Source: a virus
Strand: one strand, 5' to 3'
Virus record (IMG/VR): IMGVR_UViG_3300042868_002254
Span: 1-36,218 of that record
Length of the DNA stretch: 36,218 bases
The notes below the pieces were generated by a model. That model was not told the origin of the DNA, ran no database searches, and saw only the letters and a list, made by a program, of their open reading frames with translations. Position numbers and translations under genes: made by a program. Every line of letters starts with the position of its first letter. Positions within the stretch are counted from its first letter, which is position 1. Shown piece after piece: positions 1-36,218 of this stretch.

Positions 1-36
1 ACTAGCGATATTACAAAACAAATTAAGGAAACTAAA

Positions 37-1701
37 ATGACAAAAATGGATGCGGCAACAAAAAAGAAAGTTGCCACAAAACGAACTGAACTACGAACAA
101 CAAGAGGAGAACTGGCAGAACTTCAAGAGGCACGTGAGACAGATAACTTAACTGATGAACAGATTAACATACTAGACAGACGTATTGACTTTGCACGAAA
201 CAAGATTGAAATGCTTCAACTTGATTTACGAGAGTTGGGCGACATTGTAGAAGAAATCAATGAAATCACAAAAAAGTTAACTCAAAAAGAAGAAAACGAT
301 CTTATTGAAAAACTTATATCAGACAATCATTTAGGATATCTTGTACAAGACAATAAGTTTATCTATTGCTTGCAAATGGCAAATAAGAACTGTAATGGTG
401 TTATCAATCCACAGTTTCATACTGTTGATGCTACTAGAATAGTTCCTGTACTAAACAAGATGAGTAATCAAATACTTCATTCTGATACAGAACATGTTAA
501 ACGATTGTTTCAGCAGACTAAGAATGACTATTACAATATGACAGGTAGCTTCAATGATGAGAAGTGGGCTGACAATATGGTCTACAATAAGATGAAAATC
601 ATTAAGAACTTTTGGGTTCAGCCTATAGAATCAGAGAACTATAACAGTGACTTTGATTTCTTGTTATATTGTTTATGTGGTGGCAAAGAAGAAAACGTCA
701 AACACATTGAACAGTGGTTAGCATATAAATGGATGTATCCTCAACGTAATGCTAACATACCCAATCTTGACATAGGTGGTTATCCAGGTGGTAATGGTAA
801 AGGTCGTTTCATTGAACTATTAAAAACTATCTTTACGCATGGTTGTGTCGTACCTGCGGCATTAAAAGAATTGACAGATGGATTCAATGCAAGTTGGGAA
901 ACAGCAGTTATACTTTACTATGACGAACCTGCAAGTAATGAATTACCAGAAGGTAAATTAAAGAATGCAACTGGTGGTGAAGAACAGCGTATTGAAAAGA
1001 AGGGCGTTGATGCTTACACAGCGGATAGAAATTATAATATGATCTTTACTAGCAATAATCCTAATGGTGTTATTAAGTTAGCTGGTACAGGCGGATCTGG
1101 TGAAGATAGACGTTGGAGTGTTATGACTACTGACAAAGTTATGGTTGATGAGATTATGACAGCTGGATTAGACGAAGAAGGTGCTAAAGTCAGAACTAAC
1201 GAAATCAACAATCTATTAAAAGATCGCAGTGAAGTTGGTAAGTGGTTGTATCATCTTATCAAAAGACACGATACTGAAAATATGGGCATATTACGACCAT
1301 TGCATGGACAAGACTATCAAAAACGTTTTGAAGATCAGAAAGACACTGTACAGCTTGTATTTGATAGTTTAATGCCTACATTTAATCATTGTGGTGTTAT
1401 GACACTAGATGTACTCACACAAGCAGTACATGAGTTGACTAATAATACTAAATTAAGTAGTCAACAGATTGCTAAAAGATTTACTAGATATCTAGATCAG
1501 AGTAAGACAAAGTATGAGTATTTGAAGAAAGAAAGAATACATTTACTATACGATGGAAGTGTGAGCGAAACACTACAGAAGAACTGTTTTAGACTATCAT
1601 CAAGTAATACAAATTATGGTTTAGAGTATAAAATGTTTACTAATACAGTGCCTAACAAGAATACAAAGCTAGTTTCAGCAGATTTTACTATATCTATATA
1701 G
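37..1701 (+). CDS. Superfamily 3 replicative helicase (D5-like)
   Basis: Likely the ring-shaped ATPase that unwinds phage DNA at the origin. The N-terminus (about residues 8-85) is charged, helical and coiled-coil-like. The SF3 core follows: Walker A GYPGGNGKGRF with K255, Walker B ILYYDE with D296-E297, and the SF3 motif C FTSNNP around N340, then an arginine-rich segment (EDRRW) suited to an arginine finger. At 554 aa it is long enough for a helicase with regulatory ends, but I see no primase motifs in the N-terminal half. ATG at 37 has a good AAGGA ribosome site. The gene is followed directly by an array of inverted iterons at 1709-1836, which fits an origin-binding replication protein. 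Family assignment is from motifs only. What lies upstream is cut by the window edge. Confidence 0.85.
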   Translation: MTKMDAATKKKVATKRTELRTTRGELAELQEARETDNLTDEQINILDRRIDFARNKIEMLQLDLRELGDIVEEINEITKKLTQKEENDLIEKLISDNHLGYLVQDNKFIYCLQMANKNCNGVINPQFHTVDATRIVPVLNKMSNQILHSDTEHVKRLFQQTKNDYYNMTGSFNDEKWADNMVYNKMKIIKNFWVQPIESENYNSDFDFLLYCLCGGKEENVKHIEQWLAYKWMYPQRNANIPNLDIGGYPGGNGKGRFIELLKTIFTHGCVVPAALKELTDGFNASWETAVILYYDEPASNELPEGKLKNATGGEEQRIEKKGVDAYTADRNYNMIFTSNNPNGVIKLAGTGGSGEDRRWSVMTTDKVMVDEIMTAGLDEEGAKVRTNEINNLLKDRSEVGKWLYHLIKRHDTENMGILRPLHGQDYQKRFEDQKDTVQLVFDSLMPTFNHCGVMTLDVLTQAVHELTNNTKLSSQQIAKRFTRYLDQSKTKYEYLKKERIHLLYDGSVSETLQKNCFRLSSSNTNYGLEYKMFTNTVPNKNTKLVSADFTISI

Positions 1702-1708
1702 TATTTAT

Positions 1709-1836
1709 GTGAACGGTGTGAACGATGTGAACGTTTTTCAGTGTTTTTACAGCTACTAAAAAATTTTACAAATTATTTTATATAGCGTTTGAAACTAGTG
1801 TTCACACGTTCAACCGTTCACAAGACCCTGAAAAAC
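1709..1836. other. Candidate replication origin: inverted iterons around an AT-rich core
   Basis: Three direct GTGAACG units sit at exact 9-bp steps (1709, 1718, 1727). About 65 bp further on are three inverted units (TGTTCAC 1799, CGTTCAA 1807, CGTTCAC 1815; two carry one mismatch). The DNA between is very AT-rich (1742-1786). GTTTTTCAG at 1733-1741 also recurs inverted at 1828-1836, but its order relative to the iterons is not mirrored, so this is not one simple hairpin. Placement right after an SF3 helicase gene suggests an origin. A large transcript hairpin from the two iteron arms is the main alternative. Confidence 0.55.
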
Positions 1837-1848
1837 AAACAAAAAAAT

Positions 1849-1882
1849 TCAAATACATTATAGAAAATTAAATACATATATG
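1849..1882 (+). promoter_or_regulatory. Two tandem TAAATACAT-type late-promoter-like boxes
   Basis: CAAATACATTATA begins at 1850 and TAAATACATATATG at 1869; the second runs into the ATG at 1880, so only the first could give a leader. They match the repeated motif found before other modules in the window, but the base before AAATAC is C in the first box, so this is a weaker match. Confidence 0.4.
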
Positions 1883-2263
1883 AAAACGAAAAGTTATATG
1901 AGATATCACCGTTACGATCAAAACAACGTCAAATACATTAAACGCTTTGAGCTTAATGATGTTGTGCCCACCGTTGCAGAGCCCGGCTTCACACAATGGA
2001 TTCGTGGTACAGGGCCACATAGTCCTGAAGCTTTATACAACGTTACTGAGGGACTGCGTAAAGCTTGTCTTGGCGTACCCAAAGCTCCAGAGACACGTGA
2101 GAAAATGCGTCTTGCTAAGTTAGGCATACCAAAAAGTCAAGAGCATAAAGATAGTATGCGTAAGAGTTGGTATAGACGTAAGGAGCTAGAATTAGCTGAA
2201 CGATATATAGTTGATGAAATACAATCCTCGCCAACTACATCTACAGTACCACAAATTTCCTAA
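1880..2263 (+). CDS. NUMOD3-type DNA-binding protein (cassette A)
   Basis: 127 aa. The middle carries tandem NUMOD3-like repeats (LRKACLGVPKAPETREKM, RLAKLGIPKSQEHKDSM), a helix-turn-helix-like DNA-binding module usually attached to GIY-YIG or HNH homing endonucleases. No nuclease domain is visible, so this may be a stand-alone regulator or the remnant of a homing endonuclease. The N-terminal part (YHRYD...VKYIKRFEL, then RGTGPHSPEALYN) is shared with the paralogue at 34340-34687, and that alignment supports the ATG at 1880. Its 3' end overlaps the zinc-finger gene at 2211, an arrangement kept in both copies. Confidence 0.6.
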   Translation: MKTKSYMRYHRYDQNNVKYIKRFELNDVVPTVAEPGFTQWIRGTGPHSPEALYNVTEGLRKACLGVPKAPETREKMRLAKLGIPKSQEHKDSMRKSWYRRKELELAERYIVDEIQSSPTTSTVPQIS

Positions 2264-2459
2264 GGATATTAAAGTTAGCGTCATCATTAAGTTTGATAAA
2301 AAATTAAATGAGTGGCAGTTTGCAACTTGGAAGTGCCAACACTGTGGCACTACCCTTAAGTTTGCAAGTACTATACTAAAGCATCAAAACAACTGCAAAG
2401 AACTAAATACAATTAAGAAAAAAGGAATACACGATGCCAATACAAGTAGTGATGATTAA
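2211..2459 (+). CDS. Small zinc-finger protein (cassette A)
   Basis: 82 aa. A CxxC...HxxxxC pattern (CQHCGTTLKFASTILKHQNNC is split between residues about 44 and 64) indicates a single C2H2/C2HC-like zinc finger. The paralogue at 34644-34916 keeps the spacing (CSICG...IPRHETTC). The gene overlaps the end of the NUMOD3 gene by about 50 bp, so the two are probably translationally coupled and may act together in DNA or RNA binding. The basic, lysine-rich tail is consistent with nucleic-acid contact. Function unknown. Confidence 0.6.
   Translation: MMKYNPRQLHLQYHKFPKDIKVSVIIKFDKKLNEWQFATWKCQHCGTTLKFASTILKHQNNCKELNTIKKKGIHDANTSSDD
2404..2415 (+). promoter_or_regulatory. TAAATACAATTA box inside the zinc-finger gene
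   Basis: It lies about 20 bp before the ATG of the 51-aa gene at 2434. In cassette B the corresponding gene (34968) has a perfect TATAAATACATTAT box at the same relative position, which supports a real, conserved promoter. Confidence 0.45.
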
Positions 2460-2589
2460 AGGTCAACGTATGTACCGTTATGGCGACAGTGGTAAGCCTT
2501 ACTTAAATCGTAGTGACGCTGAGAAACAAGCACAAGCAATACGTGCTAGTGGCTATCGTGAACCTAAAAAAGATATGAAAGGTAAATGA
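2434..2589 (+). CDS. Conserved 51-aa phage protein (cassette A)
   Basis: A 51-aa basic protein starting MPIQVVMIKGQRMYRYGDSG and ending in a KEPKKDM-like tail. By hand alignment 36 of 51 residues are identical to the protein at 34968-35123, which confirms that it is a real gene despite its length. It shares the pattern KxMYRxGDSG with the following 60-aa protein, so these two may also be distant relatives. The start overlaps the 3' end of the zinc-finger gene in a different frame. No known function; a small structural or DNA-associated protein is possible. Confidence 0.7.
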   Translation: MPIQVVMIKGQRMYRYGDSGKPYLNRSDAEKQAQAIRASGYREPKKDMKGK

Positions 2590-2590
2590 T

Positions 2591-2773
2591 ATGGCAACAC
2601 AACGAATGACTGTTGGTGGTAAAACAATGTACCGTGATGGTAGTAGTGAACGTATGTCACGTGATAAACCTAGCACTAAGAAAAAAGGTGCAGACGGTGC
2701 TGTATGTTGGGAAGGCTATCGCTTTGCAGGTACAGTAAATGGCAAAGACAAATGCGTTAAGATGAAAAAATAA
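2591..2773 (+). CDS. Small basic protein with CWEGY and CVKM ends
   Basis: 60 aa, strongly basic, beginning MATQRMTVGGKTMYRDGSS and containing two cysteines (VCWEGYRFAG, DKCVKMKK). The MYRDG segment resembles MYRYGDSG of the preceding 51-aa protein. It follows that gene by one base, so it is cotranslated with it. It has no counterpart in cassette B, where a 194-aa gene takes its place. I do not recognise the family. Confidence 0.55.
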   Translation: MATQRMTVGGKTMYRDGSSERMSRDKPSTKKKGADGAVCWEGYRFAGTVNGKDKCVKMKK

Positions 2774-2787
2774 AAGATAAGAAACAA

Positions 2788-3108
2788 ATGATTGAATACA
2801 CATACAAATTATACCGAGACGATGACGAACAGTTAGTAGTCACTGTAGACCCATTGGTTAAAGATATTGAAGCATCAATAGAAGCAATGATGAATATGAA
2901 TGTTGATGACTTAAGTGACGAGAACAAACATATCTTTGAGATGAAAATATTGGGCCTACGAACTATACATCAGTTCTTAGGTGCATTACAGCAAGAGCAA
3001 TACCTCAAAGAATATAAACAGGGTCTTACCACTGAGCTTAAGGGTCAGATTAACATTGACGTTAACGAAAGACTTGATGGCTTAACAAAAGAAAGCGTGG
3101 TGCATTGA
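2788..3108 (+). CDS. Conserved phage protein, 106 aa (cassette A)
   Basis: Acidic N-terminal half (TYKLYRDDDEQLVVTVDPLV) followed by a helical region with the well conserved block KILGLRTIHQFLGALQQE. A close paralogue lies at 35688-36011, with the same length, order and downstream neighbour. The stop codon TGA overlaps the next start (TGATG). The position in the run-up to terminase suggests a packaging or head-assembly accessory, but that is only context. No recognised domain. Confidence 0.7.
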   Translation: MIEYTYKLYRDDDEQLVVTVDPLVKDIEASIEAMMNMNVDDLSDENKHIFEMKILGLRTIHQFLGALQQEQYLKEYKQGLTTELKGQINIDVNERLDGLTKESVVH

Positions 3109-3476
3109 TGAGCGAGTTTAAAGGCATTATCGATAAGCCCTTTTACGTAGGGCACATAAAGAACTTTGACAAGATGGTAACAGAACTGTCGCCATTTATG
3201 ACTGAGATTGAGATCGATCAGTGCATAAGCTTTATGTTTACGTTGCAAGATACAAAGAATGATATCAATCCAAGTCCAGAAGATTGCAAGACGCAACTAC
3301 AGATTATGTTTGGCCGTGATAGATTTTTAGAATTAACGCAACAATGGGGCAAGAAGAATCAAAAGTTCCTAAGTGTGTTTGGTGCATTGAAGTATAAAGA
3401 CAAACGTGATGGCAAGTTCTATGACGGCCTTGACGAGACAGATAACGTTGATGACTACGAAAAGGTTTACATATGA
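3108..3476 (+). CDS. Conserved phage protein, 122 aa (cassette A)
   Basis: Starts MSEFKGIIDKPFYVGHIKNF. I chose ATG 3108, which overlaps the preceding stop, over an in-frame TTG at 3105 because the paralogue at 36013 starts at the same residue. Over the 68 codons of that paralogue inside the window, 61 residues are identical by hand count, the most conserved pair of the two cassettes. The protein is mixed alpha-helical with an acidic C-terminus (DETDNVDDYEKVYI). Function unknown. Confidence 0.7.
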   Translation: MSEFKGIIDKPFYVGHIKNFDKMVTELSPFMTEIEIDQCISFMFTLQDTKNDINPSPEDCKTQLQIMFGRDRFLELTQQWGKKNQKFLSVFGALKYKDKRDGKFYDGLDETDNVDDYEKVYI

Positions 3477-3679
3477 TAGATTTTACACCTATGCTTGAAA
3501 TACGTAAAGAGCGTGAAAGAATTATTAATGAAGGTACGGTCGATGAAGTAATTAACTTTGCAAAACAATATAATATACATCAAGAAGGTGGTGTATCAAT
3601 ATATGTGCAAACAGCTAACCGTATTAAAACAAGATTAATAGAATTGGGTGTAGACCCAGAAACAGTGAGGTCAGAATGA
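3473..3679 (+). CDS. Small helical protein, 68 aa
   Basis: Overlaps the previous gene by four bases (ATGA), the usual sign of translational coupling. The sequence contains ERIINEGTVDEVINFAKQYN, and the 59-aa and 61-aa genes downstream carry similar segments (MIKNDTVDIVKDLRK; IENIIKNGTIEEVLEIQ). The three proteins therefore look like members of one small paralogous family arranged in series. Function unknown. Confidence 0.6.
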   Translation: MIDFTPMLEIRKERERIINEGTVDEVINFAKQYNIHQEGGVSIYVQTANRIKTRLIELGVDPETVRSE

Positions 3680-3822
3680 TGGCATGGTATAAATCACTGT
3701 GGTTAAGAATGCGTAAGAGTAATGGCTTACCTGGCAATGAAGTACTATTGCCTATGACACCACCACCTGTCGAAGTAAAGCCTAAACGTGTAAGGAAGAA
3801 AAAAGATGTTAACAATACGTGA
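3676..3822 (+). CDS. Small basic protein, 48 aa
   Basis: Starts MMAWYKSLWLRMRKS, with the first ATG overlapping the preceding stop; the second ATG at 3679 is an equally possible start. A tryptophan-rich amphipathic N-terminus is followed by a proline-rich linker (PMTPPPVEVKPK) and a lysine/arginine tail. It could associate with membrane or nucleic acid. Support is only its fit into the overlapping gene chain. Confidence 0.45.
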   Translation: MMAWYKSLWLRMRKSNGLPGNEVLLPMTPPPVEVKPKRVRKKKDVNNT

Positions 3823-3985
3823 ACGATTGAATAACCCTGGCATAGTCAGAGTGTATTTGCAAATGATTAAAAACGATACAGTAGATATTGTAAAAGACTT
3901 ACGTAAGACATTGCGTGAAAACGCTGAAGGTCATCCTAAGTTAGTAATACTTGAAGAAGCATTCGTTGCAAGATTAGGCGAATGA
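3806..3985 (+). CDS. Small helical protein, 59 aa
   Basis: Starts MLTIRERLNNPGIVRVYLQM inside the end of the 48-aa gene and ends in an ATGA overlap with the gene at 3982. The pattern of a short helix, then IKNDTVDIVKDLRKTL, then EEAFVARLGE resembles the neighbours at 3473 and 3982, so it is probably a diverged tandem duplicate. Function unknown. Confidence 0.5.
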   Translation: MLTIRERLNNPGIVRVYLQMIKNDTVDIVKDLRKTLRENAEGHPKLVILEEAFVARLGE

Positions 3986-4167
3986 ACCGTAAAGTATTTT
4001 TAGGCTATTGCTATTGCGATAGTCGTTTTCGCACCATCGAAAACATAATAAAGAATGGTACTATAGAAGAAGTGTTAGAGATACAATTAGTAAATGAATC
4101 GATGCCAAAGATGCATCGATATCGTGAAGTCTTTAACTTATTGAAGGAGAGATTAAATGGGTTATAG
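3982..4167 (+). CDS. Small helical protein, 61 aa
   Basis: Begins MNRKVFLGYCYCDSRF, with a CxC near the N-terminus, then IENIIKNGTIEEVLEIQ and a basic C-terminus (FNLLKERLNGL). It overlaps its neighbours on both sides by a few bases and shares the NGT(I/V)(D/E)EV motif with the 68-aa protein at 3473. Probably the third member of a small paralogous family. Function unknown. Confidence 0.55.
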   Translation: MNRKVFLGYCYCDSRFRTIENIIKNGTIEEVLEIQLVNESMPKMHRYREVFNLLKERLNGL

Positions 4168-4465
4168 AGCAACAGAAGCAATGGCAGCTAACGCAAAGCG
4201 TGGCTTAGAGATGCGACAGAAAGTTAGTCCAAGCAATCGTGGTGGCACAGCAGTAGGATTAAATCGTGCAAGTCAATTTGCAAACAGACGAGAAGTTAGT
4301 TTAGATACAGTAAAACGTACCTATAGTTTTTTAAGTCGTGCTGAAACTTATTATGAGCCAGGCAAAAACACTCCTGGTACGCAAGCATATCTGTTATGGG
4401 GCGGTCCTCCAGGACTTACTTGGGCAAGAAACATATTACGCAGTGAAGGATTATTAGATGACTGA
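4157..4465 (+). CDS. Phage head-region protein with TVKRxYSFxSRxE...WGGxxGxxWA motif
   Basis: 102 aa. The block KRGLEMR...GGTAVGLNRASQFANRR...SLDTVKRTYSFLSRAE...WGGPPGLTWARN matches a small domain I know from other phages and prophages, where it occurs alone or fused to head-maturation or other structural proteins. Its molecular role is not established. Placement just before the small terminase agrees with a packaging or capsid-assembly accessory. Starts with a strong AAGGAGA site and overlaps the previous and next genes. Confidence 0.6.
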   Translation: MGYRATEAMAANAKRGLEMRQKVSPSNRGGTAVGLNRASQFANRREVSLDTVKRTYSFLSRAETYYEPGKNTPGTQAYLLWGGPPGLTWARNILRSEGLLDD

Positions 4466-4802
4466 AATAGTTAAAAAGAAAGTAGGCGGCGCACGACCAG
4501 GCGCAGGCAGAAAGAAAGGTGTGACACAGAAGTTGTCAGCACAAACCATTCTTGCCGCCATAGAAGATAAAGATAAACCATTTGCTGAAGGCTTTGCAGA
4601 AGATTATCACAATGCACGTATGGGCGATGATAAGCATTTGTTACAGAAGTATCAGAGTATGATATTGAACAAGGTTGTAGCAGATAAGCAAGAGATTGAT
4701 GTGACTACATTAGGTCAGTCAATGAACAATAACTTTGTGTTTCCAACAAAAGAACTAAGTGATTGGAAAGAGATTCCAATTAGTTACACAGTGAATGAAT
4801 AA
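4458..4802 (+). CDS. terS: Terminase small subunit
   Basis: 114 aa. The N-terminal GGARPGAGRKKG stretch is the basic linker typical of many phage small terminases and their DNA-binding segments. The rest is helical (QTILAAIEDKDKPFAEGF; LLQKYQSMILNKV), as expected for oligomerising small subunits that recognise the packaging site and load the large subunit. It overlaps the large-subunit gene by eight bases. Short for the family but within range. Packaging type cannot be inferred from this sequence alone. Confidence 0.8.
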   Translation: MTEIVKKKVGGARPGAGRKKGVTQKLSAQTILAAIEDKDKPFAEGFAEDYHNARMGDDKHLLQKYQSMILNKVVADKQEIDVTTLGQSMNNNFVFPTKELSDWKEIPISYTVNE

Positions 4803-6234
4803 CATTGAGATACCTCTTTATGGCGAGCAATCGACAATACTAAATGATTGGCTCAGTACTGACAAACATTGTGTGGATATTGTTCCAGTGGGTAGTGGTA
4901 AGACATTTCTTGCCTCTATCGCCCTACCACTATTTGCTAGTGATGCGAGATACCATAAAGGTAAAGATATAATCTATAGTGCGCCAACAGGTGCAATGAT
5001 TAAGTCACTAATCTGGGAACCTCTCAAGCAAAGTTGTATCAATCACTTTGGATTAACTGATGGTAAAGATATTAATAATAGTGAGCTTACAATTAAGTTT
5101 CCTAACGGCGTATTCATTCGCTGTAAATCAGCAGAGCAACGTGAGAACTTACGAGGTCTTAACGTAGGCGTATGGGTCGCTGACGAAGCCGCACTATACA
5201 CGCAAGATACATTGCAAGAAATAACAAATCGATTGCGTCCCAGAGTAGGTCAAGCTGATACGCAAGGTCGATTGATTGTGATTAGTACACCTAACGGTAC
5301 AGGCCCATTGCACGATCTATTCACATTAGCACTAGAGAATGATGAGAAGTATGTTGTACGTCATTACAACTATTTGCAAATGCGTAGTGGTAATAAAAAC
5401 TTTATTGATGAACAAAAACGTATCATCAGTCCATTAAAGTTCAATCAAGATTACATGTGTCAGTGGGAAAGTGTTAGTGATGCGTTCTTCTACACATGGG
5501 ACAGACACAAATACACACGTGAAGTCAAAGACTTTGGTGGCGATTTATATACCTTTCACGATTTTAATAAAAGGGTAATGGCGGCAGTTGTTGCTCAAGT
5601 AAAAAAGAGTGGACAAAAAGACGGCACGATAGAAATATTAAAAACTTATGCAATACCAGACTGTAGCACAGAAGGTATTGCTGATGCGATTAGACAAGAC
5701 TTTCCTAAACGCAGAATTAACAGTATCATTGACATGAGTGGCACCCAAGTAAACAGAGACACGACCAGTCCCTTCGGTGTAACGGATAAAATCATTTTAG
5801 AAAAGTATGGCTTTACTATTGTGAACACTCGTAAGAGTAATCCTCTCATCACTGATACTGATAACACTAGCAATGCGTTTATCAATCGTGGTGGCTTAGT
5901 CGTGCAACCTGATGACAAGTTTTTATTAGAAGCATTGCAAACATATCACTTTGAAGATGCCTCACGTAAAAAATTAGTGAAGTATACTGAGAGTAGATAT
6001 GCACACATTGACGGATTAGGTGACTGCATACGTTATGGTATACATCATCTGTTCCCTATACAACATGAGAATGTATTAGGATTACATGAGTATGTTGGTA
6101 TGGATCAACGTTTTGCAAGACAGAATCGTCCTGGTTTAGAGCATATGCCAGAGAGTCCATTGTATCCTGGCGGACCAAGTTGGGAAGAGATTATGAATGG
6201 CGATGTACAGGAGGATTTTCAAGTATGGAGTTAA
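4795..6234 (+). CDS. terL: Terminase large subunit (packaging ATPase/nuclease)
   Basis: 479 aa motor that cuts concatemeric DNA and pumps it into the prohead. ATPase motifs are clear: Walker A GSGKT (G33-T37, catalytic-site K36), Walker B VWVADE (D130-E131), and the coupling motif STPNG (164-168). The nuclease half shows the expected spaced acidic residues: D256 in FHDFN, D313 in IIDMSG and D410 in GLGDC, likely metal ligands of the RNase H-like fold. Length is normal. It overlaps terS at its start. An AGGAGG at about 6209 lies inside its 3' end and serves the HNH gene downstream. Confidence 0.93.
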   Translation: MNNIEIPLYGEQSTILNDWLSTDKHCVDIVPVGSGKTFLASIALPLFASDARYHKGKDIIYSAPTGAMIKSLIWEPLKQSCINHFGLTDGKDINNSELTIKFPNGVFIRCKSAEQRENLRGLNVGVWVADEAALYTQDTLQEITNRLRPRVGQADTQGRLIVISTPNGTGPLHDLFTLALENDEKYVVRHYNYLQMRSGNKNFIDEQKRIISPLKFNQDYMCQWESVSDAFFYTWDRHKYTREVKDFGGDLYTFHDFNKRVMAAVVAQVKKSGQKDGTIEILKTYAIPDCSTEGIADAIRQDFPKRRINSIIDMSGTQVNRDTTSPFGVTDKIILEKYGFTIVNTRKSNPLITDTDNTSNAFINRGGLVVQPDDKFLLEALQTYHFEDASRKKLVKYTESRYAHIDGLGDCIRYGIHHLFPIQHENVLGLHEYVGMDQRFARQNRPGLEHMPESPLYPGGPSWEEIMNGDVQEDFQVWS

Positions 6235-6235
6235 T

Positions 6236-6667
6236 ATGGCAAGACCACCAAGCGGCTTAAGTTTATTAGAACGCCTATTAAGTAAAATTGTAGTAGACAA
6301 TGTTACTGACTGCTGGGTATGGCAAGGTGGTAAAAACAATATTGGTTATGGGATGATGCGTGATGGTAATAAGATGCGTACAACACATCGTGTTAGTTAT
6401 GAAGAACATGTTGGTAAAATACCCCCACGAATGTGTGTGTGCCACTCTTGCGATAACACTCTATGTTGTGCTCCCCATCATTTATGGTTAGGCACATTAA
6501 AACAAAACAGTCAAGACATGTTACGTAAAGGTAGAGGAAAGCCGTTTGGTGGCACAGGTATGCTTGGTAAAAAACAGCCTAAAACCTTATGCCCACACTG
6601 TAATAGAAGTATAGCAAACAATATCTACGCTAGATGCCACGGAGATAAGTGTAAGCTTAAACCTTAA
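6236..6667 (+). CDS. Free-standing HNH homing endonuclease
   Basis: 143 aa counted from ATG 6236, which follows the terL stop by one base. A longer in-frame start at 6197 lies inside terL and is less likely. The HNH_3 signature is intact: CHSCDN (H70, D73-N74), CCAPHHLWLGT (H81/H82) and N91 in the NSQDMLRKGR block. Two CxxC pairs (residues 69-72 and near the C-terminus, CPHC) suggest zinc binding. HNH genes beside terL are common; they act as homing endonucleases or, in some cos phages, aid terminase cleavage. Either role is possible here. Confidence 0.85.
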   Translation: MARPPSGLSLLERLLSKIVVDNVTDCWVWQGGKNNIGYGMMRDGNKMRTTHRVSYEEHVGKIPPRMCVCHSCDNTLCCAPHHLWLGTLKQNSQDMLRKGRGKPFGGTGMLGKKQPKTLCPHCNRSIANNIYARCHGDKCKLKP

Positions 6668-6668
6668 G

Positions 6669-6712
6669 CATAAATACATTATGCATAAATCAACAGAACT
6701 CGCTCTAAGCGA
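6669..6712 (+). promoter_or_regulatory. Late-promoter-like box CATAAATACATTATG and leader hairpin before portal
   Basis: Core ATAAATAC is at 6670-6677, just after the HNH stop. The leader to the portal ATG (6730) is about 45 nt and contains a small hairpin TCGCT-CTA-AGCGA (6700-6712). This is one of the best matches to the recurrent motif. Confidence 0.65.
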
Positions 6713-6729
6713 TATAAAGAGACAAAACA

Positions 6730-8349
6730 ATGTATAACAATCGTGATTTACTAAAACGCAATGTAGTATACGACAACATCTATTTGCAGATGCTATCGTA
6801 TCAATACGCCTATCTTGGCGGCATTACATTTAAGCAAGCTGTTCGCAAGAAAAGACCTAGTGAAGATAGCACACTCTATCTTGACTTAGTAGCTAACACA
6901 GTAGCACAGCCTATCTGTCGTTACATTGTTGACACTATCAATGATGTATTGTTTGAGCCAGGCATCAAACGCAATTTACAATTCTGTACACCACAGGGTA
7001 AACATATCGCTCCTGAGAATAATGAATGGATCGATTTGTTTCAATTAGATGCCGACTTAACTAATCGTAGTATGAATGGCTTTATGGAAGGTGTAGGAGA
7101 TTTAACAAGTATATTTGGGCATTGTTGGGTCGCAGTCGATATGCCCCAAGCAACAGAAGGGAATCTTGGCAGACCTTATGTGTGTGCCATTAGCCCATTG
7201 GATGTATGGGACTGGGAGTTCGACTACTACGGTGGTCGACCACTGCTCAAATATGTTAAAATCAAAGAGATGGAAGAAGCAGATTGTTACTACATCAAGT
7301 GCTATCATTTAGGCGATGCAACAACTCCATCACGTTGGGAAAGCTATGAAGTACAAAAAGGTCCTGGTAAAGAAAATCAACCGGCAGAGAAAATAGGCGA
7401 AGGAACATATCCACCTGGTATGAGTGTACCTGTATTCATTGCATATGGTCGCAGAGATCCTAGAACAATGGAATGTGGCGTAAGTGATATTGATAGTGCA
7501 AGTGACGCACAAAAAGAATATTATAAATTAGAATGTGAAAAATATACAGCATTACAGTTTGCTCACACAATCATTCGTGCAGATAAAGGCATTAGTGTTC
7601 CAGTACACGCAGGTGCTATTGTTCGTGCTAATGAAGGACAGATTGAAGCTATCGCAGTTGACACTGGTGATGTAGATGCAATCATTAAAGCACAAGATAA
7701 CATATTAGAACAGATAGAAGCATTGACTGGATTAGGTGGCTTACGCACAAGTAAGAACCAAATTGCGTCAGGTGTCGCTATCATTGAAGAACGCAAACAA
7801 CTACACAGAACTGCTAAAGCTAAAGCACGATTGATGGAAGTCACAGAAGAAATGATTTACACTTATGCCGCACGTTTTATGGATCAACGTTGGGCTGGTG
7901 AAGTGCATTACAATACTGACTATGAAGCACACGATACAAACTATCGTATGGCATTGATTAAGTCTGCTAATGAGTTAGCTGGTGAGAATGAAATCGTTAA
8001 GTCATTGATTACAAAAGAAATCATTGCATTACTATCACCTGCCGAAGACATACCAGAATACGAACAAGTCTACATCAATACTATTCCATCTAGTGAACTA
8101 AAAACATTGATGCAAGAAAACAATGACCAAGTATTAAGCAGAGATTTAGAACCTAGTATGATACCAGAACACGAACAGTATGGTGAAGAAGATGGTAAAG
8201 AACAAGCTGAATATGATAACGAAAATGGAGAATCAGACAACACAAGTATATTAGGTGGTGCTGGAACTCCAGTAACAGACGTAGGATTAACCTACTATCC
8301 AAATCAAGTAGCACCTGCATTATTGCTAGGTGGTACTGCAGGTAGATAA
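6730..8349 (+). CDS. Portal protein
   Basis: 539 aa, the usual portal size and place, directly after terminase. It forms the dodecameric ring for DNA passage. The central part (GHCWVAVDMPQ...ISPLDVWDWEF...YEVQKGPG) and the long helical region with GVAIIEERKQLHRTAKAKARLMEV are typical of siphovirus portals. The C-terminus is acidic and low complexity (residues about 480-515), then GGAGTPVTDVG. Translated after a leader from the late-promoter-like box at 6669. Identity rests on synteny plus these patterns. Confidence 0.8.
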   Translation: MYNNRDLLKRNVVYDNIYLQMLSYQYAYLGGITFKQAVRKKRPSEDSTLYLDLVANTVAQPICRYIVDTINDVLFEPGIKRNLQFCTPQGKHIAPENNEWIDLFQLDADLTNRSMNGFMEGVGDLTSIFGHCWVAVDMPQATEGNLGRPYVCAISPLDVWDWEFDYYGGRPLLKYVKIKEMEEADCYYIKCYHLGDATTPSRWESYEVQKGPGKENQPAEKIGEGTYPPGMSVPVFIAYGRRDPRTMECGVSDIDSASDAQKEYYKLECEKYTALQFAHTIIRADKGISVPVHAGAIVRANEGQIEAIAVDTGDVDAIIKAQDNILEQIEALTGLGGLRTSKNQIASGVAIIEERKQLHRTAKAKARLMEVTEEMIYTYAARFMDQRWAGEVHYNTDYEAHDTNYRMALIKSANELAGENEIVKSLITKEIIALLSPAEDIPEYEQVYINTIPSSELKTLMQENNDQVLSRDLEPSMIPEHEQYGEEDGKEQAEYDNENGESDNTSILGGAGTPVTDVGLTYYPNQVAPALLLGGTAGR

Positions 8350-8370
8350 AACTACCTATAAACTAATTGT

Positions 8371-8384
8371 AATAAATACAATAC
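8371..8384 (+). promoter_or_regulatory. Late-promoter-like box AATAAATACAATAC before scaffold
   Basis: Core ATAAATAC at 8372-8379 in the 71-bp gap between portal and scaffold genes. The leader would be about 35 nt and ends in an AGGAAAA ribosome site before ATG 8421. Confidence 0.65.
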
Positions 8385-8420
8385 AAACTCGGTGATAACG
8401 TAAAATCAGGAAAAAATTAA

Positions 8421-9197
8421 ATGGATCAAAAATCTTTCGTTGGCAACGACAGCCAGACTAATGCAAACCAGTCAGCCCCAGGGCAAGAAGGTGGCGAAGA
8501 ACAGGTAAATCCTGGTGCTATTCGTAAGAGTACTACACAAAGTTTATTGACTGCACTTAGCAATGCTAGTGGCACGAACTTTACCAGTGTAGAAGATGCT
8601 CTTGCTTATGTTGCTAGAACATCTGCTCAACAACTCGGTGGCAACGTACAGCCAGTGGAACAACCAAAAGTACAGCAAAGTTCAGGACGTGTAACAACTA
8701 ACGACTTGCACGAACGTTTCAATGAACTATCACAAAATCTTGCTCGTAAAGAGCAAGCATTGCGTGAGAAGGAACTTGATAGTGATATTCAGCGAGCAAT
8801 GGGTGACAAGTTTGATACTGACTTACTTGATTATGCATTGAATAAAGTTAAAAACAATATTCAATGGAACGATGATGGCACATATGCTATCGTCAATCAA
8901 AAGGGTCAAGAACGTTATGGTAGTGATGGTATGCCACTTACAATCCAGGGATTGGTAACAGAAGTAGCTCAGGGTAATCCTAAGTTATTAAGACAGAGCA
9001 ATTCCAATTCTGGATCAGGTTTAAGACCTGGACAAGGTAGTTTTACTGGTGCGTTAGAAGAAACCATACCAGACTATTCACGTGATCCTGCCGCATTCAA
9101 TGCGTGGGCTAACAAGAATGGTTTAGGTAAAGGTGTCGGACTGAAAGGTCTAGGCGTATCAGCAACAGTATCTAATTCAAGTCGAAAAGTGCTCTGA
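8421..9197 (+). CDS. Capsid scaffold-like protein
   Basis: 258 aa, placed between portal and capsid. The N-terminal third is polar, Gln/Asn/Ser-rich and probably disordered (SQTNANQSAPGQEGGEEQ). The middle is a charged helical coiled-coil segment (HERFNELSQNLARKEQALRE), as in scaffolding proteins that guide prohead assembly and then leave or are cleaved. The C-terminus is Gly/Ser-rich. No protease motif is visible. Its own late-promoter-like box precedes it, which would allow the high expression scaffolds need. Confidence 0.65.
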   Translation: MDQKSFVGNDSQTNANQSAPGQEGGEEQVNPGAIRKSTTQSLLTALSNASGTNFTSVEDALAYVARTSAQQLGGNVQPVEQPKVQQSSGRVTTNDLHERFNELSQNLARKEQALREKELDSDIQRAMGDKFDTDLLDYALNKVKNNIQWNDDGTYAIVNQKGQERYGSDGMPLTIQGLVTEVAQGNPKLLRQSNSNSGSGLRPGQGSFTGALEETIPDYSRDPAAFNAWANKNGLGKGVGLKGLGVSATVSNSSRKVL

Positions 9198-9226
9198 GCC
9201 AACAAAATTTAATTTAAGGAATAATT

Positions 9227-10270
9227 ATGGCATACGTATTAGGCGGCCCAAATAACGAGGGCGATGGTTTTACAACAGCGATTTCAAATTTCGCATTACG
9301 TGCTATGCACGAATCAAATGGTCTAGTTAACTTTACTAACGTGGTTGCACCTACACAAGGTCAAACATTTTTAGTACCTAACTTTGCACCAATCACATAT
9401 CAGGATTACAATGCTAACGGCACTGGCGGCACATTTGGTGCTGGTAATGCTGTTGTACAGAATCCTTCATTAGGTCAAGGTACAATTACAGCAACTCCTG
9501 CAGTTGCACAAACAGCGTTTGATATCTTCTACGGCTGGACAACAAGCTTCACATTGGCTGCAACGCTAGGTGCTGAACTTGGTGAGTCATTTGCTGAGAA
9601 GGTAGACCAACGTGTTACACTAGCTTTCCAAAGCTTTAAAGCAACACCTGGTAATACAAACTATCCAACAAGTGCTGACGGTTTCACACGTGTCTTGCAA
9701 TTAGGTGCTATGGAACTTGCAGAGTCTGGTACTACGGTAACTCCAGCTGCCGGTGGTACAGAAGGCTTCAGCGCCGCATCAGTACTTGACTTAGTTCGTT
9801 TAGTTAAGCAGAATTTCAAAGTAGCTCGTATGCCTGGCACACCAGTTATCGTTTTAGATAGTAATGGTGCGGCAGAAGGTTCAGTTGCAGGTCAAACAGG
9901 TTCTAGTTTGAATCGTTTGTTAGCTGAACTAACAGGCGGTGCAGTATCACAATCTGGTGGTTCTAACCTATCTGCTCTTGGTAATGAATTACTAACAACA
10001 GGTCGTATTGAAAGTGTTTATGGATGTATGATTATGTTCACAACATTCTTAACTACTGCTAATCGTACATTCTTAGGTTCTGGTCCATTTAGTTGCTTGA
10101 TCGGTGCTTACTTCGGTGACAGTGCTTTGTTCACTGTTATGAAAGAAGGCTTGCAACTTAAAACTGGTGAGATCCCAGGTGGATTGCAAATTTGGTTGAC
10201 TGGTGTCGGCTACTTCGGTAGTGGCGTTGGTGACTTGCGTAGAGGCGGAGCTATTAACATTCAGCAGTAA
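9227..10270 (+). CDS. Major capsid protein
   Basis: 347 aa with the composition of an HK97-fold shell protein: Gly/Ala/Thr-rich, few cysteines, and the pattern TNVVAPTQGQTFLVPNF...WTTSFTLAATLGAELGESFAEKVDQRV early, then a long domain with FLGSGPFSCLIGAYFG near the end. It follows the scaffold and precedes the connectors, as expected. A strong AAGGAA site lies ahead of ATG 9227. I cannot name the family with certainty; the assignment combines size, composition and synteny. Confidence 0.75.
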   Translation: MAYVLGGPNNEGDGFTTAISNFALRAMHESNGLVNFTNVVAPTQGQTFLVPNFAPITYQDYNANGTGGTFGAGNAVVQNPSLGQGTITATPAVAQTAFDIFYGWTTSFTLAATLGAELGESFAEKVDQRVTLAFQSFKATPGNTNYPTSADGFTRVLQLGAMELAESGTTVTPAAGGTEGFSAASVLDLVRLVKQNFKVARMPGTPVIVLDSNGAAEGSVAGQTGSSLNRLLAELTGGAVSQSGGSNLSALGNELLTTGRIESVYGCMIMFTTFLTTANRTFLGSGPFSCLIGAYFGDSALFTVMKEGLQLKTGEIPGGLQIWLTGVGYFGSGVGDLRRGGAINIQQ

Positions 10271-10298
10271 ATCGAATTAAGTCTAGGAATAATATAAT

Positions 10299-10826
10299 AT
10301 GTCAGTACCATATCAACGAATATCAAATGCAACAGTAGAGGACATACAGTTCTACGATCCGGCAGCGGAGCGTAGGGCTAGTGCTCTCAATGTTGATTGG
10401 GCTCCATACTTTAAAGTCGGTTCACAAGAGTGGCTGTATAAGTTGGAGTTCGGATGGTGGCAGAAATACTGCGACACGGTGTTAGGTGCTTACTATTATG
10501 CTAATCTGCCAGACGGTCAGTTGATTTCAAGTTTCAATCCAAGTCTACTCATTAAGAGTGACCAAACATTAATTCGCTTAGACACATTCGGTGCGATACT
10601 AGTTTTCTATGAAAGTTTAGTAACCGATGTGTCTAATATGAATGAGGTTGATGTTCAGAATTATGAATTCGCTAAAAAGCGATGTGAAGATGAATGGACA
10701 AAAGCGTTGCAGTTGATGAATTTCTATGATTTATATCAAGATAATCCTCAAGGCCCAACGACAAAACTTGAAGAAAATTGGACTGCTGACGTTGATTATT
10801 TCAACGGAGATAGGAGATATTTCTAA
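10299..10826 (+). CDS. Head-tail connector-like protein
   Basis: 175 aa, rich in aromatic residues (WWQKYCDTVLGAYYYANLP) and immediately after the capsid gene, the slot of the gp6/gp15-type adaptor that docks under the portal. No defining motif is visible. It couples to the next gene through a TAATG overlap, so the two products are probably made together. Function is inferred from order. Confidence 0.5.
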   Translation: MSVPYQRISNATVEDIQFYDPAAERRASALNVDWAPYFKVGSQEWLYKLEFGWWQKYCDTVLGAYYYANLPDGQLISSFNPSLLIKSDQTLIRLDTFGAILVFYESLVTDVSNMNEVDVQNYEFAKKRCEDEWTKALQLMNFYDLYQDNPQGPTTKLEENWTADVDYFNGDRRYF

Positions 10827-11272
10827 TGGCTACAACTTACTTTACAACCAATGGTCCTACAGTTTCTCAAATGGAAATTATGGAATCATTGCGTTTAACT
10901 ATACCATCATCTTGGAACATTCCGATCTATGACGAATTTCCTAGTGATATCAGTATGGTTAGATTTGGTTTGTATGTAAGTAATGTTATTACTAGTGAAA
11001 GAAGTGTTAATCAATTGGGTATACAATATTGTGGATCAATCTACAATGGTGTTGATACATTTACAATTAACTATGTTTCATTTCAACAAGACCCTTACGA
11101 ATCACAAGTTTGTAACATTGTTGGAGATTTAGTAACTGAGTCAGTTAACGGAACGCAATTGATGGATGGGTACTTTGAAAGAACTTATTCACAGGATCTA
11201 TCATATGGTCCTACAAGAGCGGCAATACACACCTGGACTTTTCAATTAACAAGATTAGAATTTAATACATAA
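10826..11272 (+). CDS. Neck or tail-terminator protein
   Basis: 148 aa, starting in the TAATG overlap with the connector gene. The MEIMESLRLTIPSSWNIPIYDEFPSD opening, split here into a helix and a strand, followed by beta-rich sequence, resembles tail-completion proteins (gpU-like) that cap the tail tube. It sits between the connector and the major tail protein, where such proteins are encoded. Weak sequence evidence; mostly context. Confidence 0.5.
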   Translation: MATTYFTTNGPTVSQMEIMESLRLTIPSSWNIPIYDEFPSDISMVRFGLYVSNVITSERSVNQLGIQYCGSIYNGVDTFTINYVSFQQDPYESQVCNIVGDLVTESVNGTQLMDGYFERTYSQDLSYGPTRAAIHTWTFQLTRLEFNT

Positions 11273-11295
11273 CGCCAACATACAAGGAGACTAAA

Positions 11296-11796
11296 ATGGC
11301 AAGAATTACAGTTAACACATCAGGTACTCAACCAACAATGTTGGTAAGTACAGACCTCATTAGCAACAGTGCTAACTGGGGCAACATAGCAAACACATTA
11401 TCAGTTACTTGTTTACAGGACGTAACAATCACAAACTCTACTGGAGTATACTCATACATCGATTTCTGTAGTACAGATATGTATAAGTTAACAACACCAG
11501 CAGACAATGAGATTTCTGTAAATATGGTTATCGATGGTGAAGTTTTCTTTGGTAACGCAAATGCTACTGCAAACAGTGCTGCCTTCTATGGCATCAGTGA
11601 TTTGAGTATCAACAAGATACCATTGCAATTCAAAATGGTAATCAATGGCGGTAATGCTACTGCTAACGCTTACTACTACGCTGGTCAAGGATTTATTTCT
11701 TCACTAGCACCAACAGCAAGTCCTGATGCACCTGTATGGGTGACACCAATGACATTAGCTGTCAATGGTTCTATGGTTTCAAACCAGAACCCTTAA
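11296..11796 (+). CDS. Major tail (tube) protein
   Basis: 166 aa, beta-rich and Thr/Asn/Ala-rich, behind a strong AAGGAGA ribosome site. Directly followed by a strong intrinsic terminator, which fits a highly expressed last gene of the head/tube transcript. It is upstream of the chaperone pair and tape measure, the standard place of the tube subunit. No specific tube motif is recognised, so the call is from synteny, size and composition. Confidence 0.6.
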   Translation: MARITVNTSGTQPTMLVSTDLISNSANWGNIANTLSVTCLQDVTITNSTGVYSYIDFCSTDMYKLTTPADNEISVNMVIDGEVFFGNANATANSAAFYGISDLSINKIPLQFKMVINGGNATANAYYYAGQGFISSLAPTASPDAPVWVTPMTLAVNGSMVSNQNP

Positions 11797-11818
11797 TCTC
11801 AATATAGATGGGAAGACT

Positions 11819-11847
11819 GGGGATACTCTAAAGGTATCCCCTTTTTT
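11819..11847 (+). terminator. Intrinsic terminator after the major tail protein
   Basis: Perfect 8-bp stem GGGGATAC / GTATCCCC (11819-11826 with 11834-11841), 7-nt loop and a run of six T. It separates the abundant head/tube genes from the tail-assembly genes. Confidence 0.9.
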
Positions 11848-11861
11848 AATAAGGAAAACAA

Positions 11862-12050
11862 ATGACACAACAAGAACAAGTATGGTATAAAACCAATGAA
11901 GAAAAATTGCGTAGTCTTATTGCAGATGAAGCAAAGATGATGCCTATGCTAGACAATATGCAGGCAACAATCAAACAACTAAAAGCAAAACAAGCATTTC
12001 GTTTAGCACTTCTAAATCAACTATTAGAAGAACTAACAGAACACGAATAA
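11862..12050 (+). CDS. Small coiled-coil protein, 62 aa
   Basis: Helical over its full length (LRSLIADEAKMMPMLDNM, then KQAFRLALLNQLLEELTEHE) with heptad-like spacing. Lies between the terminator and the chaperone gene, with an AAGGAAA ribosome site. Its stop codon overlaps the late-promoter-like box at 12047. A small tail-assembly or structural accessory is possible; no family recognised. Confidence 0.6.
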   Translation: MTQQEQVWYKTNEEKLRSLIADEAKMMPMLDNMQATIKQLKAKQAFRLALLNQLLEELTEHE

Positions 12051-12059
12051 ATACATTAC
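12047..12059 (+). promoter_or_regulatory. Late-promoter-like box ATAAATACATTAC before the tail chaperone
   Basis: Core 12047-12054; it contains the TAA stop of the preceding gene. The ATG at 12082 is about 25 nt downstream with an AAAGGA site between. Confidence 0.65.
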
Positions 12060-12081
12060 AATAATTTAAAGGATATAACAA

Positions 12082-12378
12082 ATGAAACTCTCACAGCTTA
12101 CAGCAAAACCCCAACTAATAGACGTTCACTTAGATGACGAAGAAACCATTAAAGAATTCGGTGAAGCAATCGAATTTTGGACTTGGGATCGTCAACCTAT
12201 GGATGTGTTTATGAAACTAGCAAACGCAAGTGGTAATGATACTAGTGGTATTATTAGTATTGTTCGCACGCTCATCCTTGATGAAAAAGGTAAAGAAATT
12301 CTTAAAGACGATGCTATGCTACCTACACACGTTTTAATGAAGGCTATTGGTAAGGTGACTGAGCTACTGGGAAAGTAA
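12082..12378 (+). CDS. Tail assembly chaperone, short form (gpG-like)
   Basis: 98 aa product of the unshifted frame. In lambda the gpG and gpGT proteins coat the tape measure during tail assembly in a fixed ratio set by ribosomal frameshifting. Here the short form ends in GKVTELLGK, and its last two sense codons lie in the slippery sequence. Acidic N-terminal half (VHLDDEETIKEFGEAIEF) and helical C-terminus are typical of this group. It has its own late-promoter-like box. Confidence 0.8.
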   Translation: MKLSQLTAKPQLIDVHLDDEETIKEFGEAIEFWTWDRQPMDVFMKLANASGNDTSGIISIVRTLILDEKGKEILKDDAMLPTHVLMKAIGKVTELLGK

Positions 12379-12632
12379 CTCAAGACAGTATTGATCCTAA
12401 GTCTGAAAAGATGAGTCTCATACTGACTATTGACGGACTAGGTAAGCGTTATGGAATGCTACCTAGTGAAGTGTTGAATAGAAGTAACACGTTCGATTTG
12501 TATATTATGGATGCGGCAATGACATTTGAAAATTATCATCACAAGAAGCAGATGAACAATGGCAGAGACCCAATCCCTGATTTTACAGAGACTGAATTGT
12601 TGACGCTACTGAATAAGAATAAGGAACAATAA
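12082..12632 (+). CDS. Tail assembly chaperone, -1 frameshift long form (gpGT-like)
   Basis: GGGAAAG at 12369-12375 is read as G GGA AAG in the short frame and is followed at once by the TAA stop. It is the same heptamer lambda uses for G/GT. A -1 slip gives GGG AAA GTA ACT..., and that frame stays open through 12411 to the stop at 12630-12632, so the fusion is about 183 aa. The added part includes a helical stretch (LYIMDAAMTFENYHHKK). The ATG at 12411 has no good ribosome site, so I take the downstream ORF as the T-like extension, not a separate gene. Confidence 0.88.
12369..12375 (+). promoter_or_regulatory. Programmed -1 frameshift slippery site GGGAAAG
   Basis: Phased X XXY YYZ-like heptamer with the zero-frame stop TAA directly 3' of it. 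Identical to the lambda G-T heptamer and in the matching gene position before the tape measure. Confidence 0.9.
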
Positions 12633-12916
12633 TGTCTGTAACAATAAAAGACAATATCACTAGTAGTTTGAAACGTATCAATAAGCAAATTAGTAATTTG
12701 CCTAAAGAAGCTTTTACTCAGTTTGTAAAAGATACACCTATACGTAGCGGAAATGCTAGAAGAAAAACTAGATTAAGTGGTAATAAGATTGTTGCCGGAT
12801 ATAACTACGCTCAAAAATTAGACGAAGGTTTTAGTAAGCAAGCCCCTGATGGTATGACTAAGCCAACAGAACAGTTTATTGAGAAGCGTATGGCAGAGAT
12901 ATTAAGAAAGAAATAA
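12632..12916 (+). CDS. Tail protein with HK97 gp10-like motif
   Basis: 94 aa. The run SGNARRKTRL...VAGYNYAQKLDEGFSKQAPDGM followed by PTEQFIEKRMAEIL matches the conserved core of phage tail-completion proteins of the HK97-gp10/minor-tail-Z type: a basic GNARR turn, then a YA.xLdeG strand, then APxGM. It starts in a TAATG overlap with the chaperone frame. Its place between chaperone and tape measure is less usual than beside the tail terminator, so the gene order is slightly rearranged. Confidence 0.65.
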   Translation: MSVTIKDNITSSLKRINKQISNLPKEAFTQFVKDTPIRSGNARRKTRLSGNKIVAGYNYAQKLDEGFSKQAPDGMTKPTEQFIEKRMAEILRKK

Positions 12917-12917
12917 A

Positions 12918-15437
12918 ATGGCAGATTTAAGTTACACACTTGACGTTAATGGCACACCTGCTGTTAACTCGTTAAAAAAAGTCGAAAAGCAAGTTAAATC
13001 CGTCAACGATAGTTTTTCAGAATTAAAGAAAGCAATCGCAGGTATTGCACTAACTAATCTTATAACTAGAACAATACAGTTTGCAGATGCGATACAAGAT
13101 GTTAGTGATGCAACTGGTATTGCAGTTGATAAGATTACTGGTTTTAGTAAAGCAGTAGCATTAAATGGTGGCAATGCAGATGACGCCAATACAGCATTAC
13201 TAAAGTTTAATGAAACAATTGGCAAAGCAGGTGATGGTGCAGTAGGAGCGCAAGCGGCTTTTGCTAGCATTGGTGTATCATTAACTGATTTAAGAACACT
13301 AAGTTCTGAAGATATATTTGTAAAGACACTAGATGGTATAGGTAAAGTTGGCGATCTTAGTGAGCAAGCAAGATTAAAGACAGAACTGTTTGGTAAGAGT
13401 TTACGTACAACTAGTTTAACTAAAGTAAGTGCAGAATTTGCACAAGCTACAAAAGATAGTCAGGGTTATGCGAATAGCATTAAAGAAGCCGCGCAATTAC
13501 AGAACACATTAGATACTGCTTTTAAGAGTCTACAGTCAAGCATTCTAAAAACAATTGAGCCATTTGCAAAGTTTGTTAATCAACTATCACCAGATCAAAT
13601 TAATAAGATTGTTGACTCTATTGTAAGAATAGGTGTTGCTCTAGGTAGTATAGCGGCTGCGGCTAAAGGTCTACAAATATTAGGAAGCATAGCGTTAGCT
13701 GTAACAGGTGCGTTTGCAACATTAGCCGCCGCAACCGCTGTACAAACATTTAGATTTGCTGCCTTCTATTATACTGTAAAGCAAGCACTACCAGTGTTTT
13801 CGACAGTTGGTAAAGCTATGGTACTAATAGGTACAGCAGGTGCCACACAGATAGGTACGTGGGTAGCATTGACTTCAAAGTTTCAAGGCTTCTTGTTTAT
13901 TCTTAAGCAAGTTGGTATTACCATTATGCTTTTTGCTACTAGGTTCTTACCTAAACTATTAGGACCTATAGGTATCATATATGGTGTATTTGAAGCAGTA
14001 AGATTAGTAATACAATCAGCGTTCAACGTTGACATTGTTGATGCATTCGTTAACGCTGTAAGTTCTGCATATGGCAAAGTAAAGCAATTCTTTGGTATGA
14101 AGGCAGATGGTGCGCCAGCGCAAGCTTCATATGATGAAACTGATAGACTAGCAAAAAGATATCCTGCGAAAAAGATGCCTGGTGAGAACAAAGAAGTTAC
14201 TAGTGGTATTGCTAAACAAATATCTGAAGCTGAAAAGATTACTGAAAGCTTTAAAGAACAAAACAGACAGACTAATATAAAATTAGCACTTGAAGCAAGT
14301 TTAGTAGGACTATCTGAGGATCAACGTGAAGTAATTCAAGGTATATACGACTTAGAAGAAAAGCGTATTGCCGCTGTTGGTCAACTACGAGATAAGCTAG
14401 ATAATTTAACTCCTGATGAAAAGAAGCTTGGACTAGCTAAAGAACTTAACGCACAAATTGAAGCAGTAAACAAAGAGTATGGTATACAGCAAGGCTTAGT
14501 TGTTTCTAACATTGAAAAACTACAAGCCGCTAAATCAATTGAGCAAGCACGTGTCAGTCAATTAGAATACATGACACAGCAGATGCAGAAACAGCAAGAG
14601 ATTGCTGGAGTCACTAGTGGCGTGTTCAGTAGTTTGCAGAAACAATTAGGCGATGCCGCATTTGCTAAAGAACAAAAGGGTCGATCAATATTTGACCAAC
14701 AAAAAGAACAAATAGAACGCAACATTAAGTTGTTAGAAACTGACATGGCAAATGCCATAACAGAAGCGTTTAGTACTGAAGATGGTATTGGCGATGTACA
14801 ACAATATGGTATAGAATTACAAAAAGTTTATGCATTAACAGAACAACTAAGACAAGCACAACTAGCAGAGATTGAGACTAGTCGTACATGGGCTACAGGT
14901 TGGTCGGATGCATTTGCTAATTACTTAGATAACGCAACTAATGCGTATAAGATTGCCGGCGAACAGTTCGCTGTGGTTACACAAGGTATGAACAGTGCTA
15001 TTGATAAGTTTGTTGATACAGGTAAAATGAGCTTTGGTGATTTTGCTACAAGTGTTATTAAAGACTTATTAAAGATTGAATTAAAAGCTCAAGCGGCAAT
15101 GGCAATGCAAGCGTTTAAAGGCGCGGGTGGTGCAGGCGGTATATTAAGTAGCATAGGAAGTTTATTCGGTGGCTTCTTTGCAGGTGGTGGTCAACCTCCA
15201 GTAGGTAAAGCAAGTATCGTAGGCGAGAATGGACCTGAGTTGTTTGTTCCTAAATCAAGTGGTACTATCGTACCTAATGGTGGTGGTATGGGAAGCACAG
15301 TAAATAACTATATCACAAACAATAACATATCAGCAGTAGATGGACAGAGTGTCGCTAAACTATTTGCTGACAATCGCAGAAGTTTATTAGGTGCTACACA
15401 ATTAGCACAAAAAGAATTACCATATGGTAACAGATAA
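12918..15437 (+). CDS. Tape measure protein
   Basis: 839 aa, the longest tail gene, sets tail length and is released into the host envelope. N-terminal helical part (about 1-215), a hydrophobic middle with several potential membrane segments (about 235-370), coiled coil (about 430-620), and the conserved C-terminal block FFAGGG...IVGENGPELFVPKSSGTIVPN seen in many siphovirus tape measures. At about 0.15 nm per residue it would specify a tail near 125 nm. Follows the frameshifted chaperone, as in lambda. No peptidase domain seen. Confidence 0.9.
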   Translation: MADLSYTLDVNGTPAVNSLKKVEKQVKSVNDSFSELKKAIAGIALTNLITRTIQFADAIQDVSDATGIAVDKITGFSKAVALNGGNADDANTALLKFNETIGKAGDGAVGAQAAFASIGVSLTDLRTLSSEDIFVKTLDGIGKVGDLSEQARLKTELFGKSLRTTSLTKVSAEFAQATKDSQGYANSIKEAAQLQNTLDTAFKSLQSSILKTIEPFAKFVNQLSPDQINKIVDSIVRIGVALGSIAAAAKGLQILGSIALAVTGAFATLAAATAVQTFRFAAFYYTVKQALPVFSTVGKAMVLIGTAGATQIGTWVALTSKFQGFLFILKQVGITIMLFATRFLPKLLGPIGIIYGVFEAVRLVIQSAFNVDIVDAFVNAVSSAYGKVKQFFGMKADGAPAQASYDETDRLAKRYPAKKMPGENKEVTSGIAKQISEAEKITESFKEQNRQTNIKLALEASLVGLSEDQREVIQGIYDLEEKRIAAVGQLRDKLDNLTPDEKKLGLAKELNAQIEAVNKEYGIQQGLVVSNIEKLQAAKSIEQARVSQLEYMTQQMQKQQEIAGVTSGVFSSLQKQLGDAAFAKEQKGRSIFDQQKEQIERNIKLLETDMANAITEAFSTEDGIGDVQQYGIELQKVYALTEQLRQAQLAEIETSRTWATGWSDAFANYLDNATNAYKIAGEQFAVVTQGMNSAIDKFVDTGKMSFGDFATSVIKDLLKIELKAQAAMAMQAFKGAGGAGGILSSIGSLFGGFFAGGGQPPVGKASIVGENGPELFVPKSSGTIVPNGGGMGSTVNNYITNNNISAVDGQSVAKLFADNRRSLLGATQLAQKELPYGNR

Positions 15438-15445
15438 GGAAATAT

Positions 15446-16144
15446 ATGGCAGGTTTGCAAACAATATTAAATTTTAGTAATAGCTTAGAAATCAATCGTA
15501 GAAAGATGGTTGGTATACAATACACACGTAACGAAATACCACGTGTTAGTTCTACTCCTACACTAAATCCCTGGCGTATGACATTAGAAGTGCCTAGTCG
15601 TTTTAAATATTATCAAGCACGTGACTTAATGGAAGCACTAGATACACTAGATAGAATTACACCTGAAATTATAACGTTCAGTAATCTTCCTGCATTAAAT
15701 TGGATCTTTAGATATCAAGGTGCAATGACTAGTGGACAAATTAATACAGTTACAGTAACTAGTTTTGTAGGTAATCAATTGACATTAAACGTCAGTGGTG
15801 TCACAATGGCAAGCACATCAGTGTTATTTCAGCCTAATGATTTAATACAGATTGGCTCATTAAATGAATATCCATATCCATTTACTAGTACAACGCAAGT
15901 GCTACGAGGTAGTGGTTCTACTGTTGTAGTTACGACAAACAGACCTAATATACTTACAGGCGTATTAACTGGTGAAGGTATTATTGTTGGTAACACTTGT
16001 CAGTTCAATATGTTCTGTCCTAATATGCCAACGTATATATTAAAGCCAGGTGGACAAGCAATGAGTGGCTCAACACTTATCAACAATGCTTACTTAGAAT
16101 TTAGTGATGCATTTGAATTATATGAATGGGTAGGAGACGCATAA
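15446..16144 (+). CDS. Minor/distal tail protein
   Basis: 232 aa, beta-rich. The opening (LEINRRKMVGIQYTRNEIPRV split over two strands) and the order tape measure - this gene - DUF2163-like gene - tail tip correspond to the distal tail or gpM/gpL-type proteins that cap the tube at the tip. It ends in a TAATG overlap with the next gene. Function inferred mostly from position. Confidence 0.55.
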   Translation: MAGLQTILNFSNSLEINRRKMVGIQYTRNEIPRVSSTPTLNPWRMTLEVPSRFKYYQARDLMEALDTLDRITPEIITFSNLPALNWIFRYQGAMTSGQINTVTVTSFVGNQLTLNVSGVTMASTSVLFQPNDLIQIGSLNEYPYPFTSTTQVLRGSGSTVVVTTNRPNILTGVLTGEGIIVGNTCQFNMFCPNMPTYILKPGGQAMSGSTLINNAYLEFSDAFELYEWVGDA

Positions 16145-16824
16145 TGCAAAATATTCCAGCAGTAGCAAGTGATCCACTAGTACTGTATAACGCAGAATTT
16201 GTAAAATTAACAATATACAATGACGTTGCAAATACATCAAACGTTACTATTCATACATTCAGTAGTGCTTATAAGACTGAAACTATTAGTGGACAAACAT
16301 ATACTCCGTTAGGTGGACTATTAGCCGTTGGCGTTCAACAGCGTGACATTCGTGCTACTTCAGCAGATACAAGTTTAAGCTTAAGTGGCATCGATGGTAA
16401 TAACATTCAATTAGTGTTAGCTGAAAAAGTAAAAGGTAGTAAGTTAGAAATTATACGTGGTTTTTATAACGCTAATGGTATATTGACAAGCAATGCTGCC
16501 AGATTTACAGGTATTGTAACAAGCTATAACATTAGTGAAGATATGGACACATTAGGTGATAGTGATAACTTTACAGTGACTATTAATGCAAGTAGCTTTA
16601 AAGCAGTATTAGAAAATCGTATTGCAGGTAGAAAAACTAATCCACAGAGTTGGACTTATTTTAATGCTACAGACAGTAGTATGAATAACATTTATAGCAT
16701 CTCGGATCAAAACTTTGATTTTGGTAAAACACCACTAAGAAAAGCGGCAACTGTTAGTCAAGCACAAGTGGAGTCAACACAAACAACTGAAAGCTTTAAT
16801 TCAACTGACGGCGGCGGACCTTAA
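16144..16824 (+). CDS. Tail tip/baseplate hub-like protein (gpL or DUF2163-like)
   Basis: 226 aa from ATG 16144, which overlaps the previous stop; a longer frame from 16126 is inside the upstream gene. The middle resembles hub-like tail proteins (LSLSGIDGNNIQLVLAEKV...LEIIRGFYN), and the late block AGRKTNPQSWTYFNATDSSMNN resembles a conserved motif in phage tail-tip proteins. Probably part of the ring between the distal tail protein and the tip attachment protein. Confidence 0.6.
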   Translation: MQNIPAVASDPLVLYNAEFVKLTIYNDVANTSNVTIHTFSSAYKTETISGQTYTPLGGLLAVGVQQRDIRATSADTSLSLSGIDGNNIQLVLAEKVKGSKLEIIRGFYNANGILTSNAARFTGIVTSYNISEDMDTLGDSDNFTVTINASSFKAVLENRIAGRKTNPQSWTYFNATDSSMNNIYSISDQNFDFGKTPLRKAATVSQAQVESTQTTESFNSTDGGGP

Positions 16825-16827
16825 CAA

Positions 16828-17280
16828 ATGAAAATAAGACAAGCAAATAAATTTGATTTACCTAATGTGTTAGATATGTTGCGTAATTTTCGCAGTAACA
16901 CTCCTATTGAAATGATGCGTGAATGCAATAATGAAGAATACATTAGCAAGCTGTTTCATCATATTATTTTAGGCGGCGGAGTTGCATTGATAGCAGAAGA
17001 TAAAAATACTGCTGGCATGATAATTGGCGTGAAGGATCAAAACATATGGGATCCAAATTTAAAAGTATTACGTGAATTAGTGTATTGGGTAGAACCACAG
17101 TATCGCGGTTCTACTGCAGGATATAAGCTATTGTTACAATACAATAAATTAGCGCAAGAGTTAGTTAATGAAAACAAAATTAATATGTACACAATGACTA
17201 AAATGATTAACAGTCCTGATTTAGATTTTACTAAATTTGGTTATAAAAAGACTGAAGAAGTCTGGGTAGCAGGAGTATAA
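16828..17280 (+). CDS. GNAT-family N-acetyltransferase
   Basis: 150 aa with the GNAT order: N-terminal beta-alpha (MKIRQANKFDLPNVLDML), core strand (LRELVYWVEPQYRG) and the acetyl-CoA loop-helix region RGSTAGYKLLLQYNKLAQ, then a late strand FTKFGYKKTEEVWV. The motif resembles the usual Q/RxxGxG/A pyrophosphate loop with an S and T in place of some glycines. The substrate is unknown. Such genes occur within the tail-tip block of several phages, where they may modify a tail protein or a host factor. It is flush with both neighbours. Confidence 0.75.
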   Translation: MKIRQANKFDLPNVLDMLRNFRSNTPIEMMRECNNEEYISKLFHHIILGGGVALIAEDKNTAGMIIGVKDQNIWDPNLKVLRELVYWVEPQYRGSTAGYKLLLQYNKLAQELVNENKINMYTMTKMINSPDLDFTKFGYKKTEEVWVAGV

Positions 17281-17281
17281 T

Positions 17282-18295
17282 ATGGCAATTTTTACAGCTA
17301 TAGCGGCAACAGTATCAGCGGCAGTTGGTGGTGGAATCTTTGGTGCAATCGCAGGTTTTGCCGCAAGAACATTATTGACAATTGGTATTACTAAATTAAT
17401 TGGTAATCGTGCAGGCACAAGCGGGGCTGGTACACAAGACACTGGCGCAAGGATTCAATTGCCTCCAGCAAGCAATAACAAAGTGCCTGTCGTATATGGT
17501 AAAGCTTATGTTGCTCCAATTATAACAGATGCTAAGATTAGTGAAGACCAACGTACTATGTGGTATTGTTGCACATTAGCTGAAGTTACTGATACTGGTA
17601 GTTATACATTTGGTGATATCTATTACGAAGGTAAGCGTGTTGTATTTGATGGTACTGATACAAGTAAAGTAGTGCAGTTAGTTACAAATAGCGATCCAGC
17701 ACAAATTGACGACAAGATTAGTGGTCAACTGTATATGTGGAAATTTCCTAATGGTTCTAGTAGTGGTATCAGTACTGGAGGTGCAAATGCAATTACATTG
17801 TTAAGTGACGCTAGTATACCTGCTGATTTGCGTTGGAATAGTGCATTGTACACAACTGGTGGTCAATCAGCGCAAATGTCAAACTTAGCGTTTATTATAG
17901 TTAAAGTAATATACAATGACAATGCAGGAACTACATCCTTGAAACAAATGAACGTTGAACTAACTAACAGTTTGGATGAGCCTGGTTCTGTTATAAAAGA
18001 TTATCTACAAAATGTAAGATATGGTTGCGCTATTCCTATCGCTCAAATTGACACTGCTAGTTTAACTGCACTAGATGTTTATTCAGCAGAACAGATTACA
18101 TATACACCTGTTGGTGGCGGCAGTGCTACACAAGATAGATATAAAATCAATGGACCTATCAATACAGGTCAAAACTGTTTAACTAACTTACAACAGTTAG
18201 TTGATGATTGTGATAGTTGGTTACAGTACAATGAATTGACTGGTCAGTGGAAAGTGGTTATCAATAAAGAATTTGATGGCGCTATAACATATTAG
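17282..18295 (+). CDS. Tail tip attachment protein, N-terminal part (gpJ-like)
   Basis: 337 aa. A hydrophobic, Gly/Ala-rich N-terminus (about residues 3-45) precedes PVVYGKAYVAPIITDAKISED, as in lambda J-related tip proteins that carry the tail assembly gpI-like segment at their start. The end (NELTGQWKVVINKEFDGA) is typical of the middle of such proteins, not of a C-terminus, and the reading frame stops at TAG 18293-18295. The natural continuation is found in the -1 frame (see the next gene). It is therefore either half of a split gene or the result of one missing base. Confidence 0.7.
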   Translation: MAIFTAIAATVSAAVGGGIFGAIAGFAARTLLTIGITKLIGNRAGTSGAGTQDTGARIQLPPASNNKVPVVYGKAYVAPIITDAKISEDQRTMWYCCTLAEVTDTGSYTFGDIYYEGKRVVFDGTDTSKVVQLVTNSDPAQIDDKISGQLYMWKFPNGSSSGISTGGANAITLLSDASIPADLRWNSALYTTGGQSAQMSNLAFIIVKVIYNDNAGTTSLKQMNVELTNSLDEPGSVIKDYLQNVRYGCAIPIAQIDTASLTALDVYSAEQITYTPVGGGSATQDRYKINGPINTGQNCLTNLQQLVDDCDSWLQYNELTGQWKVVINKEFDGAITY

Positions 18296-18297
18296 AA

Positions 18298-19839
18298 GTG
18301 CAATATCCTAACAATGTAGTGAAGGATCAAACTGACTATGCAACATTTAAGTTAGTTGATTATGCGCCTGAAGTAATGAGTCCTAACGAACCAGAAAATA
18401 TATTGACTGTGCAGTATGGACAAGTTAATAATTACATTCAATCTGTATATCTAGGTCAGCGCAGATTATTACAGAGTAGAGAAGATTTAGTTATTGATTT
18501 TACATTAGACTATAGCGGCATACAAATTGAAGCTGGTGATGTTATTACAGTTAAGTTTGAACCATATGGTTGGGATGTAATGAACAGTGGCGAAGGTAAA
18601 CTATTCCGTGTATCACAGGTACAAGAAGCAAAGATTGATGATGGCACATTGGGCGTAAAGATATCAGCATTTGAATACAATGCTACAATCTATGCTGATA
18701 ATCCAATTCAAGATTTTGTTGCCGCAGACAATACAGGTTTAACTGATCCAAACATATTAGGAAGACCTGACGCACCTACTATTGCAAATGTTGTATTAGC
18801 TAACAGTGGTGCAGTCGCATCATTTAGTATGACTAGCTCTGTGCCTAATGTTGGTAGTATTACTATGTTTGATTTTAACTTAGGCAATAGTAGCAATGTT
18901 GAAACACATAAATTATACACTACACTACAAAGTGGCGCTGGTGCTCCTTTTACTGCAGGTGAAACATTAACGATTACAGTTAACGATCAAAAAGTAGGAA
19001 CGTATTATGGTAGTGTAACTGCTCGTACAACCACTAGTGGCGTACAGTCTTATAGTTCAGGTGCATTTAACTGGGTTGCTGGATTACAAGCAAATAGCGT
19101 AACTGGTGGTGCTAATGGGGCAATTCAAAGTAATACAATTACAAATACTAACATATTACCATTAGCTATTCTTGGTGGTAGTCTCGCAAATGCTACAGTT
19201 ACGTATAGAAGCATGGCTGCAAATTCAGGAGCGCAAGCACCAATTGCATCTACAGGATATGACGTACAGCCAAATACAGGTCCGCCTTTAATACTTCCAA
19301 TTAATATCACTGGAGCAAATTTATTAAACACTGTTCCAGTATATATTGATGGCACGACTGTAGGTTTAAGTGATTATTTGCCATACTATAGTGGAACTGC
19401 TAGTACAGCCGATGGTTACGCTAACAATAGTACAGGGCAATTTACACCATGGGGCACAGCTTATGCCGAAAGAGATAATGGTGACTTAGATTGGTATTCT
19501 TTTATCGGCACAACAACAGGCAATATTATTTTTCCATCAGGAACACAATATATTCAAAAACTAAATGCTCAATTTGTTTCCGATGCAGATACAGCAATAC
19601 AAGTTGCATTTTGGGTACGTTTTACAACAGATGGACCAAATGCAGTTTCTACAAATGATGAATTTATAACAACAATTAATTTACAGGCGGATGTTCCTTA
19701 TGTACATAATGAAGAAGTTACAATTCAAAATCAGGGCGGAGACGTAGATAAAACAGGATATGTTATTAGAAACATGGTTTCCGGTAGTCGTGTTTATATA
19801 ACTAGAGCACAGTATAAAACATTCCAATACTTAACATAA
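18298..19839 (+). CDS. Tail tip attachment protein, C-terminal part (gpJ-like)
   Basis: 513 aa if started at GTG 18298. The frame is open from 18277 and reads YNILEVQYPNN into this ORF, which joins smoothly to the preceding gene by a -1 shift. The body has SREDLVIDFTLDYSGIQIEAGDVI split over two strands and FRVSQVQEAKIDDGTLGVKI, typical of J-like tip proteins, then fibronectin-like beta regions and a C-terminal domain of unknown type. No ribosome site is visible before the GTG. The stop codon overlaps the late-promoter-like box at 19836. Confidence 0.7.
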   Translation: MQYPNNVVKDQTDYATFKLVDYAPEVMSPNEPENILTVQYGQVNNYIQSVYLGQRRLLQSREDLVIDFTLDYSGIQIEAGDVITVKFEPYGWDVMNSGEGKLFRVSQVQEAKIDDGTLGVKISAFEYNATIYADNPIQDFVAADNTGLTDPNILGRPDAPTIANVVLANSGAVASFSMTSSVPNVGSITMFDFNLGNSSNVETHKLYTTLQSGAGAPFTAGETLTITVNDQKVGTYYGSVTARTTTSGVQSYSSGAFNWVAGLQANSVTGGANGAIQSNTITNTNILPLAILGGSLANATVTYRSMAANSGAQAPIASTGYDVQPNTGPPLILPINITGANLLNTVPVYIDGTTVGLSDYLPYYSGTASTADGYANNSTGQFTPWGTAYAERDNGDLDWYSFIGTTTGNIIFPSGTQYIQKLNAQFVSDADTAIQVAFWVRFTTDGPNAVSTNDEFITTINLQADVPYVHNEEVTIQNQGGDVDKTGYVIRNMVSGSRVYITRAQYKTFQYLT

Positions 19840-19847
19840 ATACAATA
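19836..19847 (+). promoter_or_regulatory. Late-promoter-like box ATAAATACAATA before fibre cassette 1
   Basis: Core 19836-19843, including the TAA stop of the tail tip gene. ATG 19861 follows about 13 nt later, with AAGGAAA between. Confidence 0.65.
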
Positions 19848-19860
19848 TAAGGAAAAGAAA

Positions 19861-20346
19861 ATGAGTTTATTATTAAACGGATCAAAGACGATCACAATCG
19901 CTGGCACAGAGATGCAATGTATAGAGATATACACAGGAGAAGCGTATACTTTTCCTTTTCAGTTTACTGACAGCGTAGGTAATGCAATCAATACTACTAG
20001 TTGGACATTGGGCACTGGCGTAAAATACTATGTTGCTGATAACATTGTGTATAATGCTGACATACCAACAGAAATTGTAGTAGGTAACTTATCATTAACT
20101 GGTAACACATACACTGGTGGTAATTTAACAGCGGCTTTCACTACTCCTGCAACTGGCACTGGTTATTTGTATATACCAGCAGACTTAACTGGTGCTACTG
20201 GTGGTGGTCCAACAATAACACTAGCTAACAGTGCGGCAAATACAAACATTGCTGTTGTTACATTAACTGTAACACGAACTGACGCATTAAGTACAAGAGT
20301 AAGTATAAGTAAAGAACCAATTGGAATGATTGTGAGATATCAATAA
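19861..20346 (+). CDS. Fibre adaptor protein, cassette 1
   Basis: 161 aa, beta-rich, starting with an Ig-like-looking section (YTGEAYTFPFQFTDSVGNAI) and ending ISKEPIGMIVRYQ. It is paired with a fibre gene through a TAATG overlap and has its own promoter-like box. The same arrangement recurs at 22621-27277, where another beta protein precedes another fibre. I infer an adaptor that links the fibre to the tail tip; the sequence is not recognised. Confidence 0.5.
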   Translation: MSLLLNGSKTITIAGTEMQCIEIYTGEAYTFPFQFTDSVGNAINTTSWTLGTGVKYYVADNIVYNADIPTEIVVGNLSLTGNTYTGGNLTAAFTTPATGTGYLYIPADLTGATGGGPTITLANSAANTNIAVVTLTVTRTDALSTRVSISKEPIGMIVRYQ

Positions 20347-22538
20347 TGTCTGACGTAAACTTAAATTTTGTTGTTGAGAATAACAACATTGGGTTTACAG
20401 TTGAACCCAACGACATAACATTTACGCCAACTGATATTCAATTAACTTTTAATACAAGCAGTCAATTGAATGCAGGTGGTAGTAATACGCAACTACAATA
20501 CAACAATGGTAGTTTATTAGCAGGTATTCCAACTGCAACATACAATGGTAGCAATTTATCATTAGGTAATGTTGGCAACGTAAAAATTACTGGTGGTGTT
20601 AATGGTTATGTATTACAAACTGATGGCACTGGTAATTTAGATTGGGCTGCCGCAGGCGGAGGTGGAGGCAATGGTACTCCTGGTGGAAGTAACACACAAA
20701 TACAATATAATGATAGTGGTGCATTTGGTGGTAATGCAGGATTTACATTTAATGAAATAACTGGTAATGTAGCAGTGCCCGGAAGTTTAAGTGTAGTTGG
20801 TAATATATTTGGTAATGTTCAAACTGCTAATTTTGCAAGTTTTTCTAATGTTGCTAATTTTGCTAATACGGCAAATGCAGTAGCTGGTGCTAATGTAAGT
20901 GGTCAAGTAGCTTTTGCAAATGTGGCAAACAACGTAGCAGGTGCTAACGTGTCAGGACAAGTTGCCAATGCATTAATTGCGGGCACTGTGTATACTAATG
21001 CACAGCCTAACATAACAAGCCTAGGAACATTAACTAGTGTAAGTGTATCGGGTAATATTACTAGTGGAAATGCTAATTTAGGAAATCTTGCAATTGCTAA
21101 TTTCTTCAGTGGCGATGGATCATTGTTATCTAATGTTAATGGTAGTAATGTCAGCAATGTAGCTAACGCAAACTACGCGGCTTTTGCAGGTAATGTAGTC
21201 AATGCATCTCAGCCAAATATTACTAGTCTTGGTATATTAAGTAGTCTGTCAGTTTCTGGTAATGCTAATCTTGGCAATGTTAGGGCGAATGCAATTACAT
21301 TATTAAGCACCAATGTTCAATTAGGAGCTAGTTCTTCTGCCGGTGGAAATTCTGCAATAGCTATTGGCAATACTGCAAATGCTAGTGGAACCAATGCTAT
21401 CGCAATTGGTAACAGTGCATCAAGCGCAGGAGTTAATGGTATTGCAATTGGCTATGGTGCAAAGGCAATTAATCAAGAAACAATTAGTATTGGATTTCAA
21501 GCAGGTCAAGGTGCTGATGCACGCCGTGCAGTTTTTATTGGTTATCAGGCAGGCAATAGTGGTAATGCTTCAATATCTGGAGAAATTGGTGCAGTTGGCA
21601 TCGGCTCATTTAGTGCCACAGCATCAAGTGATGGTGCTGTAGCTGTAGGATATTTGGCTGCAAATGGTAAGCAAGATTATCAAGCTGTAGCTGTAGGTTA
21701 CAGTGCCGGCATTAGACAAGCAAATTATGCTGTTGCAATTGGTTCACTTGCCGGATATGGAAATAATGGTGCTAACACACAAGGCGCAAATTCAATTGCA
21801 ATTGGTTATACAGCTGGATATAACATATCACACGCTAATACAATTATTATAAATGGGTCTGGCCAACAACTTGATAGTACTCAAGCAAATAGTTTATTTG
21901 TTAAACCAATCAGAAATACACCAACTGCAAACTATATATTTTACGAGCCAACTACAGGAGAAATTTCATACAGTACTGTTCCGCCTGGATCAGCCAATGC
22001 CGCTGGCTTACCAACACAAATTCAGTTTAATACTGCAAATGCATTAAATGCATCTGCAAATTTAACTTTTGATACAGCTACTAATAATTTAGTAGTGACT
22101 GGAAATATAGTTGGTACTTTACTATCTGCTACTGGAAATATATCTGCTACTGGAACTGTAACCGGTAATGTAATTACTGGAAATATATTACGTGGACCAT
22201 ATAGTAATGGTACAAGTAATATTAATATTCCCTCTGCTAATGGTAATATTGGTTTCAGTGCAAACGGTCAAGCTAATTTATTTCTTATTCGTAATGACGG
22301 TATTATTGTTGCTGATACTGATGATTTTTATGTCACCAAGGCAAACGCTGTTATTCATACAGTATATATACAGTCTGTTGCTAAAACAGTATCACAATTG
22401 GGAGCCGCATCAATACATGAAGGCGCAAGATCATATGTTACCGATGCTACATCTACTACTTTTGGTAGTAATGCTATAGGCGGCGGCTCTTTTAAGATGC
22501 CTGTTTGGTGTGACGGCAGTAACTGGCGTATTGGTTAA
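20346..22538 (+). CDS. Tail fibre 1 with YadA-like head repeats
   Basis: 730 aa. N-terminal anchor (about 1-60), then VAGANVSGQVA-type repeats shared with fibre 2 (about 155-310), then a run of YadA/Hia head repeats (about 334-505; SAIAIGNTA, NAIAIGNSA, NGIAIGYGA, NSIAIGYTA), which form trimeric left-handed beta-rolls in bacterial adhesins. The C-terminal domain ends SYVTDATSTTFGS...VWCDGSNWRIG, a type common at the tip of marine phage fibres. Probably a trimeric receptor-binding fibre. Confidence 0.8.
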   Translation: MSDVNLNFVVENNNIGFTVEPNDITFTPTDIQLTFNTSSQLNAGGSNTQLQYNNGSLLAGIPTATYNGSNLSLGNVGNVKITGGVNGYVLQTDGTGNLDWAAAGGGGGNGTPGGSNTQIQYNDSGAFGGNAGFTFNEITGNVAVPGSLSVVGNIFGNVQTANFASFSNVANFANTANAVAGANVSGQVAFANVANNVAGANVSGQVANALIAGTVYTNAQPNITSLGTLTSVSVSGNITSGNANLGNLAIANFFSGDGSLLSNVNGSNVSNVANANYAAFAGNVVNASQPNITSLGILSSLSVSGNANLGNVRANAITLLSTNVQLGASSSAGGNSAIAIGNTANASGTNAIAIGNSASSAGVNGIAIGYGAKAINQETISIGFQAGQGADARRAVFIGYQAGNSGNASISGEIGAVGIGSFSATASSDGAVAVGYLAANGKQDYQAVAVGYSAGIRQANYAVAIGSLAGYGNNGANTQGANSIAIGYTAGYNISHANTIIINGSGQQLDSTQANSLFVKPIRNTPTANYIFYEPTTGEISYSTVPPGSANAAGLPTQIQFNTANALNASANLTFDTATNNLVVTGNIVGTLLSATGNISATGTVTGNVITGNILRGPYSNGTSNINIPSANGNIGFSANGQANLFLIRNDGIIVADTDDFYVTKANAVIHTVYIQSVAKTVSQLGAASIHEGARSYVTDATSTTFGSNAIGGGSFKMPVWCDGSNWRIG

Positions 22539-22541
22539 AGC

Positions 22542-22591
22542 ATAAATACTATATCACATACACGAACTACCGCGAGTCAGTAGTAGTTCGT
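22542..22591 (+). promoter_or_regulatory. Late-promoter-like box ATAAATACTAT with a 5' leader hairpin
   Basis: Core 22542-22549, the closest match in the window to the T4 late consensus. About 13 nt downstream of the box is a 9-bp perfect stem ACGAACTAC / GTAGTTCGT (22562-22570 with 22583-22591), so the transcript would begin with a stable hairpin. This may protect the messenger for fibre cassette 2. AAAGGAAAA precedes ATG 22621. Confidence 0.65.
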
Positions 22592-22620
22592 CAAAATGCG
22601 AGACAGCAAAGGAAAACATT

Positions 22621-23406
22621 ATGGCAAAGTTTGCCCAAAATACACTCAACCAAGTCGCGGGCTTTGATGCTCAAATACTTGCACAAAACTTAATATACAA
22701 TCAAAAAGATTTCTGGAACTTTGAATGGTCAACAATTACTAGTTATACTAGTGGTTGGCAGACTGGTACAACACCAGTAGACTTAACTGGTGCAGTAATT
22801 GATGCACAAATTATTCGCAGAGAAATCACAGACTTTCACGATAGTCGTACTGGACTAGACTTTCAGATTCACGACTATCCTATTGTGCCACTGATTACGG
22901 CAGTCACGGCTACAGCTACAAGCACAAACGTGTTAACATGTACAAGTACTGCCGATATGTTTGTTGGTATGCCAGTAAGATTCACTGGTGTAGTGTTTGG
23001 TAATGTTGTAATTAACACAACATACTATGTTAAAGAAATCATAACAAGCACAACATTCACAATCAGTGATACACGTGGAGCGGCGCCAACATACACAGTT
23101 GGATCTGTATTTGCATTGACTACAGCAAGTGGCACAATGAACATGGTTCGTGTTTCACCTAGTCCAATCAATCTTACAATTACAAATGTAGTAAATGCGG
23201 CAGGCACATTTACATTAAGCTTTGATGATGCTACATGGGCAGTCATTGCAGGTGATCCAGAACTAGATATTGGTGCAACAGAACCAGCTTGCTTTACTGG
23301 TAGAATTAAGATTAGCTTCCCTGCAGTTGGAACTCAACCAGCATATGATGAAGCAGTATTTTTACTGTTCTTAGTTAACAGTGATGGAGTTGTAAATTAT
23401 GGCTAA
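22621..23406 (+). CDS. Fibre adaptor protein, cassette 2
   Basis: 261 aa, nearly all beta. The section DLTGAVIDAQIIRREI resembles the Ig-like N-terminal domain of baseplate upper (BppU-like) proteins, in which a DLTGA strand leads to a Q(I/V)R strand. The second half has repeated TNV/TTS-rich strands. It overlaps the start of the 1292-aa fibre by eight bases, the same pairing as in cassette 1, and likely connects the fibre to the tail. Confidence 0.55.
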   Translation: MAKFAQNTLNQVAGFDAQILAQNLIYNQKDFWNFEWSTITSYTSGWQTGTTPVDLTGAVIDAQIIRREITDFHDSRTGLDFQIHDYPIVPLITAVTATATSTNVLTCTSTADMFVGMPVRFTGVVFGNVVINTTYYVKEIITSTTFTISDTRGAAPTYTVGSVFALTTASGTMNMVRVSPSPINLTITNVVNAAGTFTLSFDDATWAVIAGDPELDIGATEPACFTGRIKISFPAVGTQPAYDEAVFLLFLVNSDGVVNYG

Positions 23407-26400
23407 TCAAATCATTGTAACACAAAGTGGTAATGTTCAAGTTAGTATTGAACCTACACCAAATGTACAAGTTCAAATCAGTCGTGCGGCAATCGGTACT
23501 GTAAGTAATGTACCAACTGCTAACTTTGCAAACTATGCGGCAAATGTAACAAGCAGTAGTCAACCAAACATCACAAGTCTTGGTACATTAGTTAACTTAA
23601 CAAGTGCAGGTAACATAACAGCACCATTCTTTATTGGTAACATAATTGGTAATGTCAGTGGTAACATTGTTGTTCCTGGTACTAACACAAGCGTACTTTA
23701 TAATAACGCGGGGATTGCTGGTGCCAGCGATGCCTTTCAATTCAATCAAGCAAGCAACACAGTTACAATCACTGGTAATTTGTCAGCAACAAACATTAGT
23801 GCTAATGGTGCAGGACTATCTAGTATCACTGGTGCAAACGTCACAGGACAAGTAGGTTATGCGGGTGTTGCTAATAGTGTTAGTGGTAGTAATGTGTCTG
23901 GCGCAGTTAGTTACGCCACAACAGCGAATGCAGTCGCAGGTGCCAATGTATCTGGACAGGTAGCATATGCGGCTGTAGCAAACAGTGTAGCAGGTAGTAA
24001 CGTTAGTGGAGCAGTAGCTTATGCTACAACAGCTAATAGTGTAGCAGGTGCAAACGTGTCAGGTCAAGTAAGTTATGCAGCCGTAGCAAATAGCGTTAGT
24101 GTTGGTAACGTGTCAGGTATTGGTAACATTTCTACAATCAATATTGACGGTAATCTTGGTAATGTGTTGTATGGTAATGGTGTCTTTGCCGCAGTTATTG
24201 CACCTACTAGTGTTGCTAATGCAAACTATGCAAACTTTGCTGGTACAGCATTCAGTGTATCAGGTAGTAACGTAAGTGGTGCAGTAGCAAATGCAACTTA
24301 TGCAAATAACGCAGGTAACGCCACAATTGCTAACTCAGCAAATAGCGTAGCAGTAGCTAATGTATCAGGTATTGGTAACATTGCAACTGTAAACTTAGAT
24401 GGCAATGCAAGTAACATTCTTTATGGTAACGGCGTCTTTGCAACTACACCTATAATTAGTAATGTAGCAAATGCTAACTACGCAAACTTTGCAGGTACTG
24501 CATATTCAGTAAGTGGCGCAAACGTTAGTGGTGAAGTAGCAAATGCTAACTACGCTAGTTTTGCAAACGTAGCAAGTATAGCAAACAGTGTAGCAGGTGC
24601 TAATGTCAGTGGAGAAGTCGCTAATGCCAATTATGCAAGTTTTGCTAATATTGCCGCATCAGCTAATAGTGTTGCAGTCGCTAATGTAAGTGGTATAGGT
24701 AACATCGCAGTACTTAACTTAGATGGTTCTAGTTCAAATGTATTGTTTGGAAATGGTGTGTTTGCTCCTGAATCTACAAGCATAGCAAATGCTAACTACG
24801 CAAATTTTGCTGGGCAAGTAGTTGACGCTACACAAAGTAATATTACACAAGTTGGCACATTAGTTAGTTTAGCAGTAACTGGTAATGTATCAGCAAATGC
24901 ATATCAACTAACAACAACTCCAGGTACATTATCACCAGCAACGGGTCAAATGGTATGGGACACAGCAAGTAATACGGTAAGTCTAGGCATGTTGAATGGC
25001 GTAACTCAACAGATTGGTTTAGAGAGTTATGTATTAGTTAAAGCAAGTGCAACTATCACTGATGGACAAGTTGTTATGTTTACTGGCGCAAATGGTAATC
25101 ATGTTCAGGCTGCTCCAGCAGATACAACAAGTGTTGGCTTTAGACCAGAGTATATTATAGGTGTCGCTACACAAAGTATTGCTACAAACGATTTTGGCTA
25201 TATCACAGTATTTGGTATTGTACATGGCTTAAACACTAATGCGTTTAACGTTGGTGACATACTATGGGTAGATAACACTACACCAGGTGCACTAACAGCA
25301 ACAAGACCGTCTGATCCTAACTTTCAAATTGAAGTTGCGGCTGTAACTAAAAAATCAAGTGGTGATGGTCATTTACAAGTTCGTGTTACATTTTTTAACA
25401 GCATTAATGAATTAACTGATGTTACAATTACAACACCAACTGCAGGTCAAGCACTTGTTTATAATGCAAGCAACTTATGGGTCAATGGTGTTCCTGCATA
25501 TGCTAACACAGCTAACTCAGTAGCAGTAGCAAACGTATCCGGTATCGGTAACATTGCAACTATCAACTTAACAGGTAGTTCAAGCAACGTGTTATATGGC
25601 AACGGTGTATTTGCACCAGAAAGTCAAACAGGTAATGCAAACTTTGCAAGTTATGCAGGTAACGTAACAGTTAATGCACAAAGTAACATTACAAGCTTAG
25701 GTAACTTAGTTTCATTGACTGTACGTGATAGCAACACTAGCAATCCAATCACACAATTTATTCCTACAGGTAATACTATTGGTACAGCTACATTTGGTAA
25801 CACAATGTTGCGTATTGACAACTTCACTGACTTGGGTAATGCAAACGGTGTACAAAACATATCGTTTGTTAAGAGTCGCGGTAATAGTACAACTCCTGCG
25901 GCAACTGCAAACAATGATGTTGCAATGCGTGTTGCAAGTTATGTTTATAACGGTAATGCTTATCCTAAAGTTGGTCAAATGCAATTTATTGCCGCACAAG
26001 CAGCCAACGCAAACTTACAATTAGCTAATACAGCATGGACTGCTGGTCAGTTCCAAGTGCAAGTTGGTAACCCATATGGTAGTGTTGCGAATGCTAACGC
26101 TAACACAAACTTTAACACATTAACATACAATCAAAACGGTACACTTGTATTGTTCAATGGTACTAATACTGGTGGTGTGGCCGCCCCAGCAATTAACGTA
26201 ATCAGTTATGGTATCGCCGCAAACGGCGTAGGTGTTACAACACCTTGGTTCAGTCAACGTGCTAGAGGTAACCGTGATAGCAACGTTGCAGTTGCAACTG
26301 GTGATAATTTAGGTATTATTGGATGGCAAGGTTACAACGGTAACGCTTTCTTCAGCACACGCTATGCATCCATAAACGCTAACGTAAACACAAGTCATGG

Positions 26401-27277
26401 TACTATTGCTAACGGTGCAAGTATTCCTACTGATTTGAGCTTTGTAACTTGTAGCAATACAACTGCGTACACAACAATATTGTATGGTAATGGATCTGCA
26501 AACTTCCCTGGATTAGTTAGCGCAACAGGTAACGTAACTGGTGGCAACTTAACTACCGGTGGTGCAGTGGCTGCAACTGGCAACATCAGTGGTAACAACA
26601 TTAGCTTGACTAATGGTATTACTGCAGGTAACAGTATTTCAATTACACTAGATAACATATCTACAGCTAACCCAAGCTTTGCGTTTAGTACATATAACAA
26701 TGCCAATGCATTGGTTAACCCATACACATTCTATCGTGCTCGTGGTAATGTTGCAAGTCCGGCAGCCGCACAAGTTAATGACGCGGTAAGTTCAATTGGT
26801 TACAACATTTACGCAGATAGTGGTAACACATATCTAAGTGTTGCAACAAGCTCAGTTAACGTATTGACTAATGATGGCGCTGGTAACGTATCAGGTGATT
26901 ATAGCATCACTGCAAGTAAAATTTCATTACTCGGTAACGTATACCCAACTAATGTTGTGTTTACTAAGTTTAATGAAACTGTAAGTAGTCCTGGCTCAGT
27001 TAGTGGTACAATCACTCCTGATCTTGCAAACGGTTCTATCTTCAAGTACACATTGACTGGTAACATCACGTTGAATAGTCTAGCTAACGTAGCGACTGGA
27101 TCTAGCGCAACTATTGTGTTGACACAAGATGGTACTGGTGGTCGTACATTGACAAGTTCAATGTTGTTTGCTGGTGGTGCCAAAACATTGAGCACCGCAG
27201 TAGGTGCAGTTGATATCATCAGTGTGTTCTATGATGGATCAGTTTACTATGCTACACTAAGCAAAGGATACGCATAA
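23399..27277 (+). CDS. Long tail fibre 2 with NVSG-type repeats
   Basis: 1292 aa, the largest protein here. Residues about 147-460 hold a near-regular repeat of roughly 18-20 residues built on ANSVAGANVSGQVAYA; the DNA repeats with it. A following domain (about 500-665: GQMVWDTASNTVSLGML ... QVVMFTGANGNHVQAAPADT ... DILWVDNTTPGALTAT) is a type I know from other marine phage fibres. The C-terminal half is beta-rich with Ala/Asn repeats and ends in a TSSMLFAGGAKTLS-type tip domain. Probably a long trimeric side or central fibre; repeat number may vary between isolates. Confidence 0.75.
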   Translation: MANQIIVTQSGNVQVSIEPTPNVQVQISRAAIGTVSNVPTANFANYAANVTSSSQPNITSLGTLVNLTSAGNITAPFFIGNIIGNVSGNIVVPGTNTSVLYNNAGIAGASDAFQFNQASNTVTITGNLSATNISANGAGLSSITGANVTGQVGYAGVANSVSGSNVSGAVSYATTANAVAGANVSGQVAYAAVANSVAGSNVSGAVAYATTANSVAGANVSGQVSYAAVANSVSVGNVSGIGNISTINIDGNLGNVLYGNGVFAAVIAPTSVANANYANFAGTAFSVSGSNVSGAVANATYANNAGNATIANSANSVAVANVSGIGNIATVNLDGNASNILYGNGVFATTPIISNVANANYANFAGTAYSVSGANVSGEVANANYASFANVASIANSVAGANVSGEVANANYASFANIAASANSVAVANVSGIGNIAVLNLDGSSSNVLFGNGVFAPESTSIANANYANFAGQVVDATQSNITQVGTLVSLAVTGNVSANAYQLTTTPGTLSPATGQMVWDTASNTVSLGMLNGVTQQIGLESYVLVKASATITDGQVVMFTGANGNHVQAAPADTTSVGFRPEYIIGVATQSIATNDFGYITVFGIVHGLNTNAFNVGDILWVDNTTPGALTATRPSDPNFQIEVAAVTKKSSGDGHLQVRVTFFNSINELTDVTITTPTAGQALVYNASNLWVNGVPAYANTANSVAVANVSGIGNIATINLTGSSSNVLYGNGVFAPESQTGNANFASYAGNVTVNAQSNITSLGNLVSLTVRDSNTSNPITQFIPTGNTIGTATFGNTMLRIDNFTDLGNANGVQNISFVKSRGNSTTPAATANNDVAMRVASYVYNGNAYPKVGQMQFIAAQAANANLQLANTAWTAGQFQVQVGNPYGSVANANANTNFNTLTYNQNGTLVLFNGTNTGGVAAPAINVISYGIAANGVGVTTPWFSQRARGNRDSNVAVATGDNLGIIGWQGYNGNAFFSTRYASINANVNTSHGTIANGASIPTDLSFVTCSNTTAYTTILYGNGSANFPGLVSATGNVTGGNLTTGGAVAATGNISGNNISLTNGITAGNSISITLDNISTANPSFAFSTYNNANALVNPYTFYRARGNVASPAAAQVNDAVSSIGYNIYADSGNTYLSVATSSVNVLTNDGAGNVSGDYSITASKISLLGNVYPTNVVFTKFNETVSSPGSVSGTITPDLANGSIFKYTLTGNITLNSLANVATGSSATIVLTQDGTGGRTLTSSMLFAGGAKTLSTAVGAVDIISVFYDGSVYYATLSKGYA

Positions 27278-28155
27278 TGTTCAGTGCTAGAGGTGGTTTT
27301 AATTATCTCACTAGTGGAATTACAGCAACTGGTGGTACTATTACAACATATGATGATGGTACTACCAATTGGAAAGTTCATACATTCACTACTACCGGAG
27401 CAAATAGTTTTGTTGTTACTGAAGGTAGCGGCAATATTGAATATTTGCTAGTAGGCGGTGGTGGAGCTGGTGGCGGAACTAGTACCAACACTTATGCTGC
27501 CGGTGGTGGCGGCGCAGGTGGCGAAGTCATTCAAGGTACTTATTCAGTAACTCCACAAACATATTCAATTAATATCGGTACCAGAGGCAGTGGACAAAAC
27601 AATGCTAATGGTACTAGTGGTAGTAACACTACTGCTTTTAGCCAAACTGCTTTAGGTGGTGGAGGTGGCGGAAGGTATAATCTTGATGGTATTAGTATAA
27701 CAAATGGATCCGGCGGTGGTGGAGGCGGTGGCACTACAACAGGTGGTACGGGTACATACAGTGGTGGTGATGGCTACTATGGTGGTGGTGCTGATGATTT
27801 ATATGCCGGAGGTGGCGGTGCTGGTGCTAGCCAAAATGGTGTTGATGCTACATCTGGTATAGGTGGTAATGGTGGTAACGGTGTGAGTGTTACTAATTTT
27901 AGCGCCGCAGGTACAATTGTATATGGCGCCGGCGCCGGTGGTGGACAAGGTAGTGGTGGTGGAGGAGCAGGCGGCTCAAGTGGTGCAGGTGGTGCCGGCG
28001 GTATATATGGTACTGATTCTGTACCCGGTTCTGCGGCAAGTCCTGCTAACAGAGGTTGTGGTGGTGGTGGCGCCAGAGCAGGTTCTACAACTAATACAAC
28101 TGAAGCCGGTGGCAATGGTTCCTCTGGCATTATAATTATAAGGTATCCTTCGTGA
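27277..28155 (+). CDS. Glycine-rich adhesin-like protein
   Basis: 292 aa. Opening strand region (WKVHTFTTTGANSFVV, then IEYLLVGGGGAGGG) followed by long glycine runs (GGGGGGR, GSGGGGGGGTT, AGGGGAG) in several blocks, ending SSGIIIIRYPS. Such glycine-rich proteins, with the same VHTFT...VGGGGAGG opening, occur in many phage fibre regions. By analogy with the gp38-type adhesins they may form polyglycine II sandwiches that carry receptor specificity. Directly coupled to fibre 2 (TAATG). Confidence 0.65.
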   Translation: MFSARGGFNYLTSGITATGGTITTYDDGTTNWKVHTFTTTGANSFVVTEGSGNIEYLLVGGGGAGGGTSTNTYAAGGGGAGGEVIQGTYSVTPQTYSINIGTRGSGQNNANGTSGSNTTAFSQTALGGGGGGRYNLDGISITNGSGGGGGGGTTTGGTGTYSGGDGYYGGGADDLYAGGGGAGASQNGVDATSGIGGNGGNGVSVTNFSAAGTIVYGAGAGGGQGSGGGGAGGSSGAGGAGGIYGTDSVPGSAASPANRGCGGGGARAGSTTNTTEAGGNGSSGIIIIRYPS

Positions 28156-28157
28156 TT

Positions 28158-28352
28158 ATGGAATTCACACTCAAACAATTAAGTTGGATAGTCATCGGTA
28201 GTTTAGGAATCGGTGGCACCGGCTATATGTCAATGAACAATAAGATAGATGAACTGTCAACCAAAATAGCAGTTGTATACAATCAAATGGAAAACCAAAA
28301 CAAGATGTTAGAGCGTATAGAAAACAAACTAAATACATTACAGGGTAAATAA
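28158..28352 (+). CDS. Small membrane protein with coiled coil
   Basis: 64 aa from ATG 28158. A GTG at 28152 overlapping the preceding stop is possible but less likely. One hydrophobic segment (LSWIVIGSLGIGGTGYMSM, about residues 8-26), then a charged coiled coil (IAVVYNQMENQNKMLERIEN). The topology fits a small membrane-anchored protein, for example a lysis-related or i-spanin/holin-like factor, and it sits where lysis genes often are. No defining motif. Confidence 0.5.
   Translation: MEFTLKQLSWIVIGSLGIGGTGYMSMNNKIDELSTKIAVVYNQMENQNKMLERIENKLNTLQGK
28330..28340 (+). promoter_or_regulatory. TAAATACATTA box before the Dps gene
   Basis: Lies in the end of the small membrane protein gene, about 15 nt before ATG 28354. 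The first base of the ATAAATAC core is C here, so the match is partial. Confidence 0.45.
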
Positions 28353-28353
28353 A

Positions 28354-28788
28354 ATGGAAAAATTAATTGAAGCAATGAAGCGACTGTTCGCAACAAATTA
28401 TCAGTATTACGTAAAGGCTCATGGCTTTCATGTTAACGTTGTAGGCCCTGACTTTGTTCAGTATCATCAACTATTCAGTGAAGTATATGAATTAGCAGAC
28501 GATGCTACAGATACAATCGGTGAGCACATTCGTGTGTTGCAAGCTATTGCCCCATTCAGTTTAAAGCGTATCATGGAACTTGGTTCTATTAAGGATAGTG
28601 CTGAAAGACCAGAAGCTTTGAAAATGGTTAAGGATCTATTAATTGATAGCCAAACAGTTATGGATCATTATGAGGAAGTTCACGACATGGCAGTTGAAAT
28701 GAAGCAATATGGACTCATCAATTTTATTGAAGGTCAGATGGATGCCTTAGGTAAGATTATGTGGAAGTTGCGCTCAACAACGGAATAA
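28354..28788 (+). CDS. Dps-like ferritin-family protein
   Basis: 144 aa, all-alpha. The Dps signature is visible: HGFHVNVVGPDFVQYHQLF. Counted against the known ferroxidase pattern H-x11-H-x3-D-x10-D-x3-E, this protein has H26, H38, D53 and E57 at the right spacing. The middle aspartate is S42 with E43 beside it, so iron oxidation may be altered. Dps proteins form 12-mers that bind DNA or remove peroxide and iron. The gene has a promoter-like box and is followed by the candidate RNA at 28822. Confidence 0.75.
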   Translation: MEKLIEAMKRLFATNYQYYVKAHGFHVNVVGPDFVQYHQLFSEVYELADDATDTIGEHIRVLQAIAPFSLKRIMELGSIKDSAERPEALKMVKDLLIDSQTVMDHYEEVHDMAVEMKQYGLINFIEGQMDALGKIMWKLRSTTE

Positions 28789-28811
28789 TTATAATAATAA
28801 CTCTCCGCAAC

Positions 28812-28820
28812 TAAATACAA
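28812..28820 (+). promoter_or_regulatory. TAAATACAA box before the candidate RNA
   Basis: Core 28812-28818 in the gap after the Dps stop (28788). There is no gene before the terminator at 28917, so a transcript starting near 28822 would be non-coding. Confidence 0.5.
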
Positions 28821-28821
28821 T

Positions 28822-28946
28822 GTAGGTGGCTAGTACCTTAATGCATAATATGTTAACTACGCCATAGTTGATATTCCTATTCTAGTCATCTACACTAATC
28901 GTGTTCATTCCATTAAAAAGCCCCTTTGAGTAATCATCGGGGCTTT
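28822..28946 (+). ncRNA. Candidate structured non-coding RNA
   Basis: About 125 nt between a late-promoter-like box and an intrinsic terminator. 28822-28833 pairs with 28882-28893 over 12 positions with no mismatch when two G-U wobbles are allowed. Inside, 28850-28859 pairs with 28865-28874 over 10 positions with two G-U wobbles, leaving a loop CGCCA. The G-U pairs argue for RNA function over a DNA palindrome. It encodes no convincing ORF and does not fold as a tRNA. It may alternatively be the 3' untranslated region of the Dps messenger. Confidence 0.5.
28917..28946. terminator. Bidirectional intrinsic terminator
   Basis: Stem AAAGCCCC / GGGGCTTT (28917-28924 with 28939-28946), 14-nt loop, a T-rich tract to the right and five A to the left (T run on the minus strand). 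It serves the late rightward transcript and the leftward operon that ends at 28934, whose last gene stops within the loop. Confidence 0.85.
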
Positions 28947-29179
28947 CTTTTCTTCTTCTTTTGTTCTGGTGGATTTTCTAGTAACCAATCAAATCTGTTT
29001 AGTTCAATAAACAAATCTCTATATCCATCATGATTACTTAGACATTCGCATATTTCTAATTCACGTTTGCGAACATACTGAGCACCGCAAATAAATTTGT
29101 ACAGTGGGTAATTTGACCAGAGTTGTTTTAACTCAAGTGCTATTTGTTCAGGTGCCTTGATAAACTGATACTTGCTCAT
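28934..29179 (-). CDS. Hypothetical protein, 81 aa, last gene of the leftward operon
   Basis: Helical protein (APEQIALELKQLWSNYPLYK) with two cysteines in LEICECLSN and a very basic tail (EQKKKKRKPR). Overlaps the preceding gene by four bases and stops inside the terminator hairpin. No family recognised; the tail could bind nucleic acid. Confidence 0.6.
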   Translation of the reverse strand: MSKYQFIKAPEQIALELKQLWSNYPLYKFICGAQYVRKRELEICECLSNHDGYRDLFIELNRFDWLLENPPEQKKKKRKPR

Positions 29180-29490
29180 TTCAATAACTCTACTAACATT
29201 AACAATCTGTTTAGTTCTTCACGTATCATTGGATTTTCTCTTGCCAATCTGTACATATCAACTGAATGATTAAAATCTCTCAAGAATCTTTCAAAATCAT
29301 CTTGTGGCATTTTGATACTGATTTCGTTTTGTTCTGTATATGTGAGTTCATCAAAAGGATTGATAGGTACTCTGAAACTGTTAACCTTGCGTATCTTCTC
29401 TCCAGTGTATTCCACCTTATTTCTATAGAGGTTACTGAATTGGTTGAGTATTTGTTTGAGTTGTTCGTGTTCATTATTTGATATTGCCAT
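29176..29490 (-). CDS. Hypothetical helical protein, 104 aa
   Basis: I take ATG at 29490 (MAISNNEHEQLKQIL), not the in-frame ATG at 29514, because the latter adds residues over an apparent regulatory segment. Helical at both ends with a central strand (YTGEKIRKVNSFRVPIN) and the conserved-looking EISIKMPQDDFERFLRDF. Coupled to the next gene by ATGA overlap. Neither start has a strong ribosome site, so expression may depend on the structured segment just upstream. Function unknown. Confidence 0.55.
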   Translation of the reverse strand: MAISNNEHEQLKQILNQFSNLYRNKVEYTGEKIRKVNSFRVPINPFDELTYTEQNEISIKMPQDDFERFLRDFNHSVDMYRLARENPMIREELNRLLMLVELLK

Positions 29491-29507
29491 AATATTATTT
29501 ATATGTG

Positions 29508-29590
29508 GAAGCACCGCGTTTCGTGCCTTCTACGCGGTCAGAGAAGTCGGAGTTGAGGGTGTCAAAATCTAAAAATCTTCCCTCTGAGCG
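29508..29590 (-). promoter_or_regulatory. Structured intergenic element in the leftward operon
   Basis: The 111-nt gap between the glycosyltransferase gene and the 104-aa gene holds competing stems: CCGCGT/ACGCGG (29514-29519 with 29532-29537), GAAGCAC/GTGCCTTC (29508-29514 with 29523-29530, one bulge) and TCAGAG/CTCTGA (29538-29543 with 29582-29587). The first two interleave, so they exclude each other or form a pseudoknot. This is a switch-like layout upstream of a gene with no good ribosome site. Confidence 0.4.
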
Positions 29591-29601
29591 CACTTTATTT
29601 G

Positions 29602-30273
29602 TTATAATTTATATTTCTCGGTGAATTTTACTAAGTTAAAATCTTTTTTAGCGTGAGCAGCCAAATGAATAATATATTTACCTTTTCTATACCACGCACC
29701 CCAATCACTTGACAATTCTGTATAATTTTCACCTAACTCAACTACACAACGATTTAGTATACCTTGATCGTGTTGTGTGTTATATTCGTCAATATAATTC
29801 ATATACAATGGTCTAACTTTATTAATGAATGATTTATTAATTAACATTACACCACTACAAAATGGATTGTAATTTTCTGATGCGTGATATAACTTCAATA
29901 ATTTCTGTTTAATCTTTTTCGTGTATTCACTACTTGATGACCAATCCATATCACAAGGAGCACAAAATTCACTATCACTATACAATTCAAATATATTAGG
30001 ACAATCATTCAATACAATTGCATCACTATCTAAGTAAAGTATTTGGTCATAGTCTTCATACTCAAATAATTCAAGTCGTTGATAAATTGGATGCTTGTTT
30101 GGTAAAAAACTACAATCGGTTATTTGCTTGTAATCACTATTACATTTGTTAGCATATTTTATTGCTTGCCGTTCGCTCAATTGATACAAATCATTTTTAT
30201 AATGATATGTGCGTGAGGTTTCGTGCGTATTGATTACTGGATCAATATTCACTTGTAAAATTAGTCTTTTCAT
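29602..30273 (-). CDS. Glycosyltransferase, GT8-like
   Basis: 223 aa. The nucleotide-sugar and metal-binding DxD is in DQILYLDSDAIVLND, followed by FCAPCDMDW, the acceptor/loop region YNPFCSGVMLINK, HDQGILNR, and a late IIHLAAHAK histidine, all in the order of GT8-type enzymes (glycogenin/LgtC relatives). Retaining transferase for lipopolysaccharide or capsule sugars is the usual role; it could alter the host surface against competing phage. Overlaps the upstream gene by ATGA. Confidence 0.75.
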   Translation of the reverse strand: MKRLILQVNIDPVINTHETSRTYHYKNDLYQLSERQAIKYANKCNSDYKQITDCSFLPNKHPIYQRLELFEYEDYDQILYLDSDAIVLNDCPNIFELYSDSEFCAPCDMDWSSSSEYTKKIKQKLLKLYHASENYNPFCSGVMLINKSFINKVRPLYMNYIDEYNTQHDQGILNRCVVELGENYTELSSDWGAWYRKGKYIIHLAAHAKKDFNLVKFTEKYKL

Positions 30274-31154
30274 ATTCCCTCAAATAAACTTCTTAAATGA
30301 TTGTTAAAATTGCCATTCAATCTTAACACTTGTGGTCTTAACTTGTCGTTGAATGACTTGAATCGTTTCATCCAACTACCTTTACCACTTGTCTTTTGTA
30401 TTGGTAACTTAAACTTATGACTGATAAAATCGTGACCTTCTGTCGTGCGTTTTCTGCGACTATCACGGTCATTATTCCAAGTTGAGTTTGTAGCACCTTC
30501 TTCTTTGCGTATCAAATTCTTACAAATAAACACACCCATATTCTCATGTATCAACTGAATAGGAAAGTCTTGATCCTCACAAGCAATAATGCTACCATCA
30601 TCTTTGATAAAGTTTTCATCAAAGTATATTTCTTTGTTATGATGTTTCTTTAAGTTTTTTAGTATAAAGAAACCACTAGCAATAAAGCCTGGAAGCAATC
30701 TCCAAGACACTTCGTCATTTTTCTTGTTTAGTTCTAAATCTTTTGTGAATGGACTTGTTGCTGGATCTAGACCAATCAACATATCTACGTTCTCAAAGTT
30801 TTCAAATGGTATGTTTCTGATAATCTCAGCAAACTTATCATTTGCACCATACTTTTCGCCACTATACAAATAACAATCGTTATCTGCGAACACAGCAAAA
30901 TCTTCATCGCTATTGTAAAATTGATACAACAAAACATTTCGTGCTTGTATTGCTTTCAATACACTACCATTATGTTTGATGTACTCTACATTGTTTGTAT
31001 ATTGGTCGTCACGATAGTTCTGTGCTAGTACGACAGGTTTTAATGACGAACTAAAACACCACTCTAACTGACGCTGGTGTATTTCATAGCGTTTTTTAGA
31101 ATGTTCGTTATCACCAAACCAACTGATGATGTACATGTTGTTAAAGTTATTCAT
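30270..31154 (-). CDS. Glycosyltransferase-like protein (GT-A fold)
   Basis: 294 aa. I use ATG 31154, which overlaps the previous stop (TAATG) and has GGGAAAG upstream as a ribosome site; an in-frame ATG at 31169 adds five residues. FAVFADNDCYLY carries a DND metal-binding motif after a GT-A-like N-terminus (MYIISWFGDNEHSKKRY, KPVVLAQNYR), and ACEDQDFPIQLIHENM resembles the late ED motif region. Paired with the GT8-like gene, so both may act on the same glycan. Specific family not recognised. Confidence 0.55.
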   Translation of the reverse strand: MNNFNNMYIISWFGDNEHSKKRYEIHQRQLEWCFSSSLKPVVLAQNYRDDQYTNNVEYIKHNGSVLKAIQARNVLLYQFYNSDEDFAVFADNDCYLYSGEKYGANDKFAEIIRNIPFENFENVDMLIGLDPATSPFTKDLELNKKNDEVSWRLLPGFIASGFFILKNLKKHHNKEIYFDENFIKDDGSIIACEDQDFPIQLIHENMGVFICKNLIRKEEGATNSTWNNDRDSRRKRTTEGHDFISHKFKLPIQKTSGKGSWMKRFKSFNDKLRPQVLRLNGNFNNHLRSLFEGI

Positions 31155-31381
31155 TAATACTTTCCCCATTTCTCGTCATTAGGATTCTTCTCAAAGTATT
31201 CACAATACCATTCCCAACTACAACCTTGATGTTCTACAAGTTCTCGCAAAGTGTCCCAATGTGCATCTTCATATACATTTTCAAAGTATACATGCTTCAT
31301 AGGATCTTCAACGTTCCACTCTACATCATGTGGGTGTGTTTTACAATTATATTTTAATTTGTCAAACAAAGTTACTTCCAT
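31154..31381 (-). CDS. Small acidic protein, 75 aa, first gene of the leftward operon
   Basis: Aromatic and acidic (VEWNVEDPMKHVYFENV; SWEWYCEYFEKNPNDE) with one His/Cys group. First gene behind the minus-strand promoter at 31490-31462 and coupled to the glycosyltransferase-like gene through a TAATG overlap. No family recognised. Early, small and acidic, it could be a host-interaction protein, but that is only a guess from position. Confidence 0.55.
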   Translation of the reverse strand: MEVTLFDKLKYNCKTHPHDVEWNVEDPMKHVYFENVYEDAHWDTLRELVEHQGCSWEWYCEYFEKNPNDEKWGKY

Positions 31382-31461
31382 AATAATACTTAGTCCTGCT
31401 AATATTACTTTGTTAAAACATAAATCAGTGAATTGCGACTGCTTCTCTAACTGATGTAATC

Positions 31462-31490
31462 ATTGTAGCACAGAACCGATTTATCGTCAA
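31462..31490 (-). promoter_or_regulatory. Sigma-70 promoter for the leftward operon
   Basis: On the minus strand: TTGACG (31490-31485), 17-bp spacer, TGC then TACAAT (31467-31462), a near-consensus promoter with an extended -10. Transcription would start near 31455 and pass through the 75-aa, two glycosyltransferase-like, 104-aa and 81-aa genes to the terminator at 28946-28917. Confidence 0.8.
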
Positions 31491-31499
31491 ATTTGTCGG

Positions 31500-31538
31500 T
31501 GTTGTATTATTACAACATTACTTGAGTAACTCAAGTAA
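31500..31538. repeat. Two perfect palindromes beside the leftward promoter
   Basis: TGTTGTATTATTACAACA (31500-31517, 7-bp arms) is followed directly by a palindrome with 9-bp arms TTACTTGAG / CTCAAGTAA (31518-31526 and 31530-31538) that covers the end of the 115-aa gene. They lie about 10-50 bp upstream of the -35 of the leftward promoter. Operator or transcript-end hairpin are both possible; there is no U-tract. Confidence 0.5.
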
Positions 31539-31865
31539 TTGTTCCGCACTAATATCTGATTTTATTTGTTTACCAGATAATGTAAGTTTATATTCAGTTT
31601 TATTATCTTTTAACAGATTTTGCTGTAACTTATCGTTAATAAGTTTCTGATCTTCAATACTCTGAAAGTTAATATGATTTAATAAAAACTGTAATGCTTC
31701 AGTTTTAGTAACTGCTTTACCAATATCTATAAAGTCTAATCTATCATATTCGGTAAATGGTTGAAACTTAGCTAATCGTTTTTTCAAATCATTAGCAAAT
31801 TTAATAGAACATTTATTATCATTTTTGCCCTTAATAATACCGATTACATTGAATGTTTTTGACAT
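31518..31865 (-). CDS. Putative regulatory protein, 115 aa
   Basis: Not recognised. Starts MSKTFNVIGIIKGKND behind a strong AGGAG site. N-terminal beta strands, then a basic helix (FANDLKKRLAKFQPF), a TKTEALQFLLNHI segment and a helical C-terminus ending in leucines. It is alone between two promoters and has inverted repeats around its own start region, the setting of an autoregulated control gene, so I propose a regulator from context only. No helix-turn-helix is convincing. Confidence 0.6.
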   Translation of the reverse strand: MSKTFNVIGIIKGKNDNKCSIKFANDLKKRLAKFQPFTEYDRLDFIDIGKAVTKTEALQFLLNHINFQSIEDQKLINDKLQQNLLKDNKTEYKLTLSGKQIKSDISAEQLLELLK

Positions 31866-31879
31866 AATTTCTCCTAATG

Positions 31880-31906
31880 TTAGTCAATCTGACCGTTTTA
31901 GTCAGA
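31880..31906. promoter_or_regulatory. Inverted and direct repeats before the 115-aa gene (possible operator)
   Basis: TCTGAC / GTCAGA arms at 31888-31893 and 31901-31906, plus the direct repeat TTAGTCA at 31880 and 31898. They lie just upstream of the ribosome site of the leftward 115-aa gene and would fall within or near its promoter. Confidence 0.45.
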
Positions 31907-31950
31907 ATTAAACTATAGCATAGTTTTCTTACACAAAACTTACAAATGTC

Positions 31951-31968
31951 TAGAGTTTAGACTCTAAA
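31951..31968. promoter_or_regulatory. Palindromic operator candidate upstream of the rightward promoter
   Basis: TAGAGT-TTAG-ACTCTA (31951-31966) overlaps TTTAGA-C-TCTAAA (31956-31968). It lies 8-25 bp before the -35 of the strong rightward promoter, a common position for a regulator. Confidence 0.5.
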
Positions 31969-31975
31969 ATAGTTG

Positions 31976-32004
31976 TTGACACTTAATACATCATCTGTTA
32001 TAAT
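31976..32004 (+). promoter_or_regulatory. Perfect sigma-70 promoter (rightward early)
   Basis: TTGACA (31976-31981), 17-bp spacer, TATAAT (31999-32004), with TGT immediately before the -10 (extended -10). Transcription would start near 32011. It drives the 70-aa gene and probably the polymerase. Confidence 0.92.
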
Positions 32005-32044
32005 CGTCAAACAGCGATACTGCTGTATTCAAAATGACTACTTT

Positions 32045-32257
32045 ATGACTAAAACACTTACAACTTACGAAAAAGACATTGTTGACCATTTTTTAATTAA
32101 AAACGCGGATGAATTTAATTTGGTATGGTTCAATCACGCAATCGCAAACACATTACCAACTTGGAGATGTGAGCAATTGGTTAACACCAATGACTCACTT
32201 CAACTTACAGATGCATTCATTGAATATAAAAAAGATTTAACTGAAAACAAAGTATAA
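32045..32257 (+). CDS. Small early protein, 70 aa
   Basis: Start at ATG 32045 (MTKTLTTYEKDIVDHFL). The frame extends upstream to 31973, but that lies before the predicted transcription start, so it is excluded. A four-codon upstream mini-ORF (32034-32048) overlaps its start. Helical, with VWFNHAIANTLPTWRCEQLV. First gene behind the strongest promoter in the window. Its stop overlaps a late-promoter-like box. Family unknown. Confidence 0.6.
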   Translation: MTKTLTTYEKDIVDHFLIKNADEFNLVWFNHAIANTLPTWRCEQLVNTNDSLQLTDAFIEYKKDLTENKV

Positions 32258-32264
32258 ATACATT
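32253..32264 (+). promoter_or_regulatory. Late-promoter-like box TATAAATACATT before the polymerase leader
   Basis: Full TATAAATAC at 32253-32261, including the TAA stop of the 70-aa gene. A transcript from here would start around 32267 and carry the structured leader. Confidence 0.65.
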
Positions 32265-32266
32265 GT

Positions 32267-32354
32267 GCGTCATTTTTAGTACTTTTGACCGCATAGACAC
32301 TCCTAAGTCTTAGAAAGCCCCTGTCTGATAGCAGGGCTTTCACTTCTCTATCAG
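32267..32354 (+). promoter_or_regulatory. Structured 5' leader with predicted H-type pseudoknot
   Basis: A first stem pairs TGCG.TCA with TGA.CGCA (about 32267-32293, one bulge), then a small AGAC/GTCT hairpin. The main element is GAAAGCCC / GGGCTTTC (32313-32320 with 32334-32341). Its loop contains CTGATAG (32325-32331), which is perfectly complementary to CTATCAG at 32348-32354, giving a classical hairpin-loop-to-downstream pseudoknot. It ends about 40 nt before the polymerase ATG. No U-tract follows, so control of translation or termination are both possible. Confidence 0.55.
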
Positions 32355-32393
32355 GAAGAAGATTTAGGTATATTCATAACTTAAGGAGACAAA

Positions 32394-34226
32394 ATGAATA
32401 TTTTTTTAACTCAAAAAGTCACGGCGCATGTCGGTATTGAGCATAGGCGCCTAGAACGCACTTTTTCAAAAAGTCACGGCGCTATAATAGATAATCTTTC
32501 AGATTACTCAGAAAACAAGAAAGAACATATGGAAAGAACTATGGGAGGCTCAGATATCAAGCTAGAAAGATACATCCGAGTGCCTCAAGAATTTCTGAAT
32601 AAGTTTCCAGAATTATCACTTGAAAAGGCAGAAAAACATTATAATACCTATCTATCAACAATACGCAAGTATTTGCTTAGACGACTTCCATATACTACAG
32701 AAAATTACATTCATTTGTCATTGAAAAGAATGGGTGATGAAATGTCAGATTTTCAATACAAAAACAACAGATATTATATTTGGAAAGAATTTAAAGACAT
32801 AAGACCTTTTTTCTATGCACCAGAAGATAAAAAAGGCAATGGCTATAAAAAGGGAAATCCATTTGAACTTAACTCAGAGGTATACATGTTCAATCAAAAA
32901 CTTATTGATCTATTAATTGACACTGTAGAAGTGAACCAATTGGTATCGTTATACTACGGTGATCTTACACCTGAAATGATTGATGCACTTGAAATAGTTC
33001 CGATTGATATGATTAGTTTAGAAAACTTTATTAATAACACTACACGTGAAATTGAAAATACTGATAAGAACTCAAAATATCAGGCAATTTTATATCGTAA
33101 TCTAAGACAAGCAAAGTATGTAAAAATAATAAGTAGTTTCTTTTATTCAGCGTATAATCAATATGTATTGCCACAGATACCAAAACCAAGTCCATACGGT
33201 CGTGTTTACTACAAGGGCATAAACATTCAAAACATGACCAAAGAAGTTAGAGTAGCTTGTTTAGGTGAACATTATGTTTATGATTTGAATGCCGCAATTT
33301 ACAGCATAAAGCTTATGATGGTCAAAAAGATATTGAAAGATAGCAACATTGATGATTTTGGGCATTTTACTTATACGAAAGAATATCTAGATTGGAAAAG
33401 TCCACTAAGAAAACAATTAGCAAAACATATTACTGCGTTTTACAATGGTGAAAAATTGGTTAAAGATGCTATTACAGCTATAGGTTTTGGTGCTAGAATT
33501 GGTGGTGGTAGTTGGTTAGTTGATGGCGAATGGCATACAACTAGCATTGAAGATATTATAATGAATCCAATAGATCGTAGTAATTTTATGAACGATCCAT
33601 GGATCAAGAAGTTTGTGAAAGAACAGCAAACAATGACTAAAATTATTGCTAATGATTTTATTGAAACACCTAGCTTTGTAGAATCAGTAATCAATGTTCC
33701 TAACATGTTTAAAAATAACACAATCCGCAAAAGTCAAGTAATGAGTTATGCATTCCAACATACTGAAAAAATGATTATGGATATGATTACAGAGAACATA
33801 CCTGTTATTGCTAGAGTTCATGATAGTTTCATTACAAAGAAAAAACTATCAAGCGACCAGTTGACTAACATCAAATATATATTGAACCAGTTAGATGATA
33901 GAATGACTATTGGTTGTGAGGAATTTCATTCTTGGATAGATGTTGAAAAATTTGACGATGAATCTGATATTGATGAAGCATTTAGTAGATTAACAGGTGT
34001 ACCTCACGTTAAACCTGTAATAAAATTAAAACATCAATATCAACCAAAACAAATTGAAGGCTCCTACGATAGTACATGTGATTATGGACAACGTGAATAC
34101 GATCCTGAAAACGATCCCTATATACAAGATATGAATGAACAGGAACGCAGAGAACATTATAGAATTGTAGGTTATATGCCTACAAGCAATATACCTAAAG
34201 ACATATTAGATATAATGACTAAATAA
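32394..34226 (+). CDS. Polymerase with family-A / single-subunit RNA polymerase motifs
   Basis: 610 aa. Motif A: VYDLNAAIYS with D297. Motif B: K357 eight residues before F365-G366 (VKDAITAIGFGARIGG), the spacing of K758 to Y766-G767 in Klenow. A helix with FQHTEKM leads into motif C, IPVIARVHDSFITKK (H476-D477). Spacings A-B about 60 and B-C about 120 are close to DNA polymerase I. HDSF is as in T7 RNA polymerase, while DNA polymerases have HDE, and the glutamate expected five residues after D297 is Ile. No 3'-5' exonuclease motifs are visible in the first 290 residues. DNA or RNA polymerase is therefore open. ATG 32394 follows AAGGAGA. Confidence 0.55.
   Translation: MNIFLTQKVTAHVGIEHRRLERTFSKSHGAIIDNLSDYSENKKEHMERTMGGSDIKLERYIRVPQEFLNKFPELSLEKAEKHYNTYLSTIRKYLLRRLPYTTENYIHLSLKRMGDEMSDFQYKNNRYYIWKEFKDIRPFFYAPEDKKGNGYKKGNPFELNSEVYMFNQKLIDLLIDTVEVNQLVSLYYGDLTPEMIDALEIVPIDMISLENFINNTTREIENTDKNSKYQAILYRNLRQAKYVKIISSFFYSAYNQYVLPQIPKPSPYGRVYYKGINIQNMTKEVRVACLGEHYVYDLNAAIYSIKLMMVKKILKDSNIDDFGHFTYTKEYLDWKSPLRKQLAKHITAFYNGEKLVKDAITAIGFGARIGGGSWLVDGEWHTTSIEDIIMNPIDRSNFMNDPWIKKFVKEQQTMTKIIANDFIETPSFVESVINVPNMFKNNTIRKSQVMSYAFQHTEKMIMDMITENIPVIARVHDSFITKKKLSSDQLTNIKYILNQLDDRMTIGCEEFHSWIDVEKFDDESDIDEAFSRLTGVPHVKPVIKLKHQYQPKQIEGSYDSTCDYGQREYDPENDPYIQDMNEQERREHYRIVGYMPTSNIPKDILDIMTK
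32411..32482 (+). repeat. 17-bp perfect direct repeat TCAAAAAGTCACGGCGC
   Basis: Copies at 32411-32427 and 32466-32482, 55 bp apart, with a GGCGCC-centred palindrome (AGGCGCCT, about 32445-32452) between. They sit in the first 30 codons of the polymerase gene, where codon constraint alone does not explain them. TATAAT follows the second copy. Possible binding site or a recent duplication. Confidence 0.65.
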
Positions 34227-34253
34227 TCTTGCGTATGGGCACTACTGTTCCCA

Positions 34254-34287
34254 GGGGAGTTGGTAATAATGCTGACTCCCCATTTTT
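34254..34287 (+). terminator. Intrinsic terminator after the polymerase gene
   Basis: Stem GGGGAGT / ACTCCCC (34254-34260 with 34275-34281), 14-nt loop, then ATTTTTATT. Ends the early rightward transcript before cassette B. Confidence 0.8.
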
Positions 34288-34309
34288 ATTGGCTGTACTT
34301 TTCCCACAT

Positions 34310-34320
34310 TAAATACTTTA
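34310..34320 (+). promoter_or_regulatory. TAAATACTTTA box before cassette B
   Basis: Core 34310-34316, about 20 nt before ATG 34340, directly behind the terminator. The left base before TAAATAC is T. Position is equivalent to the box at 1849 in cassette A. Confidence 0.5.
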
Positions 34321-34339
34321 TAACATTAGTGAGGAAGTA

Positions 34340-34687
34340 ATGACACAAACATATAGCCGGTGGCATCGTTTTGATAGTAATGGTGTAAAATACATCAAGA
34401 AGTTTCAGTTAAATGAAAAGCCCAATCCAATCAATGAATATGGATACAGTGATTGGAATAGAGGCACGGGCCCACATAGTGCTGAAGCATTATACAATCT
34501 AACAGTTGCTGTACAAAAGGCATGCAAAGGCGTACCTAAAACACCGGCTACAAAACTAAAGATGCGTCAAGCCAAGCTTGGTAAACCAAAGACTGAACAA
34601 CATAAGTTAAATATGAAACTCAGTCACCAACGTAGGAGAAACAATGACGCTACAAGAACTACACAACAAAAACAACTTACATCCTGA
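34340..34687 (+). CDS. NUMOD3-type DNA-binding protein (cassette B)
   Basis: 115 aa paralogue of 1880-2263. Shared features: HRFDSNGVKYIKKFQLNE near the start, RGTGPHSAEALYNLT, then the NUMOD3-like repeats VQKACKGVPKTPATKLKM and RQAKLGKPKTEQHKLNM. No nuclease domain. The C-terminus differs (RTTQQKQLTS). It overlaps the zinc-finger gene by 44 bp, as in cassette A, and has GAGGAAG as ribosome site. Confidence 0.6.
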   Translation: MTQTYSRWHRFDSNGVKYIKKFQLNEKPNPINEYGYSDWNRGTGPHSAEALYNLTVAVQKACKGVPKTPATKLKMRQAKLGKPKTEQHKLNMKLSHQRRRNNDATRTTQQKQLTS

Positions 34688-34916
34688 ACATAGATATTGC
34701 TATCTTGTACATCAGTATGATAATAAAACAAAAGAATGGAAGTTCAAACACTATAAATGTTCAATTTGCGGTACAAGCATTAAACATGCAAGTACAATAC
34801 CAAGACATGAAACTACATGTAGAATAACAGTCAGACAGCAAGATAAAAGAGTCAAAGAGCCTGAAGTTATCATTACAACAAAGGGCATGCCTTGGAGTAA
34901 AAAATACGACATTTAA
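34644..34916 (+). CDS. Small zinc-finger protein (cassette B)
   Basis: 90 aa paralogue of 2211-2459: CSICGTSIKHASTIPRHETTC carries CxxC and HxxxxC at the same spacing (the motif is 21 residues; key residues are the two pairs). The N-terminus differs (MTLQELHNKNNLHPEHRY), with AGGAG just before. The basic tail suggests nucleic-acid binding. Function unknown. Confidence 0.6.
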   Translation: MTLQELHNKNNLHPEHRYCYLVHQYDNKTKEWKFKHYKCSICGTSIKHASTIPRHETTCRITVRQQDKRVKEPEVIITTKGMPWSKKYDI

Positions 34917-34936
34917 ACGTGTTATTTTAATAAAAA

Positions 34937-34950
34937 TATAAATACATTAT
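34937..34950 (+). promoter_or_regulatory. Late-promoter-like box TATAAATACATTAT
   Basis: Perfect TATAAATAC at 34937-34945, 23 nt before ATG 34968, with an AAGGAA ribosome site. The cassette A equivalent is at 2404. Confidence 0.65.
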
Positions 34951-34967
34951 ACACAAGGAATTAACAG

Positions 34968-35123
34968 ATGCCTATACAAACATTAACAATCAAAGGCGAG
35001 AAGATGTATCGTTGGGGCGATAGTGGTAAACTATACCGTAATTGCAGTGACGCAGAAAAGCAAGCAACTGCGGCGTATGCGTCAGGATACAAGGAACCTA
35101 AGAAAGACATGCCTAACAAATGA
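34968..35123 (+). CDS. Conserved 51-aa phage protein (cassette B)
   Basis: Paralogue of 2434-2589, with 36 of 51 residues identical by hand (MPIQ, MYR.GDSGK, SDAEKQA, ASGY, EPKKDM). Here the ribosome site and promoter-like box are stronger than in cassette A. Overlaps the next gene by four bases (ATGA). Function unknown. Confidence 0.7.
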   Translation: MPIQTLTIKGEKMYRWGDSGKLYRNCSDAEKQATAAYASGYKEPKKDMPNK

Positions 35124-35704
35124 ACATTGCTTGCGTTATTGGTAACGGCACTAGTCGTAAACAGTTTGACCTACATTGCATAAACGCAACTATGAAGACA
35201 TATGGCTGTAATGCATTGTACAGAGAATTTATTCCAGACGTATTAATAAGCATGGACATTTTTATGGTTTGTGAAATCATTGAGAATGACATACACAGAC
35301 AAAGTAAATTTTACACACAGCATTGTAATAAAATGGACGAACTTGCAGAGATAGGGGAACCTATACATTTCTGTAAAATTGAACGTTCTACACAAGATAG
35401 TGGTACAAGTGCAATAGAACTTGCATCAATGAATAATGATGTTGTATATTTGATTGGCTTTGACTATGACACTGGTAACGGAATATTACCTAATGTATAT
35501 CATGGCAGTAAGAATTATGCACGTAGTAGCTGTATCCCAGCTGCCGCAGACATGGCAAACAGATGGAAACAAAGACTACGAAAATTAGTAAAAGAGTATC
35601 CAAACACACAATTCATTAGAGTAAACGCTAGTAACACTGAAGCAACAAATTATAGTGAAATAACCCCCGAACAATTTAAGGAAATATATGACTCAAGAAA
35701 TTGA
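35120..35704 (+). CDS. Rossmann-like protein resembling DUF115/GT42-type transferases
   Basis: 194 aa. IACVIGNGTSRKQFDL is a nucleotide-loop-like opening (GNGxS), followed by TYGCNALYREFIPDVLISMD, SGTSAIELASM and VVYLIGFDYDTGN. This order (GNGPS-like, N...D.l, SG.aA..lA, iyLiGfD) is what I know from motility-associated DUF115 and sialyltransferase-like (GT42) proteins and from small phage homologues. Substrate unknown. It occupies the slot held by the 60-aa gene in cassette A, so the cassettes differ by an exchange here. Confidence 0.5.
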   Translation: MNIACVIGNGTSRKQFDLHCINATMKTYGCNALYREFIPDVLISMDIFMVCEIIENDIHRQSKFYTQHCNKMDELAEIGEPIHFCKIERSTQDSGTSAIELASMNNDVVYLIGFDYDTGNGILPNVYHGSKNYARSSCIPAAADMANRWKQRLRKLVKEYPNTQFIRVNASNTEATNYSEITPEQFKEIYDSRN

Positions 35705-36011
35705 ATACACGTACAAACTGTACAGAGACAACGAAGAACTTGTTGTTACAGTAGACCCATTGGTCAAAGACATTGAAATCTCCATTCAGAAAATGATGGA
35801 CATGGACATTGAAGAACTAAGTGATGACAACAAACATTTGTTTGAAATGAAGATCCTAGGTCTACGAACCATTCATCAGTTCTTAGGTGCATTACAGCAA
35901 GAGAACTATCTGAAAGAATACAAGAGTGGTATGACTACTGAATTAAAAGGTAAGATCAACATTGATGTTAATGAACGACTAGATGGCTTAACACAAGGAA
36001 CGGTACATTGA
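35688..36011 (+). CDS. Conserved phage protein, 107 aa (cassette B)
   Basis: Paralogue of 2788-3108 with the same layout: acidic N-terminus (YTYKLYRDNEELVVTVDPLV split at the strand turn), DKxHLFEMKILGLRTIHQFL block and ERLDGLT near the end. Starts inside the end of the preceding gene with AAGGAAAT as ribosome site. Function unknown. Confidence 0.7.
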   Translation: MTQEIEYTYKLYRDNEELVVTVDPLVKDIEISIQKMMDMDIEELSDDNKHLFEMKILGLRTIHQFLGALQQENYLKEYKSGMTTELKGKINIDVNERLDGLTQGTVH

Positions 36012-36012
36012 T

Positions 36013-36218
36013 ATGAGCGAATTCAAAGGAATAATTGACAAGCCCATGTATGTTGGGCACATAAAGAACTTTGACAAAATGGTCACAGAACTTAGTCCAT
36101 TTATGAATGAGTACGAAATAGACCAATGCATTGGCTTTATGCACACATTGAAAGATACTAAGAACGATATCAATCCTAGTCCTGAAGATTGCAAAACACA
36201 ATTGCAAATCATGCTTGG
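36013..36218 (+). CDS. Conserved phage protein, partial at window end (cassette B)
   Basis: Only the first 68 codons are present. Starts MSEFKGIIDKPMYVGHIKNF; 61 of 68 residues match the protein at 3108-3476. By analogy with cassette A the full protein should be about 122 aa and be followed by the small-gene series and possibly terminase. The edge cuts this off. Confidence 0.7.
   Translation, partial: MSEFKGIIDKPMYVGHIKNFDKMVTELSPFMNEYEIDQCIGFMHTLKDTKNDINPSPEDCKTQLQIML

Follow-up and report, generated by a model that had tools for sequence, protein, structure and literature searches.

A compact exonuclease-less polymerase with a predicted family-A fold takes the place of primase-helicase modules at a phage replication locus

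Among the closest described systems is CCPol of SCCmec, an exonuclease-less A-family polymerase which, together with a partner, MP, synthesizes DNA primers de novo (Bebel et al., 2020, PMC7581432). In other SCC elements the CCPol locus is taken by a module unrelated to it; CCPol itself has its own MP and a helicase (Cch2), and it keeps the equivalents of E710 and F762 (E174 and F225) (PMC7581432). In virioplankton groups the 762-equivalent is Phe, Tyr or Leu (PMC6302109). Here we study a polymerase gene in a 36,218-nucleotide stretch of viral DNA (IMG/VR record IMGVR_UViG_3300042868_002254, hereafter the window). Compared by description, this gene resembles the CCPol-MP system in appearing to encode an exonuclease-less polymerase of A-family fold, in its place at the replication locus of a mobile element and in the exchange of modules there. 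However, the window polymerase keeps neither the E710 nor the F762 equivalent, the latter being Thr (T361).

The wider comparison is with family-A DNA polymerases, with T7-like RNA polymerases and with primase-helicase modules. Five residues after the motif-A aspartate, DNA polymerases have Glu and RNA polymerases have Gly, while a motif-B Tyr is found in both. The Gln that precedes motif C is a DNA-polymerase residue (T7 RNA polymerase has His784 there), and the extra residues of T7 RNA polymerase between motifs B and C form its promoter-reading specificity loop. T7-like RNA polymerases have the same superfamily palm as the window polymerase and share its HDSF form of motif C. The modules of PrimPol (PF09250) and SF3/DUF5906 helicase, known from phages and satellites, occupy the same locus in sister phages behind the same kind of leader, but their fold is unrelated and they consist of two genes rather than one. 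We found no description in the literature of this polymerase group or of the exchange of these modules.

The polymerase reading frame has no internal stop, and its features, all on the plus strand, are as follows.

32394..34226, plus strand: polymerase gene of 610 aa with a divergent A-family fold and without an exonuclease domain (from the reading frame, its conservation and the predicted fold)
33201..33203, plus strand: codon of R270 in a GR motif, followed by Q279-N280 (LQN-like); invariant, aligned to TGR...NLAQIP of T7 gp5 (Klenow R668 region)
33282..33284, plus strand: codon of D297, motif A, with I302 at D+5 in place of the DNA-polymerase Glu
33462..33491, plus strand: K357 to F365-G366, motif B, with T361 as the 762-equivalent and F365 as the Tyr766/Tyr639-equivalent
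33756..33758, plus strand: codon of Q455, invariant, aligned with the DNA-polymerase Gln (T7 gp5 Q615, Klenow Q849)
33819..33824, plus strand: codons of H476-D477, motif C (HDSF)

The original prediction assigned D297, K357, F365-G366 and H476-D477 to motifs A, B and C with the spacing of DNA polymerases. Both the positions and their order hold, the spacing agrees, and all of these residues are invariant in a 14-member alignment. A first search yielded homologues in five further IMG/VR contigs at 60-69% identity, and the relatives in a fuller set are 27-68% identical to the window polymerase. With four very distant homologues added (from two Polaromonas plasmids, Microcystis phage Ma-LMM01 gp030 and Desulfovibrio phage 7757), the invariant residues, 14 overall, are R270, Y272, Q279, R286, L290, D297, K357, A362, G366, A367, Q455, E458, H476 and D477. 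As aligned, this set includes the palm residues of the Pol I/T7 RNA polymerase superfamily in the correct order. The named homologues (A0A6J5NAK1, Ma-LMM01 gp030, WP_181374945 and WP_181377809 of the Polaromonas plasmids, and the protein of Desulfovibrio phage 7757) share the invariant residues where aligned, and their annotation, if any, is hypothetical or a weak Clp_N match. The family is spread over several phage groups and plasmids, unannotated and under the Pfam thresholds.

Searches with the single protein against Pfam, PHROGs and PDB sequences gave nothing usable. The Pfam search found no exonuclease domain, as had been predicted, nor any other Pfam domain, and PF00476 stayed below its gathering score for every family member tried. 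A match to PHROG 11965 (1.7e-5) leads to a PHROG without function. Two scans of genome contigs returned no relatives, and once the distant homologues are included the alignment diverges too much to be scanned with. Searches of the phage records turned up no polymerase of a known RNA or DNA family, the one for PF00940 having been run without a positive control. Two observations concern the ends of the protein. The C-terminal tail (DDESDIDEAFSRLTG...EYDPENDPYI...EHYRI, 33939-34223) is strongly conserved, is predicted with low confidence and is missing from some relatives; a partner-binding role for it is possible. In L121 (2730-) and L122 (3511-) the putative translation extends upstream of the core into N-termini with repeated SATN/SEATN-like peptides.

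To which polymerase class does this protein belong? An AlphaFold2 model built from 14 homologues has a mean pLDDT of 69 and a pTM of 0.61, with residues 180-510 mostly at 80-92 and a weaker stretch near residues 361-390; an earlier one, based on 6 sequences, was of poor quality (pLDDT 57) and was left out of the fold searches. A structural search of the PDB lists 39 matches at E<=1e-3, and each of them is a family-A DNA polymerase. A second structural comparison places Pol theta at Z 16.2 (rmsd 3.8, 280 residues aligned, model residues 198-513), followed by Pol nu at 15.4, T7 DNA polymerase at 15.2 and Klenow at 14.8, so that the predicted core shared with these enzymes spans about 275 residues at Z 14-16. 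No solved RNA polymerase is among the structural matches listed, and the best match among viral structures is A0A6J5NAK1, from an uncultured Caudovirales. The palm of the Pol I/T7 RNA polymerase kind, which had been proposed from the letters of the DNA, is therefore supported by the predicted fold and, as follows, by profile alignment.

Aligned by hhalign to seven DNA polymerases, the plasmid/phage branch of the family reaches a probability of 80 (E 1.4e-5, score 54.0, 198 columns), its GR/LQN, A, B, Gln and C motifs all lining up with theirs, against a score of at most 25 in nulls made by permuting columns and by reversal. Against six T7-like RNA polymerases the same branch scores 19.5, inside its own null. 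The window branch alone gives no significant score with either class. It forms one family with the plasmid/phage branch (probability 98.9, E 3.6e-17), and its link to DNA polymerases therefore runs through that branch and through the fold. Spacing points the same way. The window polymerase has 60 residues from D to K and 119 from K to H (43-64 and 98-149 across the family), compared with 47-53 and 116-131 in three DNA polymerases measured and 71-94 and 160-180 in three T7-like RNA polymerases measured. With the interval from B to C some 40-60 residues shorter than in the RNA polymerases, there is no room for a specificity loop.

The individual residues give a more mixed picture. The window polymerase has the order and spacing of GR/LQN, A, B and C seen in family-A DNA polymerases and the same Gln before motif C, but it differs from them in having Ile for the motif-A Glu (I302), Phe for the motif-B Tyr (F365) and Ser for the motif-C Glu (S478), all of which count against a DNA polymerase. 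The replacement of the motif-A Glu by Ile had been noted in the original prediction and is confirmed, the residue being Val or Ala in relatives. The absence of this Glu and the presence of HDSF could both be taken to favor an RNA polymerase. HDSF is indeed present in the window, but relatives have HDAF, HDCV, HDAL or HDAI, the distant homologues have HDGF, HDGL or HDGA, and HDSI is found in a Staphylococcus phage enzyme whose annotation is DNA polymerase A; because the third residue of motif C varies in this way, HDSF is unsafe as a mark of RNA polymerases. Nor are the T7 RNA polymerase residues found, with Ile302 in place of Gly542 and Gln455 in place of His784; and since F365 is the counterpart of both Klenow Tyr766 and T7 RNA polymerase Tyr639, the RNA-polymerase Tyr is absent as well. 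Judged by alignment, the active-site set matches neither class completely. Our best reading is of a compact polymerase that lacks an exonuclease and is built on a family-A thumb-palm-fingers core, its branch being deeply divergent and unrecognized by Pfam.

Now we consider where the gene lies. In a survey of eighty TerL-related contigs, we find a single exchangeable replication slot bounded by a ferritin-like gene and a gene that we call A. The slot is filled by the polymerase in G001, G003, G012, L003, L005, L006, L016, L099 and L121-L124. In L008-L013, L045, L056, L059 and L067 it holds a PrimPol (PF09250, E 1e-12 to 7e-16) together with a helicase of the SF3/DUF5906 or DUF3987 kind, although for L013 the helicase end alone is visible. 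A Toprim-like (primase-like) protein with an SF3/DUF5906 helicase takes the slot in L063. The remaining occupants are a protein of 243-277 aa (the 250-aa protein; L077, L078, L090, L097, L101, L109, L111 and L113, for example L113:5815-6582) and one of 401-416 aa (the 410-aa protein; L083:410-1615 and L107:4698-5948). Neither has a recognized domain, and the 250-aa protein is a candidate for a new initiator family. Polymerase contigs carry the same neighbor genes as PrimPol contigs. Two of the main modules occur together in the window alone among the contigs surveyed, PF09250 and DUF5906 genes being absent beside the polymerase in every other contig. In G001 and in G003, a 35.5-kb contig with a 25-bp terminal repeat, the polymerase is present and no other replication gene is recognized. 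Since the polymerase is found regularly where other phages have primase-helicase modules, it is most simply a replication gene, and we consider it likely that it is a DNA polymerase of A-family fold that works in phage replication. The ferritin-like gene just ahead of the slot (28354-28788; PF00210, E 1.3e-14) is kept in many of these phages.

The leader ahead of the gene is also shared among slot types. The features of this region, with leaders of other contigs, are as follows.

31976..32004, plus strand: sigma-70-type promoter TTGACA-17-TATAAT, 12/12, the sole perfect site in the window
32045..32257, plus strand: 70-aa reading frame between promoter and leader, with a counterpart (35% identical) similarly placed in PrimPol/SF3 phage L008
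32253..32395, plus strand: structured 5' leader, common to all replication-slot types
32254..32261, plus strand: ATAAATAC motif at the leader's head, also found ahead of other replication modules
32313..32354, plus strand: hairpin GAAAGCCC/GGGCTTTC of the leader; its loop, CTGATAG (32325-32331), forms a pseudoknot with CTATCAG (32348-32354)
L002:2102-2229, L005:9842-9976, L008:3312-3440, L009:4698-4830, L083:272-409, L113:5670-5814: leaders in other contigs

The host-type promoter of the original prediction, 0.4 kb upstream of the gene, is confirmed, and between the two lie the 70-aa reading frame and the leader, 140 nt of structured RNA. The leader that lies behind this promoter also occurs in phages with other modules in this locus. 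Its hairpin loop pairs with bases that follow 4-6 nt past the stem, and all 16 of the leaders compared, which represent five slot types, form this pseudoknot with differing sequences (CTGATAG/CTATCAG, TTAGACC/GGTCTAA, ATGATAG/CTATCAT, TCTGACGG/CCGTCAGA, TTAGCG/CGCTAA and others). Shuffled sequences reach the observed pseudoknot score in 2 of 640 cases, a test that somewhat overstates the case because the leaders were picked partly for this pattern; stems and loops that change while the predicted pairing is kept are the better evidence. The leader has no Rfam match. An upstream CTCCTAA-like segment could pair with the Shine-Dalgarno region, but the length of this match is equalled in 131 of 3000 shuffles and the pairing is suggestive only. 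The leader is possibly a regulatory RNA that controls the replication genes.

The window itself raises the question of how it comes to hold two of the main modules, which lie apart from one another.

1..1701, plus strand: alternative replication module, with the last 12 codons of a PrimPol (2-40) and an SF3/DUF5906 helicase (37-1701), apart from the polymerase
1880..3476, plus strand: genes A, B2, D and E, 3' of the SF3 version
34340..36218, plus strand: second copies of A, B2 and D and the start of E, 3' of the polymerase

Since A, B2, D and E are repeated at both ends, the window holds two versions of one locus, ordered PrimPol end-SF3-A-B2-D-E on the left and polymerase-A-B-C-D-E start on the right. 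The E copies at its two ends are identical at 61 of 68 residues, and the left version is nearest to the PrimPol-SF3 phage L008 (92-98% for most of its proteins). Most simply, two phages that occur together were probably joined into a chimaera during assembly, the alternative being a genuine phage with two modules. In either case, finding polymerase and SF3 in one contig is no evidence that they function together. The suggestion of a divergent DNA polymerase paired with the SF3 helicase therefore survives in its first half; the SF3 helicase belongs with PrimPol to the alternative occupant of the same locus. Two side observations concern the surrounding genes: a gene pair near the slot (29602-31169, minus strand) has the look of sugar transfer and has no counterpart in the three other genomes, and gene C (35120-35704, plus strand) weakly matches a PHROG of alpha-2,3-sialyltransferase.

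As we picture its action, the polymerase would be expressed from the slot promoter by way of the regulated leader and would work in the phage's own DNA replication, standing in for the PrimPol-helicase module. It would probably extend primers with dNTPs by two-metal catalysis at D297 and D477, with K357 gripping the incoming nucleotide and R270, Q455 and H476 the primer terminus, while unwinding would be left to the host or to an unrecognized partner. Because a primase-polymerase is what it replaces, it may also be able to begin strands de novo, in the manner of CCPol with MP; in the polymerase operon we identify no obvious small MP partner or helicase. That one A-family-fold polymerase replaces the whole PrimPol-helicase module through de novo DNA priming of its own is an idea we put forward tentatively, as a possibility rather than an expectation. 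Such an enzyme would be a primase-polymerase that belongs to neither the AEP nor the DnaG family. Its pocket for sugar selection would be hydrophobic (Ile/Val plus Phe), a feature not shared by known A-family enzymes, and we expect so bulky a pocket to exclude ribose. The exchange between this gene and PrimPol-helicase modules in otherwise similar phages opens the question of the smallest toolkit for starting replication, and, being a natural exchange, it asks whether an A-family polymerase alone can substitute for a primase.

Alternatively, the polymerase could make RNA for replication, as a primase or an origin-transcribing enzyme that primes the host replisome. T7 and mitochondrial RNA polymerases do prime replication, the polymerase takes the place of a PrimPol-containing module, and Ile302, Phe365 and Ser478 are non-canonical for DNA polymerases. 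Yet residue 302, being beta-branched, can be expected to keep out ribose as a steric gate, and the nearest fold and profile are those of DNA polymerases, so we regard RNA priming as unlikely. We think it very unlikely that the protein is an accessory polymerase for repair or translesion synthesis, like Pol theta or Pol nu, with the true initiator being another, unrecognized gene. Pol theta and Pol nu are its best structural matches and it has no proofreading domain; a homologue also adjoins RepA in one Polaromonas plasmid, so that an accessory role is possible there. In the phages, however, the polymerase stands in for entire replication modules, with the same leader ahead of it, and no other replication gene is recognized in G001 or G003. 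We therefore retain a replicative DNA polymerase as the preferred reading.

The final proposal is one of the two explanations in the original prediction: a single-subunit phage RNA polymerase, expressed from the host promoter, that transcribes phage genes in the fashion of T7 from a motif, TAAATAC, represented by ATAAATAC. The strong host-type promoter upstream of the gene would fit, as would the distribution of the motif. While ATAAATAC is modestly above chance (8 against 3.6 expected), TAAATACA occurs 10 times on the plus strand and 0 times on the minus strand (3.0 and 1.5 expected), a strong strand bias, and has an extended consensus, TAAATACA(T/A)TA, that is intergenic and lacks a -35 element.

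1868, 2403, 6670, 8372, 12047, 19836, 22542, 28329, 28811, 32254, 34309 and 34938, plus strand: TAAATACA(T/A)TA sites

But in related contigs the motif is no less dense when the slot has another occupant (per 10 kb of plus strand, 2.0 with the polymerase, 2.6 with PrimPol-helicase and 2.9 with the 250-aa protein), and in L011 and L113 the entire locus is covered, the polymerase is absent and the motif is kept, from which it follows that TAAATAC is independent of the polymerase. Lacking equivalents of Gly542, Tyr639 and His784, space for a specificity loop, a profile match and a promoter motif linked to its gene, the window polymerase is probably not a T7-like RNA polymerase, and transcription of phage genes from TAAATAC by this enzyme is a highly improbable reading. 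For the motif itself, a sigma-70 promoter with a -35 element was rejected since there is no TTGACA signal, and a T4-late-type promoter served by a gp55-like sigma is not favored, no sigma family appearing among the ORFs scanned. In its letters, TAAATACA(T/A)TA resembles T4 late promoters.
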